NCBI RefSeq assembly: GCF_003325455.1
Contig: NZ_CP025198.1
Coordinates: forward strand, 1,302,001 to 1,366,000
Source: Acidipropionibacterium virtanenii
Lineage (GTDB): Bacteria > Actinomycetota > Actinomycetes > Propionibacteriales > Propionibacteriaceae
Direction: 5' to 3'
Length of the DNA stretch: 64,000 nucleotides
Both the position numbers and the translations under genes were made by a program. Below, piece after piece: positions 1 through 64,000 of the stretch. The notes beneath the pieces are model-generated. The model was not told where the DNA came from, ran no database searches, and saw nothing but the letters and a program-made list of their open reading frames with translations. Numbering within the stretch: the stretch's first letter is position 1; each line of letters opens with the position of its first letter.

Positions 1-1905
1 ACGCTTGCCGTTCGGGAGGAACTGCTGGCGCGCAGCGCGCGCAACCTCGGCGACATGCTCCGGCGACGGGTCGATCAGACCCCTGACGCGGTGGCCTTCT
101 GGTATCCCGAGAACAAGACCTACGGGCCCGAGGAGTGGACCCCGGTCACCTGGAGCCAGATCCAGCAGGACAGCCACGAGGTGGCGGCCGGGCTGCTCGA
201 TCTGGGCCTGGAACGCGAGCAGCGGGTGGCGATCTGCGCCGACACGACGCTGGACTGGATCCGCGTCGACCTGGGGATCGCCTGCGCCGGCGGGGCCACC
301 ACCACCGTCTATGCCAACTCGAATCCCGAGGACGTCGAGTACATTCTCACCGCCTCGCAGTCGAGCATCTACGTCGCCCAGAACAGCGAGCAGGCCATCA
401 AGGTGGTCGGTCGGCCCGCACTCGACGGGCTACTGCGCCACATCATCCTCGTCGACGACGACCGCCTCATCCAGGGGGCCCCGAACTCCCCTCGGCGCAC
501 CGTGGCCGAGGACGACCGGGTGATGTCTCTGGCCGAGCTGCGCGAGCGGGGGTGGAAGCGCCGTCGTCGCGATCCTGGGTGCGTCCAGCGGGTCATCGAC
601 GCCGTCACCCCGGCCTCCCTGTCCACCCTCATCTACACCTCGGGCACCACCGGGAAGCCCAAGGGGGTCGAGCTGCCGCACCGCGCCTGGACCTACATGG
701 GCGTCGCGATGGAGTCCTGGGACCCTCTGGAGCCCGGCGACCTGCAGTACCTGTGGCTGCCGTTGGCCCACGTCTTCGGCAAGTGCCTGCTGGCGGTGCA
801 GATCACCATCGGCTTCGCCTCGGCGGTCGACGGGCGGGTGGACCGCATCGTCACCGGGATGGGAGAGGTGCACCCCACCTTCATGTGCGGGGTGCCGCGG
901 ATCTTCGAGAAGGTCCGCGCCAGGGTCATCACCGCAGGCGGCCTGGCGGGCCAGGTCTCCGCCTGGGCCTTCAAGGTGGGATCCGAGAGCGCCCCCTACC
1001 GACTGGAGGACCGGCCGATGCCCAAGGGGCTGGCGGTCCGCCAGCTCGTCGCGGAGAGGCTGGTCTTCTCCAAACTCAAGAAGACCATGGGCGGTCGGAT
1101 CAGGATGATGATCGCCGGCGGCGCCAAACTGTCGCCCCAGGTGCAGCGCTGGTTCTTCGCGGCAGGGATCCCCGTGGTGGAGGGCTACGGATCCACCGAG
1201 ACCTCGGCCATCGCCTTCTTCAACGTGCCCAAGAAGGGCCGCTTCGGGCCTCGCTTCGGCACCGTGGGCGCGGTGTGTCCCGGCGTCGAGGCGCAGATCG
1301 CCGAGGACGGCGAGGTGATGGTGCGCGGGCCGATCGTCGCCAACGGCTACCACGACGATCCGGAGCGGACCCGCAAGTCCTTCGAGGACGGCTGGTTCCA
1401 CACCGGCGATATCGGATACTTCGACGAGGCCGACCATCTGGTCGTGACCGATCGCAAGCGGGACATGATCAAGACCTCCGGAGGCAAGTACATCGCTCCC
1501 CAGCATGTGGAGTCGACGCTGATGGGCGCCTGCCCGTACCTGTCCCAGGCCGTCGTGGTGGGGGAGGGGCACAAGTACGCTGTCGCTCTGCTGACCCTGG
1601 ACCACGATTCCCTGATGGCGTGGGGATCGCGCCACGGCCGCCCCGAGAAGTCCTATGAGCAGCTCACCCAGGAGCCGGAGATCAGAGCCTCGATCCAGCG
1701 CTACGTCGATCGGGCCAACAGCCATCTGGAACGCTGGGAGACGGTCAAGAAATTCACCCTCCTCGATCACGAGCTCGACGGCGACCGGGGCCTGGTGACC
1801 GAGAATATGAAGGTGCGCCGGGGCAAGGTGATCGACGAGTACGCCGACCAGATCTCGGCGATGTACACCGACGAGCAGTCTGTGCCCTTCGACAAGGAGG
1901 ACTGA
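1..1905 (+). CDS. Long-chain acyl-CoA synthetase (AMP-forming), 5' end cut by window
   Basis: This is an ANL-superfamily ligase that activates a fatty acid with ATP to an acyl-adenylate and transfers it to CoA. The frame is open from base 1 (TLAVREELL...), so the true start lies upstream; the first in-window ATG at 55 is probably internal. The P-loop motif YTSGTTGKPKG is encoded near 634-666, the stretch YLWLPLAHVFGK is typical of the FadD15-like long-chain group, and GYGSTETS, WFHTGDIG and the C-terminal DRKRDMIKTSGGKYIAP hinge/lysine region follow in the normal order. The product is essentially full length (over 630 residues). Its TGA shares one base with the ATG of the thioesterase that follows (TGATG), so translation is probably coupled and the two enzymes likely act on the same acyl-CoA pool. 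Chain-length preference cannot be read from sequence. Confidence 0.93.
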   Translation, partial: TLAVREELLARSARNLGDMLRRRVDQTPDAVAFWYPENKTYGPEEWTPVTWSQIQQDSHEVAAGLLDLGLEREQRVAICADTTLDWIRVDLGIACAGGATTTVYANSNPEDVEYILTASQSSIYVAQNSEQAIKVVGRPALDGLLRHIILVDDDRLIQGAPNSPRRTVAEDDRVMSLAELRERGWKRRRRDPGCVQRVIDAVTPASLSTLIYTSGTTGKPKGVELPHRAWTYMGVAMESWDPLEPGDLQYLWLPLAHVFGKCLLAVQITIGFASAVDGRVDRIVTGMGEVHPTFMCGVPRIFEKVRARVITAGGLAGQVSAWAFKVGSESAPYRLEDRPMPKGLAVRQLVAERLVFSKLKKTMGGRIRMMIAGGAKLSPQVQRWFFAAGIPVVEGYGSTETSAIAFFNVPKKGRFGPRFGTVGAVCPGVEAQIAEDGEVMVRGPIVANGYHDDPERTRKSFEDGWFHTGDIGYFDEADHLVVTDRKRDMIKTSGGKYIAPQHVESTLMGACPYLSQAVVVGEGHKYAVALLTLDHDSLMAWGSRHGRPEKSYEQLTQEPEIRASIQRYVDRANSHLERWETVKKFTLLDHELDGDRGLVTENMKVRRGKVIDEYADQISAMYTDEQSVPFDKED

Positions 1906-2783
1906 TGGCAGTATCCGCCGATGCGGAGCCGGGATCTTCAGCCCCGGTGGGGGTCCGTATCCCGCTGCGCTGGTCGGACATGGACTATCAGGGCCACGTC
2001 AACAATGTGAGCATCTCCGAGCTTGTCCAGGAGGCCCGCTCGCTGGCACTGGCCGGGACCCCGGTGGAGAAGCTCTTCGGTACCGGGATCGTCGTGGTGG
2101 ATCAGGATGTCGAGTTCATCGCCCCATTCACCGTCGACGAGGAGCCTCTGGACGTCGACGTGTGGTGCTCGGACGTCGGTGCGGCGAGGATCCGGCTGGA
2201 GTACCGGGCCCGCCACCACGGCGTCGACGTGGCCCGGGCGCGGGGGACGGTGTGCCCCTTCGATTTCGAGCAGGGCCGGCCGAGACGGCTGGCAGCCGAC
2301 GAACGCGCGGTCTTCGAGGCGATGAGCGGCCCGGCCTCCGACTGGGCGGATTTCCCCAACCCCGATGTGGCGGGGTTCGGCGAGGTCGTCGACGTCCCGG
2401 TGCGCTGGTCGGATGTCGACCGCTACGGGCACGTCAACAATGTGGCCCAGGCCGGATACCTCCAGGAGGCGCGGATCCGGTCCACGACTTCCTGGTCGCC
2501 CGGGATGAGGCGGGCCGGCAACAGGCTGTGGGTGGTGGCCCGTCAGGACATCGCCTACCGTCACCAGGTGCATCCGGAGATCGGGATCTGCCCGGTGCAC
2601 ACCGCGCTGACCAGGCTGGGTCGCACCTCGGTGACCCTGTCGGCCGCCATCCCCACCGACGAGGGCACCGCCCTTCAGGCGGTCACCGTCCTGGTGTCCG
2701 TGGACCCGTCCTCGGGAGCCGCGGTGCCGATCGACGATGCCACCCGGGCCGATCTCGCCGGGCACCTGGTTCAGCTTCCCTGA
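1905..2783 (+). CDS. Acyl-CoA thioesterase with two hotdog domains
   Basis: This 292-residue protein has two tandem 4HBT hotdog repeats. Each starts with the same signature, RWSDMDYQGHVNN near residue 25 and RWSDVDRYGHVNN near residue 166, the D-x-x-GHVNN motif that carries the catalytic acid and the substrate-binding loop of 4-hydroxybenzoyl-CoA-type thioesterases. Double-hotdog proteins fold as a pseudo-dimer, and one protein replaces the usual homodimer. The ATG overlaps the stop of the acyl-CoA ligase by one base. Synthetase and thioesterase in one transcript suggests control of free versus CoA-bound acyl chains. No signal peptide is visible, so it is cytosolic. The precise substrate is unknown. 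Confidence 0.9.
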   Translation: MAVSADAEPGSSAPVGVRIPLRWSDMDYQGHVNNVSISELVQEARSLALAGTPVEKLFGTGIVVVDQDVEFIAPFTVDEEPLDVDVWCSDVGAARIRLEYRARHHGVDVARARGTVCPFDFEQGRPRRLAADERAVFEAMSGPASDWADFPNPDVAGFGEVVDVPVRWSDVDRYGHVNNVAQAGYLQEARIRSTTSWSPGMRRAGNRLWVVARQDIAYRHQVHPEIGICPVHTALTRLGRTSVTLSAAIPTDEGTALQAVTVLVSVDPSSGAAVPIDDATRADLAGHLVQLP

Positions 2784-2799
2784 TCCGATCCGACGACCC

Positions 2800-2873
2800 G
2801 TCCCCAATGTGGCGCCCAGCGGCGCCGGGGCCCGTCACCACCTGTCTGCGCCGCCGGACGCCACATTGAGGAC
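2800..2873. repeat. 74-nt inverted-repeat element, copy 1
   Basis: This short intergenic element has 15-bp ends, GTCCCCAATGTGGCG on the left (2800-2814) and its reverse complement with one mismatch on the right (2859-2873). The interior begins with GCGGCG and ends with a matching CGCCGC, so the whole unit can fold into a long imperfect hairpin. A second copy lies at 3404-3478, on the other side of the HIT-like gene. The two share ends and the order of a GCGGCG then GTCACC block, but otherwise differ inside. This resembles a REP/BIME or miniature inverted-repeat sequence; no coding capacity is seen. Confidence 0.75.
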
Positions 2874-2926
2874 AGGGTCGGGCAGCGGTGTCACGGGGAC
2901 CGAGCGCGGTCGATAGCGTGACAGTC

Positions 2927-3397
2927 ATGACTGACTTCCGGGACGATCGTGTCGTCTCAGCGCTGAGAGGAGAGAATCCGACCGTGCTGGCAAGGCTCGC
3001 GACGTCGTTCGCCGTGATGGGGGACGTGCAGTTCCTGCCCGGGTACTGCATCGCTCTGGTCGATCGCCCCGGTATCGAGGTGCTGACAGACCTGCCAAGG
3101 AAGGACCGACTGACCTACTTGTCCGACGTCGACCTGCTGGCGGAGGCGGTCACCAACGTCTGCCGCTCCAGGGATTCTGCTTTTCGTCGGGTCAACATCG
3201 AGATCCTCGGCAACACCTATGCGGCCCTGCACATCCACATCTGGCCGCGCTACGACTGGGAACCGGCTGCGCGCCTGGCCATGCCGGTCTGGTTGTATTC
3301 GCGGGACCACTGGAGTGCCTCGAAGTGGCGGCTGTCACCGGACCACGACGGCTGGCGCCGGGATCTGGCCCGCGAGATCGCCCGGCTGGGTTCCTGA
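2927..3397 (+). CDS. HIT-like (histidine triad) hydrolase family protein
   Basis: This 156-residue protein carries EILGNTYAALHIHIWPRYDW near residues 90-110, which matches the histidine-triad motif of Ap4A/nucleotide hydrolases in a degenerate form (H-x-H-x-W instead of three consecutive alternating His). Such proteins hydrolyse nucleoside polyphosphates or phosphoramidates. The start chosen is the ATG at 2927 (MTDFRDDRV); a further upstream in-frame start at 2888 would run into the flanking repeat region. The gene stands alone between two copies of a 75-nt inverted-repeat element. Because the third triad residue is not conserved, activity is uncertain. Confidence 0.7.
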   Translation: MTDFRDDRVVSALRGENPTVLARLATSFAVMGDVQFLPGYCIALVDRPGIEVLTDLPRKDRLTYLSDVDLLAEAVTNVCRSRDSAFRRVNIEILGNTYAALHIHIWPRYDWEPAARLAMPVWLYSRDHWSASKWRLSPDHDGWRRDLAREIARLGS

Positions 3398-3403
3398 CGT
3401 CGC

Positions 3404-3478
3404 GTCCCCAATGTGGCGTGAGGCGGCGAAGAGTCACCCGGATGCGGAGTGTGTGCCGCTGTGCGCCACATTGGGGAC
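3404..3478. repeat. 75-nt inverted-repeat element, copy 2
   Basis: The ends are perfect 15-bp inverted repeats, GTCCCCAATGTGGCG at 3404-3418 and CGCCACATTGGGGAC at 3464-3478. The left edge is 6 nt after the stop of the HIT-like gene, so in RNA it would form a 3'-end hairpin for that transcript. It is paired with copy 1 at 2800-2873. Confidence 0.78.
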
Positions 3479-3543
3479 CGGCAGAGCCGAGAAGGAGGTG
3501 CATCGGCCGGCTCGGGCATGGACCATCGAATGTGACTGGATGG

Positions 3544-3549
3544 TACTGT
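3544..3549 (+). promoter_or_regulatory. Probable -10 hexamer of a leaderless toxin-antitoxin transcript
   Basis: TACTGT lies 6 nt before the ATG at 3556 and no Shine-Dalgarno sequence lies between. In actinobacteria this spacing usually means transcription starts at the A of ATG, giving a leaderless mRNA. No convincing -35 box is seen. Autoregulation by the antitoxin would be expected here, but no operator was identified. Confidence 0.45.
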
Positions 3550-3555
3550 TGGTTC

Positions 3556-3897
3556 ATGAATACCACTTTCGTGGCTCCGATGGGAGATCGCGGGCGGCTC
3601 GTCGTCCCGGCCGAGCTGCGGCAGCGGCAGAACTGGGAACAGGGCACGCCCCTGCTGTTCGTGGAGACCGACCGCGGTGTGCTGCTGGCGACCCGCGAGC
3701 AGGCCAAGGCCCTGGTGCGCGACCAGCTCCGCGGAGCGAGCCTCGTCGATGAACTCGTGGACTCGCGTCGTGCGGAGGCGCGCGATGAGGACCGTGCGGA
3801 GGCGCGCGATGAGGACCGTGCGGAGGCGCGCGATGAGGACCGTGCGGAGGCGCGCGATGAGAACCGCACCTCCTCCCGGAGGGAGGACGCCCGGTGA
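3556..3897 (+). CDS. VapB-type antitoxin (AbrB/MazE-like fold) with repeat tail
   Basis: This 113-residue protein starts MNTTFVAPMGDRGRLVVPAELR, the swapped-hairpin AbrB/SpoVT type DNA-binding domain (residues about 1-45) typical of VapB and MazE antitoxins. A helical region (about 50-70) follows. From residue 72 the tail is four copies of an octapeptide, RAEARDED three times and RAEARDEN once, encoded by a 24-bp tandem repeat. The tail is the part that wraps the toxin in known VapBC complexes, so the repeat falls in the neutralising region. The stop overlaps the GTG start of the PIN toxin (GTGA), the classic coupled antitoxin-toxin arrangement. Start chosen from the -10 hexamer just upstream and the fold boundary. 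Confidence 0.85.
   Translation: MNTTFVAPMGDRGRLVVPAELRQRQNWEQGTPLLFVETDRGVLLATREQAKALVRDQLRGASLVDELVDSRRAEARDEDRAEARDEDRAEARDEDRAEARDENRTSSRREDAR
3769..3864. repeat. Tandem repeat, 24 bp x 4, inside the antitoxin gene
   Basis: Four adjacent 24-bp units occupy 3769-3792, 3793-3816, 3817-3840 and 3841-3864. The first three are identical; the fourth has one G-to-A change. The unit length is a multiple of three, so gain or loss of a copy changes the antitoxin tail by eight residues without a frameshift. Near-identity at the DNA level indicates recent expansion. Confidence 0.95.
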
Positions 3898-4256
3898 CGG
3901 TGCTCGATGCCTCGGCGGTGCTCGCCTTCCTGCAGGGCGAGGCGGGGGCCGATCGGGTCGAGGAGGCTCTCGAGGACGCGGCGATCGGTGCGGCCAACTG
4001 GTCGGAGGTCGCTCAGAAGGTGCGGCAGCGCGGGGCGGACTGGCCCCTCGCCGCCAAACTGCTGAGCAGCTACGGTCTGGCGGTCGAGCCCGTGACCGCC
4101 GAGGACGCCGAGCGCGCTGCGCTCCTGTGGCGCACCGGTTCGGGGCTCTCCCTGGCCGACCGTCTCTGCCTGGCTCTCACCGGCAGGCTCGGTGGCCCAG
4201 TGCTGACCGCCGATCAGGCTTGGGGCTCTGACGACACGGTCATCCAGATCCGCTGA
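3894..4256 (+). CDS. VapC-type toxin, PIN-domain ribonuclease
   Basis: This is a 120-residue PIN protein, the usual VapC length. The four acidic metal-binding positions are visible: D5 in VLDASAVLA, E38 in NWSEVAQK, D89 in SLADRLCLA and D107 in LTADQAW. VapC toxins cleave specific RNAs, often tRNA, when their antitoxin is lost. The GTG start overlaps the antitoxin stop by four bases, so synthesis depends on translation of the antitoxin. Its 3' end overlaps the convergent acetyltransferase gene by 17 bp. The catalytic set is complete, so the toxin is probably active; the RNA target cannot be inferred. Confidence 0.9.
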   Translation: MTVLDASAVLAFLQGEAGADRVEEALEDAAIGAANWSEVAQKVRQRGADWPLAAKLLSSYGLAVEPVTAEDAERAALLWRTGSGLSLADRLCLALTGRLGGPVLTADQAWGSDDTVIQIR

Positions 4257-4812
4257 CCTCCAGCACCCAGCGGATCTCGCCGTCCAGAACCAGCCCGGTG
4301 GGCCGGAATCCCAGTTTGGCCGCCACCTTCTGCGAGGCCGCGTTGTCGGGGTGGATGTGGGCCCTGAACTCGGCCACACCCCGGGAGACGAGCCACTCGA
4401 GGACGGCCCCGGTGGCTCGGGTCGCGATCCCGCGGCCCTGCCAGACCGGGCCGACCACCCATCCCAGCGAGGCCACGAGCAGGTCCTCGAACGTCCGCGA
4501 ACGGCGCTCCAGCGTAGCCTGGACGAACCCGACAGCCGCTCCGGGCGGCTCGGGACGCACGATCCAGTTCAGCCATCCCTGCGTGCCGTCGCTGGAGGCC
4601 CCGCGTACCTGCGAGCGGTACCGTGCCCGCAGCCGGCTCGGGGCCGGAGCCGAGCCTCCGGTGAACCGGTACAGGGACTCGTCGGCCAGTACCCCGGCCA
4701 TCTCGCCGGCATCGGCCACCCGCAGCGGGTCGAGGCGCAGATCGCCTGTGGTCAGGGGTTCCGCCGATGGCCAGGTCACGGGGCCGAGGGTGCCACCCCC
4801 GCCCAACGACAT
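4240..4812 (-). CDS. GNAT family N-acetyltransferase (RimJ/RimL-like)
   Basis: This 190-residue protein has the GNAT acetyl-CoA site WVVGPVWQGRGIATRATGAV (motif A, Q/R-x-x-G-x-G/A) and the late motif HPDNAASQKVAAKLGFRPTG that marks RimJ/RimL-like enzymes acting on N-terminal or small-molecule amines. The start MSLGGGG at 4812 is preferred because a longer reading from 4869 would begin inside the 18-bp hairpin; a GTG at residue 12 (VTWPSAEPL) is also possible. It lies downstream of gnd on the same strand, separated by that hairpin. Its 3' end overlaps the convergent vapC by 17 bp. Substrate unknown. Confidence 0.8.
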   Translation of the reverse strand: MSLGGGGTLGPVTWPSAEPLTTGDLRLDPLRVADAGEMAGVLADESLYRFTGGSAPAPSRLRARYRSQVRGASSDGTQGWLNWIVRPEPPGAAVGFVQATLERRSRTFEDLLVASLGWVVGPVWQGRGIATRATGAVLEWLVSRGVAEFRAHIHPDNAASQKVAAKLGFRPTGLVLDGEIRWVLEVSGSG

Positions 4813-4830
4813 CCCCGGCCGACCCCTGTG

Positions 4831-4869
4831 GTGCGACCGCCCCGTGAGTGGCTCACGGGGCGGTCGCAC
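4831..4869 (-). terminator. 18-bp perfect hairpin after gnd
   Basis: Arms at 4831-4848 and 4852-4869 are perfectly complementary over 18 bp with a 3-nt loop, starting 15 nt after the gnd stop. No T-run follows on the minus strand, so it is an actinobacterial-type hairpin terminator or 3'-end stabiliser rather than a classical intrinsic terminator. It separates gnd from the acetyltransferase gene. Confidence 0.7.
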
Positions 4870-4884
4870 TCAGAACGGGTGCGG

Positions 4885-6330
4885 TCAGTCGGCGCTGATC
4901 TCCGAACCGTCCCCGCTCCACAGCGTGTGCCAGGAGCCCTCGTCGTCGACCCGCTTGTAGGTGTGGGCGCCGAACAGGTCGCGCAGTCCCTGGGTGAGGG
5001 CCGCATTGAGACGCGGGGCACGGACCTGGTCGTAGTAGCCCAGCGCCGAGGCGAAGCCGGGCACCGGCACACCGGCCTCGGTGGCGCGGGCGATCACCCG
5101 ACGCCATGCCCCCTGGGACTCGCCCAGCTCGGCCCTCACCGACGGCGCCTCGAGCAGCGTTGTGAGGTCGTGGGCGGCGTACTCGTCGCGGATCCTCTGC
5201 AGCAGCCGGGCACGGATGATGCATCCGTCGCGCCAGATGGAGGCGACCTTCGCCATGTCGACCTCCCAGCCGTACTCCTGGGCGGCGGTGCGGATCTCGT
5301 CGAGACCCTGGGAGTAGGCCACCACCTTGGCGCACCACAGCGCCGAGCGGACGTCGTCGATGAACCCCTGCCGGTCCTCGACCGCGATCTGCCGGTCGGG
5401 GCCCTGCAGTGCGGCCTGGCCCGCGGCGCGCAGCGCCGGGGCGCTGGAGACGGCGCGGGCGAAGACCGCCTCGCCGATGGTGGAGACGCCGACCCCCATC
5501 TCCAGTGCGGTCTGCACCGTCCAGGTGCCGGTGCCCTTCATGCCCGCGGCATCGGCGATGACGTCGACCAGGTCCTGGCCGGTACCGCGCGGATCCTTGG
5601 TGGCCAGCACCCGCGAGGTGATCTCGATCAGATACGAATCCAGGTCGCCGGTGTTCCAGCCGGCGAAGACCTCGGAGGCCTCCGCGTTGGACAGGCCCGC
5701 CGCGCGCAGCAGCGCGTGCGCCTCGCCGATGAACTGCATGTCGGCGTACTCGATGCCGTTGTGCACCATCTTGACGAAGTGCCCGGCCCCGTCGGTGCCC
5801 ATCCAGGCACAGCACGGCTCGCCGTCGACGTGGGCCGAGATCTTCTCCAGCACCGGCCCGATCGCCTTGTAGGACTCCTTCGAGCCGCCGGGCATGATGG
5901 ACGGCCCCTCCAGGGCGCCGACCTCGCCACCGGAGATCCCGGTGCCGACGTAGTGGATGCCGGTCTCGCGCAGCGCGGCCTCACGGCGACGGGTGTCCTT
6001 GAAGAAGGAGTTGCCTCCGTCGACCAGGATGTCGCCGGGCTCCAGCAGTGGGACCACCTCGCCGATGACGGCATCGGTACCGGCGCCGGCCTTGACCATC
6101 ATCACGACCCGTCGCGGACGCTCCAGAGAGGCGACGAAATCGTCCAGCTCATGGGAGGGCAGGAACACCCCCTCGTCGCCGTGGTCGGCCATCACCTGAT
6201 CGGTGCGGGCCGCGGTCCGGTTGTACAGCGCCACCCGGAACCCCTTGTGCGCCATGTTGCGGGCCAGATTCGACCCCATCACCGCCATACCGATGACGCC
6301 GACATCGGCCTGTGCACTCGAATCGGACAT
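4885..6330 (-). CDS. gnd: 6-phosphogluconate dehydrogenase (decarboxylating)
   Basis: This enzyme oxidises 6-phosphogluconate to ribulose 5-phosphate and CO2 with reduction of NADP+, the last oxidative step of the pentose-phosphate pathway. At 481 residues it is of the long (GndA) type. The Rossmann motif GVIGMAVMGSNLARN is at residues 11-25, followed by the NADP-phosphate-binding NRT element, the substrate loop GTGISGGEVGALEGPSIMPGG near 130, and the KMVHNGIEY catalytic lysine segment near 185. A Shine-Dalgarno AGGAGGAG precedes the ATG. Its partners zwf, opcA and pgl are in a separate minus-strand cluster at 41.9-45.2 kb, and rpiB, which uses the product, is at 14.5 kb. Confidence 0.97.
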   Translation of the reverse strand: MSDSSAQADVGVIGMAVMGSNLARNMAHKGFRVALYNRTAARTDQVMADHGDEGVFLPSHELDDFVASLERPRRVVMMVKAGAGTDAVIGEVVPLLEPGDILVDGGNSFFKDTRRREAALRETGIHYVGTGISGGEVGALEGPSIMPGGSKESYKAIGPVLEKISAHVDGEPCCAWMGTDGAGHFVKMVHNGIEYADMQFIGEAHALLRAAGLSNAEASEVFAGWNTGDLDSYLIEITSRVLATKDPRGTGQDLVDVIADAAGMKGTGTWTVQTALEMGVGVSTIGEAVFARAVSSAPALRAAGQAALQGPDRQIAVEDRQGFIDDVRSALWCAKVVAYSQGLDEIRTAAQEYGWEVDMAKVASIWRDGCIIRARLLQRIRDEYAAHDLTTLLEAPSVRAELGESQGAWRRVIARATEAGVPVPGFASALGYYDQVRAPRLNAALTQGLRDLFGAHTYKRVDDEGSWHTLWSGDGSEISAD

Positions 6331-6440
6331 CTGCTCCTCCTGTGATCGATCGATTTCAATTCTGGCAGGTCCGCCGGGAGGCGCTGTCCCGGTGATCGGG
6401 AGGCGGGCAGCCGGGGCCGCACTGGGCTAGTCTTCCGCCT

Positions 6441-6707
6441 ATGAGCGAAGCCGCTGTTGTGATGAACACTCTGGTCCCGATGAAGGTGCTGCCCGGCTGG
6501 CCGGCGGCTTCATACAGCGGATTCCATGTGTTCGTGCTCTGCTTCCTGGCCCCGATCGCGGTCGCGGTGCTCTTCGCCCTCATCGGTCACGCCCCGGGAT
6601 GGCTGCGCGCCAGCCGTCATGAGGAGGTCGAGGCCGAGATCGCCGATCCCGAGGATTCGGCAGCGGCACCGACCCCCGAACCTCCCCAGCACGCGCAGCT
6701 GAGCTGA
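6441..6707 (+). CDS. Small single-pass membrane protein, unknown
   Basis: This 88-residue protein has a hydrophobic segment at about residues 29-50 (FHVFVLCFLAPIAVAVLFALI), then a charged tail rich in Glu, Pro and Ala. I do not recognise the family. TAGTCT at 6428-6433 is 7 nt from the ATG with no Shine-Dalgarno, suggesting a leaderless mRNA. It is divergent from gnd and convergent with pepN, with only 9 bp to the pepN stop. A short helix-plus-acidic-tail protein of this kind could be a membrane anchor or regulator; no function is proposed. Confidence 0.6.
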   Translation: MSEAAVVMNTLVPMKVLPGWPAASYSGFHVFVLCFLAPIAVAVLFALIGHAPGWLRASRHEEVEAEIADPEDSAAAPTPEPPQHAQLS

Positions 6708-6716
6708 CGGCCCGCC

Positions 6717-9311
6717 TCAGGACAGACTCCTCGCCTGGCAGCGCAGGGCCCTCTCGGCGGCATCGGACTCCTCGAGGAGCACCCTGTTCACCGTGCTGGT
6801 GAGGGTGCGCGACGACGCCCACTGGCGCAGCTCGTCGAGCCAGGCGCGGTCGGCATTCTCAACCGGGAACAGCCACTGGAGGGCGTTCTGGATCTGAGCG
6901 TGTCCGGCCGTGGCCCACTGACCCTCCCCGGCGTCCACCGCGGCGCACAGCTGGAGGTACTTCGCGGCGTAGGGCGCCAGCACCTCCTGCTGGTCCGGAT
7001 TGATGAAGTGGCTGACGATCTCGCGGTAGGTCTCATTGGGGACGCCGCGTTCATCGGTCGCTCGTTTCCAGGCGGTGGCCTTGGCCTCGGCTGTGGGGAC
7101 CGCCGCCCGCGCCCCGGCGGCGGCCTGGGCCCCGGCGATCGTGTTGTCGCGGTCCTGCTCGTCGGCGATGAGCTGCTCCTCGGCCCTCCCCAGCCGTGCC
7201 AGGGCGGCGATGATCCGCCACCTCATGCCCTGGTCGACGACCAGCCCCTCGGGGACCTCCTCGCCGGTCAGCCAGCCCGTCAGCAGGTCGGCCCCCTCGG
7301 CCCCGAGAACCGCCAGCAGCCCGCCCGCGAGAGCCACCTGGTGGTCGCCGCCGGGCTCGGTGTCCTTGAGCTGGACGGCGATCGCGCTGATGAGGGCGGT
7401 CCGGACCTCGGACCTCAGTTCGGGGGCGGTATATGACAGCACCGCGGTGGTGGCCTGGCGGATGAGCGACTGGACCGCCGTGAGATCGGTCTCGCTGCCC
7501 AGACCTCCGATGACCAGGGCGACGTAGTCCTGCGCCCGCAGTTCCGCGTCGCGGCACATGTCCCAGGCCGCCCCCCAGCACAGCGCCCTGGCGAGCGGAT
7601 CGCTCAGGGCGGCGATGTGCTCGGTGAGGGTCTTCAGGCTGTGCTCGTCGAGCCGGACCTTGACGTAGCTGAGATCGGCGTCGTTGAGCAGGACCAGGTC
7701 GCCGCGGGCGCGCCCGGCAAGGGCGGCGATCGGCGTCCGCTCCCCGTGGACGTCGACCTCCAGGCCGTCGGTGCGCACCAGCCCGTCCTGGGTGAGGGAG
7801 TAGATGCCGATCCCCATCCGATGGGTCCGCAGGGTGGGGAACCGCGCCGGCGCGCTCTGGACGATGTCGAAACGGGTGAAGTTGCCGTCCTCGTCGACGT
7901 CGAAGTCGGGCCGCACGGTATTGACGCCGGGGGTGCGCAGCCATTCCCGGGTGAAACCGGACAGATCGCGTCCACTGGCCTTCTGCAGTTCTTCGAGGAG
8001 GTCGGAGAGCCGGCTGTTGGCGAATTTGTGGGCCTCCAGGTAGGCGCGAACCCCGACGAGGAACTGCTCCTCGCCGACGAAGGCGACCAGCTGCTTGAGG
8101 GTCGAGGCCCCCTTGGCGTAGGTGATGCCGTCGAAGTTCTGTTCCACCGTCGCCAGATCCACCATGTCGGCGGCGATCGGATGGGTGGTGGGCAGCTGAT
8201 CCTGCCGGTACCCCCAGGTCTTGCGCTGGTTGGCGAAGGACACCCACGGGTTCACCCCGCCGTGCTTCGCGGCGATCTTCTCCTGGCAGTGGTGGGAGGC
8301 CCACTCGGCGAAGGACTCGTTGAGCCACAGATCATCCCACCAGGTCATCGTCACCAGGTCGCCGAACCACATGTGCGCCAGCTCGTGGAGGATCGTGTTG
8401 TCGCGGGCCTCGTACTGGGCCGAGGTCACCCGGGAGCGGAACAGGTAGTCGTCGCGGTGGGTGACGCAGCCGGCGTTCTCCATCGCACCGGCGTTGAACT
8501 CGGGGACGAAGGACTGGTCGTACTTGCCGAAGGGGTAGGGGTGGCCGAACTCCTCCTCGTAGACCTCGAACCCGCGCTGGGTGGTGGTGCGGATCCGCTC
8601 GGCATCCAGGAACTCGGTCATCGATCGGCGGCAGAGGATGTCGGCGCCGATGTCTTTGCCCTCGCGGGTCCGCACCGTGCCGTGGTCGACGGCGTAGTGG
8701 CCGGCCACCAGAGCGGTCAGATAGGTCGAGATCGGCGGGGTCGCGGGGAACTGCCAGGTGGCGATCCCCTCGTAAGGGCCGTCGGAGGGCTCGGGGGTGG
8801 TGCCGTTCGAGATGACCGTCCATCCCTGTGGCGCCAGGACCTTCAGGGCGAAGGCGGCCTTGAGATCGGGCTGTTCGAAGTTCGCATACATTCGGCGGGC
8901 ATCGGCGATCTCGAACTGGGTGTACAGGTAGACCCGGTCGTCCGCCGGATCGACGAATCGGTGCAGCCCCTCGCCCGAGTGGGAGTAGCGGCACAGCGCG
9001 ACGACGGTCAGCTCGTGATCGCCGACCCCGGCCTCGATCGGGAACCGGTGGTCGTGGTGAAGAGCCGGATCCAGCGGAACCCCGTCGAGCTCGGCGGCGT
9101 AGACGCCGTCGGCGATGAGATCGGCGTGGGTCGCCTCCCCGGTACTCGAGAAGCTGATCGTCGACGAGGAGACGAAGGTGCCGGCGGGATCGGCGAGCGG
9201 GTTGCCCTGGGGATCACGGCCCGACAGGTCGACGACCACCCGGTAGGAGTGGGCGGTGACGATGCGCGAGCGCTGCTCCGCCTCATCGCGGGTGATATTC
9301 ACCGGATTCAT
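6717..9311 (-). CDS. pepN: Aminopeptidase N (M1 family zinc metallopeptidase)
   Basis: This 864-residue cytosolic aminopeptidase removes N-terminal residues from peptides. The substrate motif GAMEN is at residues 275-279; the zinc site HELAH is at 309-313 with the third ligand E332 in NESFAEW, exactly the M1 spacing. The N-terminal beta-domain and the long helical C-terminal ERAP1-like domain are both present. The start at 9311 (MNPVNITRDEAEQ) has GGAGG five bases upstream; the frame stays open far upstream but that region is non-coding and overlaps neighbouring genes. It is transcribed divergently from the nitroreductase gene across 237 bp that show no other gene. Confidence 0.96.
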   Translation of the reverse strand: MNPVNITRDEAEQRSRIVTAHSYRVVVDLSGRDPQGNPLADPAGTFVSSSTISFSSTGEATHADLIADGVYAAELDGVPLDPALHHDHRFPIEAGVGDHELTVVALCRYSHSGEGLHRFVDPADDRVYLYTQFEIADARRMYANFEQPDLKAAFALKVLAPQGWTVISNGTTPEPSDGPYEGIATWQFPATPPISTYLTALVAGHYAVDHGTVRTREGKDIGADILCRRSMTEFLDAERIRTTTQRGFEVYEEEFGHPYPFGKYDQSFVPEFNAGAMENAGCVTHRDDYLFRSRVTSAQYEARDNTILHELAHMWFGDLVTMTWWDDLWLNESFAEWASHHCQEKIAAKHGGVNPWVSFANQRKTWGYRQDQLPTTHPIAADMVDLATVEQNFDGITYAKGASTLKQLVAFVGEEQFLVGVRAYLEAHKFANSRLSDLLEELQKASGRDLSGFTREWLRTPGVNTVRPDFDVDEDGNFTRFDIVQSAPARFPTLRTHRMGIGIYSLTQDGLVRTDGLEVDVHGERTPIAALAGRARGDLVLLNDADLSYVKVRLDEHSLKTLTEHIAALSDPLARALCWGAAWDMCRDAELRAQDYVALVIGGLGSETDLTAVQSLIRQATTAVLSYTAPELRSEVRTALISAIAVQLKDTEPGGDHQVALAGGLLAVLGAEGADLLTGWLTGEEVPEGLVVDQGMRWRIIAALARLGRAEEQLIADEQDRDNTIAGAQAAAGARAAVPTAEAKATAWKRATDERGVPNETYREIVSHFINPDQQEVLAPYAAKYLQLCAAVDAGEGQWATAGHAQIQNALQWLFPVENADRAWLDELRQWASSRTLTSTVNRVLLEESDAAERALRCQARSLS

Positions 9312-9548
9312 GGTGCCTCCGTATGCGAGTCGGCGCGGGCTCTCCTGATCGGTATCCGCTTCCTGGCCAGACTGTATCGGCTGCCCGGCGCTCCCGGGGC
9401 CGCAGGCGGGGCGGTTCCGCGGAATCGCGGGACCGTGATGCGAGGGCCGGGGAGTTCTGGCCGCCCGGCTGTGAGCCGACCGCGAACATGGCGGACGTCG
9501 TCGCCCCGGGCCTCCCGCGGTCGGCCCGGGGCGGGTTGACTTGGGGAC

Positions 9549-10151
9549 ATGACGACGACAGTTGACTTCTGGTTCGATCCCGCCTGTCCCTGGGCCTGGA
9601 TGACCTCCAGGTGGATGCTCGAGGTGGAGGAGGTGCGAGACGTGCACACCGTCTTCCACGTGATGAGCCTGGCCGTGCTCAACCAGGGCCGCGACCTCCC
9701 GGAGGGCTACCGCAAGGAGATGGACCGGGCGTGGATCGGGGCCCGGGCGGCCACCGGCGTCGTGGAGACCTACGGCGACGAGGCCGTGCGCCCCTTCTAC
9801 ACCGCACTGGGCACCCGCTACCACCTCCAGAAGGCGCCGCACGACGAGGCGACGGTCGCGCAAGCGCTGAGCGAGTGCGGATACGACCCCGACATCGCGA
9901 CGCGGGCGACCACCGAGGAGTTCGATGAGGCGATGATCGCCTCTCACCACCAGGGCATGGATCCGGTGGGTCAGGACGTCGGCACCCCGGTGATCCACCT
10001 GAACGGGATGGCGCTGTTCGGCCCGGTGATCTCCCCGGCGCCCAAGGGGGAGCAGGCCGGCGAGCTCTTCGACGGCTTCGAGAAGATGGTCGCCTACCCC
10101 GGCTTCTTCGAACTCAAGCGCACCCGCACGGTGGGGCCCGTATTTGATTGA
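9549..10151 (+). CDS. DsbA-fold protein, mycothiol-dependent nitroreductase-like
   Basis: This 200-residue thioredoxin-fold protein has the active-site sequence DPACPWAW with C13, matching the CPWx motif of the actinobacterial Rv2466c-like mycothiol-dependent reductases rather than a CxxC disulfide oxidase. The helical insertion and the cis-Pro region GTPVIHLNG (about residue 145) are as expected. Members reduce nitro compounds or disulfides with mycothiol in the cytosol. It has no signal peptide. It stands alone between divergent pepN and ligA. Substrate remains inferred from family only. Confidence 0.85.
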   Translation: MTTTVDFWFDPACPWAWMTSRWMLEVEEVRDVHTVFHVMSLAVLNQGRDLPEGYRKEMDRAWIGARAATGVVETYGDEAVRPFYTALGTRYHLQKAPHDEATVAQALSECGYDPDIATRATTEEFDEAMIASHHQGMDPVGQDVGTPVIHLNGMALFGPVISPAPKGEQAGELFDGFEKMVAYPGFFELKRTRTVGPVFD

Positions 10152-12506
<2,355 letters not shown>

Positions 12507-12521
12507 GTACTCGCCCGGACC

Positions 12522-13124
12522 TCAGCCCAGGTGGCGGGCCACCCGATCCTGGAGGCGGAGTTTCGCCGCCGGCCACTCGTGGGCCAGCAGCGAGTAGCAC
12601 ACGGCGTCGTCCAGGACGCCGTTGGCGTGCCGGGCATAGGCCCGCAGCACCCCGTCGAGCCGGAACCCGAGCCGTTCGATCGCCGCCCGGGACTGCTGGT
12701 TGGTCCACTTGGTGCGCAGCCCGACCCGCTGGCAGCCGAGCTGCTCCATCGCATGCCCGATGAGCAGCAGCTTGGAGTCGGCATTGGCGCCGGTGCCCTG
12801 GGCCGAGGCGCGGGTCCACGTGTAGCCGATCTCCAGGCGGGGCACGTCCGGCGTCAGGTCGTAGTAGGTGGTGACGCCCAGAGGCTGCCCGTCGCGGCGC
12901 CGTATGCAGGCGAAGGGCACCATCGTTGCGGCGTCGCGGGCCGCGAGTTTGGAGGCGATGTCCTCGGCCATCCGTTCCGGCGACGGGGTCGACGTCCACC
13001 ACAGCCGTTCCCCCAGATCGCCGTCGCGCACCGCCTCCACCAGGCCGTCCAGATGGCCCGCAGACAGAGGCTCCAGACGCACCAGCCGACCCGTGAGCGT
13101 CAGATCGGGATCGATCCAGGTCAT
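12522..13124 (-). CDS. GNAT family N-acetyltransferase (RimJ/RimL-like)
   Basis: This 200-residue protein of the RimJ/RimL-like GNAT group begins LTGRLVRLEPLSAGHLDGL, with the acceptor-site segment RLEIGYTWTRASAQGTGAN and the late NQQSRAAIERLGFRLDGVLR motif. The A-loop QGTGAN replaces the usual QGxGxA, typical of this subgroup. The ATG overlaps the stop of the upstream acetyltransferase gene by one base (TGATG), so the two form an operon. It converges on ligA with 15 bp between the stops. Substrate unknown. Confidence 0.82.
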   Translation of the reverse strand: MTWIDPDLTLTGRLVRLEPLSAGHLDGLVEAVRDGDLGERLWWTSTPSPERMAEDIASKLAARDAATMVPFACIRRRDGQPLGVTTYYDLTPDVPRLEIGYTWTRASAQGTGANADSKLLLIGHAMEQLGCQRVGLRTKWTNQQSRAAIERLGFRLDGVLRAYARHANGVLDDAVCYSLLAHEWPAAKLRLQDRVARHLG

Positions 13125-14410
13125 CAGAACTCCGTGATGTTGTGGGGGGTGTCGTCGGTGGCGAAGAGCCTGGCGACGGTGCGGACCTGATCGGGGGTGC
13201 CGCGCAGCCGCCGGGCGCCGGCTAGCGCCTCGGCCCGGACGGTGCCGAAGTACAGCGAGCCCAGCGAGGCGATGTCGAGGGCCACGGCGTCCCGGTCGCG
13301 GACAGGCGTCACCTCGGCCGGTGAGCCGGCCTCCGCGACATCGACGCGGTAGGCGCCCGAGCACCACTCCAGCGGGTCGATGACGCGCAGGGTCACCGAT
13401 CCGGTGTGGTCCCAGCCGCGGACCGCCAGGGCCCGGGCGACGTCGAGGATCCGCAGCCAGGTGAGGTCCGCATTGCCGGTGAACCGCACCACCCGTGGGT
13501 CGCGCACCGCCCAGGGCAGCGGCGTCGAGGGGTTCACCTTCGAGGCGGTGATCCGGGTCACCAGGTCGATCGAGGCCAGGAACTCCCACAGCGCCAGCTC
13601 GGCCTCCGTGGTGACCGCCTCCATGTCCCGCACCTTGAGGGTCGAGCCGAAACTCTCGGTCACCTCGTAGGAGACGACGCCGTCCGGCCGTCCGTCCGCA
13701 TCCCGGTGGACCGCCGAGCGGACCCGCCGGTTGGGCTTCTGATCCTCGTAGTCCCAGCGTCCGGCGGCGAACTCCACCCACCAGTCCAGACGGCCGTGGG
13801 AGCCCCGGTGGGAGCGGTGGAAGGCGTCGAAGACCTCGCGGCGCACGTCGTCGATCTCATCGGCGGCGACCATCTGCACAGAGCCCTCCGGCTCGTGGGC
13901 CAGGGTGAACCGACCGTCGCTGATGACCTCGACGCGCTGGTCGTGGCTGGAGACCCCGAAGCCGAAGCGGCCGTAGATGGCCCCTTCGGTGGCCGTCAGG
14001 ACGGCCATCGAGCGGCCGGACTCCCGGGCCACTGCCAGGTCATGGCTGATGAGTCCGCGCAGGATGCCGCGACGGCGATGGGTCGGGCGGACGGTGACGT
14101 CGGTGATGAAGTCGGCCGGCTCCAGATGGCCATGGCCGGTATTCACCGTCGAGTCGTAACTGGCCAGGGTGGCCACCGGAAGGCCCGGCAGCTCGAGCTC
14201 CGGCTCGGGTCCGCGGACCGCCCACAGCCTCTCCCCGGCCACATGATCGGCGTAGTGGACGAGGAAATCATGATCGGGTTCGGCCATGTGGAAGCCGAGA
14301 TTCACCGCACGCGACACATTGGCCAGCTCATCGGTGAGCCGGCCGTCTGAGACGACGCGGGTCAGGCGGTAGGGCTGGGGCAGCTGAGGGCTTTCCTGGA
14401 TCTCGGACAT
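13124..14410 (-). CDS. Eis-type GNAT acetyltransferase with SCP2-like domain
   Basis: This 428-residue protein has a two-GNAT plus sterol-carrier-like architecture as in Eis, which acetylates amino groups of aminoglycosides and protein lysines. Acetyl-CoA motif: ITDVTVRPTHRRRGILRGLI (residues about 115-135). YGRFGFG follows, then the second GNAT half and the C-terminal SCP2-like region (LRVIDPLEWCSGAYRVDV). The start MSEIQESPQ at 14410 is taken because longer readings run into the rpiB promoter region. It is divergent from rpiB with 88 bp between starts and is translationally coupled to the next acetyltransferase. Whether it inactivates drugs is not shown by sequence. Confidence 0.85.
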   Translation of the reverse strand: MSEIQESPQLPQPYRLTRVVSDGRLTDELANVSRAVNLGFHMAEPDHDFLVHYADHVAGERLWAVRGPEPELELPGLPVATLASYDSTVNTGHGHLEPADFITDVTVRPTHRRRGILRGLISHDLAVARESGRSMAVLTATEGAIYGRFGFGVSSHDQRVEVISDGRFTLAHEPEGSVQMVAADEIDDVRREVFDAFHRSHRGSHGRLDWWVEFAAGRWDYEDQKPNRRVRSAVHRDADGRPDGVVSYEVTESFGSTLKVRDMEAVTTEAELALWEFLASIDLVTRITASKVNPSTPLPWAVRDPRVVRFTGNADLTWLRILDVARALAVRGWDHTGSVTLRVIDPLEWCSGAYRVDVAEAGSPAEVTPVRDRDAVALDIASLGSLYFGTVRAEALAGARRLRGTPDQVRTVARLFATDDTPHNITEF

Positions 14411-14498
14411 GGGCCCCACGGTATCCACCCTTGGTGAGCAGCGGACTGAATCGCGGCCCCGTGGCCCCCGCAGGGCGCGGCGATGGGAGGATGACCCC

Positions 14499-14969
14499 AT
14501 GAGTTTCACACCCTCGCATGTGCATATCGCCACCGATCATGCTGCTTTCGAGCTGAAGCAGTACCTCAAGGAACAGCTGCTGGCCGCCGGTTACGACGTC
14601 GTGGACCACGGTGCGACCGAGTACGACCCCGAGGACGACTACCCGAAGCCCTGCATCACCTGCGCCCGTGCGGTCGTCGCCGAGCCCGGCTCCCTGGGAA
14701 TCGTCTGCGGCGGCTCCGGCAACGGCGAGCAGATCGCCGCGAACAAGGTGGACGGCATCCGCGCCGCCCTGGTCTACAGCGACGAGACCGCGAAGTTGGC
14801 CCGCGAGCACAACGACGCCAATGTCATCTCCCTCGGCGGGCGCATGCAGCCCGTCGAGGAGGCCTGGAAATGGGTGCAGACCTTCCTGTCCACCCCCTTC
14901 TCCGGGGCCGAGCGTCACCAGCGCCGAATCGACCAGCTCGCCGCCTGGGAGAACACGGGCAGTATCTGA
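14499..14969 (+). CDS. rpiB: Ribose-5-phosphate isomerase B
   Basis: This 156-residue RpiB interconverts ribulose 5-phosphate and ribose 5-phosphate in the non-oxidative pentose-phosphate pathway. The substrate-binding D13-H14 and H104 are in the expected places, and the anion hole is GGSGNG (71-76). The site has both C70, the position of the catalytic Cys in the E. coli enzyme, and E77 in NGEQIAAN, the catalytic Glu used by the mycobacterial type. The GGSGNGEQ sequence groups it with the actinobacterial Glu type. It is divergent from the Eis-like gene. Confidence 0.95.
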   Translation: MSFTPSHVHIATDHAAFELKQYLKEQLLAAGYDVVDHGATEYDPEDDYPKPCITCARAVVAEPGSLGIVCGGSGNGEQIAANKVDGIRAALVYSDETAKLAREHNDANVISLGGRMQPVEEAWKWVQTFLSTPFSGAERHQRRIDQLAAWENTGSI

Positions 14970-14994
14970 CGCGGGCCTCGCGCCACGGGTGGGC

Positions 14995-15216
14995 TCAGTC
15001 GGTCGACGGAGAGTCCCCCTCGGCTCGTCGCCGCAGGTCGGCCAGGATGACGCCCCACTCCTGACCCGGAGCCGGCATCTGCGGGGGCGTTCCCGGGACC
15101 GGGGTCCCGGTCCGGTCGCTACTGTGGTGGAGGTCGCGGGCTCGCAGCGCACGCACGCGATCGATCACCGGACCGGTGTGCCGCTGGGTGCCAGAATTCC
15201 TGCCCTGTCTGCTCAC
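14995..15216 (-). CDS. Possible small protein, unknown
   Basis: A 73-residue reading from a GTG at 15216 to 14995, Arg-rich in its first half (GPVIDRVRALRARDLHH) and Pro-rich then acidic in the second. Third codon positions are almost all G or C, as in the real genes here, and the region is otherwise an unexplained 274-bp gap between rpiB and the glycosylase. The ribosome-binding site is weak. Its start would lie only 27 bp from the divergent nei start. I do not recognise it; it could also be a chance reading. Confidence 0.35.
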   Translation of the reverse strand: MSRQGRNSGTQRHTGPVIDRVRALRARDLHHSSDRTGTPVPGTPPQMPAPGQEWGVILADLRRRAEGDSPSTD

Positions 15217-15243
15217 CCCGCCATTCCACCACAGGAGGTCCAC

Positions 15244-16059
15244 TTGCCCGAGGGGCACGTCATCCATCGGCTCGCCGACGAGCTCACTGCAGTCTTCGAG
15301 GGCCACGAGGTCTCGGTGAGTTCCCCGCAGGGGCGATTCGCGGTGGAGTCGGTGCACCTGGACGGGACGGTGCTGCGCGGAGCCGAGGCCTGGGGAAAGC
15401 ACCTCTTCATCGACTTCGCGGCCCCCGAGGCTCACTGGGTGCATATCCACCTGGGTCTGATCGGACGCCTCACAGTAGGGCCGGTCACCCCGGTGCACGG
15501 CCAGGTGAGGCTGCGGATCGAGAACTCCACATCGGTGGCGGACCTGCGCGGGCCGCAGTGGTGCCGACTGCTGACCGACGACGAGCGCCGCGCAGTGCTG
15601 GCCACCGTGGGCGCCGATCCCATCCGTGACGACGCCGATCCCGAGCGTGCCTGGCGGGCCGTCCATCGCAGCTCCCGGTCCGTCGCGGCACTGCTGATGG
15701 ACCAGTCGATCGCCGCCGGGGTCGGCAATATCTATCGGGCCGAGGTGCTGTTCCGGGCCCGGCTGGATCCGACGACCCCGGGCAACCGGCTCAGCCACGC
15801 CACCTGGACCCGCATCTGGGCCGATCTGGTCGATCTGATGCGCCTGGGCGTGGCGAACGGCCGCATCGACACCGTCGCCGCCGAGCACACCCCCGAGGCG
15901 ATGGGACGGCCCCCGCGGGTCGACCGGCACGGCGGAGAGGTGTACGTGTACCGGCGTGCGGGACAGCCCTGCCTGGTCTGCGGGGCACCGGTCCGCCAGA
16001 CCGATCTCGGCGGACGGCACCTCTTCTGGTGCCCGCGCTGCCAGCGGAGGCACCGATGA
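15244..16059 (+). CDS. Fpg/Nei family DNA glycosylase/AP lyase
   Basis: This 271-residue base-excision repair enzyme is of the Nei type. The start is a TTG at 15244, eight bases after a strong AGGAGGT, and it gives M-P-E-G, so that P2 is the catalytic nucleophile and E3 the general acid after Met removal; no other start would leave Pro at the N-terminus. The H2TH region includes DQSIAAGVGNIYRAEVLF, and the C-terminal zinc finger uses C243, C246, C263 and C266. It excises oxidised bases and nicks the strand. It overlaps the next gene by four bases (ATGA). Confidence 0.93.
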   Translation: MPEGHVIHRLADELTAVFEGHEVSVSSPQGRFAVESVHLDGTVLRGAEAWGKHLFIDFAAPEAHWVHIHLGLIGRLTVGPVTPVHGQVRLRIENSTSVADLRGPQWCRLLTDDERRAVLATVGADPIRDDADPERAWRAVHRSSRSVAALLMDQSIAAGVGNIYRAEVLFRARLDPTTPGNRLSHATWTRIWADLVDLMRLGVANGRIDTVAAEHTPEAMGRPPRVDRHGGEVYVYRRAGQPCLVCGAPVRQTDLGGRHLFWCPRCQRRHR

Positions 16060-17462
16060 GCGACGACCTCTGGGACCGGACCGTCCTCAGCCTCACCACC
16101 GATGCCCACGGCTGGCCGGTCGCCGCCACCCGCACGGCCGCGGGCCTGGTGTCGGTCGACGCCCCCCCGCCGTGGCGGCCCGTCGATCTGGAGTGCGGCG
16201 GCCGGGAACTCGAGGTGACCGCCGAGCACCCCGACGGGGCTCGCATGCGGATCCGCCACACCATCGAGGAGACCTGGGACATCCGCATCACCATCAGGGC
16301 CATCGGAGACCGGCGGATCCGGGTGCCGGGGCCGCGCTGGCGATTCCTCACAGACACCCCCGTCCACGCCTGGCCGGCGGGGGCCGACGGTGCCGTCGCC
16401 ACCGCGCCCCGCGACGGGCGGCACCTGGTGTGGAAGCAGCTGGCGGGAGACTCGCGGATCGGCGACGACGGCGTCCTCCCCCTGGGCGCGGTCATCGAGC
16501 TGGACGCCGGCGAGGCGGTCAGCTGCTCCTGGCGCGGACACGAGGTCACCTCGCCGCGGCAGCTGCTGCGAGACCTTCCCGACTGGCTGCCGGCCGAACT
16601 CATCGAGACCGACGGCGCCGAGATCTGGTGCGACACCCCCGACGCCGGGCTCATGATGGACGGCGCCGAGACCGACGGACAGGTGCTGGCGGGCCGGCCG
16701 GGGCTCCACGAGCTGGAGGTCCGCCAGTCCCGCGGCACCACCCGGCTGGCGCTCGGCTGGGCGCCGTCCTTCGCCGCCGTCCGGCGGATTCGTGGCGGGG
16801 AGATCATGCGCAGCCTCGACGTCCGCCGCGCCGACGGTCCCCGGCTGTGGATCCTCACCCGGGCCGCGGAGGCCGCCGACGTCGACCGGGTGGCCCTTGA
16901 GATGGTCGACGAAGCCCTGGAGAACCTGCTGTCGCGACCGGGCGCCGACCTGCTCACGGTCGTCACCGCGCTGACCCGGTCCTCGGTCACAGCCGACACC
17001 GATATCTGGAATGCGGCACTGGAGGCGCTGTCGCGGCTGCCCGTCGAGGCACCGGGCACTCTGATGGCCCACGCTCTGGCGGCCTCCCTGGCCAGCATCG
17101 GCGGCGGCCCCCGGCCGGGGCCGCTGGAGAGCCCGGTCGACCTCGACGATCCGCTGGTGCGCGCCGAGCGGAGCATGCTTCTGGAGCCCGGCCGGGATCC
17201 GGACGCCGACGCCCTCGCGGCGCTGTGGCTGCTGGGCGGCGTCCTTCCCTCCCCGGCTCCGGGACCGCTGCTGGACGGGCACGGCCGCCACCCGGCACAG
17301 CGCACCGCGCAGGCGGTGGCCGTCACCTCCATGTGGCCCGAGTGGTGGGACGTCACCGCGGACTGGGGGGCCGACGCCGCCACCCTGAGACAGCGCGCCG
17401 TCCGCCGGCTTCTGGCCCAGGATCATCTCGACGACGAGGCCCTGGCCCTGCTCATGTGGTGA
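16056..17462 (+). CDS. Unknown protein coupled to Nei-type glycosylase
   Basis: This 468-residue protein has no family that I recognise. Its N-terminal half (about 1-250) alternates short hydrophobic strands with turns and is rich in Trp, suggesting beta-sandwich repeats; the C-terminal half (about 260-468) is helical with many Leu/Ala pairs. No signal peptide, membrane segment or catalytic motif is evident, so it is probably cytosolic. The ATG overlaps the glycosylase stop (ATGA), implying co-translation and perhaps a shared role in DNA repair, which is inference from position only. lysX follows 33 bp downstream. Confidence 0.75.
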   Translation: MSDDLWDRTVLSLTTDAHGWPVAATRTAAGLVSVDAPPPWRPVDLECGGRELEVTAEHPDGARMRIRHTIEETWDIRITIRAIGDRRIRVPGPRWRFLTDTPVHAWPAGADGAVATAPRDGRHLVWKQLAGDSRIGDDGVLPLGAVIELDAGEAVSCSWRGHEVTSPRQLLRDLPDWLPAELIETDGAEIWCDTPDAGLMMDGAETDGQVLAGRPGLHELEVRQSRGTTRLALGWAPSFAAVRRIRGGEIMRSLDVRRADGPRLWILTRAAEAADVDRVALEMVDEALENLLSRPGADLLTVVTALTRSSVTADTDIWNAALEALSRLPVEAPGTLMAHALAASLASIGGGPRPGPLESPVDLDDPLVRAERSMLLEPGRDPDADALAALWLLGGVLPSPAPGPLLDGHGRHPAQRTAQAVAVTSMWPEWWDVTADWGADAATLRQRAVRRLLAQDHLDDEALALLMW

Positions 17463-17495
17463 GCGACAGGTCAACGGTGGTGGCAGTCTTGGGGT

Positions 17496-20400
17496 GTGAC
17501 ATCGACTCCGGCCCGGACCCGTCCCGCCACCACGACCGTGGTGCCCCGGCTCATGCTGACCGGTGCCGTCCTGCTCATCGGCCGTCTCCTCTTCCAGCAG
17601 ACCTGGTGGGTCTCCGCGCTGTCCTCGAGCTTCTCCTTCCTCGTCTTCCCGATCGACGGCGGCGGCTGGGGGCTGGCGGTGCTGCTGCTCATCCTCGCCG
17701 CCGGGCTGAACCGCCGCAAGCGGCTGTCCTGGGCGGTCTGCCTGGGGCTGTTCGGCCTGATGTGGGCGATCTCACTGCTCTTCCTCGGAGTCCTCATCGC
17801 CGAGGTGGCCGGTGGCGAACCCACCCGGATCCACGACGACCTCGATATGGCCGGCTACGTCTTCAACACCTTCAGCGTCGGTGCCATACTCATCGCCCTG
17901 CTCGTTCACCGTCGCCGATTCGCGGCCCGGACCGCCCGGGCGAATGTGCGTCCCGCTCTGGCAGTGCTCGTCGGCGGGCTGGCGGCGTCGGTCCTGATCG
18001 GCTGGCTGCTGGTCTGGGCCACCGGCGGGCAGGGCCGTCCCCGCAACAGGCTGTGGCGCCTCATCGGCGAGCTGCTGCGCGGCAACCGCTCCCGGGCCAC
18101 GGCGCCGTCGCCGATCTGGGTGGAGAATCTCATCGGGCTGCTGATGGCCGCCACTCTCGTCGTCGCCTTCATCATGCTGCTGCGCTCCCAGCGCCAGGTG
18201 GCGGTGCTGAAGTTGCCGGACGAGCTTGAGCTGCGGGATCTGCTGGCCGAGAATCCGTCGGACTCGCTGGGATATTTCGCGCTGCGCCGCGACAAGGCGG
18301 TGGTCTTCTCAGCCGACCGGCGAGCCGCCGTCTGCTACCGGGCCGTGGCCGGGGTGGCCCTGGCCTCCGGCGATCCGGTCGGTCCCAGGGGGCAGTGGCC
18401 CGCGGCCATCGAGGCCTTTCTGGCGATGGCCCACGCCTACGGGTGGAGCCCGGCCGTGCTCGGCACCTCCGAGGAGGGTGCCACCGCCTGGCAGCGGGCC
18501 GGGCTGCGGGTGACGAGGATCGGCGACGAGGCGGTCATCTCGCCGGCCTCATTCGATCTGGAGTCGCGCGATCTGAGGCCGGTGCGCTCGGTGGTCAACC
18601 GGCTGCGGAGAACGGGCTACACGGTACGGGTGAGACGTCACAGCGACATCGCTCCCGACGAGCTCTCCCACCTCATCGCGCTGGCCGACGCCTGGCGCCA
18701 GGACGGCGAGGAGCGGGGATTCTCGATGGCTCTGTCACGGCTGGGCGACCCGCTCGACGGGGACTGCGTGATGGTCGAGGCGCTGTATCCACCCGACGAC
18801 GCCCACGGCGGCGAGCCGGCCACCGCGGGCATGCTCTCCCTGGTGCCGTGGAGCCCGGACGGGCTGTCCCTGGACGTGATGCGGCGAGATACCCGCGGCG
18901 CTGAGAACGGCGTCACCGAACTCATGGTCGCAGGGCTGATGGGCGCCGGCCGGGAACTCGGCCTGCGCCGGGTCTCGCTGAACTTCGCGGTGTTCCGGGA
19001 GGTCATCGAGGAGGGCAGCCGAGTGGGCGCCCGACCCCTGCAGCGTCTGTCCGCCCGTCTGATCTCCGGGATCTCCCGGTGGTTCCAGATCGAGCAGCTG
19101 TACCGCTCCAACGTCAAGTACGCCCCCGACTGGCAGGCCCGCTACCTGGGCTATTCCGATGCCGGGGAGCTGGCCCAGGTCGGCCTGGCGCTGGGACTTG
19201 CCGAGGGTCAGATCGACCTGCCGCGGATCCTGAGGCCGGCACCCCCGCCCGACCAGCCGATCTACTCCGTCGCAGACCATCCGGAGATCACCGCCCACCT
19301 GGAGCGGCAGCGGGAGACGCGGCGCCAGGTCGCCGGCCCGCCCGCACGCCGCCTCGGCGAGCAGATGAGGCTGCGCCAGCAGACCCGTGCCCGGATCATC
19401 GACGAGGGGGGCCAGGCCTACCCGCCCGACATCCACCCGGCGAACCGGCCGGGTGACGTCGCCACCGCGGCCGAGGGCGCCGAACAGTCCCTGGTCGGAC
19501 GGGTCGTGGGAGTCCGCGACCACGGCGGGGTGCTCTTCGCAGACGTCTCCGACTGGTCGGGCCAGGCCCAGATCCTGCTGGACCCCGCGGTCGTCGGGTC
19601 CGGGGAGATGAGCCGGTGGAGGGCCGACATCTCCCTGGGCGATCATGTGCTGGTCGCCGGTCGGGTCGGATCCTCGCGCAACGGCACGCGGTCCCTGCTC
19701 GTCCGTGGGTTCCGGCTGGCCGCCAAGGCGCTGCACCCGCTGCCCGGGCGACGATCCGGGATGAGCGATCCGGAGGAGAAGGTGAGACGCCGGTACCTCG
19801 ACCTCATCGTCAATCCCTCGGCGCGCGACCAGCTGAGGGCCCGCTCCCAGGCGATCCGCGCGGTGCGCGAGACCCTGCTGTCCCATGACTTCCTGGAGGT
19901 CGAGACGCCGATCCTGCAGACCATCCACGGGGGAGCCAACGCCCGCCCCTTCCGCACCCACATCAACGCCTACGATCTGGACCTCTACCTGCGGATCGCC
20001 CCCGAGCTGTATCTGAAGCGCCTGATGGTCGGAGGAGCGGGCCGGGTCTTCGAGATCGGCCGCAACTTCCGCAATGAGGGGGCCGACGCCACCCACAACC
20101 CGGAGTTCACGATGCTGGAGGCCTACCAGGCCTACGGCGACTACGTGCAGATGCGCCACCTCACCCGCGAGATGATCCTGGCGGCGTCGCGGCGGGCCAC
20201 CGGCGGCACAGTGATCCACGGCCGGGACGCCGCGGGAGTCGAGCATGAGATGGATCTGGCCGACCAGTGGCGGGTGGTCACCGTCAATGACGGCATCTCG
20301 GCCGGGCTGGGGGAGGAGGTGACCGCCGACACCACCACGGAGACCCTCATCGGGTACGCCCGGAGACTGGGCATCCCGGTCTCGCCCAAATGGCAGCGCG

Positions 20401-20816
20401 GAGACGTGGTGCTCGAACTCCACGAGCACCTGTCCGAGCGGACCACCGTCGGGCCCACCTTCTTCTGCGACTTCCCCTCCGACGTCTCCCCGCTGACCCG
20501 CCAGCACCGCGACGATCCCAGGCTGGCCGAGAAATGGGATCTCATCGTCCTGGGCGATGAGATCGCCACCGCCTACACGGAACTGGTGGATCCGGTGATC
20601 CAGCGGGAGCGGTTCACCGCCCAGTCGCTGCGAGCCGCCGGCGGCGATCCGGAGGCGATGGAGCTCGACGAGGACTTCCTGGAGGCCCTGGAGTACGCCA
20701 TGCCGCCCACCGGCGGCATGGGGATGGGGCTGGACCGCCTGGTGATGCTGCTCACCGGGGCCTCGATCCGCCAGACCATCACCTTCCCGCTGGTGCGGCC
20801 GCGGAGCTCTTCGTGA
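17496..20816 (+). CDS. lysX: LysX: lysylphosphatidylglycerol synthase fused to lysyl-tRNA synthetase
   Basis: This 1106-residue fusion charges tRNA with lysine and transfers it to phosphatidylglycerol, giving the membrane positive charge and resistance to cationic peptides (known for mycobacterial LysX). Residues about 1-240 contain several membrane helices; about 240-560 form the DUF2156 GNAT-like flippase/transferase catalytic domain as in MprF; from about 640 there is an OB fold and then a class II LysRS core with motif 2 FEIGRNFRNEGADATHNPEF and motif 3 GMGMGLDRLVMLLTG. The start is GTG at 17496. Its last bases overlap the next gene (GTGA). A separate housekeeping lysS is expected elsewhere. 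Confidence 0.95.
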   Translation: MTSTPARTRPATTTVVPRLMLTGAVLLIGRLLFQQTWWVSALSSSFSFLVFPIDGGGWGLAVLLLILAAGLNRRKRLSWAVCLGLFGLMWAISLLFLGVLIAEVAGGEPTRIHDDLDMAGYVFNTFSVGAILIALLVHRRRFAARTARANVRPALAVLVGGLAASVLIGWLLVWATGGQGRPRNRLWRLIGELLRGNRSRATAPSPIWVENLIGLLMAATLVVAFIMLLRSQRQVAVLKLPDELELRDLLAENPSDSLGYFALRRDKAVVFSADRRAAVCYRAVAGVALASGDPVGPRGQWPAAIEAFLAMAHAYGWSPAVLGTSEEGATAWQRAGLRVTRIGDEAVISPASFDLESRDLRPVRSVVNRLRRTGYTVRVRRHSDIAPDELSHLIALADAWRQDGEERGFSMALSRLGDPLDGDCVMVEALYPPDDAHGGEPATAGMLSLVPWSPDGLSLDVMRRDTRGAENGVTELMVAGLMGAGRELGLRRVSLNFAVFREVIEEGSRVGARPLQRLSARLISGISRWFQIEQLYRSNVKYAPDWQARYLGYSDAGELAQVGLALGLAEGQIDLPRILRPAPPPDQPIYSVADHPEITAHLERQRETRRQVAGPPARRLGEQMRLRQQTRARIIDEGGQAYPPDIHPANRPGDVATAAEGAEQSLVGRVVGVRDHGGVLFADVSDWSGQAQILLDPAVVGSGEMSRWRADISLGDHVLVAGRVGSSRNGTRSLLVRGFRLAAKALHPLPGRRSGMSDPEEKVRRRYLDLIVNPSARDQLRARSQAIRAVRETLLSHDFLEVETPILQTIHGGANARPFRTHINAYDLDLYLRIAPELYLKRLMVGGAGRVFEIGRNFRNEGADATHNPEFTMLEAYQAYGDYVQMRHLTREMILAASRRATGGTVIHGRDAAGVEHEMDLADQWRVVTVNDGISAGLGEEVTADTTTETLIGYARRLGIPVSPKWQRGDVVLELHEHLSERTTVGPTFFCDFPSDVSPLTRQHRDDPRLAEKWDLIVLGDEIATAYTELVDPVIQRERFTAQSLRAAGGDPEAMELDEDFLEALEYAMPPTGGMGMGLDRLVMLLTGASIRQTITFPLVRPRSSS

Positions 20817-21637
20817 GCGGATGGGTGACGCGCCGCTTCGGCGGCCGGGACGTCGAGATGAGGGTCCACCACGGCGCCGCTCCGGCGGTCCTGCTGATGT
20901 CGGGGGCCGGTCAGCCCGGAGAGTACTGGCGGCCGGTGGTCGAGCAGCTGGGGGAGCGGCTGGTCGTCAGCTACGACCGTCCGGGAATGGGCGCGACGCC
21001 GTGGCCCGGGCGGCTGCCGGGCCTGGCAGAGGAGGTGGCGACCGCCACCGCAATGGCCGACGAGCTCGGACCGCTGGTGCTGGTGGCCCATTCCATGGCG
21101 GCCTTCCACGCCGAGGCCCTGGCTCGCGAGCACCCCGGCGCGGTCCGGGGCCTGGTGCTCGTCGACCCCTCGGTCGAATGGCCCGCCAGGTCCCCGTCGC
21201 AGCCGGGGACGGGCCGGGCCCGAGCGGTCGCGAGGGTCTCCGGGTACGGCCTGTCGGGGCTGGGCCGTGCCGGCGCCGTGGTGGCGACGCTGACCCAGAC
21301 GAGCTGGTCGCTGCCGCGGATCCGCAGGTATCTCAGCGTCGAGCGGCTGCGCCAGATCTTCGGGCAGCCCGACTCGCTGGCGATGGTGACTGCGGAGCTG
21401 ATGGCCTATGAGCGGCAGGCCTGGGACCTCATGGAGGTGCGGGAGCGGTACGCCTGGCCCGGAACGCCGGCGATCGTGCTGTCGGCCGAGAGGTCGGGGG
21501 CCGAGCAGGAGAACGGACGCCAGGAGCGGCTCGCCCGGCTGCTCGGGGCGCAGCTGTGGCCGGTGCCGAGATCGCGACACCTCATGATGCTCGACGACCC
21601 GGCGACCATCGCCCGGGCCGTCCGCCGGATCGGCTGA
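20813..21637 (+). CDS. Alpha/beta hydrolase
   Basis: This 274-residue alpha/beta-fold hydrolase has an oxyanion region at GAGQPGEYW, nucleophile S94 in VAHSMA, the strand-6 Asp in LVLVDPS (D118) and a catalytic-type His at H256 in SRHLMMLDDP. The GTG start overlaps the lysX stop by four bases. Coupling to a lipid-modifying enzyme may mean an action on lipids or lipid-linked aminoacyl esters, but that is only positional inference. Substrate unknown; it has no signal peptide. Confidence 0.87.
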   Translation: MSGWVTRRFGGRDVEMRVHHGAAPAVLLMSGAGQPGEYWRPVVEQLGERLVVSYDRPGMGATPWPGRLPGLAEEVATATAMADELGPLVLVAHSMAAFHAEALAREHPGAVRGLVLVDPSVEWPARSPSQPGTGRARAVARVSGYGLSGLGRAGAVVATLTQTSWSLPRIRRYLSVERLRQIFGQPDSLAMVTAELMAYERQAWDLMEVRERYAWPGTPAIVLSAERSGAEQENGRQERLARLLGAQLWPVPRSRHLMMLDDPATIARAVRRIG

Positions 21638-21683
21638 GAACGCCCGCGGAGCGGCAGGGCGTGCCTCAGGAGGCCGACTCCAC

Positions 21684-21720
21684 TACACTGGCCGGGGTTC
21701 GCCGCCCTCGGGGCGGCGAA
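21684..21720 (+). promoter_or_regulatory. Probable -10 and leader hairpin of tRNA-Pro
   Basis: TACACT at 21684-21689 is a plausible -10. A 10-bp perfect hairpin (21698-21707 with 21711-21720, loop TCG) ends two bases before the tRNA 5' end. It may be a processing signal or the terminator of the preceding hydrolase gene; no T-run follows. Confidence 0.45.
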
Positions 21721-21722
21721 TT

Positions 21723-21795
21723 CGGGGCGTAGCGTAGTGGCTAGCGCGCCTGCTTTGGGAGCAGGAGACCGCGGGTTCGAGTCCCGTCGCCCCGA
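21723..21795 (+). tRNA. tRNA-Pro (TGG anticodon)
   Basis: A full cloverleaf is present: acceptor arm CGGGGCG (21723-21729) pairs with CGCCCCG (21788-21794), discriminator A at 21795, anticodon stem CCTGC/GCAGG with loop TTTGGGA giving anticodon TGG, and T arm GCGGG-TTCGAGT-CCCGT. The 3' CCA is not encoded. The anticodon arm onward is duplicated at 25678-25728 as the far attachment site of the integrated element. Confidence 0.97.
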
Positions 21796-21797
21796 CG
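21747..21797 (+). repeat. Attachment-site repeat, left copy (inside tRNA-Pro)
   Basis: This 51-bp segment runs from the anticodon arm of tRNA-Pro through its 3' end and two bases beyond. It is identical to 25678-25728. Exact duplication of a tRNA 3' part is the standard mark of tyrosine-integrase site-specific integration, with this copy keeping the tRNA whole. Confidence 0.93.
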
Positions 21798-21854
21798 ACG
21801 TAGTGAGGGCCGGTTCATCGGGTGTCATGCCTAGTGGGGCGGCCCTTTCTCATT

Positions 21855-21925
21855 GATGCTGCATGGTGGCCGATGATGCGAAATGATGCTCGAATGTGGG
21901 TTGAACCCTTGCAAGGTACGAATCA
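21855..21925. repeat. Left-end sites mirrored at right end (candidate integrase arm sites)
   Basis: GATGCTGCA at 21855-21863 and GGTACGAATCA at 21915-21925 recur as reverse complements at the right end (25652-25660 and 25633-25643). In both ends the order from the att core outward is the same. Short mirrored sites next to att cores are expected of arm-type integrase or Xis binding sites. Confidence 0.5.
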
Positions 21926-21930
21926 AGCGA

Positions 21931-22305
21931 CTAGGGGCGATGCTCGGATGGCCAGGAGGACTCGTAACTTGGACGCACGAAAGCCGCCCCTCCCGCGCAA
22001 TGCGAGAGGGGCGGTTCTGTGTGTCTGGGCCAGCTCTGGTTGGTGGCGATGGCCTTGGCGTCAGGGATGCCGGAGGGCTGGGACTCGGCGATCTCACCGC
22101 TGGGGATGTTTCCCGAGTCGACGCCCTTGGCCCCGACGTGCTTCTTGGCGATCAGCGGGATGGAAACACCGGTGAGCACCAGGGCGGCGTTGAGGATGGA
22201 GCGCTACTGCTGCTCGGTGACGGCGTCGATGACCCCGATGGCCACCATGAGCGCGAAGACTGCGACTCCGACGCCGTAGATCTTGTTCCTGAGGTCCTCT
22301 GACAT
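21931..22305 (-). pseudogene. Holin-like phage membrane protein with in-frame amber codon
   Basis: From an ATG at 22305 the minus strand reads MSEDLRNKIYGVGVAVFALM and on through a hydrophobic helix to EQQ, then a TAG at 22204-22206, and continues in the same frame with RSILNAALVLTGVSIPLIAKKHVG, a second hydrophobic segment, to a stop at 21931. Two helices with a short EEQ-type linker are the layout of the small holin-like proteins next to lysins in actinobacteriophages. The family call is from this pattern only. The amber codon splits the two helices, so the gene is most likely dead. The end of the frame runs through a hairpin, so the original stop may have been lost. Confidence 0.6.
21984..22014. 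terminator. 9-bp hairpin terminator, probably bidirectional
   Basis: CCGCCCCTC (21984-21992) pairs with GAGGGGCGG (22006-22014). TTCTGTGT follows on the plus strand and CTTTCGTG on the minus strand. It closes the minus-strand phage remnant. Confidence 0.6.
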
Positions 22306-22341
22306 GGGTTCTCAAATGACTTGACGGGGTGTAAACGCGCT

Positions 22342-22407
22342 TCATGAGCCGGGCCACAGGTCGGCGGGCATCTGGGCGGTGCGGGTGGGCGTGTCCTTGC
22401 CGTTCAT
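22342..22407 (-). CDS. 21-residue reading between phage remnants
   Basis: The 21-codon reading MNGKDTPTRTAQMPADLWPGS overlaps the end of the truncated phage gene (ATGA) and ends before the holin-like gene. It could be a decayed fragment of a small phage protein. Support is only the overlapping start and position. Confidence 0.2.
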   Translation of the reverse strand: MNGKDTPTRTAQMPADLWPGS

Positions 22408-22586
22408 GCGTCGATCTCCTTGAGGGCGGGAGCCAGGCGCTCCATGGCCTCGCGGTGGATTTGGGCCTCCCATGCGCCATCCGGATGCCCCTCGCAGTCG
22501 CGGCAGGCGGCGACGGCGGCCCCGTCCCAGGACCTCGACGACTGGGGGTAGGTCGACGGGGACGAGTGATCGGAATAGAGAAGAAC
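22404..22586 (-). pseudogene. 3' fragment of a phage gene, unknown
   Basis: The minus strand from about 22586 reads in frame as ...SSPSTYPQSSRSWDG, AACRDCEGHPDGAWEAQIH and EAMERLAPALKEIDA to a TGA at 22404-22406. It contains a CxxC pair and an amphipathic C-terminal helix, and codon use is like real genes, but there is no start codon and the frame begins at the terminator of the neighbouring operon. It looks like the tail of a gene whose 5' part was deleted. I do not recognise it. Confidence 0.45.
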
Positions 22587-22613
22587 GCCCCCGCCACATG
22601 GAGTGGCGGGGGC
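22587..22613 (-). terminator. Intrinsic terminator of the RelA/SpoT operon
   Basis: GCCCCCGCCAC (22587-22597) pairs perfectly with GTGGCGGGGGC (22603-22613), 5-nt loop. On the minus strand it begins 19 nt after the stop of the 93-residue gene and is followed by GTTCTTCTCTATT, a U-rich tract. It marks the pair as an independent transcription unit. Confidence 0.85.
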
Positions 22614-22632
22614 CGGTAGAACTATCGATCGG

Positions 22633-22914
22633 TCAGACGGCTCCAGCCGTGTCCAGGATTCCTCGCAGGAGGGGGTTGGTCACCTCGGCGGCGCCGAAGT
22701 AGTTGGCGTGGGTTCTCTGCACGGTCTCGATCGAGTCAGACCCAATCAGGACGACCTCAACGTTGGCGTCGCCTTCATACTCACGCTCAAGCTTGGAATA
22801 ATCATCCACAGCATGGCGCGACTTCGTGCCATACGAGATGGTTCGCGACAGTGCCCGCTTCGCGCGGTCGTAGACGAGGATGAAGTAGTTCGTCTCATCA
22901 GAGTGCGATGCCAT
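22633..22914 (-). CDS. 93-residue partner of the RelA/SpoT protein, unknown (candidate antitoxin)
   Basis: This small protein of 93 residues has no signal peptide or membrane segment. Its core reads YFILVYDRAKRALSRTISYG, then NVEVVLIGSDSIETVQRTHA and NYFG. The pattern of two strands (FILVYD, VEVVLIG), helices between, and a SxExxxxTHxxYF end suggests a compact alpha/beta domain. I recall similar short proteins in actinobacteria but cannot name a family. The ATG is preceded by GGAGGA at 4 nt, a much stronger site than its upstream partner has, and the start lies 17 bp inside the end of the RelA/SpoT gene, so translation is coupled. Its job as antitoxin or co-factor of the synthetase is inference from this arrangement and the shared terminator. 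Confidence 0.75.
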   Translation of the reverse strand: MASHSDETNYFILVYDRAKRALSRTISYGTKSRHAVDDYSKLEREYEGDANVEVVLIGSDSIETVQRTHANYFGAAEVTNPLLRGILDTAGAV

Positions 22915-23617
22915 GATTCCTCCTCATGTACTCCTTGAACGTGGCCTCGGCTGCGTCCAGCCTACGCTTGAGACCGTCCGGGACGGTAGATGCCTTCTCG
23001 GCGCTGTCGAAGAACTGAGACACCAGTGCCATGTAGTCGAGGATCTCGGTGGGCTCCCTGTCGTGCTTCAGGTCCAGACCAGTTGCGTCCGAGAGCCGCT
23101 CGATGGTGATCGCCCACTGGTGCATGAGTTGGGTGCGGATCTGAATCTCGATGCTGCGCTCGGGATAGCTGCTCGAGCCGCCCCCGTACTTAGCGACGAT
23201 GTGGACCCCGCGATACCCGCTGGCTTGTGGGTGATCGATGTAGTCGTAGACCTTGGCATCTGGCTGCCGAGCCTGGATGCGGGCCTGCACACGGCGCACT
23301 TCCGTGGTGCTCTGAAGGACAGCCCGGCAGCCGCCCAAGTCTTGCATTCTCCACAGACTGGCTCCGGGCAGCTTGCGGAGTACCGACCGCCGCTCCTTGA
23401 GACGTTGAGACACGACGGGTTGAACGCATCCCTCGGTCTTTGTCATGGATCTGAGCCACATGGCGGCAGCGTTCATGGGTTCTTGGAAGGTCGCTCGATA
23501 CTCATCGGCAACGGCCAGAGCCGGGGTGATGTCCTCCACTGAGACGGTCTGCGGGTCTTTCAGGAAGCTGGAGAGCGTACGCCCGGCCTTGTCGACTTGG
23601 CTCCGTGTCAGTGCCAT
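22898..23617 (-). CDS. Single-domain RelA/SpoT nucleotide synthetase (toxSAS candidate)
   Basis: This 239-residue protein is a lone RelA/SpoT synthetase domain with no HD hydrolase, TGS or ACT domain. The catalytic set is visible: R90-x-x-D93-x-x-G-x-R98 (LWRMQDLGGCRAV), the nucleotide loop around YIDHPQASGYRGVHIV (S133-G-Y-R-G-x-H139), and the acidic motif E157-I-Q-I-R-T162. A helical N-terminus (1-80) and a helical C-terminus (165-239) flank it. Such enzymes move pyrophosphate from ATP to GDP/GTP, or in toxSAS members to ATP/ADP or the tRNA CCA end. The ATG at 23617 has AGGA seven bases upstream; an earlier in-frame start at 23677 lacks this. It overlaps the 93-residue gene and is divergent from the ImmA-type gene. 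Housekeeping ppGpp enzymes are much longer, so this is an accessory copy. Confidence 0.88.
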   Translation of the reverse strand: MALTRSQVDKAGRTLSSFLKDPQTVSVEDITPALAVADEYRATFQEPMNAAAMWLRSMTKTEGCVQPVVSQRLKERRSVLRKLPGASLWRMQDLGGCRAVLQSTTEVRRVQARIQARQPDAKVYDYIDHPQASGYRGVHIVAKYGGGSSSYPERSIEIQIRTQLMHQWAITIERLSDATGLDLKHDREPTEILDYMALVSQFFDSAEKASTVPDGLKRRLDAAEATFKEYMRRNHGIAL

Positions 23618-23680
23618 GGCGGAATCCTGGCACATGCGTGGCGCCTCTGATCTGTCGGTGGCCGCTGTCAGCATCACCCC

Positions 23681-24094
23681 ATGGACATCAGGGGTGACGT
23701 GACGTGGCCGTCAGAGTGGCGGCTGGCCGTCGAGGTGCTGGCGTCGGGGCGGGGACGGTGCAGGTGGGGGTCGCGGACGATCGCCATCGATCCTCGGCTC
23801 ACACCGGAAGAGCGAGCAGCGACGATAGCCCATGAGCTCGTCCACGCGTCGTGGGGTCCGTGTCCGGGCTGGGCGAAGGCGGGCGAGGAACGGACGGTGC
23901 ACCGGCTGGCCGCCCGCGCGCTGATCGCCCCTGACGTGCTGGCCGCCGAACTCCAGTGGTCTCCTGACCCGCGCGTGGTCGCCTTCGACCTCGGCGTCAC
24001 CTGCGGCCTGGCCGGCGCCAGACTCGACGGGCTCGACATCGCGGAACGGGACCGGCTGCGGGCTGCTACGGCCCACCATCGGGACGGCGCGTGA
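23681..24094 (+). CDS. ImmA/IrrE-type metallopeptidase
   Basis: This 137-residue protein has the zinc motif H51-E52-L-V-H55 and a third acidic ligand in AGEERTVHRLAARALI (E69 or E70), the arrangement of ImmA/IrrE peptidases. In ICEBs1 and many phages these cleave a repressor to induce the element. The start at 23681 lacks a good Shine-Dalgarno; a GTG at 23699 with AGGGG upstream is a possible alternative. The ATG is only 63 bp from the divergent RelA/SpoT start, so one short region must hold both promoters. No ImmR-like helix-turn-helix repressor remains in the element. Confidence 0.8.
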   Translation: MDIRGDVTWPSEWRLAVEVLASGRGRCRWGSRTIAIDPRLTPEERAATIAHELVHASWGPCPGWAKAGEERTVHRLAARALIAPDVLAAELQWSPDPRVVAFDLGVTCGLAGARLDGLDIAERDRLRAATAHHRDGA

Positions 24095-24166
24095 ACCGTC
24101 AGACGTCGGTGGGAGCATCATCACGTGGACGCCATGGCGGCGCCCCGTCCATCCCGAGGAGAACTG

Positions 24167-24724
24167 ATGAACAAGGCTGTGTGCGCCATGGCGGCGCTCG
24201 CGCTCATCCCAGCGCTGACCGGATGCGGAGACAAGGCGGCTGATGCGACGCCGACGCCGACGGTGACACAGCAGGTGGCATCACCTTCCCCTGCGCCGAC
24301 GGCGCCGTCTCCGAGCCAGTCGGACCCGATTCCACGTCTGTTCGGGCATGAGGTGCATTTCGGCGGGGATGATTACCCGTTCACGGTCACGTCGACCGTG
24401 AGGAAGTCGGGGAAATTCACCGACCCGCTCACCAATGCACTGCTCACCGGGATCTACGCGCGATCCTGCGTGGACAGGACGACATCAGGCAGCGACCTCG
24501 ACCAGGGGCTCGGGTGGTGGAGGTGGACCGCGATTGAGGCGAACGGAACGCAGCGCGACGGGGCGAACTCCAAGATCGACCTCCCCAGTCAGCGGATGTA
24601 TCCGTTCACCCAGTCCGTCGCTCCAGCGGCCGGGCAGTGCTTCGAGGGATGGGTGCTGTTCGACGGAGCCTTCACTGTCTCTCAGGTTGCGCAGTTCGGC
24701 GAACTCGGATGGCGGAGCAATTGA
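24167..24724 (+). CDS. Secreted lipoprotein, unknown
   Basis: This 185-residue protein starts MNKAVCAMAALALIPALTGC, a signal peptide with lipobox LTGC and lipidated C20, then a Thr/Pro/Ser-rich linker (residues 25-60) and a globular domain of about 120 residues with two Cys that could form a disulfide and several Trp. Start at 24167 chosen for GAGGAG seven bases upstream and because it begins the signal peptide. It is expressed in the same direction as the ImmA-type gene and may be a lysogenic-conversion gene. I cannot name the domain; small prophage lipoproteins can block superinfection at the surface, which is only a possibility here. Confidence 0.8.
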   Translation: MNKAVCAMAALALIPALTGCGDKAADATPTPTVTQQVASPSPAPTAPSPSQSDPIPRLFGHEVHFGGDDYPFTVTSTVRKSGKFTDPLTNALLTGIYARSCVDRTTSGSDLDQGLGWWRWTAIEANGTQRDGANSKIDLPSQRMYPFTQSVAPAAGQCFEGWVLFDGAFTVSQVAQFGELGWRSN

Positions 24725-24764
24725 CCTTGACGTTGGAGCCACGGCAGGTTGGGCGATCCGACTG

Positions 24765-25635
24765 ATGGCCGTCCAGGATCTGTGGTTCAACCCCCGCAGG
24801 GAGCGTACCCAGGTACGGCAGGGGCAGGCGGTACCGGGTGGTGGTGAAGGGCTGGCCGTCGACGGCGTGCAGGACGAAGGTGGAGGCGGAGTCGCGACGT
24901 CGCGGTCTCCGACGTCGATCCGGTCGAGGTGCAGGCGTGGATCGCTGGCCTGTCCACGCCATCCGGCCCAGCCTCCGCCTCCCTCAAGCACAAGACCCTC
25001 CAGTGCCTCACCGGTGCCCCGGGGCGGCGCGCTGATCTGTCAATGGTCAGGGTGCCGAAGGAAGTGCGACGCGAGGCCGTCTTCCTGGACGTCGCGCAGC
25101 TGCGAGAGCTTGCCAGGCTGGCAGGCGAGACGCGCCAGCCGGGGGGGGGGGGGGGGGCTCCGAGGCGCTCGTGTGGCTGCTTGGGACGACGGGGCTTCGA
25201 ATCGGAGAGGCGTGCGCCCTGAACGTGGGCGACGTCGACGTGGTGCGCCGCCGGCTGCGGGTGCGCCGGTCGAAGACGGGGTGGGGGAGGGATGTGCCGG
25301 TCCCCGCCTCGGTGCTGGCCATGCTGGATCTGGAGAGGCCTGCCGCCGAGCCGCTGCTGCGCACCTCGAGCGGCGGGCGGATTGACAAGGATCATTGGAG
25401 GCAGCGTCACTGGGTGCCGGCACGTGATGGACTGGGCGGCGACGGCCTGCGGATCCACGAGCCGAGGCACACGGCGGCCTCGCTGGCGATCGCCTCGGGC
25501 GCAGACCCGAAGAGCGTCCAGAGGATGCTGGGGCACGCGTCGGTGGCGATGGCCCTGGACCTGTACGCGGGACTTTTTGACCGCTCGCTGGATGATGTGG
25601 CGGCGAGGATGGATGGCCTGGTCCGCGCAAAGTGA
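24765..25635 (+). pseudogene. Tyrosine integrase, broken by several frameshifts
   Basis: The pieces of a phage integrase follow in order but in different frames: MAVQDLWFNPRRER (frame of 24765), RYGRGRRYRVVVKG and RTKVEAES (one frame on), VSDVDPVEVQAWIAGLS through ELARLAGETRQPGG (next frame), and after a run of 16 G at 25141-25156, EALVWLLGTTGLRIGEAC to the end. The catalytic part is complete: Arg in GLRIGEA, HEPRHTAASLA, LGHASVAMALDLYAG with the Tyr nucleophile. The core-binding segment also looks shortened between GLSTPSGPASASLKHK and VRVPKEVRRE. The gene ends 42 bp from the right att, the usual place for an integrase. Confidence 0.85.
25141..25156 (+). repeat. Run of 16 G in the integrase
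   Basis: Sixteen consecutive G separate two frames of the integrase. A tract of 14 or 17 G would join the upstream frame (ELARLAGETRQPGG) to the catalytic frame. Such tracts slip in replication and are also prone to sequencing or assembly error. Confidence 0.9.
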
Positions 25636-25660
25636 TTCGTACCTCGGTCGTTGCAGCATC
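25633..25660. repeat. Right-end sites mirroring the left end
   Basis: TGATTCGTACC at 25633-25643 and TGCAGCATC at 25652-25660 are reverse complements of the left-end sites at 21915-21925 and 21855-21863. The first overlaps the integrase stop codon. Confidence 0.5.
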
Positions 25661-25677
25661 CTGTGACAAGGTGACGC

Positions 25678-25728
25678 CGCCTGCTTTGGGAGCAGGAGAC
25701 CGCGGGTTCGAGTCCCGTCGCCCCGACG
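25678..25728 (+). repeat. Attachment-site repeat, right copy (tRNA-Pro 3' fragment)
   Basis: This segment is identical over 51 bp to 21747-21797. It has the anticodon arm, variable and T arms and acceptor 3' strand but no D arm or 5' acceptor strand, so it is not a second tRNA. The stop codon of marR starts at the next base. Confidence 0.93.
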
Positions 25729-26205
25729 TCAGGCCGGGCGACCGGTACCGCGGTGGACCTCGAGGCTGAGGCCCCGCGCAGTGGCGACGGCCTCCAGATA
25801 GCCGGCCAGACTGGTGGCGTCGGCATCGTCGAGCCCCTGGGTGAACTGCTTCTCGTGGGCCTCGGCGATCGGCCGGAGCTCGGAGAGGAGCTCCTCGCCA
25901 CGGGATGTGAGGAAGAGCTGGTGGCTGCGGCGATCCGTGGTGCTGCGGCGTCGCTCCACCGCGCCGAGGCGCTCGAGGCGGTCCAGGACGGTGACGATCC
26001 GGCTCGGGACGACGCCGAGCTGCCGGCTGGCGGCCTTCTGCCCGATTCCCGGATTCCCGCCGATGAGCCTCAGCAGACCCGCGTCCGAGGCCGTGATGCC
26101 CAGCGGCGCGACGGCGGCCTCGAAGGCCGCCGAGGAGTCCGCGCCGAGCTGGGCGAGGAGAAACGCGACGCGGTGGCGGCTCATGGGGCGGCTCGACCTG
26201 CTCAT
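25729..26205 (-). CDS. MarR family transcriptional regulator
   Basis: This 158-residue winged-helix protein has recognition region IGQKAASRQLGVVPSRIVTVLDRLERLGAVERR and wing TDRRSHQLFLTSRG. MarR proteins bind as dimers to palindromes and are released by small phenolic or similar ligands. It is divergent from the DUF4386-like membrane protein, with 87 bp and a near-palindrome between, so it probably represses that gene and itself. The last codon abuts the right att repeat, so it lay directly beside tRNA-Pro before integration. The first in-frame Met (26205) is used; M8 is a possible start. Confidence 0.88.
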   Translation of the reverse strand: MSRSSRPMSRHRVAFLLAQLGADSSAAFEAAVAPLGITASDAGLLRLIGGNPGIGQKAASRQLGVVPSRIVTVLDRLERLGAVERRRSTTDRRSHQLFLTSRGEELLSELRPIAEAHEKQFTQGLDDADATSLAGYLEAVATARGLSLEVHRGTGRPA

Positions 26206-26223
26206 GGCCCGATTCTAACTCAC

Positions 26224-26264
26224 TTGGTGAATCGTTCATGGCATGTATCATTATTGTAATGAAC
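26224..26264 (+). promoter_or_regulatory. Promoter with overlapping MarR-type operator
   Basis: TTGGTG (26224-26229) and TATCAT (26246-26251), 16 nt apart, make a plausible promoter for the membrane-protein gene. The -10 is overlapped by the palindrome TCATTA-TTG-TAATGA (26248-26262), itself inside a wider GTTCAT/ATGAAC inverted repeat (26234-26264). A repressor there would block the promoter. Confidence 0.5.
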
Positions 26265-26292
26265 TAAACGGGTGTGAGGGAAGGAGCATCTG

Positions 26293-27021
26293 ATGATCAC
26301 CCATGCCACGACCGGACCACGCACACCCACACCACACAGAACCGGCGGGCCGAACCCCGGCATCGTCGGCCTGGTCTCGCTGGGGCTGCTGATCGGCAGC
26401 CTCGTCGTGATGGCCGCCATGTCGGGCGGGGGAACCATCACGTCACCCTTCGGCCCGACCGGCACCGTCGCGGGGTTCTTCGCCGAGCACGGGCTCGCCG
26501 TGCGGATCGCCGCGATGCTCCAGCTCGGCTCGGCGATCCCGCTCGGGGTCTACACGGCCACCATGTACGCACGCCAGCAGAGACTTGGGATCCGGGTGCC
26601 CGGGCCGAGCATCGCGATGTTCGGCGGCAGCGCCGCGGCCATCCTGCTGGCGGTCTCGGCCGTCATCACCTGGGCCCAGGGGCAGGACGTCGTGAGCGCC
26701 GATCCGGTGCTGACCCACGCACTGGCCTACCTGAGCTTCGCCGCCGGGGGCTTCGCCCACGTCCTCGGGCTGGGGCTGCTGGTAGCCGGTATCGCCGTGC
26801 CCGCGCTGATCCTGCGCACCATGCCGGTTGCCTTCTCGTGGATCGGCCTGGTTCTGGCGGGGCTGGCGGAGCTGAGCTTCCTGACGATGGTCCTCGAGCC
26901 GCTGCAGGTGCTCATCCCGGTCGGGCGCTTCGGGTCGCTCCTCTGGCTCGGCATCGCGGGGTTCCTCATCCCTGCTACCCGTAGCGCCGCGTCCAGGCGG
27001 GACGACGGAGCACGGTCATGA
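26293..27021 (+). CDS. Multi-pass membrane protein (DUF4386-like)
   Basis: This 242-residue protein has about six hydrophobic segments (near 25-45, 70-90, 108-125, 142-165, 170-195 and 205-228) and a short polar N-terminus. The layout resembles DUF4386-type proteins, whose role is unknown. It is preceded by GGAAGGAG. Divergent from marR and therefore probably MarR-controlled, and overlaps the following SDR pseudogene by four bases (ATGA). No transport or catalytic motif seen. Confidence 0.75.
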   Translation: MITHATTGPRTPTPHRTGGPNPGIVGLVSLGLLIGSLVVMAAMSGGGTITSPFGPTGTVAGFFAEHGLAVRIAAMLQLGSAIPLGVYTATMYARQQRLGIRVPGPSIAMFGGSAAAILLAVSAVITWAQGQDVVSADPVLTHALAYLSFAAGGFAHVLGLGLLVAGIAVPALILRTMPVAFSWIGLVLAGLAELSFLTMVLEPLQVLIPVGRFGSLLWLGIAGFLIPATRSAASRRDDGARS

Positions 27022-27712
27022 GTGCCGTCCTGGAGGGCCGCACCGCGTTGGTCCTCGGCGCCGACGGGCGTCTCGGCAACGCCATCGCGCGGTCGGTGGG
27101 CCGGGCGGGAGGCCGCCTGATCCTCGCGGCCCGCAACGTCCCGAGGCTGGAAGAGCTGCGCGGCGAGCTCGAGTCGGCCGGCGTCGAGGCGTTCGTGATG
27201 CCCACCGATGTGACCGATGATGGCGCGGTGCAGAGTCTTGTCGAGCGGGCGTCGGGGCTGGGAATGGACATTGCCGTCAACAACGCCGGAGCGACCCACA
27301 TGCCGGCTCTGCTGGGGGATCTTCCTTCAGGGATGCCGACCGGGTGCTCCGGGTCACACTGCGGGGGATGATGGTGGCTATGCGGTCCGAGCTTTCCGCC
27401 CTCCCCGAGGGCGGCGCAATCGTGAACGTCGTCTCGACCGCGGGTCTGGCCGCAGCTCCGGGAATGGCCGCCTACGTCGCCCCGAAGCACGGCGTGATCG
27501 GCCTCACCCGCAGCGCTGCGATCGACTCCGGTGGCATCTCCGCACAACCGGAGCAGGTGAAGGAGCGGGTCGGTCGCTCCTCGCCGATGGGACGCCTGGG
27601 CACCGGGGAGGAGGTGGCCGCCGCAGTCGTGTGGCTGGCCGGCCGGGAGGCGGCATATGTGACCGGATCCGTGCTCGTCATCGACGGCGGGAGGGGAGCG
27701 GGCGGCGCCTGA
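27018..27712 (+). pseudogene. Short-chain dehydrogenase/reductase, frameshifted and shortened
   Basis: The N-terminal part reads as an SDR (VLGADGRLGNAIA cofactor loop, NNAGATHMP) but stops at 27371. The remainder (RDADRVLRVTLRGMMVAM, VSTAGLAAAPGMAAYVAPKHG with the Ser-Tyr-Lys triad, and YVTGSVLVIDGG) continues in another frame, so a frameshift lies near 27318-27330. After AIDSGGI the usual segment of about 20 residues containing the Asn-x-x-x-PG turn is missing before PEQVKERVGRSSPMGRLG. Two lesions make a functional enzyme unlikely. The start overlaps the membrane-protein stop. Confidence 0.85.
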
Positions 27713-27775
27713 GAGGGCCGATATGACGACGGGGGCACTTCCATGTACCATTCATCGGGTCCCCATGGGGGGCGC

Positions 27776-27849
27776 GCGGATGTAGCTCAATGGTAGAGCC
27801 CCAGTCTTCCAAACTGGCTACGCGGGTTCGATTCCCGTCATCCGCTCCA
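27776..27849 (+). tRNA. tRNA-Gly (TCC anticodon)
   Basis: Acceptor GCGGATG (27776-27782) pairs with CATCCGC (27839-27845), discriminator T, encoded CCA at 27847-27849. The anticodon loop CTTCCAA gives TCC. A weak promoter (TACCAT at 27746-27751) lies upstream. Confidence 0.97.
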
Positions 27850-28010
27850 CGGCGCCGTTGCCGCACTCGCGAGGAGCCCGAGAACCGCGGGCGCATATGA
27901 GCATCACAGCATTCCGGGTTGGTGGCCTGCCTGCGCGGTCGCTAAGCTTGCACGGCGTGTGTCTCCGCCGGGATGGGCGGCGACTGTACCCGGATTATCA
28001 GGAGAACTTC

Positions 28011-29417
28011 GTGCCCAACACCCTGGAGCAGCTCAGCAGCAACCGTGTGAAGCTCACTGTCGAGATGCCGTTCGACGAGCTGAAGCCCAGCCTTGACAAG
28101 GCGTACAAGGATATCGCCGGCCAGGTGAATGTCCCTGGATTCCGCAAGGGCAAGGTGCCGGCACCCGTCATCGATCAGCGGGTCGGCCGCGGTGCCGTCC
28201 TCCAGGAGGCTATCAACGACGCCCTCCCGCAGGCCTACAGCAAGGCCGTCACCGAGAACAAGATCGTTCCCCTCGGCCAGCCCGACATCGAGGTGACCAA
28301 GCTCGAGGACAACAAGAACGACGTCACCGTCGAGTTCACCGCCGAGGTCGACATCCGCCCCGACTTCGAGCTGCCCGACCTGTCCGGGATCACTGTCGAG
28401 GTGCCCGACGTGACCGTTCCCGAAGAGGACGTCGACGAGCGCGTCGAGACCCTGCGTCAGCGCTTCGCCACCACCACCGATGTGGACCGCGCCGCCGCCG
28501 AGGGGGACGTCGTCACCCTGGACCTGAAGGGCACCCAGGACGGCGAGGAGCTCGAGGACGCTTCGGCCGACGGCATCACCTACAAGCTCGGCTCGGGCGG
28601 CATGCTCGACGGCCTCGACGAGGCTGTCACCGGCCTGAAGGTCGGGGAGTCCAAGACCTTCGAGTCCACCCTGCTGGGCGGCGCCCATCGCGATGAGAAG
28701 GCCGACATCACGGTCACCGTCGCCAAGGTCTCCGAGCAGGAGCTTCCGGCCGTCGACGACGACTTCGCACAGCTGGTCAGCCAGTTCGACACCGTCGAGG
28801 AGATGCGCGCCGACCTGAAGGCCGCGATGGAGAAGATGGCTCGCCTGGACCAGGCCGCCGACGCGCGCGACAAGGTGCTGGAGGCCGTCATCGGCAAGAT
28901 CGACATCGAGCTGCCCGCCAAGCTCGTCGATTCCGAGCTGGAGGCTCGTCGCGACCAGGTGAACCAGCAGCTCGCCCAGGCCGGACTCACCGTCGAGCAG
29001 TACCTCGAGGACTCCCAGGAGGAGGCCGAGGACGCCGACGAGTTCTGGACCGAGATCGAGAAGCGCTCCCTGGACGCCCTCAAGGCCCAGATCGTGCTCG
29101 ACAAGATGGCCGACGATGACGAGATCGGCGTCGAGCAGAACGAGCTCACCGAGCTCATCGTGCGCAAGGCCCAGCAGAACGGCTCCACGCCGGAGCAGGA
29201 GGCCCAGCACATGATGGAGCACAACCACCTGCCGGAGTGGATGGAGGAGATCCGTCGCGGCAAGGCGCTGGCCTCCCTGGTCGCCCAGGCCACCGTCACG
29301 GACGCCTCCGGCGAGGTGCTGGAGCTCGACCGCATCCAGGCCGACGGCTCCATCGCCCCCGAGGTCGAGGAGGCCGAGGAGGCCGAGGAGGCTCCCGCCG
29401 AGGCCGACAAGGCCTGA
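28011..29417 (+). CDS. tig: Trigger factor (ribosome-associated chaperone)
   Basis: This chaperone binds nascent chains at the ribosome exit and has peptidyl-prolyl isomerase activity. It has 468 residues from a GTG at 28011 with AGGAG six bases upstream; the open frame before it includes the tRNA-Gly downstream region and is not coding. The ribosome-docking signature appears as VPGFRKGKVP (about residues 38-47), the FKBP domain at about 155-240 (EGDVVTLDLKGTQDG), and the helical C-terminal domain to an acidic Glu/Ala-rich tail. It leads the conserved tig-clpP-clpP-clpX block, here with one permease gene inserted. Confidence 0.96.
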   Translation: MPNTLEQLSSNRVKLTVEMPFDELKPSLDKAYKDIAGQVNVPGFRKGKVPAPVIDQRVGRGAVLQEAINDALPQAYSKAVTENKIVPLGQPDIEVTKLEDNKNDVTVEFTAEVDIRPDFELPDLSGITVEVPDVTVPEEDVDERVETLRQRFATTTDVDRAAAEGDVVTLDLKGTQDGEELEDASADGITYKLGSGGMLDGLDEAVTGLKVGESKTFESTLLGGAHRDEKADITVTVAKVSEQELPAVDDDFAQLVSQFDTVEEMRADLKAAMEKMARLDQAADARDKVLEAVIGKIDIELPAKLVDSELEARRDQVNQQLAQAGLTVEQYLEDSQEEAEDADEFWTEIEKRSLDALKAQIVLDKMADDDEIGVEQNELTELIVRKAQQNGSTPEQEAQHMMEHNHLPEWMEEIRRGKALASLVAQATVTDASGEVLELDRIQADGSIAPEVEEAEEAEEAPAEADKA

Positions 29418-29498
29418 CCGGCACCGGGACGTTCCGGGACCTGGCCGCCGCATCTGGCAGGATCATTCCCGGCACGCCCCCTCGCACGTCGACGAACC

Positions 29499-29542
29499 AG
29501 AACCGGCGCTCACGGGTGCGATGCTTGTGATGCGCCGGTTCT
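29499..29542 (+). terminator. Hairpin after tig
   Basis: AGAACCGGCGC (29499-29509) pairs perfectly with GCGCCGGTTCT (29532-29542) across a 22-nt loop; TCGTATCC follows. It would end or attenuate the tig transcript 80 bp after its stop. Confidence 0.6.
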
Positions 29543-29584
29543 TCGTATCCGGCCGGTGATCAGATCAGTGCCGGGAGGTAGTCC

Positions 29585-30967
29585 ATGAAGCCGCGGATCC
29601 ACGACGACTCCGCAGACGAGCAGGAGCCCGAAGCCCCTGCGGAGGAGTCGACCGGCGACCGACGCCGCCACGACCGAGGTGAGCGGCGCGCCAGGGGGGG
29701 AGGCGGCAGAACGACTCCCACCGAGAGGCTGAAGCGGGTCCGCGACGGCGTCCGCGGGCAGCTGTCGAAGGCCCGGGGGGTGGAGCAGGGCGACGTCGAG
29801 TGGATCGATGAGAACGGCGACGGCATCCCGGACCCGGCGGACCGGGATGACGCGCGAAGCCCGGGAGAACACGGCTCCACGGCGCCGCAGGCGACCCCGC
29901 GGTCATCGTCCGCGGGCCTGCCCGGGTTCACGGTCGCGGTACTCACGATCGGTGGGGCCTGGCTGGCCTTCAGCCTGCTGCACGAACTGTCGTCGGTACT
30001 GGCACCGCTGTTCTTCGCACTCAACATGCTCATCACCGCCTACCCGATTCACGCGGTCCTGGTGCGTCACCGCTGTCCGAAGGTGCTGGCGGCACTGATC
30101 ACCGGGACGACGGTGATCGTGATGCTGGGGGTCTTCCTGGGAGGCATCGTCTGGTCGGTGGCGGCGATGGTCACCCAGATGCAGAAGTACGTCCCCCAGA
30201 TGAACTCCCTGTATCGCCAGCTCATCGAGCAGCTGTCACAGTTCGGCCTGGGGGAGGACGCGATCCTCGACAAGGTCAAGACGATCGATCCGCAGCAGGT
30301 GCTGTCGGTGGCGACCTCGGTGCTGTCGGACACCACCAACGTTGTCACGATGCTGGTGGTCATCCTCACCGGGATGATCTTCATGATCATGGACACCCCG
30401 CAGGTCGCCGAGCGGTTGAAGCTTGCCGGCACCGTCAAGCCCAGGGTCGCCCGGTCCCTGTCGGCCTTCGCCAGCGGTATCCGCAAGTACTGGTTGGTGA
30501 CCACGGTCTTCGGCATCATCGTGGCGCTGCTCGACTGGGGGGTGCTGCTGGTGCTCGGCGTCCCGCTGGCCGGGGTGTGGGCGCTGTTCAGCTTCCTCAC
30601 CAACTACATACCCAACGTCGGCTTCGTCGTCGGCCTGGTCCCTCCGGCCCTGCTCGGGCTCTTCGACAAGGGATGGGTGACCGCCGTCATCGTCGTGGTG
30701 GCCTACTCGGTACTCAACTTCGTCGTCCAGTCGATCATCCAGCCGAAGTTCGCAGGCGACGCGGTGGGGCTGACTCCCACCCTCTCCTTCCTCTCGCTGC
30801 TGCTGTGGGGCTGGGTCTTCGGGGCGCTGGGCACCCTCATCGCGCTGCCCTGCTCTCTGCTGGTCAAGGCCCTGCTCATCGACGCCGATCCGGGGGCCCG
30901 CTGGATCAACGCTCTGATCTCCTCGCGACCCCAGGACGCGACAGCTTCCGGCCGACCGGACCGGTGA
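29585..30967 (+). CDS. AI-2E family (PerM-like) membrane permease
   Basis: This 460-residue protein has a charged cytosolic N-terminus of about 110 residues, then about eight membrane helices in the AI-2 exporter (PerM/YdiK/TqsA) pattern, with the signature FLTNYIPNVGFVVGLVPPALLGL (about 338-360) and the IIQPKFAGDAVGLTPTLSFLSLLLW segment. Family members have been linked to export of autoinducers, to ion antiport and to Na+/H+ exchange; the substrate is not predictable. The N-terminal tail is longer than usual. It lies alone between tig and clpP1, on the same strand. Confidence 0.88.
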   Translation: MKPRIHDDSADEQEPEAPAEESTGDRRRHDRGERRARGGGGRTTPTERLKRVRDGVRGQLSKARGVEQGDVEWIDENGDGIPDPADRDDARSPGEHGSTAPQATPRSSSAGLPGFTVAVLTIGGAWLAFSLLHELSSVLAPLFFALNMLITAYPIHAVLVRHRCPKVLAALITGTTVIVMLGVFLGGIVWSVAAMVTQMQKYVPQMNSLYRQLIEQLSQFGLGEDAILDKVKTIDPQQVLSVATSVLSDTTNVVTMLVVILTGMIFMIMDTPQVAERLKLAGTVKPRVARSLSAFASGIRKYWLVTTVFGIIVALLDWGVLLVLGVPLAGVWALFSFLTNYIPNVGFVVGLVPPALLGLFDKGWVTAVIVVVAYSVLNFVVQSIIQPKFAGDAVGLTPTLSFLSLLLWGWVFGALGTLIALPCSLLVKALLIDADPGARWINALISSRPQDATASGRPDR

Positions 30968-31115
30968 GCGGCCAGGAACAAGGGCCTTCGCTGACGGCCT
31001 CAACGGGCGCGCCATCGGCGAAACGGGGACCGGGCACGAGAATCCGTGGGACCGGCACGGTAGGTTCGAGTCCGTGAACGACATCAATGCATCCATCGTC
31101 CCGGGAGGACCGCAG

Positions 31116-31712
31116 ATGGCCGGCCAGGAGCCGGGTGGCACCGGGATGACCGACAACGTCTACCAGTCTCTCCTGCGCAATCGGATCATCTTCCTGGGTT
31201 CGGAGGTCAAGGACGAGAACGCGAATGCGATCTGCGCCCAGATGCTGCTCCTGAACGCCGAGGATCCCGACGCGGACATCTTCCTCTACATCAACTCGCC
31301 GGGCGGGTCTATCACCGCCGGCATGGCGATCTTCGACACCATGCAGTGGATCTCCAACGACGTCGCGACGGTCGCCATGGGCATGGCTGCCTCGATGGGC
31401 CAGTTCCTGCTCTCGGCCGGCACGAAGGGCAAGCGGTACGCCCAGCCGCACTCGAAGATCCTGATGCACCAGCCCCTGGGGGGCGTCGGCGGCACCGCCA
31501 CCGAGGTGGCCATCCACGCCAAATTCCTCAAGGACATCAAGGCCGAGATGGCCCAGCTCATCTCCGAGCACACCGGCCAGCCGCTGGACAAGATCGAGGC
31601 CGACTCCGACCGGGACCACTGGTTCACCGCCCAGGAGGCCCTCGAGTACGGCTTCATCGACCACGTCTACGAGAGCGCCTCGCAGATCGCCCAGGACGCT
31701 CCCAACAAGTGA
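31116..31712 (+). CDS. clpP1: ATP-dependent Clp protease proteolytic subunit ClpP1
   Basis: This serine protease subunit of the Clp complex has 198 residues from the ATG at 31116, chosen because GGGAGGA stands six bases upstream; a GTG at 31074 would add 14 residues. Catalytic triad: S93 in MGMAASMGQ, H118 in MHQPLGG, and the Asp of the SDRD motif (D167). The adjacent clpP2 is an unequal paralogue; in actinobacteria the two form a mixed tetradecamer that works with ClpX or ClpC1. Eight bases separate its stop from the clpP2 start. Confidence 0.95.
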   Translation: MAGQEPGGTGMTDNVYQSLLRNRIIFLGSEVKDENANAICAQMLLLNAEDPDADIFLYINSPGGSITAGMAIFDTMQWISNDVATVAMGMAASMGQFLLSAGTKGKRYAQPHSKILMHQPLGGVGGTATEVAIHAKFLKDIKAEMAQLISEHTGQPLDKIEADSDRDHWFTAQEALEYGFIDHVYESASQIAQDAPNK

Positions 31713-31720
31713 GGTTTTCC

Positions 31721-32428
31721 ATGGATCTTTCAGAGATGGCCCGCTTCAACGCGGCCCAGGCCTCCCACATCGCCAACCCGGTCCCCATGAATCCGATGAG
31801 TATGAACCCGAGTTCGATCGCCCCGGCCGGCCCCTCGATGGACTACTACATCCCGCAGTGGGAGGAGCGGACCTCCTACGGGATGCGCCGCGTCGACCCC
31901 TACACCAAGCTCTTCGAGGACCGGATCATCTTCCTCGGCACCCCGGTGACCGATGACATCGCCAACGCGGTGATGGCTCAGCTGCTGTGCCTCCAGTCGA
32001 TGGATCCGGACCGTCAGATCAGTATGTACATCAACTCGCCCGGCGGCTCCTTCTCCGCGATGAGCGCCATCTACGACACGATGAACTACGTGCGCCCCGA
32101 CATCCAGACGGTCTGCCTGGGGATGGCGGCGTCTGCGGCGGCCGTGCTGCTGGCGGCCGGCACCAAGGGCAAGCGGCTCGCGCTGCCGAACTCGACGATC
32201 CTCATCCATCAGCCCTCGATGGGTCAGCAGAGCTACGGCCAGTCCTCCGACATCGAGATCCAGGCTGACGAGATCCAGCGGATCCGCACCTTGATGGAGC
32301 AGATGCTGGCCGACGCCACCGGCCAGACCACCGAGCAGATCTCCAAGGATGTCGACCGCGACAAGTACCTCACGGCCGAAGGGGCCAAGCAGTACGGCAT
32401 CATCGACGACCTTCTCACCTCCGTCTGA
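31721..32428 (+). CDS. clpP2: ATP-dependent Clp protease proteolytic subunit ClpP2
   Basis: This second ClpP paralogue has 235 residues, starting MDLSEMARF. Ser nucleophile S138 in LGMAASAA, H163 in IHQPSMG and the Asp in VDRD complete the triad. It has an N-terminal extension of about 40 residues before YIPQWEERTSYG that is rich in Met, Asn and Pro (NPVPMNPMSMNPSS), presumably a propeptide removed on maturation. It follows clpP1 by 8 bp, clearly co-transcribed. Confidence 0.95.
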   Translation: MDLSEMARFNAAQASHIANPVPMNPMSMNPSSIAPAGPSMDYYIPQWEERTSYGMRRVDPYTKLFEDRIIFLGTPVTDDIANAVMAQLLCLQSMDPDRQISMYINSPGGSFSAMSAIYDTMNYVRPDIQTVCLGMAASAAAVLLAAGTKGKRLALPNSTILIHQPSMGQQSYGQSSDIEIQADEIQRIRTLMEQMLADATGQTTEQISKDVDRDKYLTAEGAKQYGIIDDLLTSV

Positions 32429-32466
32429 GCAGGCCGCGGAGGCGCTGAGAGCGAAGCAGGAACCTT

Positions 32467-32510
32467 CCGGCGCGGGTCCCGGGACCTCAGGGCCCGCGCC
32501 GGGCTAGGGT
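32467..32510 (+). promoter_or_regulatory. Hairpin and candidate clpX promoter
   Basis: CCGGCGCGGG (32467-32476) pairs with CCCGCGCCGG (32493-32502), a 10-bp perfect stem 39 nt after clpP2. TAGGGT at 32505-32510 could be a -10 for clpX. The hairpin may partly terminate the clpP transcript, letting clpX be expressed separately. Confidence 0.45.
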
Positions 32511-32565
32511 GGATGGAAAGTGGACGACGACCCCCGGACAACTGAGTCGGGAGGAGGAGAATCTC

Positions 32566-33855
32566 ATGGCACGGATCGGCGAGAGCAGTGATCTGTTCAA
32601 GTGTTCCTTCTGCGGGAAGAGCCAGAAGCAGGTCAAGAAGCTCATCGCGGGCCCCGGCGTGTACATCTGCGACGAGTGCATCGACCTGTGCAACGAGATC
32701 ATTGAGGAGGAGTTCTCCGAGTCCAGCGATCTCGGCCCGCTCGACGAGCTTCCCCGACCTCACGAGATCCGGGACTTCCTGGATTCCTACGTCATCGGCC
32801 AGGACGAGGCGAAGAAGACCCTGTCGGTCGCCGTCTACAACCACTACAAGCGCATTCAGGCCACCCAGGAGACCCCCCACGCTCGTCGCGCCGAGGACGA
32901 CGGGATCGAACTCGGCAAGTCGAACATCCTGGTGCTGGGGCCCACCGGGTGCGGCAAGACCTATCTCGCCCAGACGCTGGCCCGTCGGCTCAACGTGCCG
33001 TTCGCGATGGCCGATGCCACCGCACTGACCGAAGCCGGATATGTCGGCGAGGACGTCGAGAACATCCTGCTCAAACTCATCCAGGCGGCCGACTTCGACG
33101 TCAAGAAGGCCGAGACGGGGATCATCTACATCGATGAGATCGACAAGGTGGCCCGCAAATCGGAGAATCCGTCGATCACACGTGACGTCTCCGGCGAGGG
33201 CGTCCAGCAGGCCCTGCTGAAGATTCTGGAGGGCACCACCGCGGCGGTGCCGCCGCAGGGCGGGCGCAAGCATCCCCACCAGGACTTCCTGCAGATCGAC
33301 ACCACGAACATCCTGTTCATCGTCGGCGGGGCCTTCTCGGGCCTGGAGGACATCATCACCAAGCGGGTCGGCACCCGTCCGATCGGATTCAACACCGATC
33401 CGAGCGTCAACCGGCTCGACGCCGCCGACGCGATGGCCATGGTGGCCCCGGAGGACCTCCACAAGTTCGGCCTGATCCCCGAGTTCATCGGCCGGCTGCC
33501 GATGATCGCCACCGTCCACGCCCTGGACCAGCAGGCTCTGGTGCGGATCCTCACCGAGCCCCGCAATGCCCTCACCCGCCAGTTCGAGAAGCTCTTCGAA
33601 CTCGACGGGGTGCAGCTGGAGTTCGATCCCGAGGCCCTGGAGGCGATCGCAGCCAAGGCACTGGAGCGCAAGACCGGTGCCCGCGGGTTGCGGTCCATCA
33701 TCGAGGAGACCCTCATGGAGGTCATGTTCGACGTGCCCTCCCGCGAGGATGTCGCCCGGGTCGTGGTCACCGCGGAGGCGGTCAGCGGTGAGGTACCCTG
33801 CACCCTGCAGGCCCGTGCGAAGATGAGCCGCAACCGGGGCAAGCTCACCGCCTGA
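32566..33855 (+). CDS. clpX: Clp protease ATP-binding subunit ClpX
   Basis: This AAA+ unfoldase feeds substrates to ClpP1P2. It has 429 residues from the ATG at 32566, behind GGAGGAGGAG. N-terminal zinc domain C13, C16, C35, C38; Walker A GPTGCGKT (125-132); Walker [10 protein letters not shown]; the GYVGED pore loop, and sensor 2 GARGLRSI. It is the last gene of the tig-clp block. Confidence 0.97.
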
Positions 33856-33889
33856 GTCCCCCGGACCCCGGTCCGTTCAGCAGTTCCGT

Positions 33890-34300
33890 TCAGGCGGTGG
33901 CGTCGATCACCGTGCCCAAGAGAGTCTCCGAGCGCTTCCTGACCTCCTTGATCGCGATCCTGCGGTCCCGGCCCTTTTGCATCTTCACCAGTGCGAGCCT
34001 CGAGCGGATCTCATCGGAGGCCGAGAGCCACCGGCGGGCGTCGGGATGATCGGATCCCTTCGCGAACTCGACGACGGCGTCGAGAGTCGCCTCGGCATGA
34101 CCCAGCGGGGTACGGGTGTCGACGCCGTGGCGAGCCTTCGTCCAGGTGTCGCGAACCGCCTTGGCGGCGCGGTCGTCCTTGTTGATGAGCGACCACAGGT
34201 CTCGTGCCACCGGCAGCCCCGCTGCCACCGCGGCGGTGATCAACCTGACCCTCGCACCGGGAGAGGACTTCGACGTGGACGCTGCCGATGACTTGGCCAT
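33890..34300 (-). CDS. Unknown small basic protein
   Basis: This 136-residue protein starts [11 protein letters not shown] at 34300, with GGAGG upstream on the minus strand. It is predicted all-helical and Lys/Arg-rich, with segments [20 protein letters not shown] and [18 protein letters not shown]. There is no signal peptide or membrane segment. I do not recognise a family. It converges on clpX and is divergent from the tricorn-type protease gene, with 102 bp between starts. Confidence 0.7.
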
Positions 34301-34402
34301 GGAGACTCCTCCTGATCGAGCTGGTAGTCGCTCCCATCGTTGCAGGTCGATCAACCCTGTGCGGAGGCGGAGGCGTCTGCGACGAGGGATAGCCTGAACC
34401 TC

Positions 34403-37400
34403 ATGGCTTCTGGTTACCTGCGCTACCCCGACGTTCACGGCGATCTTGTGGTCTTCTGCGCCGACGACGACCTGTGGCTGGCCCCCCTCGAGGGTGGGCG
34501 GGCCTCCCGGATCACCACCGACCAGGTTCCGGTGCGCAACCCCAGATTCTCACCCTCGGGCGCCAGGCTCGCCTGGACCTCCACCGCGGCCCGCCGGCCC
34601 GAGGCCTTCATGCTCGACCTGACGACTGGACGCACCCGCCGCCTCACCTGGCTCGGCTCGGCGAATACCCAGGTGGTGGGATGGGCCGACGAGGACCACG
34701 TCGTCGTGGCCTCCCCCTACCAGCGCAACGACACGGCGTTGAGCTGGCTGTACACCGTCGGCGTCGAGGGCCGGATCGAAGAACTGGGATACGGGCCCGG
34801 GATGGATCTGGCCGTCTCACCGGACGGGGCGGTGGCCACCGTCACCCCGAACTCCGGCGACTGCTCGCGCTGGAAGCGCTACCGGGGCGGTACGGCCGGC
34901 CAGATCTGGCTGCGCCCCGCAGGGGCCGACACGGCCCTCAGGGTCCTGCGTGACGGCCACGACGACCATGACGGCCGCTACGCCGCGGCCGGTCGGTACT
35001 CGGTGGGATGGATCGGCGGACGCCTCATCTTCACCTCCGACATGGGCGCGGCCGTCGTCGCCGGGCAACGGACCGAGAGCCCCGGCGAGCAGGCCCAGCT
35101 CTGGTCGGTCGACGGCCGGGGCTCCGACCTGCGGTGTCACACCCGCCACGACCTGGCCCACGGCTACGTCCGCGATCCCCGCACGGACGGTGAGACCATC
35201 GTCTACCACGCCCGCGGCCGGCTGTACGCCATGGCCGGCCTGGACGCCGAGCCCGTCGAGATCCCGGTGGAACTGGGCATCGATGCCCCCGCGCCGGTGT
35301 GGGTCGAGCCCACCGACCGTCTGGAACGCATCGTCGCCGACCACGGCGGTGACGGCTCCCTGGTGGAGTGGCGGGGCGCCGCCTACTACCTCACCCACCG
35401 ATCCGGCCCGGCCCGGGCCCTGTCGGCGGAGCAGGGGGTGCGGATACGCGAGCCGCGGTCACTGGGAGAGACGGGCAAGGGCGTGTGGGCCAGCGACCAC
35501 GACGGCGAGGACTGCCTGGAGATCGCGCCACTGGACGGCACAGGCCCGATCCGGCGGATCGCGGCCGGGCGGCTCGGCCGAGTGTTGTGGCTGGCCCCCG
35601 ACCCCGAGGGGAGGCGGGTCGCGGCGGTGAGCCATGACGGCCGGATCCTGATCGTCGACGTCGACTCCGAGACGGTGCGCACCGCCGGCCTGTCGCGCTA
35701 CGGCGAGGCCACCGGGCTGGCCTGGTCGCCCGACGGCCGTTACCTGGCGTGGCGCTCGCCGATGCCCACCGATCCCGAGATGAGGGGGCAGATCGTCGCG
35801 GTCGACCTGTCCGAGGGCGCCGAGTCGGTAGCGCTCACCAGGGGCGCCTACGACGACTCCGATCCGGTGTTCACCGCCGACGGCAAGTATCTGGTGATGC
35901 TGTCGGCGCGCACCTTCGACCCGAGCTACGACGGCCAGACCTTCGACCTCACCTTCGCCCACACCATCCGGCCATGGTTGGTGCCGCTGGCCGCCGACGA
36001 GCCGTCCCCCTTCGGCCCCAGCCCCGAGGGGTGGCGGATCAGCGAGGTGCAGGAGGCTCGTGGCAAGGACGGTGCGGGGGAGAAGCCGGACTCCTCCGAG
36101 GAGAATGAGAAGATCACGTGCAGGCTCGACGCCGAGGGCTTCGAGGAGCGGATGGTGCCCTTCCCGGTGGCCTCGGGGGACTACCGGGGGCTGGCCGCCG
36201 TCAAGGACGGGCTGGTGTGGATCGAGACCGCCGACCGCGGCGGCGAACTCGGCTCGACCCGCGCCGCGGTGGCCGATGAAGCCCCGGCCGACACCCTGTG
36301 GCATTTCGGGCTGGCGGCCCGCAAGGCCGAGCAGATCGCCGAGGCCGTCGACTCCTACTCAGTCTCGGGTGACGGCGAGCGGCTGGTGATACGCCATCGC
36401 GACGAGATCACCGTCATCCCCTCCGAGCACAAGACGGAGCCCGACGACCCGGCCCGCGTGACCGTCGACCTGTCGCGGCTGCGCCGGCGCATCGAGCCGC
36501 GCGCCGAATGGCGCCAGATGTTCGAGGAGAACGGCCGGCTGATGGCCTCCCACTACTGGCGCGAGGACATGAACGGCACCGACTGGCAGGCGGTGCTGGA
36601 CTCCTACCGGCCCACCCTGGACAGGCTGTTGAGCGTCGACGATCTCTATGACGTGCTGTGGGAGACGGTCGCCGAGCTCAACACCTCCCACTCCTATGTG
36701 ATGCCGGCCGGAGCCGTCGGAGACCCGTCCCATCGGGCGGGCCGGCTCGGCGCCGATCTGGGGCCCTCCACCGACCGGGGGGCGACAGTGCTGCGGGTCG
36801 TGCCGGGCGAGTCCTCGGATCCGCGGGCCTGGTCCCCGCTGCGGGCGGCCGGGGTGGCGGTGCGCGACGGCGACACCATCGTCGCGGTCGACGGCCAGCA
36901 GGTGGCTCCCGCTCTCACCGTCGAAGAGCTGCTGGAGGGTTCGGCCGGACGCACCGTGGAACTGACGGTGCGACCCACCGGCGCGGTGTCGGACTCGAAG
37001 CAGGGCCCGGAAGCGGCGCTGCGCCGGGTGGCGGTGGTCCCGATGACCGACGAGGCGGTGCTGCGGTACCACGACTGGGTCGCATCGCGGCGCCACTACG
37101 TCGATGAGCATTCCGGCGGCAGGATCGGATATCTCCATGTGCCCGACATGGTCGCCGACGGCTGGGCCGAGCTGCACCGCCAGATCGCCGAGGCGACCCG
37201 CCACGAGGCAGTCATCGCCGACGTGCGGTTCAACCACGGCGGGCACACCTCCCAGCTGGTCATCGAGAGGCTCGCCCGGCGAGTGATCGGTTGGGACTTC
37301 GCCCGCTGGAACGCCGAGCCCACCAGCTATCCGCAGAATGCCGTGCGAGGGCCGATCGTGCTGGTGACCAACCAGTGGGCGGGTTCGGACGGAGACATCG

Positions 37401-37726
37401 TCTCGGCCGCCACCCAGGCCCTGGGCTTCGCACCGGTGGTGGGGGAGCGGTCCTGGGGAGGGGTGATCGGCATCGACGGGCGCTTCGATCTGGTCGACGG
37501 CACCGGCGTCACCCAGCCCCGTTACGCCGGCTGGTACGGCGGCTACGGCTGGGGGGTGGAGAATCACGGCGTCGACCCCGACATCGAGGTGACGGTGACC
37601 CCCGAGGACTGGGAGTCCGATCGCGACGTCCAGCTCGACGCCGCGATCACCGAGTGCCTGCGCCGTCTCGACGAGCACCCGGCAGCGGTGCCGCCGCAGT
37701 TCCCGCCGCCGGCCTTCGGTCGATGA
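34403..37726 (+). CDS. Tricorn-type protease (S41 family)
   Basis: This 1107-residue homologue of tricorn protease degrades peptides released by larger proteases. The N-terminal two thirds form beta-propeller repeats (for example SPDGRYLAWRSP and FTADGKYLVMLSAR), then a helical region, a PDZ-like domain (VRDGDTIVAVDGQQV, about 830-845) and the S41 catalytic core. The nucleophile is S995 in NQWAGSDGDIVS and the paired His H763 in NTSHSYVMPAG. The start at 34403 is the first Met of the propeller. There is no signal peptide, so it is cytosolic. Position next to the clp block fits a role in downstream peptide breakdown. Confidence 0.92.
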   Translation: MASGYLRYPDVHGDLVVFCADDDLWLAPLEGGRASRITTDQVPVRNPRFSPSGARLAWTSTAARRPEAFMLDLTTGRTRRLTWLGSANTQVVGWADEDHVVVASPYQRNDTALSWLYTVGVEGRIEELGYGPGMDLAVSPDGAVATVTPNSGDCSRWKRYRGGTAGQIWLRPAGADTALRVLRDGHDDHDGRYAAAGRYSVGWIGGRLIFTSDMGAAVVAGQRTESPGEQAQLWSVDGRGSDLRCHTRHDLAHGYVRDPRTDGETIVYHARGRLYAMAGLDAEPVEIPVELGIDAPAPVWVEPTDRLERIVADHGGDGSLVEWRGAAYYLTHRSGPARALSAEQGVRIREPRSLGETGKGVWASDHDGEDCLEIAPLDGTGPIRRIAAGRLGRVLWLAPDPEGRRVAAVSHDGRILIVDVDSETVRTAGLSRYGEATGLAWSPDGRYLAWRSPMPTDPEMRGQIVAVDLSEGAESVALTRGAYDDSDPVFTADGKYLVMLSARTFDPSYDGQTFDLTFAHTIRPWLVPLAADEPSPFGPSPEGWRISEVQEARGKDGAGEKPDSSEENEKITCRLDAEGFEERMVPFPVASGDYRGLAAVKDGLVWIETADRGGELGSTRAAVADEAPADTLWHFGLAARKAEQIAEAVDSYSVSGDGERLVIRHRDEITVIPSEHKTEPDDPARVTVDLSRLRRRIEPRAEWRQMFEENGRLMASHYWREDMNGTDWQAVLDSYRPTLDRLLSVDDLYDVLWETVAELNTSHSYVMPAGAVGDPSHRAGRLGADLGPSTDRGATVLRVVPGESSDPRAWSPLRAAGVAVRDGDTIVAVDGQQVAPALTVEELLEGSAGRTVELTVRPTGAVSDSKQGPEAALRRVAVVPMTDEAVLRYHDWVASRRHYVDEHSGGRIGYLHVPDMVADGWAELHRQIAEATRHEAVIADVRFNHGGHTSQLVIERLARRVIGWDFARWNAEPTSYPQNAVRGPIVLVTNQWAGSDGDIVSAATQALGFAPVVGERSWGGVIGIDGRFDLVDGTGVTQPRYAGWYGGYGWGVENHGVDPDIEVTVTPEDWESDRDVQLDAAITECLRRLDEHPAAVPPQFPPPAFGR

Positions 37727-37787
37727 GCAGCCAGTCGGGGTGAGGAGCCTGGGCGCACGGTGACACCATTCTTCGCGAAGTGACACG

Positions 37788-38360
37788 ATGGGCGCCGTGC
37801 CGATCGCCACAGCAGAAGACCTCACGCACGCCACCAGGGTTCTCATCCACGGCGCCACCGGAGCCGGGAAGTCCACCGCGGCAGCCCGGATCGGGCAGAT
37901 CCTCGATCTGCCGGTGCATCTGGCCGACGAGGAGATCGGCTTCCTGCCCGCATCGCAGGCCGTCTGGACGAACAGGCCGCCCGAGGAGATGCGCCGCATC
38001 GCCGCGCGCGTCGCGTCCGGCGACCGCTGGATCCTGGATTCCTCCTACGGGGCATTCCGCGACGAGATCCTGCCCCGCGCCGAGGTGATCATCGGCCTGG
38101 ACTACCCGCGCTGGCTGTCATTGGCCCGGCTGCTCCGGCGCACCGCGACCAGGGTGCGCGACGGTCGGCTGATCTGCAACGGGAACCGGGAGACCCTGCG
38201 CCAGCAGTTCGGCCGAGATTCCATCATCGTGTGGCACTTCAGCTCCTTCGCCCGCAAGAGGCGCACCATGCGCGGCTGGGCGCAGGATCCGGCGGGCCCG
38301 CCCACCATCCTGGTGAGCGGGCCCGCGGAGCTGGAGCAGCTGATCGCCGCGATCAGCTGA
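37788..38360 (+). CDS. P-loop NTPase, topology-modulation/adenylate-kinase-like
   Basis: This 190-residue P-loop kinase has Walker A GATGAGKST near residue 22. The order then WILDSSYGAFRDEILPRAE, IGLDYPRWLSLARLLRRTATR, and the C-terminal basic RKRRTMRGWA matches the small kinases annotated as DNA topology modulation protein (FlaR-like), related to adenylate kinase. The real substrate of that family is uncertain. The start at 37788 could also be the GTG three codons on. It ends exactly one base before the convergent valS stop. Confidence 0.8.
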   Translation: MGAVPIATAEDLTHATRVLIHGATGAGKSTAAARIGQILDLPVHLADEEIGFLPASQAVWTNRPPEEMRRIAARVASGDRWILDSSYGAFRDEILPRAEVIIGLDYPRWLSLARLLRRTATRVRDGRLICNGNRETLRQQFGRDSIIVWHFSSFARKRRTMRGWAQDPAGPPTILVSGPAELEQLIAAIS

Positions 38361-40970
38361 TCACTTCTTCTTCGCCGGGGGTTCCCCGAGCTCGGCCTCC
38401 ACCGACAGGTCCGCCTCACCCTCGCGGTAGGTCAGGTCCCCGGTGATCCGGGCCACATTGCGCAGGTCGGACTCCACGGCCCGTAGATGCTCGATCACAG
38501 GCCCCCCGGCGGTGACGGTGGCCGAGACGATCGGGGTGCGCATCGGCATCTTGTGGGTCGACTTCACTCCGCGCAGTTCCACCAGAGCGGCAGACACGTC
38601 GTCCAGCAGCTCGGTGTCGCCGGCCTTCGGCAGTTCCTCGGCCAGCGGCCACATGGTGGTGTGCACCGAACCGATCTGCCACCAGCTCCACACCTCCTCG
38701 GTGACGAAGGGCAGGAAGGGGGCGAAGAGCCGGAGCAGGGTGTCCAGAGCCAGCCGCAGCGCCGTGCGGGCACTGGTGGCCCCGGCGGCGTCGGCTCCCT
38801 CGGAGTCGTAGGCGCGCTCCTTGACCAGCTCCAGATAGTCATCGCAGAAGGTCCAGAAGAACTGCTCGGCGGCCTCCAGGGCTGCCGTGTAGTTGAACTC
38901 CTCGAAGGCCTTCGAGGCCTCCACCACCACCTCGTGCAGCCCGGCCAGCATCGCCAGATCGACGGGGGCGATGACATCGGTCACCTCACCGCCGCTGCCG
39001 AAACCGAGCACGAACTTCGAGGCATTGAGGATCTTCATCGCCAGACGACGGCCCACCTTCATCTGGGCCTTGTCGAAGGGGGAGTCCATGCCGGGACGGG
39101 CCATCGCGGCCCGCCAGCGCACGGCATCGGCCCCGAACTGGTCGATGATCTCGGTGGGCACCACCGTGTTGCCCTTGGACTTGCTCATCTTCTTGCGGTC
39201 GGGGTCGGTGACGAACCCGGAGATGGCCGCCCGCCTCCACGGCAGGACGCCGTTCTCCAGATGGGCCCGCACGATCCGGGAGAACACCCAGGTGCGGATG
39301 ATGTCGTGGGCCTCGGGGGCGAAGTCCATCGGGAAGGTCTTGGCGAACAGGTCGGCGTCGCGCTCCCAGCCGGTGACGATCTGCGGGGTCAGCGAGGATG
39401 TGGCCCAGGTGTCCATCACATCCGGATCGGCCATGAACCCGCCGGCCTGCCCGCGCTGGGACTCCTCGAAGCCCTGGGGTGCCTGGGATGCGGGGTCGAC
39501 CGGAAGCTGCTCCTCGGCGGGCACGATCGGGTGGTCGTAATCGGGCTCGCCGTCGGCGTCCAGCGGATACCAGACGGGGAAGGGGACGCCGAAGAAGCGC
39601 TGGCGGGAGATGAGCCAGTCGCCGTTGAGGCCCTCCACCCAGTTCTCGTAGCGGTGGCGCATGTGCTCGGGCACCCACTCGAGCTCGCGGCCGCGCTCCA
39701 GCAGGCGGTCGCGCAGCTTCTCGTCGCGCCCGCCGTTGGCGATGTACCACTGGCGGGTGCCGATGATCTCCAGGGGCTTGTCGCCCTTCTCGTAGAAGTT
39801 GGCCTTGCGCTCGGTGGGCTTCGGATCGCCCTCCATCTCGCCGGAGGCCTGCAGGGCCTCGACGACGAGTTTGCGGGCCGTGAACACCGTCCTGCCGGCG
39901 ATGGTCTCGAAGGCATTCTTGTTGACGATCCACTCGGGGGTCTCGGCCAGGATCCGGCCGTCGCGCCCGATCACTGTGCGGGTGGGCAGCGACAGCTCGC
40001 GCCACCAGGCGACGTCGGTGAGGTCGCCGAAGGTGCAGCACATGGCGATGCCGGCGCCCTTGTCCATCTCGGCCGCCGGGTGGGCCAGCACCGGGATCTC
40101 CACGCCGTAGAGCGGGGTGGTGACGGTGGTGCCGAAGAGGTCCTTGTAGCGGTCGTCGTCGGGATGGGCGATGAGGGCGCAGCAGGCGGCCAGCAGCTCG
40201 GGGCGGGTGGTCTCGATGAAGACGTCGCCCTGACCGTCGGTGCGGTGGAAGCCGAGCCGGTGGTAGGAGCCTGGATAGTCACGCGCCTCCAGCTCGGCCT
40301 GGGCGACGGCGGTCTGGAAGGTGACGTCCCACAGGGTGGGGGCGTCACTCATGTAGGCCTCGCCGCGCGACAGGTTGCGCAGGAAGGCCAGCTGGGCGAT
40401 TCGCTGGGACTCCGGGGAAATGGTGCTGTAGAGCTGATTCCAGTCCACAGAGAGCCCGACCGAGCGCCACAGGTCCTGGAAGGCCTGCTCGTCGACCCGG
40501 GTGAGGGTGACGCACAGCTCCACGAAGTTGCGCCGGCTGATGGAGACCTGATGCTTCGGGTCGGGCTTGGCCGGGGGCTGGAAGTCCGGGTCGTAGGGCA
40601 GCGTCGGGTCGCAGCGCACCCCGTAGAAGTTCTGCACCCTGCGCTCGGTGGGCAGGCCGTTGTCGTCCCAGCCCATCGGGTAGAACACCTTCTTGCCGCG
40701 CATCCGCTGGTAGCGGGCGACGATGTCGGTGTGGGTGTAGGAGAACACGTGGCCGGGATGCAGGTGGCCGGAGACGGTCGGCGGAGGGGTGTCGATCGAG
40801 AACACCGCTTCGCGCGAGTCCACCTGGGAGACGTTGAAGGCGTAGAGCTGCTCGTCCTCCCAGACCTTTCCCCACTTCGCCTCCAGGCCCTCCAGAGCCG
40901 GTTTCTCGGGGACGACGCCGCGCGCCACGGGGGGCTCGTCGGCGGTGGGGTGCAGATCTTCAGAGGTCAT
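38361..40970 (-). CDS. valS: Valine-tRNA ligase
   Basis: This 869-residue class I aminoacyl-tRNA synthetase charges tRNA-Val. The HIGH-type motif is PTVSGHLHPGH (about residues 48-58), the editing domain follows, and KMSKS appears intact in DPDRKKMSKSKGN. The anticodon-binding domain ends with DLSVEAELGEPPAKKK and lacks the long C-terminal coiled coil of the E. coli type, placing it in the shorter ValS group seen in actinobacteria such as Propionibacteriaceae. No T-box-like leader is visible in the 61 bp upstream. Confidence 0.97.
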   Translation of the reverse strand: MTSEDLHPTADEPPVARGVVPEKPALEGLEAKWGKVWEDEQLYAFNVSQVDSREAVFSIDTPPPTVSGHLHPGHVFSYTHTDIVARYQRMRGKKVFYPMGWDDNGLPTERRVQNFYGVRCDPTLPYDPDFQPPAKPDPKHQVSISRRNFVELCVTLTRVDEQAFQDLWRSVGLSVDWNQLYSTISPESQRIAQLAFLRNLSRGEAYMSDAPTLWDVTFQTAVAQAELEARDYPGSYHRLGFHRTDGQGDVFIETTRPELLAACCALIAHPDDDRYKDLFGTTVTTPLYGVEIPVLAHPAAEMDKGAGIAMCCTFGDLTDVAWWRELSLPTRTVIGRDGRILAETPEWIVNKNAFETIAGRTVFTARKLVVEALQASGEMEGDPKPTERKANFYEKGDKPLEIIGTRQWYIANGGRDEKLRDRLLERGRELEWVPEHMRHRYENWVEGLNGDWLISRQRFFGVPFPVWYPLDADGEPDYDHPIVPAEEQLPVDPASQAPQGFEESQRGQAGGFMADPDVMDTWATSSLTPQIVTGWERDADLFAKTFPMDFAPEAHDIIRTWVFSRIVRAHLENGVLPWRRAAISGFVTDPDRKKMSKSKGNTVVPTEIIDQFGADAVRWRAAMARPGMDSPFDKAQMKVGRRLAMKILNASKFVLGFGSGGEVTDVIAPVDLAMLAGLHEVVVEASKAFEEFNYTAALEAAEQFFWTFCDDYLELVKERAYDSEGADAAGATSARTALRLALDTLLRLFAPFLPFVTEEVWSWWQIGSVHTTMWPLAEELPKAGDTELLDDVSAALVELRGVKSTHKMPMRTPIVSATVTAGGPVIEHLRAVESDLRNVARITGDLTYREGEADLSVEAELGEPPAKKK

Positions 40971-41031
40971 GTCTCGTCATTCTAGGAGAGCGCTCGCGCG
41001 CACGCGAAACGACGCCCGCCCAGGGCCTGCG

Positions 41032-41826
41032 TCACTGGCCGGCGGCCGCCTTGATGGAGGCGAGCAGGGTCTCGGCCGTGGGCGAGGAGATGTTCTGCCA
41101 GTCGGTGTACTTCTTGCCGTTGACGGTGAAGAACGGGGTCGACAGATTGGGATCCAGACTCGTCCCGTGTTCCAGGCCCTTCTTGGCAGCATTCTTGACG
41201 AAATCCGAGGTGGCCTTGTCGTCGTAGTACTTCTGGAACTTGGTGAGCTTGTCGCCGGTGATGCCGGCCTCCTTCGGGAAGGTCACCCGCAGCTGCTCGT
41301 CGGTGTAGCCGGTGCCCTCCTGAGCGGGCTGGTTCTTGTAGATGACGTCGTGGTAGGCCTCGAGCTCGCCCACCATGTCGGCGCTGGCCGCAGCCATCGC
41401 GGCCTTGTAGGAGGAGTCGTTGCGCATGTTGTCGTCGAGGAAGGTGAGGGTGCGGTACTGCAGCTTGATGTCCCCACTCCTGGCCAGCGACCGGATGGAG
41501 GGGCCGTAGGTGTCCTCGGCCGACTTGCAGCCCGGGCACTGGTAGTCCTCGTACAGAGTCAGAGTCGGCACGCCCTTCTTGGCGGTCGAGGAATTGACGG
41601 TGTAGGTGCCGGAGTCCTTGTCGGCGCTGGGCGGGGTCACCTGGGCGCCGGTGGCCGAGTCGGATCCGCTGCGGTGAGTCACCGCGACGACGATCGCGAC
41701 GACGGCGACCACCACCACGACGACGCCGGCGATGACGGCGATCAGCTTCTTGCGCTTGGCGGCCCTGATCTCGGCCTCCTGCTGGGCGCGCAGCGCCTCT
41801 CGCCGGGACTGCTTCGACTGACTCAT
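41032..41826 (-). CDS. Membrane-anchored DsbA-like thiol oxidoreductase
   Basis: This 264-residue protein has a basic cytosolic N-terminus, one membrane helix at about residues 28-50, then a linker and an extracytoplasmic thioredoxin/DsbA-fold domain with active site C97-P-G-C100 and cis-Pro segment STPFFTVNG. It probably forms or rearranges disulfides in exported proteins, as in mycobacterial and corynebacterial DsbA-like proteins. Start MSQSKQ at 41826 is supported by AGAGGA five bases upstream; a start at 41871 is less likely. It lies between pgl and valS, all on the minus strand. Confidence 0.87.
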   Translation of the reverse strand: MSQSKQSRREALRAQQEAEIRAAKRKKLIAVIAGVVVVVVAVVAIVVAVTHRSGSDSATGAQVTPPSADKDSGTYTVNSSTAKKGVPTLTLYEDYQCPGCKSAEDTYGPSIRSLARSGDIKLQYRTLTFLDDNMRNDSSYKAAMAAASADMVGELEAYHDVIYKNQPAQEGTGYTDEQLRVTFPKEAGITGDKLTKFQKYYDDKATSDFVKNAAKKGLEHGTSLDPNLSTPFFTVNGKKYTDWQNISSPTAETLLASIKAAAGQ

Positions 41827-41892
41827 CTGATCCTCTTCAGCTCGGTTTCGTCTCGGGGTCATGCTACCCATGGGGTCACGGCGCGCGGCCTT

Positions 41893-42627
41893 TCACAGGA
41901 CGCAGTTGTAGCGGGGAAGGCCCGCCGAGGCGTCCGGGTCCGTCATCCAGCAGGTCTCCTCGGTGCCGTGGACCAGTGTGGCGGGCAGCGTGCGGTCGCC
42001 CGCGAAGACCCTCTGCACGGCGTCGGCCTTCTCGGCGCCGCTGACCAGGAACCACACCCGCCTGGACCGGTTGATGACCGGAAGGGTCACCGAGATCCGT
42101 TCGGGCGGCGGCTTCGGGGCCTCGGTGATGCCGACCGCGATCTGGCTGGTGTCGGGCACGAAGGAGGGGTGGCCGGGGAACAGGGAGGCGACGTGGCCGT
42201 CGGGGCCCATCCCCAGCAGGCAGATGTCGAAGATCGTGTCGCCGATCTCCTGGGCATAGGAGTAGGCGGCCTCGTCGGGATCGGCCTTGCCGTCGGCGGC
42301 GGGCATCACGTGGGTGTTGGCCGGGTCGAGGTGGAAGGCCTTGGACAGCTGGAGCAGGGACTGCAGGGAGTTGCGGTCGGGGTCCCCGGCGGGTACGAAG
42401 CGGTCGTCCCCCCACCAGACGTGCAGCTGGGAGGGATCCACCTGGTCGCCCTCGGGGGCCGCGGCCAGGGCGGAGTAGATCCGATTGGCGATCCGGCCGC
42501 CGGTCAGGCACAGGTCCACCCGTGGCCGCCGGCCCTGAAGGCGGACGATCTCATGGGCAAGACGGTGTGCGACCCCCTCGGCGAGGTCGTCGCCGGACTG
42601 GTAGCGCATCACGCGGGGCGCGGTCAT
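41893..42627 (-). CDS. pgl: 6-phosphogluconolactonase
   Basis: This 244-residue DevB-type lactonase hydrolyses 6-phosphogluconolactone to 6-phosphogluconate. Signature elements: LTGGRIANRIYSAL, WWGDDRFVP (about 70-78), SLFPGH and the LLGMGPDGHVASL active-site stretch. It overlaps opcA by four bases (ATGA) and is the last gene of zwf-opcA-pgl. Confidence 0.95.
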   Translation of the reverse strand: MTAPRVMRYQSGDDLAEGVAHRLAHEIVRLQGRRPRVDLCLTGGRIANRIYSALAAAPEGDQVDPSQLHVWWGDDRFVPAGDPDRNSLQSLLQLSKAFHLDPANTHVMPAADGKADPDEAAYSYAQEIGDTIFDICLLGMGPDGHVASLFPGHPSFVPDTSQIAVGITEAPKPPPERISVTLPVINRSRRVWFLVSGAEKADAVQRVFAGDRTLPATLVHGTEETCWMTDPDASAGLPRYNCVL

Positions 42628-43634
42628 CGGGCGGGCTCCTCCGGCTTGGAGGCGGCGTCGCCGGAGGTGTCCTCGGCGTCGTCCTTCGGCGACGTCTTCC
42701 CGGCACGGGAGGGATGGTGACCGGGCCTTCCCTGGCCAAGGCCCCGCGCCAAGGCCTCCATCGCCTCGCCCTGCACCGGGTCGGGGTCGAGGCGGCGCAG
42801 CTCCTCGGCCATCGCCTCGGCGATGCTGCGGCGCTCCAGGGCGACTCCTCGGGCGGGTTCCCCGGGGATGCGGTAGACGGCGGACCGGCCGTCGGTGCGG
42901 CGGATCTCGATATCGCCGGCGGCGGTCGTCAGCGACAGCGAGACGATCCCACCGGGGCCCTCGGCGTCGCGGCGCTCAACCGGGACGCCCAGCCGCTCGG
43001 CCAGCCAGGCGGTGAGCAGGGAGGTCGGCCCGTTGTGCGGGTCGGCCTCCACCCGTGCGGAGTGCACCAGGCCGGGATGCTGGTCCAGGGCGGCGGCGGC
43101 CAGGGCGCGCCACCTGGTGATTCTCGCCCAGCACAGGTCGGAGTCGCCGGCAGACATGTGTTCGGCCCGGCGCCGCAGCGCCGCGCACGGGTCGGGGGCC
43201 GAGGCAGAGTCGGAGATCCTTCGGGTGGCGAACCGCCCGATGAGGTCGTCGGCCATGTCGTCGGGGGCGTTGTGGGGCCACCAGGCGATGACCGGGGAGT
43301 CGGGCAGCAGCAGCGGCAGGACGACCGAGTCGGGGTGAGCGGCGATCTCGCCGGACATCCGCAGCACGATGACGTCGCCGGGAGTGGTCTCCCCGGCCTG
43401 GATCTCGGCGTCGAGCTTGCTGGAGCGTCCCCGTGTGTGGACGACCATCAGGACCCGGGCGGGGTGCTCGCGGGCGGCCTCCACGGCGTCGGACAGGACC
43501 GAGTCGTAGTGCGCCGAGTCGCAGATGGTGATGAGGGTGTGGACCAGCGCCGAGCTGCCCCCGACGCCGCGATGGGCCTCGATGAGGGCCGAGACGATCT
43601 TTCCGGCGGTGGTGTCGTTGAGGGTGACGATCAT
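42624..43634 (-). CDS. opcA: OpcA, glucose-6-phosphate dehydrogenase assembly/activator protein
   Basis: OpcA binds and activates Zwf in cyanobacteria and actinobacteria. The 336-residue protein starts MIVTLNDTTAGKIVSALIEAHR at 43634 with a GGAAGGAA site upstream; a more upstream Met (43673) is not needed. The N-terminal half has the LVMVVHTRG / VIVLRMSGEIAAHPDSVVLPLLLPDSPVIAWW pattern characteristic of OpcA. The C-terminal tail (about 300-336) is a low-complexity region of Ala, Pro, Lys and acidic residues. It sits between zwf and pgl. Confidence 0.95.
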   Translation of the reverse strand: MIVTLNDTTAGKIVSALIEAHRGVGGSSALVHTLITICDSAHYDSVLSDAVEAAREHPARVLMVVHTRGRSSKLDAEIQAGETTPGDVIVLRMSGEIAAHPDSVVLPLLLPDSPVIAWWPHNAPDDMADDLIGRFATRRISDSASAPDPCAALRRRAEHMSAGDSDLCWARITRWRALAAAALDQHPGLVHSARVEADPHNGPTSLLTAWLAERLGVPVERRDAEGPGGIVSLSLTTAAGDIEIRRTDGRSAVYRIPGEPARGVALERRSIAEAMAEELRRLDPDPVQGEAMEALARGLGQGRPGHHPSRAGKTSPKDDAEDTSGDAASKPEEPAR

Positions 43635-43657
43635 GAGGGAGTTCCTTCCTGCCGGAA

Positions 43658-45214
43658 TCAGGGCCGGCGCCACTCGAAGCCGTCCCGGGCCAACATCTCG
43701 CGACCGGAGGCCGGGCCCCAGGTGCCCGACGGATAGCCCTCGGGGGGGATGGGGGAGTCCGCCCAGTGGTCGAGGACGGGGTCCAGGATCTTCCAGGCCA
43801 GCTCGACCTCCTCATGCTGGGGGAAGAGCGGGGGATCGCCGAGCAGGACGTCGAGGATGAGACGCTCATAGGCCTCCGGGCTGGACTCGGTGAAGGAGGA
43901 CCCGTAGCCGAAGTCCATGGTGACGTCGCGCACCGAGTTCTGGGTGCCCGGCACCTTCGCGCCGAAGCGCAGCGTGACCCCTTCATTCGGCTGGATCCGC
44001 AGCACCAGGGCGTTGGAGCCCAGCGACTGGGTGTCGTGGAAGGGCAGGTGCGGGGCGCGCCGGAAGTTCAGCGCCACCTCGGTGACGCGCCGGGGCATCC
44101 GCTTGGCGGTGCGCAGGTAGAAGGGGACGCCGGCCCAGCGGCGGTTGTCGACGCCGAGCCTGATCGCGGCGTAGGTCTCGGTGGTGGAGTCGGGGGCGAC
44201 GCCGTCCTCCTCGAGATAGCCGGGCGCCCGCTCGCCGCCCTGCCAGCCGGCCGTGTACTGGCCGCGGGCGGTGTGGGCGTCCAGGTCATCGGGCAGGGTG
44301 AGCGCCGCGAGGACCTTCTTCTTCTCGGTGCGCAGCTCCTCGGCCTCGAACTTGGTGGGCTCCTCCATCGCGGTGAGCGCGAGCAACTGCAGCAGATGGT
44401 TCTGGATGACGTCGCGGGCGGCACCGATGCCGTCGTAGTAGCCGGCGCGCCCGGCGATGCCGATGTCCTCGGCCATCGTGATCTGCACGTGGGAGACGTA
44501 GTTGCGGTTCCAGATGGGCTCGAAGATCTGATTGGCGAATCTCAGCGCCATGACGTTCTGGACGGTCTCCTTGCCCAGGTAGTGGTCGATCCGGAAGACC
44601 GCGTCGGGGGAGAAGGCCTCCGAGAGCATCGCGTCGAGCTGGCGGGCGCTCTCCAGATTGTGGCCGAAGGGCTTCTCGATGACGACTCGGTTCCAGTGCC
44701 GGGAGTCCTGGACGGCCATGCCGTGGCCCTTGAGCTGGGCGATGACCTTCTCGAAGGATTTCGGGGGGATCGAGAGGTAGAAGGCGTGATTGCCGCCGGT
44801 GCCCCGTTCCTCGTCGAGATCGCGGATGGTGTCGGCGAGACGGTCGAAGGCGGCGCCGTCGTCGAACTCGCCGCGCACGAAGCGGATGCCCTCCAGCAGC
44901 TGCTGCCAGACTTCTTCGCGGAAGGGGGTGCGGGCGTGCTCGGCGACGGCGTCATGCACCACCTTGGCGAAATCCTCGTCCTCCCAGTCGCGACGGGCGA
45001 AACCGACCAGGCCGAAACCCGGGGGCAGCAGTCCGCGGTTGGCGAGGTCGTAGACGGCCGGCATGAGCTTCTTGCGGGACAGGTCGCCGGTGACGCCGAA
45101 GAGCACCAGGACGCAGGGTCCGGCCACTCGGGGCAGACGCCGGTCGAGGGGATCACGCAGGGGATTGCGGCCGCGCTGCTGGCGTCGGGCCGGACCTGTG
45201 TCGAGCATGCTCAC
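43658..45214 (-). CDS. zwf: Glucose-6-phosphate dehydrogenase
   Basis: This enzyme catalyses the NADP-dependent first step of the pentose-phosphate pathway. It has 518 residues from a GTG at 45214, selected because GGAAGGA stands six bases before it; the ATG two codons on is possible. Coenzyme motif FGVTGDLSRKK (39-49), EKPFGHN, and the substrate site RIDHYLGKE (208-216) are intact. It is the first gene of zwf-opcA-pgl; tkt and tal, often upstream in this group, are absent and ctaB lies divergently 236 bp away. Confidence 0.97.
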   Translation of the reverse strand: MSMLDTGPARRQQRGRNPLRDPLDRRLPRVAGPCVLVLFGVTGDLSRKKLMPAVYDLANRGLLPPGFGLVGFARRDWEDEDFAKVVHDAVAEHARTPFREEVWQQLLEGIRFVRGEFDDGAAFDRLADTIRDLDEERGTGGNHAFYLSIPPKSFEKVIAQLKGHGMAVQDSRHWNRVVIEKPFGHNLESARQLDAMLSEAFSPDAVFRIDHYLGKETVQNVMALRFANQIFEPIWNRNYVSHVQITMAEDIGIAGRAGYYDGIGAARDVIQNHLLQLLALTAMEEPTKFEAEELRTEKKKVLAALTLPDDLDAHTARGQYTAGWQGGERAPGYLEEDGVAPDSTTETYAAIRLGVDNRRWAGVPFYLRTAKRMPRRVTEVALNFRRAPHLPFHDTQSLGSNALVLRIQPNEGVTLRFGAKVPGTQNSVRDVTMDFGYGSSFTESSPEAYERLILDVLLGDPPLFPQHEEVELAWKILDPVLDHWADSPIPPEGYPSGTWGPASGREMLARDGFEWRRP

Positions 45215-45450
45215 GCGTTGTCCTTCCAGTATTCGGGCCCGGGGCCGGTCATGCACTCACGGGGTGCCGGGGTCGACGTCCCTAGGCTAGTCGGCCAGCG
45301 CAGGAGGGCGCTTCGCCTTCCGCGATAGGCTCGCCGATCGGATAGCCGGGATGGGGCCGGATGCCTAGACTCGGGCCCAACGCTGAGAGTCTGCTGCGGG
45401 GTAGCCCTGCGCCGGCACGACGGCGGGCCCCCAGGCATGTGAAGGACACC

Positions 45451-46419
45451 GTGACCCACGACACCACGAGTTCGATGAGAGCACCGAAGACGCTGAGCAC
45501 CGATGCCGCGGCGTCCGGGCCGGCCTCGATGACGACCTTCAAGGCCCGCTTCGACGCCTATCTGGCGCTCACCAAGCCCCGGGTGATCGAGCTGCTGCTC
45601 GTCTCGACTCTTCCGGTGATGTTCCTGGCCTCCCGGGGCCTGCCGGACTGGCGGCTGGCCCTGGCGACCCTGATCGGCGGATATCTGGCCGCCGGCAGCG
45701 CCAACACCTTCAACTGCGTCATCGACGCCGACATCGACGAGAAGATGCGACGCACCCGGCGCCGCCCGCTGCCGCGCCACACCGTGGCGCCGCGCAACGC
45801 CCTGGTCTTCGGAATCCTCATCGGGGTGGCGGCCACCCTGATCCTGGGACTCGGGGCTAACTGGCTGTCTGCCGGCCTGGCTCTGGCGGCGAATCTGTTC
45901 TATGTCTTCATCTACTCCCTGCTGCTCAAGCGGCGGACCTGGCAGAACACCATCTGGGGCGGGATCGCAGGCTGCTTCCCCCCTCTGATCGGCTGGACGG
46001 CGGTGACCGGCCGGGTGGGCTGGGAGCCGCTGGTGCTCTTCCTGCTGGTCTTCTTCTGGACCCCGCCGCACACCTGGGCGCTGGGTCTGCGCTACAGGGA
46101 GGACTACGCGGCCGGGGGAGTGCCGATGCTGCCGGTGGTGCGCGACGCCCCGGCGGTGGCCACCCAGATCCTCGTCTACACGGTGGTGGCCGTGCTCACC
46201 TCGCTGGTGCTGTGGCCGGTGGCGCAGATGAACTGGCTCTACCCGGCGGTGTGCGTGGTGGCCGGGGCGATCTTCATGTGGGAGGCGGTGCAGCTGCTGC
46301 GCCGCGCCCGGGCCGGCCTGCGCGACGCCCAGCTCAAGCCGATGCGGCTGTTCCACTGGTCGAACACCTACCTGTCGCTGGTCTTCCTGGCGGTGGCCAT
46401 CGACCCCCTGCTTCCCTGA
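45451..46419 (+). CDS. ctaB: Protohaem IX farnesyltransferase (haem O synthase)
   Basis: This UbiA-family membrane enzyme attaches farnesyl to haem B, making haem O for cytochrome oxidase. It has 322 residues from a GTG at 45451 behind AAGGA; a longer start at 45361 and a later ATG at 45478 are alternatives. The prenyl-diphosphate motif is NTFNCVIDADIDEKMRRTRRRPLP (Asn/Asp-rich, about 88-111) and the second motif is LRYREDYAAGGVPMLP; eight or nine membrane helices. It converges with ctaA, with eight bases between stops, and the two enzymes act in sequence. Confidence 0.94.
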   Translation: MTHDTTSSMRAPKTLSTDAAASGPASMTTFKARFDAYLALTKPRVIELLLVSTLPVMFLASRGLPDWRLALATLIGGYLAAGSANTFNCVIDADIDEKMRRTRRRPLPRHTVAPRNALVFGILIGVAATLILGLGANWLSAGLALAANLFYVFIYSLLLKRRTWQNTIWGGIAGCFPPLIGWTAVTGRVGWEPLVLFLLVFFWTPPHTWALGLRYREDYAAGGVPMLPVVRDAPAVATQILVYTVVAVLTSLVLWPVAQMNWLYPAVCVVAGAIFMWEAVQLLRRARAGLRDAQLKPMRLFHWSNTYLSLVFLAVAIDPLLP

Positions 46420-46427
46420 GCCTGGAA

Positions 46428-47321
46428 CTACCGGCTGAGGTCCGGTGTCCTCAGGGGCCTCACGCTGGACCACAGGGCCCCCACCGCCATGGATGCCGCA
46501 GCGACGCCGACCATGTGGAGGGCCACCAGCCAGGGGTCGAGGTGGGCGAAGTACTGGGCGTATCCCACGGCTCCCTGGGCGAACTCGACGATGAGCAGGA
46601 TCAGGGCCCAGCGCCGCAGCGGGCCCGCCTTGTGCATCACCCCCAGCAGCAGGCAGATGACGGTCAGCCCGATGGTCAGCCACACCGAGATGCCGTGCAG
46701 CCGGGCGACCGTCTCGATGGCGAAGCCGGTGCGGTGGGCCCCGGAGTCACCGGCGTTGGGCCCCGATCCGGTGACCACCGTCCCGAGCCACATCACGATC
46801 GCCATGAGGGCCACGGTGCCGCGCACCGCACCCATCGTCATGGAGTCCACCTCGGCGCTGGGACGGCGCCCCACCAGCCAGACGATCTTGACGGCGACCA
46901 GGATGATCGCCACCGACAGCAACAGGTGCAGGGCCACCACGAAGGGGTTGAGATCGCTGAGTACGGTGAGCCCGCCGACCACCGCCTGCAGCGGTATCGA
47001 GACCAGCACCACCCAGGCCAGGGAGCGCACCCGCCCGGAGGCCCTCGTGAGGGTGGCGGTGATCACCAGCATCACCGAGAGAATGACGAGGACGAAGGTG
47101 AGCAGCCGATTGCCGAACTCGATCACCGAGTGGATGCCCATCGAGGAGTGGGGCACGAAGGAGCCCGCGGCGCAGTGCGGCCAGGTGGGGCAGCCGAGTC
47201 CCGACCCGGTGAGCCGCACCACGGCGCCGGTCACCACCAGGATCATGTTGCCCGCCAGGGTGGCCATCGACCACCGGTACAGGGCGGTGCGGCTGGAGAC
47301 CGCGGAACTCAGGACACCCAT
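46428..47321 (-). CDS. ctaA: Haem A synthase (CtaA/Cox15)
   Basis: This membrane enzyme converts haem O to haem A. The 297-residue protein has eight hydrophobic helices. The conserved His ligands appear in HSVIEFGNR, ALHLLLSV, RLHGISVW and VALHMVG, and a Cys pair spaced as in the Bacillus enzyme occurs in GCPTWPHC. The start at 47321 overlaps the end of the ABC permease by 13 bp. The frame extends farther upstream but that is the permease region. Confidence 0.93.
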   Translation of the reverse strand: MGVLSSAVSSRTALYRWSMATLAGNMILVVTGAVVRLTGSGLGCPTWPHCAAGSFVPHSSMGIHSVIEFGNRLLTFVLVILSVMLVITATLTRASGRVRSLAWVVLVSIPLQAVVGGLTVLSDLNPFVVALHLLLSVAIILVAVKIVWLVGRRPSAEVDSMTMGAVRGTVALMAIVMWLGTVVTGSGPNAGDSGAHRTGFAIETVARLHGISVWLTIGLTVICLLLGVMHKAGPLRRWALILLIVEFAQGAVGYAQYFAHLDPWLVALHMVGVAAASMAVGALWSSVRPLRTPDLSR

Positions 47322-48073
47322 TTGAACACTTTCCGCGCGAGGAGGGCCATGGCGGCGGCCCACAGAACCAGGCTCAGCACCGGCCACCACAGCGTCTGCC
47401 CACCGCCCCAGGCCCTCAGGGACTCCCCCAGGGCCGTGGTGGGAAGGACGGCGACGATCGGCCGTACAGCGTCGGGGTAGTCGCGTAGCGGCCAGACGAC
47501 GGCCCCGGCGGCCAGCCCGACCAGGTAGAGCAGATTCGCCAGGCCCAGGGTCGCCTCGGCCCGCAGCGAGCCCGCCAAGGACAGGGCGAAGAGCGAGAAG
47601 GCCGCCATCGCCAGCAGCACCGACGCCAGCATCGGCAACCAGGCCAGAGCCGATCCGACCGGGCGCCAGCCCAGGATCAGGGCGACGACCGCCAGCAGGA
47701 TCACCTGGGCCAGGGAGATGAGGGAGTAGGCCAGCGCCTTGCCGGCCAGCAGGCCGCCGCGTCCCAGCGGTGTGGCGCACAACCGTTCCAGGACGCCGTA
47801 GCGTCGTTCGAACCCGGTCATGATGGCCTGCGATGTGAAGCACGTCGACCAGATCGCCAGGGCGAGCACCGAGGGGGCGAGCATCGACATCGGCAGGTCG
47901 ACGCGATCCCCGAGGAACCGCCCGCCGACCAGGATCGCGATCGGGATCACCAGGGCCAGCACGATCTGCTCGCCGTTGCGCATCACCAGTTTCGCCTCGG
48001 TGAGCCCGTGGTTGCGGATCCGCGTGGCCGCCGGGGCGGCGTGCGGGGCCGGATGAAGATCAAGTGCGGTCAT
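47309..48073 (-). CDS. ABC-2 type exporter permease
   Basis: This 254-residue permease has six membrane helices. The region ITGFERRYGVLERLCATPLGRGGLLAGKAL is the ABC-2 coupling segment. The start MTALDLHPAP at 48073 is four bases after the ATPase stop. It pairs with the ATPase gene upstream and overlaps ctaA downstream. The same gene set (ATPase-permease-ctaA) lies beside sufR in mycobacteria, and a role in haem or cytochrome assembly has been suspected there; the substrate is not known. Confidence 0.88.
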   Translation of the reverse strand: MTALDLHPAPHAAPAATRIRNHGLTEAKLVMRNGEQIVLALVIPIAILVGGRFLGDRVDLPMSMLAPSVLALAIWSTCFTSQAIMTGFERRYGVLERLCATPLGRGGLLAGKALAYSLISLAQVILLAVVALILGWRPVGSALAWLPMLASVLLAMAAFSLFALSLAGSLRAEATLGLANLLYLVGLAAGAVVWPLRDYPDAVRPIVAVLPTTALGESLRAWGGGQTLWWPVLSLVLWAAAMALLARKVFKWVS

Positions 48074-48077
48074 GATC

Positions 48078-48794
48078 TCAGCCTCGTTCTCCCGTGTCGC
48101 TGGTGTGTGCCAGGAAGACCGCCTCGAGATCCGCCTCGGCGGTGAGCGCGGCGACGCTCCCGGAGATGGCGACCTTCCCCCGGTCGACGATCCAGATGTG
48201 ATCGGCCAGCCGGGCGGCCTCGTCCATGGCATGGGTGGTGAGCACCACCGACACCCCGTCGTGACGCAGCTGTTCGACGACGTCCCAGGTGTGGTGGCGG
48301 GCGTGCGGGTCCATCCCGGCGGTGGGCTCGTCGAGGAAGACGAGCCGGGGGCGTCCGATGAGCGCTGCGGCCAGGTTGACACTCTGCTGCTGGCCGCCCG
48401 ACAGGCGACGGTAGGTCGTCCGGGCGAAGGGACGGATCCCCAGCGCCTCGATGAGCGTCCCGGGGTCTATAGGGTCGGCGTGCAGCCCCGCCATGTAATG
48501 CAGCAGCTCGCCGGCCCGGATGCCGCTCCACGCTCCGGCGCTCTGCGGCATGAGCCCAGTGGCCTCGGCGGCCTCGGGAGAGCCGGGAGAGTGCCCCATG
48601 ACGCTGACCGATCCGGAGTCGGGGCGGACGAGTCCGGTGCAGCAGCGCATCATGGTGGTCTTGCCGGCGCCGTTGGGTCCCAGGACGGCCGTCACCTCGC
48701 CGTGGTTCGCGGTGAGGGTGAGACCGTCCAGGGCTGTGACGGCACCGAATGAGACATGCAGATCCTCGATGACGAGGGGTTCGGCTTCGGGCAC
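48078..48794 (-). CDS. ABC transporter ATP-binding protein
   Basis: This 238-residue ABC ATPase has Walker A GPNGAGKTT (about 39-47), signature LSGGQ, Walker B LVFLDEP and the H-loop TTHAMDE. The GTG start follows the hppA terminator hairpin by 12 nt, so its promoter probably lies within that short region or upstream in hppA. Co-transcribed with the permease and ctaA. Confidence 0.92.
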   Translation of the reverse strand: MPEAEPLVIEDLHVSFGAVTALDGLTLTANHGEVTAVLGPNGAGKTTMMRCCTGLVRPDSGSVSVMGHSPGSPEAAEATGLMPQSAGAWSGIRAGELLHYMAGLHADPIDPGTLIEALGIRPFARTTYRRLSGGQQQSVNLAAALIGRPRLVFLDEPTAGMDPHARHHTWDVVEQLRHDGVSVVLTTHAMDEAARLADHIWIVDRGKVAISGSVAALTAEADLEAVFLAHTSDTGERG

Positions 48795-48806
48795 GAGCGA
48801 CAGTGT

Positions 48807-48836
48807 ACGGCCCGCCCTGTGAACAGGACGGGCCGT
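48807..48836 (-). terminator. Terminator hairpin after hppA
   Basis: ACGGCCCG (48807-48814) pairs with CGGGCCGT (48829-48836), extended inward by CCTG/CAGG around loop TGAA with one mismatched pair. It lies 28 nt after the hppA stop; no U-tract follows. Confidence 0.65.
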
Positions 48837-48863
48837 GCCTTGCGTTGTGTCCGCGGGGGCCGC

Positions 48864-51509
<2,646 letters not shown>

Positions 51510-51710
51510 GATTTGTTCTCTTCCTCGAGCACTCTCGTTCAGGGGCCTCCCGGAACACCGTCGTGGTGACCGGCACGTCGTCGTGGGATCCGAGACCCGT
51601 GAGGGTCACGCTATGACGACTGAATGGCGTTGTCACCGCCAGAAGGCTCGGATGTGCGCAAGATCACAATTTTGATGTCGACACGCGCAGCGCGGTGAGC
51701 GGAGCCGCGC

Positions 51711-52721
51711 TCAGGAGCGGGCCGGCCCGGTGGTCGAGCGGATCACCAGATCCGGTCTCACGAGACGCTCCCCGGTCTGGGCGGACTCTCCGTGAATCTG
51801 TCCGACGAGGGTCGACACCGCCATCGAGGCGATGAGGTCGACGTTCTGTCGCACGGAGGTGACGCCGGGATCCCAGTAGCGCGAGACCGGGGAGTCGTCG
51901 CATCCGATCACCGAGACGTCATCGGGCACTGACAGCCCGTGGGCGCGGATTGAGCGGATCGCGCCCATGGCCATGATGTCGGAGGCGCAGATGATCGCGG
52001 TGACCCCCTCGCCCAGCAGGTCTGCGGCGGCCTGGCCGCCCCCGGTGGCGGAGTAGATGGAGTAGGCGACGCGGATCCCCTCGTCGGTCCCGAAGCGCCG
52101 GATCATCGCGGCCCGGAAGCCGGCCTCCTTGCGCCGGACCGGTACGTAGCGCGCCGGCCCCAGGGCCAGTCCGATCCGCCGGTGGCCCAGGGTGGCCAGG
52201 TGATCGACGGCCTGGTCCATCGCCGAGGCGTCGTCGTCGGAGATGAAGGGGGCCTCCAGCCCGGGGACGAAGCCGTTGATCAGGACGATCGGCAGGCCGA
52301 CGTCGATGAGGGTGCGGTAGGTGGACAGGTCGGCGGTGGTGTCGGCGTGGGATCCCGACACGACGATGATCCCGGCGGCCTGGCGGGAGCGGAGCACCTC
52401 GAAGTACTGGTCCTCGCGCATCCCGCCGGGTGCCTGGGTGCAGACCAGGGTGGCGAATCCGGCCCTGGCGGTGTCGGTCTCCACGGCCTGGGCGTAGGCC
52501 GCGAAGATCGGGTTGACCAGTTCGGGCACGATGAGCCCGATCATCCCGGTCGTGATCGGCCGCAGATGGGCGGGGCGCACGTAGCCGAGCACGTCCAGGG
52601 CGGTGAGCACGGCCTGGCGGGTGGCCTCGGAGACGCCGGGTTTGTCGTTGAGCACCCTGGAGACGGTGGCCTGACTCACCCCCGCCTGCTCGGCGATGTC
52701 GGCCAGTGTGGGGCCCTCCAT
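51711..52721 (-). CDS. LacI family regulator of the maltose-type importer
   Basis: This 336-residue protein has an N-terminal helix-turn-helix (LADIAEQAGVSQATVSRVLND) and a periplasmic-binding-like ligand domain with ISDDDASAMDQAVDHL and CDDSPVSRYWDPG. It is the last gene of malE-malF-malG-lacI, starting one base after the malG stop. It likely binds the AACCGGTT palindrome in the malE upstream region, and releases on a sugar. Confidence 0.92.
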   Translation of the reverse strand: MEGPTLADIAEQAGVSQATVSRVLNDKPGVSEATRQAVLTALDVLGYVRPAHLRPITTGMIGLIVPELVNPIFAAYAQAVETDTARAGFATLVCTQAPGGMREDQYFEVLRSRQAAGIIVVSGSHADTTADLSTYRTLIDVGLPIVLINGFVPGLEAPFISDDDASAMDQAVDHLATLGHRRIGLALGPARYVPVRRKEAGFRAAMIRRFGTDEGIRVAYSIYSATGGGQAAADLLGEGVTAIICASDIMAMGAIRSIRAHGLSVPDDVSVIGCDDSPVSRYWDPGVTSVRQNVDLIASMAVSTLVGQIHGESAQTGERLVRPDLVIRSTTGPARS

Positions 52722-52722
52722 G

Positions 52723-53628
52723 TCACTTCACCGAGCCCGAGGTGAGGCCGGAGACCAGGTACTTCTGAAGCCAGAAGAACACGATGAGAGGGGGCAGACA
52801 GGCCAGCACGGTGCCGGCGGCGAAGACCGGCCAGTTGGAGTTGGTCTGCTCGGAGACGTACTGGTACAGGCCCAGGGCCAGGGTCTGGGTGGCGGGGTCG
52901 TTGCCGACCACCACCGAGGCCACGACGTACTCGTTGAAGGTGTTGATGAAGCTCAGCAGCCCCACCACCGCCAGGGTGGGGATCACCAGCGGCAGGATGA
53001 TGGTGAAGAAGGTCCGGGCGTGGCCGGCCCCGTCGATCTGCGCCGCCTCGTCCAGGGCCCGCGGTACGGAGTTGAAGAATCCGTACATGAGGTAGGTGTT
53101 CGCCCCCAGGGCGCCGCCGAGGTAGACCGCCGCAAGCGCCAGCAGGGATCCGATGCCGAGCACCGGCACCACATCCCCCAGGTTCGACAGCAGCAGGAAG
53201 ATGGCGGTCACGGCCAGCATCTGCGGGAACATCTGGATGAGCATCAGGCTCAGCAGGCCGCCGCGGCGTCCGTGGAAGCGCAGCCGCGAGAACGCGTAGG
53301 CGGCCAGCGCCGAGAACAGCACCGTCAGCAGGGACACACCGACCGCCAGCAGGGTGGTGTTGAGGTACCAGCGGCCGTAGGGGCGCTCGGAGTCGGTGAA
53401 CAGCTTGACGTAGTTGGACCCCGAGAAGGTGGTGAACAGCGAGTTGGAGCCGGTCATGGTGCCCGACGGGTTCAGTGAGGCCGAGAGGACGTAGAGGATC
53501 GGGAAGACGGCGAAGACGCACGCCACCACGGCGACGACGTAGCGCCACCAGAGCCCTCGGCCGCGGGGGCCGCGGGATCGTGACTGTCGGGGCGCGCCCT
53601 TGGGCGGGTTCAGTGCTGCGGTACTCAT
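52723..53628 (-). CDS. Sugar ABC importer permease, MalG type
   Basis: This 301-residue permease has six membrane helices and the EAA loop EAAQIDGAGHARTFFTIILPL (about 195-215), which docks the ATPase. It follows malF by one base and precedes lacI. No ATPase gene is in the cluster, so a shared MsiK-type ATPase elsewhere is expected. Confidence 0.93.
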   Translation of the reverse strand: MSTAALNPPKGAPRQSRSRGPRGRGLWWRYVVAVVACVFAVFPILYVLSASLNPSGTMTGSNSLFTTFSGSNYVKLFTDSERPYGRWYLNTTLLAVGVSLLTVLFSALAAYAFSRLRFHGRRGGLLSLMLIQMFPQMLAVTAIFLLLSNLGDVVPVLGIGSLLALAAVYLGGALGANTYLMYGFFNSVPRALDEAAQIDGAGHARTFFTIILPLVIPTLAVVGLLSFINTFNEYVVASVVVGNDPATQTLALGLYQYVSEQTNSNWPVFAAGTVLACLPPLIVFFWLQKYLVSGLTSGSVK

Positions 53629-53629
53629 G

Positions 53630-55243
53630 TCAGTTGATGTCCTCCAGCGCCCGGGTCTGGCGGAAGCCGATCCAGGAGATGACTCCCACGATGATGAAGA
53701 TGAGGATCGCGAAGGCGGATCCGAGGCCGTACTGGCGGCCCTGGTCGCCGAAGGCGACCTTGTAGACCATCGAGATGAGGATGTCGGTGGAGCCGACGTC
53801 CAGACTCGTGTCGGTGAACCGCGGGCCGCCGCGGGTCAGCATGTAGATGAGATTGAAGTTGTTGAAGTTGAACGCGAAGGTGCTGATGAGCAGTGGGGCC
53901 AGGGAGACCATCAGCAGCGGGAACTTGATGTACCAGAAGGCGCTCCACCCCGACGCGCCGTCCACCTCGGCGGCCTCGTTGACGTCGTCGGGGAGGGACT
54001 GGAGGGCCCCGGTCGCGACCAGGAACTGGTAGGGGAATCCGAGCCACAGGTTGACCACCAGGATCGCCACCTTGGCCCAGGTGCCGTCGTTGAGCCAGGG
54101 GACCTGCAGCCCGCCGAGCAGCACCTGGTTGATGAACCCGAAGTCCTGGTTGAACAGGCCCGACCACACCATCGTCATCATGGTGGCGGGGAAGGCGTAG
54201 GGCAGGATCATCACGAGCCGGAACCAGCGCCTGCCCCGCAGCCGGGAGTCGTTGAAGATGAGGGCGAGGATCAGGCCCAGGGCGAAGCAGCTGACCACCG
54301 ACCCGATGGCGAAGACGAAGGTCCACACCAGGACCTTGAGGAAGGGCCCGCGCACCTGGGAGTTCGTGATCGCCGCGGTGAAGTTGGAGAACCCGACGTT
54401 GACCTTCCAGCCGGGCTGGATGGTCCTGCCCTCGGAGGAGACGAAGGATCCCTGGCCGGAGTCGCGGTAGACGGTCCCGGCGGTGTCGGTGAAGGTGTCG
54501 GCCTTCTCGTCGTAGGTCATCGTGGACCGGTAGACGTAGGCCTGGGATCCGGTGGTGGTGTGCAGGAACCCGTCGGCGCCCTTGTCGCTGAGCGGCACCG
54601 CGAGTTTCGAGACCTCCGAGGAGCGGGCCGAGACGGCCGCGAAATCCAGCACCGTGTAGCCGTCGGCCCCGGTGATGGCGCCCAGCGAGGAGGTGGTGAC
54701 GCCGGAGGCGTCCTGCAGCGGGGTGTCGTTGTTCCCGGCGCGGGCCTGCCCGGTCTTCGGGTCCACGACGATGAGCCACAGCTCGTCCCCGCCGCCGTTC
54801 TTCGTGGCGACGGCCGCCTTGTAGGTGGCCGAGTCCGGCACCCGGGCCTGGTTGTTCTGCTGGATGGCCAGGACGGCGTCGGCCTTGGAGCCGTTGTGGC
54901 CGTCGCCGTAGTTGGTGAACCCGACGTAGACCGTGTACAGCATCACGCTCACCGAGAAGATGAGCATGAAGGCGACGCCCGGCGCCAGGTACTTGCCGGG
55001 CAGCTCCCGGTTGGGCGGCAGGTAGATGAGGTTGACCGCCAGAGTGCCGATCGCGATGACGGCCACGATCACCCAGGACGCCTTGGCCACGGCGGCCAGC
55101 AGGCCCAGCACCATGAGGGCGTCGAAGCCCCCCAGCAGCACGATCTTGATCACCCAGGACCATGCCCCGCCCGAGAACCTGACCTGTGCCCGGTGGACGC
55201 GCTCCTCCCGTTGCGCGGGGGGCGTGAACTCTTCCTTCGTCAT
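53630..55243 (-). CDS. Sugar ABC importer permease, MalF type
   Basis: This 537-residue permease has a hydrophobic N-terminal part, an external loop of roughly 170 residues (about 95-265, as in the MalF P2 loop that contacts the binding protein), then the transport helices with the EAA motif EAAEVDGASGWSAFWYIKFPL. It follows malE by 93 bp that contain a 16-bp hairpin, and overlaps nothing downstream. Together with malG it forms the channel. Confidence 0.93.
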   Translation of the reverse strand: MTKEEFTPPAQREERVHRAQVRFSGGAWSWVIKIVLLGGFDALMVLGLLAAVAKASWVIVAVIAIGTLAVNLIYLPPNRELPGKYLAPGVAFMLIFSVSVMLYTVYVGFTNYGDGHNGSKADAVLAIQQNNQARVPDSATYKAAVATKNGGGDELWLIVVDPKTGQARAGNNDTPLQDASGVTTSSLGAITGADGYTVLDFAAVSARSSEVSKLAVPLSDKGADGFLHTTTGSQAYVYRSTMTYDEKADTFTDTAGTVYRDSGQGSFVSSEGRTIQPGWKVNVGFSNFTAAITNSQVRGPFLKVLVWTFVFAIGSVVSCFALGLILALIFNDSRLRGRRWFRLVMILPYAFPATMMTMVWSGLFNQDFGFINQVLLGGLQVPWLNDGTWAKVAILVVNLWLGFPYQFLVATGALQSLPDDVNEAAEVDGASGWSAFWYIKFPLLMVSLAPLLISTFAFNFNNFNLIYMLTRGGPRFTDTSLDVGSTDILISMVYKVAFGDQGRQYGLGSAFAILIFIIVGVISWIGFRQTRALEDIN

Positions 55244-55288
55244 TTCCAGCCTGTCGTCTGTGAGAGCTGCGATTGTGAGAGCCGAGGT

Positions 55289-55324
55289 CTCCCCCGGGGC
55301 CCGGTGCGCCGGGCCCCGGGGGAG
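55289..55324 (-). promoter_or_regulatory. 16-bp perfect hairpin between malE and malF
   Basis: Arms 55289-55304 and 55309-55324 are complementary over 16 bp with a 4-nt loop (TGCG), starting 12 nt after the malE stop. In E. coli a REP hairpin in the same spot protects malE mRNA and raises binding-protein level over permease. The same role is inferred here. Confidence 0.7.
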
Positions 55325-55336
55325 GTGATCAGTGGG

Positions 55337-56590
55337 TCACTTGATCTTGGCCTGCAGGCCGGTGACCATCTTCTGCCAGGCGGCCGCCGGATCGGCGGAC
55401 TTGCCCGACAGGATGGCGGCCTCGGCATTGCCCCAGTCGGTCCACACCGAGTCCATGGCCGGCACGGCCGGCATCGGGACGCCCTTGGCGCCGACGGCTC
55501 CGTAGGCGGCGACGTCCTTGTCCGACTTCGCCTTCTCGAAGGCCTCCTTGTTGGCCGGCGGGCGCTGCCCGGCCTCGAAGAGCTTGTACTGGATGTCGGC
55601 GTTGCCGATGTACTCGACGATGAGCTTCTGGGTGGCGACGGTGTTCTTCGACTTGGAGCTCATCGCGAATCCCTGGACGCCGACGAAGGGGGTCGCGGCC
55701 TGGGGGCCGGCGGCCGGGATCGCCTCGATGGCGTAGGGGATGTTCTTGGCCTTGATGTCGGCCAGATTCCAGGGCCCGGAGATGAAGAAGGGGCTCTGTC
55801 CCGACACGAAGGAGGTCTTCGCGATGTCGTTGGAGATGTTGATGTTGAGCGTCTTGGCCTTCTGCTGGGCGGCCAGCCAGGTGGCGAAGGAGGCGCCCGC
55901 GGCGTCCCCCATGCCCAGCGTCGTGCCGTCATAGGCTCCGTCGGCGCCGATCTTGAAGACGGGGGCGTTGAAGGAGGCCTGGAAGGGGTACAGGTTGTAC
56001 GGGCTGGCGGCCTGCACCGAGTCCATGCCGACCAGGACGGGGTACTTCGCCCCGGACTTGCGGCCGGCGGCGATCATGGCGTCCCAGCTGGTGACCGCCG
56101 AGGGGGCCAGCTTGGTGTTGCGGATCAGGGCCAGGTTCTCGGTCGAGTAGGGGACGCCGTAGATCTTGTCCTGATAGGTGAAGGCCTTGATGGCGATGTC
56201 CTGGTACTGGTCGGTGGTGTCGCCGAGCTCCAGAGGGGCGACGACGCCGTTCTTGACCAGGGTGCCGAGGCGGTCGTGGGCGCAGATGATGGCGTCGGGC
56301 CCCTTGCCGGTGGGCACCTGGGTGATGAAGTCGGGGACGATCTTGGAGTTGTCCTTGACCACCAGGTTCACGGTGACGCCGACGTCCTTCTTGAACTGGG
56401 CGGCGACGCTCTTGAGGACGGGCGCACGGTCGGAGTCGACCCAGATGGTGATGGTTCCGGCCCCGGCGGATCCCGAGGCGGCGGGGGTGGACGAGCTGCT
56501 GGAGTCCGATCCGCCGCAGGCGGAGAGCACGCCAAGGGCTCCCAGCCCCAGTCCCGAGAGCAGCAGTGAGCGACGCGCGATGTCGGTCAT
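55337..56590 (-). CDS. Maltose/oligosaccharide-binding lipoprotein (MalE type)
   Basis: This 417-residue extracellular solute-binding protein (family 1) has a signal peptide with twin-Arg-like ARRSLLL and lipobox LSAC at about residues 22-25, a Ser/Ala linker, and the conserved stretches SAGAGTITIWVDSD, DAIICAHDRLG and SWDAMIAAGRK. It captures a malto-oligosaccharide-like sugar and delivers it to MalFG; the exact sugar is uncertain. It is the first gene of the operon. Confidence 0.92.
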   Translation of the reverse strand: MTDIARRSLLLSGLGLGALGVLSACGGSDSSSSSTPAASGSAGAGTITIWVDSDRAPVLKSVAAQFKKDVGVTVNLVVKDNSKIVPDFITQVPTGKGPDAIICAHDRLGTLVKNGVVAPLELGDTTDQYQDIAIKAFTYQDKIYGVPYSTENLALIRNTKLAPSAVTSWDAMIAAGRKSGAKYPVLVGMDSVQAASPYNLYPFQASFNAPVFKIGADGAYDGTTLGMGDAAGASFATWLAAQQKAKTLNINISNDIAKTSFVSGQSPFFISGPWNLADIKAKNIPYAIEAIPAAGPQAATPFVGVQGFAMSSKSKNTVATQKLIVEYIGNADIQYKLFEAGQRPPANKEAFEKAKSDKDVAAYGAVGAKGVPMPAVPAMDSVWTDWGNAEAAILSGKSADPAAAWQKMVTGLQAKIK

Positions 56591-56676
56591 GGGTAGTCAG
56601 TACCTTTCGCTGATGCGTTCGACGGCCATCGTCGAGCGCGCGGTGCGGAGGCTCCTCCACCACTGGATGTGGAAGC

Positions 56677-56703
56677 TCTTGCAACCGGTTCTGATTCTTG
56701 CAA
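56677..56703 (-). promoter_or_regulatory. Candidate LacI-type operator for the mal operon
   Basis: AACCGGTT (56683-56690) is an 8-bp palindrome with the central CG typical of LacI-family operators. It is flanked by two direct copies of TCTTGCAA at 56677-56684 and 56696-56703, 19 bp apart (TTGCAAGA on the malE strand). The region also lies 103 bp upstream of divergent sufR. Confidence 0.45.
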
Positions 56704-56805
56704 AATCTTTCATGGATGTCCACAGTGGCCCCACTTCGGGGGATGCCCGTCCCGAGGAAGGGTCGCCTTACTTGCATCGCGGCAACATTTGGAAACAATG
56801 GAGTT

Positions 56806-57564
56806 GTGAAAAATTCGAGTGACACCTCCCGTGGGCGCGGCGAGGGCCGCGCTGCGGCCGAGGCTCGCTTCGAAGAGCCCGCAGACGGCACCACGCGCGA
56901 CCGCGTCATGTCGTCGATCCTTCATCACGGGCCTTCGACGGCCGGCGATCTCGCCGAGCGCCTCGGCCTGACACCCGCCGCCGTGCGGCGCCACCTGTCG
57001 GCCCTGAGTGAAAACGGCCAGGTGGCCAGCCGTGAGGAGCGGGTGTTCGGGCCGCGCGGAAGGGGACGCCCCTCGCGGGTGTTCTTCCTCACCGACGCCG
57101 GTCGGGCCGACTACTACACGGCCTACGACGAGCTGGCCATCACCGCGCTCAAGCAGTTGGCCGCGGCGGCCGGCCCCGATGCCCTGGCGAAGGTCGCCCA
57201 GGCCCGCGTCGACGACATCGAGGAGCGCTACCGGGGAATGCGGGCAGCCAGGCCCGCCCAGGACCCGGCCCAGACGCTGGCCGAGTGTCTCTCGGCCGGC
57301 GGCTACGTCGCCACCATCGAGCCCGGGCCGGCGGGTCAGCAGATCTGCCAGCACAACTGCCCGGTCGCCGAGGTGGCCAAGGTCTTCCCAGAGCTCTGCG
57401 ACGTCGAGACCCGGCTGTTCTCCGAACTGCTCGGGTCCAATGTGCAGCGGCTGGCGACCATCGCCCACGGCGACGGGGTGTGCACCACCCACGTCCCGGT
57501 GGATGTGGAGATCACCCGAAGACGCATCGCCGCCGATCCCCCGAGCACGTCGACGGTCGGCTGA
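56806..57564 (+). CDS. sufR: SufR, iron-sulfur-binding repressor of the suf operon
   Basis: This 252-residue regulator has a winged helix-turn-helix (about 32-100, LAERLGLTPAAVRRHLSAL) and a C-terminal cluster-binding region with C181, C185, C198 and C226 (ICQHNCPVAEV, ELCDVE). In SufR, holo-protein represses the suf genes and apo-protein releases. The GTG at 56806 (VKNSSD) is the first start after the non-coding upstream stretch. It is 54 bp upstream of sufB. Confidence 0.92.
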   Translation: MKNSSDTSRGRGEGRAAAEARFEEPADGTTRDRVMSSILHHGPSTAGDLAERLGLTPAAVRRHLSALSENGQVASREERVFGPRGRGRPSRVFFLTDAGRADYYTAYDELAITALKQLAAAAGPDALAKVAQARVDDIEERYRGMRAARPAQDPAQTLAECLSAGGYVATIEPGPAGQQICQHNCPVAEVAKVFPELCDVETRLFSELLGSNVQRLATIAHGDGVCTTHVPVDVEITRRRIAADPPSTSTVG

Positions 57565-57618
57565 GACCGCCACGGCGTCACCCATGAACCTCAGATCACG
57601 AACCCGAAAGGCCCAGAT

Positions 57619-59097
57619 ATGACCCAGGTCGAGAACCCCACCATCATCCGGGACGAGGAGGCCGCGCCCGCACCGCTGCCGGGCACCGGGGTGACCCAGG
57701 ATGAGCACCTGGCCGCCCTGACCGGGTACAAGTACGGCTGGCACGACTCCGACGCCTACGCCGCCGCCTCCCAGCGCGGCCTCTCCGAGGACGTGGTGCG
57801 CGGCATCTCGGCGATGAAGCACGAGCCCGAGTGGATGCTCAAGCTGCGCCTCAAGGCCCTGCGCCAGTTCCAGAAGAAGCCGATGCCCGCCTGGGGCGTC
57901 AACCTCGACAGCATCGACTTCGACCAGATCAAGTACTTCGTGCGCGCCCAGGAGCAGCAGGCCCAGTCCTGGGAGGATCTGCCCGCCGACATCAAGAACA
58001 CCTACGATCGGCTCGGCATCCCCGAGGCCGAGAAGGACCGCCTGGTGGCCGGCGTGGCCGCCCAGTACGAGTCCGAGGTGGTCTACCACAAGATCAACGA
58101 GGAGCTCGGCAAGCAGGGCGTCATCTTCCTCGACACCGACACCGCGCTGCGGGAGCAGCCGGAGCTGTTCAAGGAGTACTTCGCCTCGACCATCCCGGTC
58201 GGTGACAACAAGTTCGCCGCACTGAACTCCGCGGTGTGGTCGGGCGGCTCCTTCATCTACGTCCCGAAGGGCGTCCACTGCACCATCCCGCTGCAGGCCT
58301 ACTTCCGGATGAACACCGAGAACCTCGGTCAGTTCGAGCGGACTCTGATCATCGTCGACGAGGGCGCCTACGTGCACTACGTCGAGGGCTGCACCGCCCC
58401 GATCTACAAGTCGGACTCGCTGCACGCGGCCGTTGTGGAGATCATCGTCAAGAAGAACGCCCGATGCCGCTACACGACCATCCAGAACTGGTCGAACAAC
58501 GTGTACAACCTCGTCACCCAGCGTGCCTACGTCGAGGAGGGCGGCACGATGGAGTGGATCGACGGCAACATCGGCTCCAAGTCCAACATGAAGTACCCGG
58601 CCTGCTACCTGATGGGCGAGCACGCCAAGGGCGAGGCCCTCTCGGTGGCCTTCGCCGCCGAGGGACAGCATCAGGACACCGGCGCCAAGATGGTCCACAA
58701 CGCGCCGTACACGTCCTCGACGATCGTCTCGAAGTCGATCTCCCAGGGCGGCGGCCGCTCGGCCTACCGCGGCCTGGTCGAGGTGGGGAAGAACGCCCAC
58801 CACTCGGCCTCCTCGGTGCGATGCGACGCCCTGCTGGTCGACGACATCTCCCGCTCGGACACCTACCCCTACAACGACATCCGCACCGACGAGGTGTCGA
58901 TGGCCCACGAGGCCACCGTCTCCAAGGTGAGTGAGGACCAGCTGTTCTACCTCATGCAGCGCGGCCTCACCGAGGAGGAGGCGATGGGCATGATCGTGCG
59001 CGGATTCGTCGAGCCGATCGCCAAGGAGCTCCCGATGGAGTACGCCCTGGAGCTCAACCGGCTCATCGAGATCCAGATGGAGGGTGCGGTCGGCTGA
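57619..59097 (+). CDS. sufB: SufB, Fe-S scaffold subunit
   Basis: This 492-residue core of the SufBCD scaffold builds clusters with SufC and SufD. It has intact [32 protein letters not shown] and [31 protein letters not shown] sequences. Continuous without an intein, unlike mycobacterial SufB. It precedes sufD by 49 bp. Confidence 0.97.
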
Positions 59098-59146
59098 GAC
59101 GCCGATCACCACATCACCGACAATCCTCAAGAAAGAGAGCACTGCG

Positions 59147-60340
59147 TTGAGCGCACCCGTCCAGGCCCCCGAGAAGGGTCACAACGTCACCATCGAGGGG
59201 GATGTGGAGTCGCACCTGCATCCCATGCCCTCCTGGGACGTCGCCGATCACCCGATGCCCACCGGCCGCGAGGAGATCTGGCGCTTCACCCCGGTCAAGC
59301 AGTTCAAGCCGCTCCTGACGGAGGGGACGACGAAGGCCGCCATCGAGTGGGCGGTCCGGGCCCCCGAGCAGGTCGTCGTGTCCGAGCTGTCCGGTGACGC
59401 CATGCGCGGCCTGGCCGAGATCCCGCAGGATCGCCTCTCGGCGATCGCCGCGGCCAACGACACCCATCCGTCGCGGCGCATCGACATCCCGGCCGAGGCC
59501 GAGCTGGACGCGCCCGTCGACATCGACCTCACCGGCACCGGCGTCGAGGAATCGGCCTTCCAGAACGTCGTGGTGGCCATCGGCGCCTTCGCCCGCGCCA
59601 CCATCGTGGTGCGCTACAAGGGCTCGGCCAATCTCGGCGAGAACTGGACCTTCCGGATCGGCGACGGCGCGGAGGTGACGATCGTCTTCCTCCACGAGTG
59701 GGCCGACGACGCCGTCCACGGCGCGCAGATCGCCTTCGAGCTGGGCCGCGACACCACCGTGCGCACCGCCCAGGCCACCTTCGGCGGCAAGGCCGTGAGG
59801 ATCTCCCAGGCGGCCTCCTACCAGGGCCCCGGCGCCGATCTCAACCAGCTCGGCGTCTACTTCGCCGACGCCGGCCAGCACATCGAGCACCGGCTCTTCG
59901 TCGACCACAACGCCCCCCGGACCAACTCCCGGGTGGACTTCCGCGGTTGTCTGCAGGGTCAGGACGCCCACTCGGTGTGGATCGGCGATGTGCTCATCCG
60001 CCCGGTGGCCGAGGGGATCGACACCTACGAGTCGAACAAGAACCTGGTCCTCACCGAGGGCTGCCGGGCCGACGCGGTGCCGAACCTGGAGATCCAGACC
60101 GGCAACATCCGCGGCGCGGGCCACTCGGCCTCCACCGGCCGCTTCGACGCCGAGCAGCTGTTCTACCTGCAGTCGCGCGGCATCGAGGAGGAGGAGGCCA
60201 GGCGCCTGGTCGTCCACGGCTTCTTCACCGACATCGTGCGCCGGATCGGCGTCGAGGAGATCAGCACCGAGCTCATGCACCTCATCGAGGACGAGCTGCG
60301 CGAGACCCTGGGCGCCAAGACCGAACTGCCGGAGAACTGA
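59147..60340 (+). CDS. sufD: SufD, Fe-S scaffold subunit
   Basis: SufD pairs with SufB and binds SufC. The 397-residue protein starts at a TTG (59147), chosen over an upstream GTG at 59084 that lies inside the end of sufB. It ends TELMHLIEDELRETLGAKTE. The central beta-helix and GRFDAEQLFYLQSRGIEEEEARRLVVHGFF are typical. Its TGA overlaps the ATG of the Rieske gene (TGATG). Confidence 0.94.
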   Translation: MSAPVQAPEKGHNVTIEGDVESHLHPMPSWDVADHPMPTGREEIWRFTPVKQFKPLLTEGTTKAAIEWAVRAPEQVVVSELSGDAMRGLAEIPQDRLSAIAAANDTHPSRRIDIPAEAELDAPVDIDLTGTGVEESAFQNVVVAIGAFARATIVVRYKGSANLGENWTFRIGDGAEVTIVFLHEWADDAVHGAQIAFELGRDTTVRTAQATFGGKAVRISQAASYQGPGADLNQLGVYFADAGQHIEHRLFVDHNAPRTNSRVDFRGCLQGQDAHSVWIGDVLIRPVAEGIDTYESNKNLVLTEGCRADAVPNLEIQTGNIRGAGHSASTGRFDAEQLFYLQSRGIEEEEARRLVVHGFFTDIVRRIGVEEISTELMHLIEDELRETLGAKTELPEN

Positions 60341-60678
60341 TGGCGGCGGTGAAGGTGACGACGGTCGACGAGCTGGAGGACGACACCCCCGTCCAGTTCG
60401 ACGACGTCGACGGACTCACCGACATCGTGCTGGTGCGCACCGAGGGACAAACCTACGCGATCGGCGCCTGGTGCAGCCACGCCGACGTCCCGATGTGCGA
60501 GGGCGAGATCGAGGACTGCGCCATCGAGTGCTACATGCACGGGTCCATGTTCGACCTGCGCACCGGAGCCCCCACCAACCTGCCGGCCACCGAGCCGATT
60601 CCCGTATATCCCGTGACCATCGACGGCGACGACGTTCTCGTCGACGTCGCCAACCCCATTCCCTACAAGGAGTCCTGA
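60340..60678 (+). CDS. Rieske-type ferredoxin of the suf operon
   Basis: This 112-residue single Rieske domain has the [2Fe-2S] ligands C45-S-H47 and C64-Y-M-H67 (WCSHADVP, ECYMHGSMFD). It is the small non-haem ferredoxin found between sufD and sufC in many actinobacteria, possibly an electron donor to cluster assembly. It overlaps sufD by one base and ends five bases before sufC. Confidence 0.92.
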   Translation: MAAVKVTTVDELEDDTPVQFDDVDGLTDIVLVRTEGQTYAIGAWCSHADVPMCEGEIEDCAIECYMHGSMFDLRTGAPTNLPATEPIPVYPVTIDGDDVLVDVANPIPYKES

Positions 60679-60683
60679 ACCCC

Positions 60684-61451
60684 ATGGCAACGCTCCAGAT
60701 CAACGACCTCCACGTCGACGTCCTGACCGAGTCAGGCCCCAAGAACATCCTCAAGGGCGTCAACCTCACCATGAGTTCCGGTGAGGTGCACGCCATCATG
60801 GGCCCGAACGGGTCCGGCAAGTCCACCCTCGCCTACACCCTGGCCGGTCACCCCAAGTACAAGGTCACCGGCGGCACGGTGACCCTCGACGGCGAGGACC
60901 TGCTGGCCATGACCGTCGACCAGCGCGCCCGCGCCGGCCTCTTCCTGGCCATGCAGTACCCGGTCGAGATCCCCGGCGTCTCGGTGTCGAACTTCCTGCG
61001 CTCGGCCCGCACCGCGATCGACGGCCAGGCCCCCAAGCTGCGCACCTGGGTGAAGGAGGTCGACGCCGCCCTGCAGCGCCAGGACCTCGACGACGACTTC
61101 GCCGACCGCTCGGTCAACGAGGGATTCTCCGGCGGCGAGAAGAAGCGCCACGAGATGACCCAGCTCGAGCTGCTGCACCCGAAGTTCGCGATCCTCGACG
61201 AGACCGACTCCGGCCTGGACATCGACGCCCTCAAGGTGGTCTCCACCGGCGTCAACCACTACTTGGAGGACGCCTCCCACGGAGTGATGCTGATCACCCA
61301 CTACACGCGGATCCTGCGCTACATCAAGGCCACCCAGGTGCATGTCTTCGTCGACGGGCGGGTCGCCGAGACCGGCGGCCCGGAGCTGGGCGAGCAGCTC
61401 GAGGCCGAGGGCTACGAGAAGTACGTCGAGGCCGCGAAGGCCAACGCCTGA
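60684..61451 (+). CDS. sufC: SufC, Fe-S assembly ATPase
   Basis: This 255-residue ABC-type ATPase has Walker A GPNGSGKST (40-48), the ABC signature FSGGEKKRHEM, Walker B FAILDETDSGLD and the H-loop ITHYTR. It drives conformational change of SufBD. The sufS start overlaps its stop (TGATG). Confidence 0.97.
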   Translation: MATLQINDLHVDVLTESGPKNILKGVNLTMSSGEVHAIMGPNGSGKSTLAYTLAGHPKYKVTGGTVTLDGEDLLAMTVDQRARAGLFLAMQYPVEIPGVSVSNFLRSARTAIDGQAPKLRTWVKEVDAALQRQDLDDDFADRSVNEGFSGGEKKRHEMTQLELLHPKFAILDETDSGLDIDALKVVSTGVNHYLEDASHGVMLITHYTRILRYIKATQVHVFVDGRVAETGGPELGEQLEAEGYEKYVEAAKANA

Positions 61452-62734
61452 TGAGTGAGGCCACTGCGTACGACGTCGAGGCGGTCCGCGCGGACTTCCC
61501 GATCCTGTCCACCAGGGTCGGGGACCACCCGCTGGTCTACCTGGACTCAGCCAACACCTCGCAGAAGCCGCAGGTCGTCATCGACGCGGTGGCCGATCAC
61601 TACGCCCACCACAACGCCAATGTGGCTCGTGCCATGCACAAGCTGGGACTCGAGTCCACCCAGGCCTATGAGGGCGGGCGCGAGCGGATAGCGAGGTTCA
61701 TCGGGGCGAACCGTCCCGAGGAGGTTGTCGCGCTGTCCAACGCGTCGGAGGCTCTCAACCTGTGCGCCCACACCCTGGGTTCGCGGCTGGGGCCAGGCGA
61801 CGAGGTGGTGATCTCCGTGATGGAACACCACTCCAACCTGGTGCCCTGGCAGCTGGTCTGCCAGCGGACCGGTGCCACGCTGCGCTGGTACGACATCACC
61901 GAGGAGGGGCGCCTGGACCTGGAGAAGGCTGCCCGCGAGGGGCTCATCAACGAGCACACCAAGGTGGTCTCTCTGGCCCTGGCCTCCAACGTGCTCGGTA
62001 CCGTCAACCCGATCGGTCTCATAGCCGAACAGGCCCACGCGGTCGGCGCGGTGATGGTGGTCGACGCCTCCCAGGCCGTGCCCCAGCTGCCGGTCGACGT
62101 GTCCGCGCTGGGCGCGGACCTGGTCGCCTTCACCGGCCACAAGATGGTCGGGCCCACCGGCATCGGGATCCTGTGGGGCCGCTACGACCTCCTCGCCGAA
62201 CTGCCGCCCTTCCTGGGCGGCGGCGAGATGATCGAGATCGTCAGGATGGATCACTCCACCTACGCCGAGCCGCCTCACCGCTTCGAGGCCGGCACGCCGC
62301 CGATCGCCCAGATGGTGGGACTGGCCGCCGCCGCCGACTATCTCGACGGGATCGGGATGGCCGCCATCGCGGCCCATGAGCGCGACCTGGCCGACTACGC
62401 CCTGGAGGGTTTGTCCGGGGTGGCGGGGCTGCGCATACTGGGCCCTGAGGAGGCTGTGGACCGCACGGGCACGATCTCCTTCAGCATTGAGGGTGTGCAT
62501 CCCCATGACGCGATGAGCATCATGGACTCCCGAGGTGTGGCGGTGCGCGGTGGCCATCACTGCGCCAGGCCGCTCCACGAGAGGCTGGGCCTGCAGTCGT
62601 CGCTGCGGGCGTCGGGCTACCTGTACACCACCAGAGGCGAGATCGACGCCCTCGTCGATGCAGTGGAGTACGCCCGGGACTTCTTCACCGGGCGCATGAG
62701 TGTGGGCGCCGGTTCAGGGAGGCGACAGTCATGA
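61451..62734 (+). CDS. sufS: SufS, cysteine desulfurase
   Basis: This 427-residue PLP enzyme takes sulfur from cysteine. PLP Lys K231 in FTGHKMVGPTG, His near residue 126, and the persulfide Cys C371 in RGGHHCARPL are present. Group II (SufS) type with the short active-site loop. It overlaps sufU by four bases (ATGA). Confidence 0.97.
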   Translation: MSEATAYDVEAVRADFPILSTRVGDHPLVYLDSANTSQKPQVVIDAVADHYAHHNANVARAMHKLGLESTQAYEGGRERIARFIGANRPEEVVALSNASEALNLCAHTLGSRLGPGDEVVISVMEHHSNLVPWQLVCQRTGATLRWYDITEEGRLDLEKAAREGLINEHTKVVSLALASNVLGTVNPIGLIAEQAHAVGAVMVVDASQAVPQLPVDVSALGADLVAFTGHKMVGPTGIGILWGRYDLLAELPPFLGGGEMIEIVRMDHSTYAEPPHRFEAGTPPIAQMVGLAAAADYLDGIGMAAIAAHERDLADYALEGLSGVAGLRILGPEEAVDRTGTISFSIEGVHPHDAMSIMDSRGVAVRGGHHCARPLHERLGLQSSLRASGYLYTTRGEIDALVDAVEYARDFFTGRMSVGAGSGRRQS

Positions 62735-63213
62735 ACGTCGAGGACATGTACCAGGAGATCATCCTCGATCACTACCGGGAGAAGCACCATGCGGGGCTTC
62801 GCGAGGATTTCACGGCCCAGGTGACCCAGGTGAACCCGTCCTGCGGGGACGAGCTGCTGCTGCGGCTGCACCTGGACGGGGAGCGGATCCGCGACATCTC
62901 CTACGACGCCGTGGGCTGCTCGATCTCGCAGGCCTCCACCTCGGTGATGACCGACCTGGTGATCGGCAAGACCGTCGAGGAGGCGCAGCAGCTCTACCGG
63001 GGCTTCCAGGAGATGATGCGCTCCCACGGGGACCAGTCCCTGGACGAGGACCTGTACGAGGACGCGGTGGCCTTCGAGGGGGTGGCCAAGCTGATGGCGC
63101 GGGTCAAGTGCGCCATGCTCGGCTGGTCGGCCCTGGAGGAGAGCCTCATGGAGGCTGAACAGAACAGCGACACGGCTTCGGCCGGTGCGCCGACGAAGGG
63201 AGAGACAGCATGA
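62731..63213 (+). CDS. sufU: SufU, zinc-dependent sulfurtransferase partner of SufS
   Basis: This 160-residue protein has the zinc/persulfide residues C38, D40, C63 and C127 (NPSCGDE, VGCSIS, RVKCAML). It has the insertion between the second and third Cys that separates SufU from IscU scaffolds, so it probably accepts sulfur from SufS. The C-terminal tail is a short acidic and Ala-rich extension overlapping sufT by four bases. Confidence 0.95.
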   Translation: MNVEDMYQEIILDHYREKHHAGLREDFTAQVTQVNPSCGDELLLRLHLDGERIRDISYDAVGCSISQASTSVMTDLVIGKTVEEAQQLYRGFQEMMRSHGDQSLDEDLYEDAVAFEGVAKLMARVKCAMLGWSALEESLMEAEQNSDTASAGAPTKGETA

Positions 63214-63629
63214 GCGAGGAGACGACCGAGGGGACCAGGCCGTCGGACCTGGTGCGCGACACCCTTCCCGATGAGGAGTCAACGCCCCAGCCCGATCAGG
63301 GTTCGGCGCCGACCGTGTCCCTGCCGACGGTCGATGACGTCGTCGAGGCGATGAAGGACGTCATCGATCCCGAGCTGATGGTCAATGTGGTGGATCTGGG
63401 CTTGGTCTACGGCATCCAGATCGACGACGACGCCAATGTCACCATCGACATGACGCTGACCAGCCCGACCTGCCCGCTGACCGACCGTCTGGAGTACGAC
63501 ACCCAGACGGTGTTGGAGGGGATCGTCAACAGTGTGGCGATCAACTGGGTGTGGCTGCCGCCGTGGGGCCTGGAGAGGATCACCCCCGACGGACGCCAGC
63601 AGCTGCAGGCGATCGGCTTCAACGTCTGA
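63210..63629 (+). CDS. sufT: SufT-type Fe-S assembly factor (DUF59/MIP18)
   Basis: This 139-residue DUF59 protein has the DPELMVNVVDLGLVYGI motif and TSPTCPLTDRLE with the conserved Cys. It acts in maturation of Fe-S proteins. The first 40 residues are polar and disordered. It is the last gene of the suf operon and converges on the partial gene at the window end, with two bases between. Confidence 0.92.
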   Translation: MSEETTEGTRPSDLVRDTLPDEESTPQPDQGSAPTVSLPTVDDVVEAMKDVIDPELMVNVVDLGLVYGIQIDDDANVTIDMTLTSPTCPLTDRLEYDTQTVLEGIVNSVAINWVWLPPWGLERITPDGRQQLQAIGFNV

Positions 63630-63631
63630 TC

Positions 63632-64000
63632 TCAGCCGTTGACCTTCAGCGACATGAGGTCTTCGACGGAGTAGGTGTGTGCCCCGGACGGACCCAGTGA
63701 GGCGGTGGACATGGGGACGCCGGGCCCCAACGGGGTGGCGGTGTCGCCCGTGACGGTGAAGACTCCGTTGGCTCCGCCCTCGATCTGGTAGATGTTGCCG
63801 TACTGCTGAAGGTCGGCGCGCGACTTCTTGGCGAGTCTCCTGACGAAGATCAGATACGACGTGCCGGTCGTGGCCTTCGCCAACTTCTCGGAGTGGGCGT
63901 TGTGCTCGCCATTCTCCCCGGTCGTGTCAACGGTCAGAGTTGTGGGCAGCGACGAGGTGGAGCGGTCGATGCGGAAGGTGCCCAGGCGGGTGCCGTCCAC
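63632..64000 (-). CDS. Unknown protein, partial (start beyond window)
   Basis: The minus-strand frame is open from the window edge to 63632, giving 122 residues. Strand-rich, with YLIFVRRLAKKSRADLQQYGNIYQIEGG and a GVFTVTGDTATPLGP segment; probably the C-terminal part of a longer, perhaps exported, beta-rich protein. I do not recognise it. The real start is beyond the edge. Confidence 0.6.
   Translation of the reverse strand: MDGTRLGTFRIDRSTSSLPTTLTVDTTGENGEHNAHSEKLAKATTGTSYLIFVRRLAKKSRADLQQYGNIYQIEGGANGVFTVTGDTATPLGPGVPMSTASLGPSGAHTYSVEDLMSLKVNG

What the first reader, a model, noticed from the sequence alone, without database searches (positions are those of the whole stretch)
22633..23617. 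RelA/SpoT synthetase plus overlapping 93-residue partner: candidate toxSAS defence/TA module on a prophage remnant
A lone nucleotide-synthetase domain with every catalytic residue visible (R90, D93, R98, S133-H139, E157) overlaps by 17 bp a small soluble protein that has a stronger ribosome-binding site and shares its terminator. Known toxSAS toxins (PhRel, FaRel, CapRel families) are encoded as pairs like this; in actinobacterial prophages such as Phrann a RelA/SpoT toxin and its neighbour lie between lysis and integration genes and exclude other phages. This pair has the same position (lysis remnant on one side, integrase on the other), and both genes are intact in an otherwise decayed element, as if selected. 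The partner does not look like the membrane-protein or HD-hydrolase antitoxins I know of. Antitoxin identity, alarmone chemistry and phage target are inference.
Basis: partly seen in the sequence, partly recalled or inferred. Interest (0 to 1): 0.78.

Follow-up and report, generated by a model that had tools for sequence, protein, structure and literature searches.

The report
Split CapRel toxin-antitoxin in prophage relic
Two overlapping genes left behind by a mostly deleted prophage in an actinobacterium encode a probable growth-stopping enzyme and its small inhibitor, a two-gene version of the known anti-phage protein CapRel, so this is a well-supported new example of a known kind of phage defence rather than a new kind.

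Summary
The 239-residue synthetase (22898-23617, minus strand) and the overlapping 93-residue partner (22633-22914) are the two halves of one known protein type: PADLOC PDC-S33 and phrog_4773, single-chain families, match the synthetase N-terminally and the partner C-terminally. So the partner is not an unknown antitoxin; it is the pseudo-zinc-finger antitoxin of CapRel/PhRel systems and a homologue of Phrann gp30. Of 58 loci found with the synthetase alone, 56 carry the partner next door or fused. The pair is a split (bicistronic) CapRel-type toxSAS module, an arrangement already reported for Actinobacteria.

The element is real: 51-bp tRNA-Pro att repeats flank it, a congener has the empty site, and it keeps both ends of a 45-kb prophage type whose intact relative carries the same pair. 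Selection on the pair is purifying (dN/dS 0.16-0.17) while the integrase relic is broken.

A small extra: the antitoxin's YXXY neutralisation motif reads T-H-x-x-Y-F in 43 of 44 split systems, against [Y/F]PN[Y/F] in 19 of 20 fused ones. Toxicity, tRNA modification, neutralisation and phage trigger remain inference.

The parts
22898..23617 (-). toxSAS-type RelA/SpoT synthetase (toxin), 239 aa, split CapRel type
   Evidence: PF04607 E 9.8e-15; PDC-S33 7.4e-54 over profile positions 8-223; CapRel SJ46 best PDB hit 4.3e-15
22633..22914 (-). pseudo-zinc-finger antitoxin, 93 aa, HXXY motif (H69, Y72), in +1 frame relative to the toxin
   Evidence: PDC-S33 C-terminal part 7.6e-11; hhalign to fused CapRel C-termini 97.9%, E 3.8e-13; Phrann gp30 39 bits
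22587..22613 (-). terminator-like hairpin downstream of the antitoxin
   Evidence: 11-bp stem, 10 G-C pairs, T-rich tail; shuffle mean for such sites 1.2, so not significant on its own
23681..24094 (+). M78-like (IrrE/ImmA type) metallopeptidase ORF, divergent from the toxin; prophage accessory gene
   Evidence: PF06114 6.9e-5, phrog_87 1.5e-7; same place in the intact relative L012
24893..25635 (+). tyrosine integrase relic, frame broken, N-terminal part mostly missing
   Evidence: PF00589 1.6e-17 on 25171-25635; pieces in different frames against the intact integrase
21723..21796 (+). tRNA-Pro (TGG), integration target
21747..21797 (+). attL, 51-bp direct repeat (3' part of tRNA-Pro)
25678..25728 (+). 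attR, identical 51-bp repeat
21971..22079 (.). remnant of the end of the lysis cassette
   Evidence: 76% identical to G433 43201-43304, next to amidase-like and holin-like ORFs

Best explanation
The pair is a bicistronic (split) CapRel-type toxSAS toxin-antitoxin and phage-defence module kept on the collapsed remains of a tRNA-Pro-integrated prophage. Inferred mechanism: the synthetase transfers pyrophosphate from ATP to the 3'-CCA end of tRNAs and so stops translation. In uninfected cells the small pseudo-zinc-finger partner, made from a strong ribosome-binding site inside the toxin's 3' end, docks on the ATP donor site through its H69-x-x-Y72 motif and keeps the enzyme off. A phage product that captures or displaces the partner would free the enzyme and abort the infection. 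Shown here: homology of both halves, conserved pairing, conserved active-site and interface residues, prophage context, purifying selection. Inferred: toxicity, tRNA as substrate, neutralisation, trigger and phage range.
For: Single-chain families PDC-S33 and phrog_4773 match the synthetase N-terminally and the partner C-terminally. CapRel SJ46 is the best PDB hit by sequence and by profile (1.4e-40). Partner profile against fused CapRel C-termini: 97.9%, E 3.8e-13; Phrann gp30 39 bits. Of 58 loci found with the synthetase, 56 have the partner downstream or fused (L104 and L107 by their [YF]PN[YF] motif). CapRel R79, R116, Y155, V338, L339 and Y355 are identical in the pair; R116A, V338A, L339A, Y352A or Y355A make CapRel toxic (PMC9712102). 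A linked-chain model (the two ORFs joined in silico through a +1 step) has pLDDT 90, pTM 0.76 and matches CapRel over both domains, E 3.6e-18. dN/dS against the intact prophage copy 0.16 (toxin) and 0.17 (partner), integrase relic 0.49. The split architecture is known for Actinobacteria. Donor-site neutralisation goes with tRNA-modifying toxSAS.
Against: No experiment. The first tyrosine of the YXXY motif is histidine here. Fold search with the partner alone ranks CapRel first but without significance (E 0.42). The linked chain is artificial, and no coordinates or PAE were available to confirm docking. The AU test did not fix where the housekeeping branch joins the family.
Confidence: 0.85

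Rival explanations
1. It is a toxSAS TA pair, but the enzyme makes a toxic nucleotide ((p)ppApp, like FaRel or Tas1) instead of modifying tRNA.
For: The catalytic core is shared by all RelA/SpoT synthetases; the substrate cannot be read from sequence alone.
Against: The known (pp)pApp-making toxSAS are neutralised by Tis1-like domains; a neutralising pZFD goes with tRNA-modifying ones (PMC11782079). The synthetase is nearest to CapRel by sequence.
Confidence: 0.08
2. It is a small housekeeping-type alarmone synthetase (RelQ/RelP-like) with a regulatory partner, acting in stress physiology and not in defence.
For: PF04607 matches and a RelQ-type model matches weakly; the AU test cannot exclude that the window branches next to housekeeping rows.
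Against: RelQ model 43 bits against a cutoff of 320. In related genomes the partner-bearing L002 scores 100 bits, all other synthetase hits at most 28. Housekeeping rows lack the partner. The pair is on a prophage relic.
Confidence: 0.04
3. The pair is a decayed passenger without present function.
For: The element lost most of the prophage and its integrase is broken.
Against: Both ORFs intact, active-site and interface residues kept, dN/dS 0.16-0.17 (this averages over both lineages and cannot date the collapse).
Confidence: 0.1

Closest known systems
CapRel (fused, SJ46; PDB 7ztb, 9erv), PMC9712102
   Same: Same synthetase type and same pseudo-zinc-finger antitoxin domain; ATP-site, G-loop and most interface residues kept
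   Different: Two overlapping genes here; antitoxin motif HANY instead of YPNY; synthetase about 26% identical to SJ46
Split CapRel/ATcapRel of Actinobacteria (Mycobacterium), PMC9712102 and PMC11782079
   Same: Bicistronic, pZFD antitoxin, Actinobacteria
   Different: The published sequences were not at hand for direct comparison; here on a prophage relic in the family of Arachnia (Propionibacteriaceae)
PhRel/ATphRel, Phrann gp29/gp30
   Same: Prophage-borne pair next to lysis genes; gp30 is a homologue of the partner (39 bits) and has THSRYF
   Different: gp29 lies in another, weakly placed part of the tree; gp29 and gp30 do not overlap
PADLOC PDC-S33 / phrog_4773
   Same: Cover the synthetase and the partner in one model
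   Different: Single-chain families; function given only as candidate or unknown

Membership tests
CapRel-type toxSAS (split form) | toxSYNTH domain closest to CapRel | tested here: met
   PDB best hit CapRel 4.3e-15, profile 1.4e-40; PDC-S33 7.4e-54
CapRel-type toxSAS (split form) | pseudo-zinc-finger antitoxin domain, fused or as adjacent gene | tested here: met
CapRel-type toxSAS (split form) | YXXY neutralisation motif | tested here: inconclusive
   H69-x-x-Y72: second tyrosine kept, first is His, as in 43 of 44 split systems and in Phrann gp30. In ATfaRel2 the second Y is essential, the first contributes
CapRel-type toxSAS (split form) | ATP-site arginines and G-loop tyrosine | tested here: met
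   R72, R98, Y135 = SJ46 R79, R116, Y155
CapRel-type toxSAS (split form) | toxic alone, neutralised by partner, pyrophosphorylates tRNA, defends against phage | not testable with these tools
   needs bench work
PhRel (Phrann) | synthetase groups with gp29 | tested here: inconclusive
   gp29 is not among the nearest rows and sits in another part of the tree, but the branches between are not strongly supported
RelQ/RelP housekeeping synthetases | meets curated RelQ model | tested here: not met
   43 bits against cutoff 320
FaRel-type | SAH hydrolase or Tis1-like antitoxin | tested here: not met
   no such Pfam, PADLOC or NCBIfam match in the partner

The most novel reading that the evidence does not exclude
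The neutralisation motif differs by architecture: trans-acting antitoxins of split CapRel/PhRel systems use a conserved His-x-x-Tyr lock where fused CapRels use aromatic-Pro-Asn-aromatic. On the tree the switch is a single change that coincides with the fused clade, so the histidine may serve a different, perhaps dissociable or conditional, inhibition. I found no mention of it in the papers read; one text search that included 'HXXY' gave no hit for it. One change on a tree cannot show cause, and the exception L070 is fused yet has the histidine.
Probability: 0.35. Interest if true: 0.5.

Novelty: new member of a known kind. Interest (0 to 1): 0.36.

Why it matters
It names a likely anti-phage module and its antitoxin in a group of bacteria where the split CapRel form is little studied, and gives a compact test object: a pair kept on a 4-kb relic of a prophage type whose full-length relative still carries it. 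The histidine form of the neutralisation motif gives a specific, testable difference between split and fused systems.

Tried and rejected
Partner search against phages: no match at E 0.01. Partner alone against PDB by sequence: only a chance racemase hit; by fold: CapRel first but E 0.42. Programmed +1 frameshift (AGG-AGG before the +1-frame partner) was considered: the partner frame varies among relatives (29 at +2, 11 at +1, 4 at 0), so ordinary overlap with an internal ribosome-binding site is preferred. Partner with another toxin was considered: L115 keeps a toxin fragment; L116 and L117 have no synthetase match (a ParDE-like pair and a GNAT-like ORF lie upstream by my reading of the frames); L120 starts at a contig end. 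Not pursued further. Tree tests of the deep placement were inconclusive. Asymmetric decay (toxin ORF broken in L045, L055, L058, L071 and L115; no broken partner beside an intact toxin seen) is suggestive only: the toxin is about 2.6 times longer, the cases are few and come mostly from MAGs. PDC-S33 by name in papers: nothing.

Full report
The observation. A terminator-like hairpin follows the partner.

What the pair is. PF04607 confirms the synthetase. The decisive result is that PADLOC PDC-S33 and phrog_4773, both models of single-chain proteins, match the synthetase with their N-terminal part and the partner with their C-terminal part. The nearest solved structure is CapRel SJ46. The partner's profile aligns to the C-termini of fused CapRels with 97.9% probability and scores 39 bits on Phrann gp30 (that search had only two targets, so read the bits, not the E-value).

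Conserved pairing. Scans with the synthetase alignment gave 58 loci in genome and viral collections. The partner lies directly downstream or is fused in 56; the two exceptions are domains inside giant ORFs (L104 and L107 counted by their motif). Among 397 genomes of the phylum, 12 had a partner match: seven lie by a synthetase, one by a toxin fragment (L115), two have no synthetase match upstream (L116, L117), one starts at a contig end (L120) and one is a weak match inside an unrelated protein (L119). In the careful tree the fused form is one clade (99/97) and the split form is the rest of the family; that tree left out L070, a fused gene that lies apart from the clade in the quick tree.

Motif. 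In CapRel the YXXY motif blocks the ATP donor site (PMC9712102); in ATfaRel2 the second tyrosine is essential and the first contributes (PMC11782079). Here it is H69-A-N-Y72. T-H-x-x-Y-F is found in 43 of 44 split partners and [Y/F]PN[Y/F] in 19 of 20 fused ones. L045, the split exception (TQANYF), has an in-frame stop in its toxin. L070, the fused exception, has THSHYF.

Structure. The partner alone is modelled as a strand-strand-helix-strand core with a short helix at the motif, pLDDT 81. The two window ORFs were also joined in silico through a +1 step and modelled with natural fused and split relatives as alignment: pLDDT 90, pTM 0.76. That chain matches CapRel over both domains, E 3.6e-18, with rmsd 9-10 A. 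A different domain arrangement is one possible reason for the rmsd; no coordinates were available to check docking.

The element. A 51-bp perfect repeat of the tRNA-Pro 3' part flanks 21747-25728. Congener G001 has a single copy between the same flanks. A 45-kb IMG/VR prophage record (L012/G433) carries integrase, M78-like gene, synthetase (79% identical) and partner (73%) in the same order; the window element matches its two ends, so the middle has been lost. dN/dS against that copy is 0.156 for the toxin, 0.173 for the partner, 0.39 for the M78-like ORF and 0.49 for the frame-broken integrase relic.

Mechanism. By homology (CapRel, FaRel2, PhRel; PMC9712102, PMC11782079, PMC11559606) the enzyme most likely pyrophosphorylates tRNA 3' ends, the partner blocks the ATP site, and a phage product releases it. 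For Phrann gp29/gp30, expression from a prophage defends against several unrelated phages including Tweety (PMC9262239). None of these steps was tested for this pair.

Verdict. A well-supported new member of a known kind. The split CapRel form in Actinobacteria is already described. The histidine motif is a modest, testable addition.

Noticed in passing
window 24125-24724: Open 199-aa ORF on the element that begins like a lipoprotein (signal and LTGC box by eye); no Pfam match and only weak phrog matches. A prophage surface-exclusion role would be only a guess.
   Followed up: no
L078 1110-5911: Phycicoccus MAG: synthetase domain at the C-terminal end of a 1519-aa ORF with a partner-like gene directly downstream, resembling a polymorphic toxin with immunity gene.
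   Followed up: no
L079, L080: Deltaproteobacterial MAGs: synthetase domain inside very long open frames (3455 and 2386 aa) without the partner.
   Followed up: no
L070 4983-6272: Pseudomonas oligotrophica: fused 429-aa open frame with the partner domain in the middle, histidine motif THSHYF and an extra C-terminal part.
   Followed up: partly
L116 1090-1752 and L117 1-530: Partner-like genes without any synthetase match; a ParDE-like pair (L116) and a GNAT-like ORF (L117) lie upstream by my reading of the frames. They may be orphans or antitoxins of something else.
   Followed up: partly
window 23618-23680: Only 63 bp separate the divergent toxin and M78-like genes, and the spacing is similar in L012 (65 bp), so they may share a control region.
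   Followed up: partly
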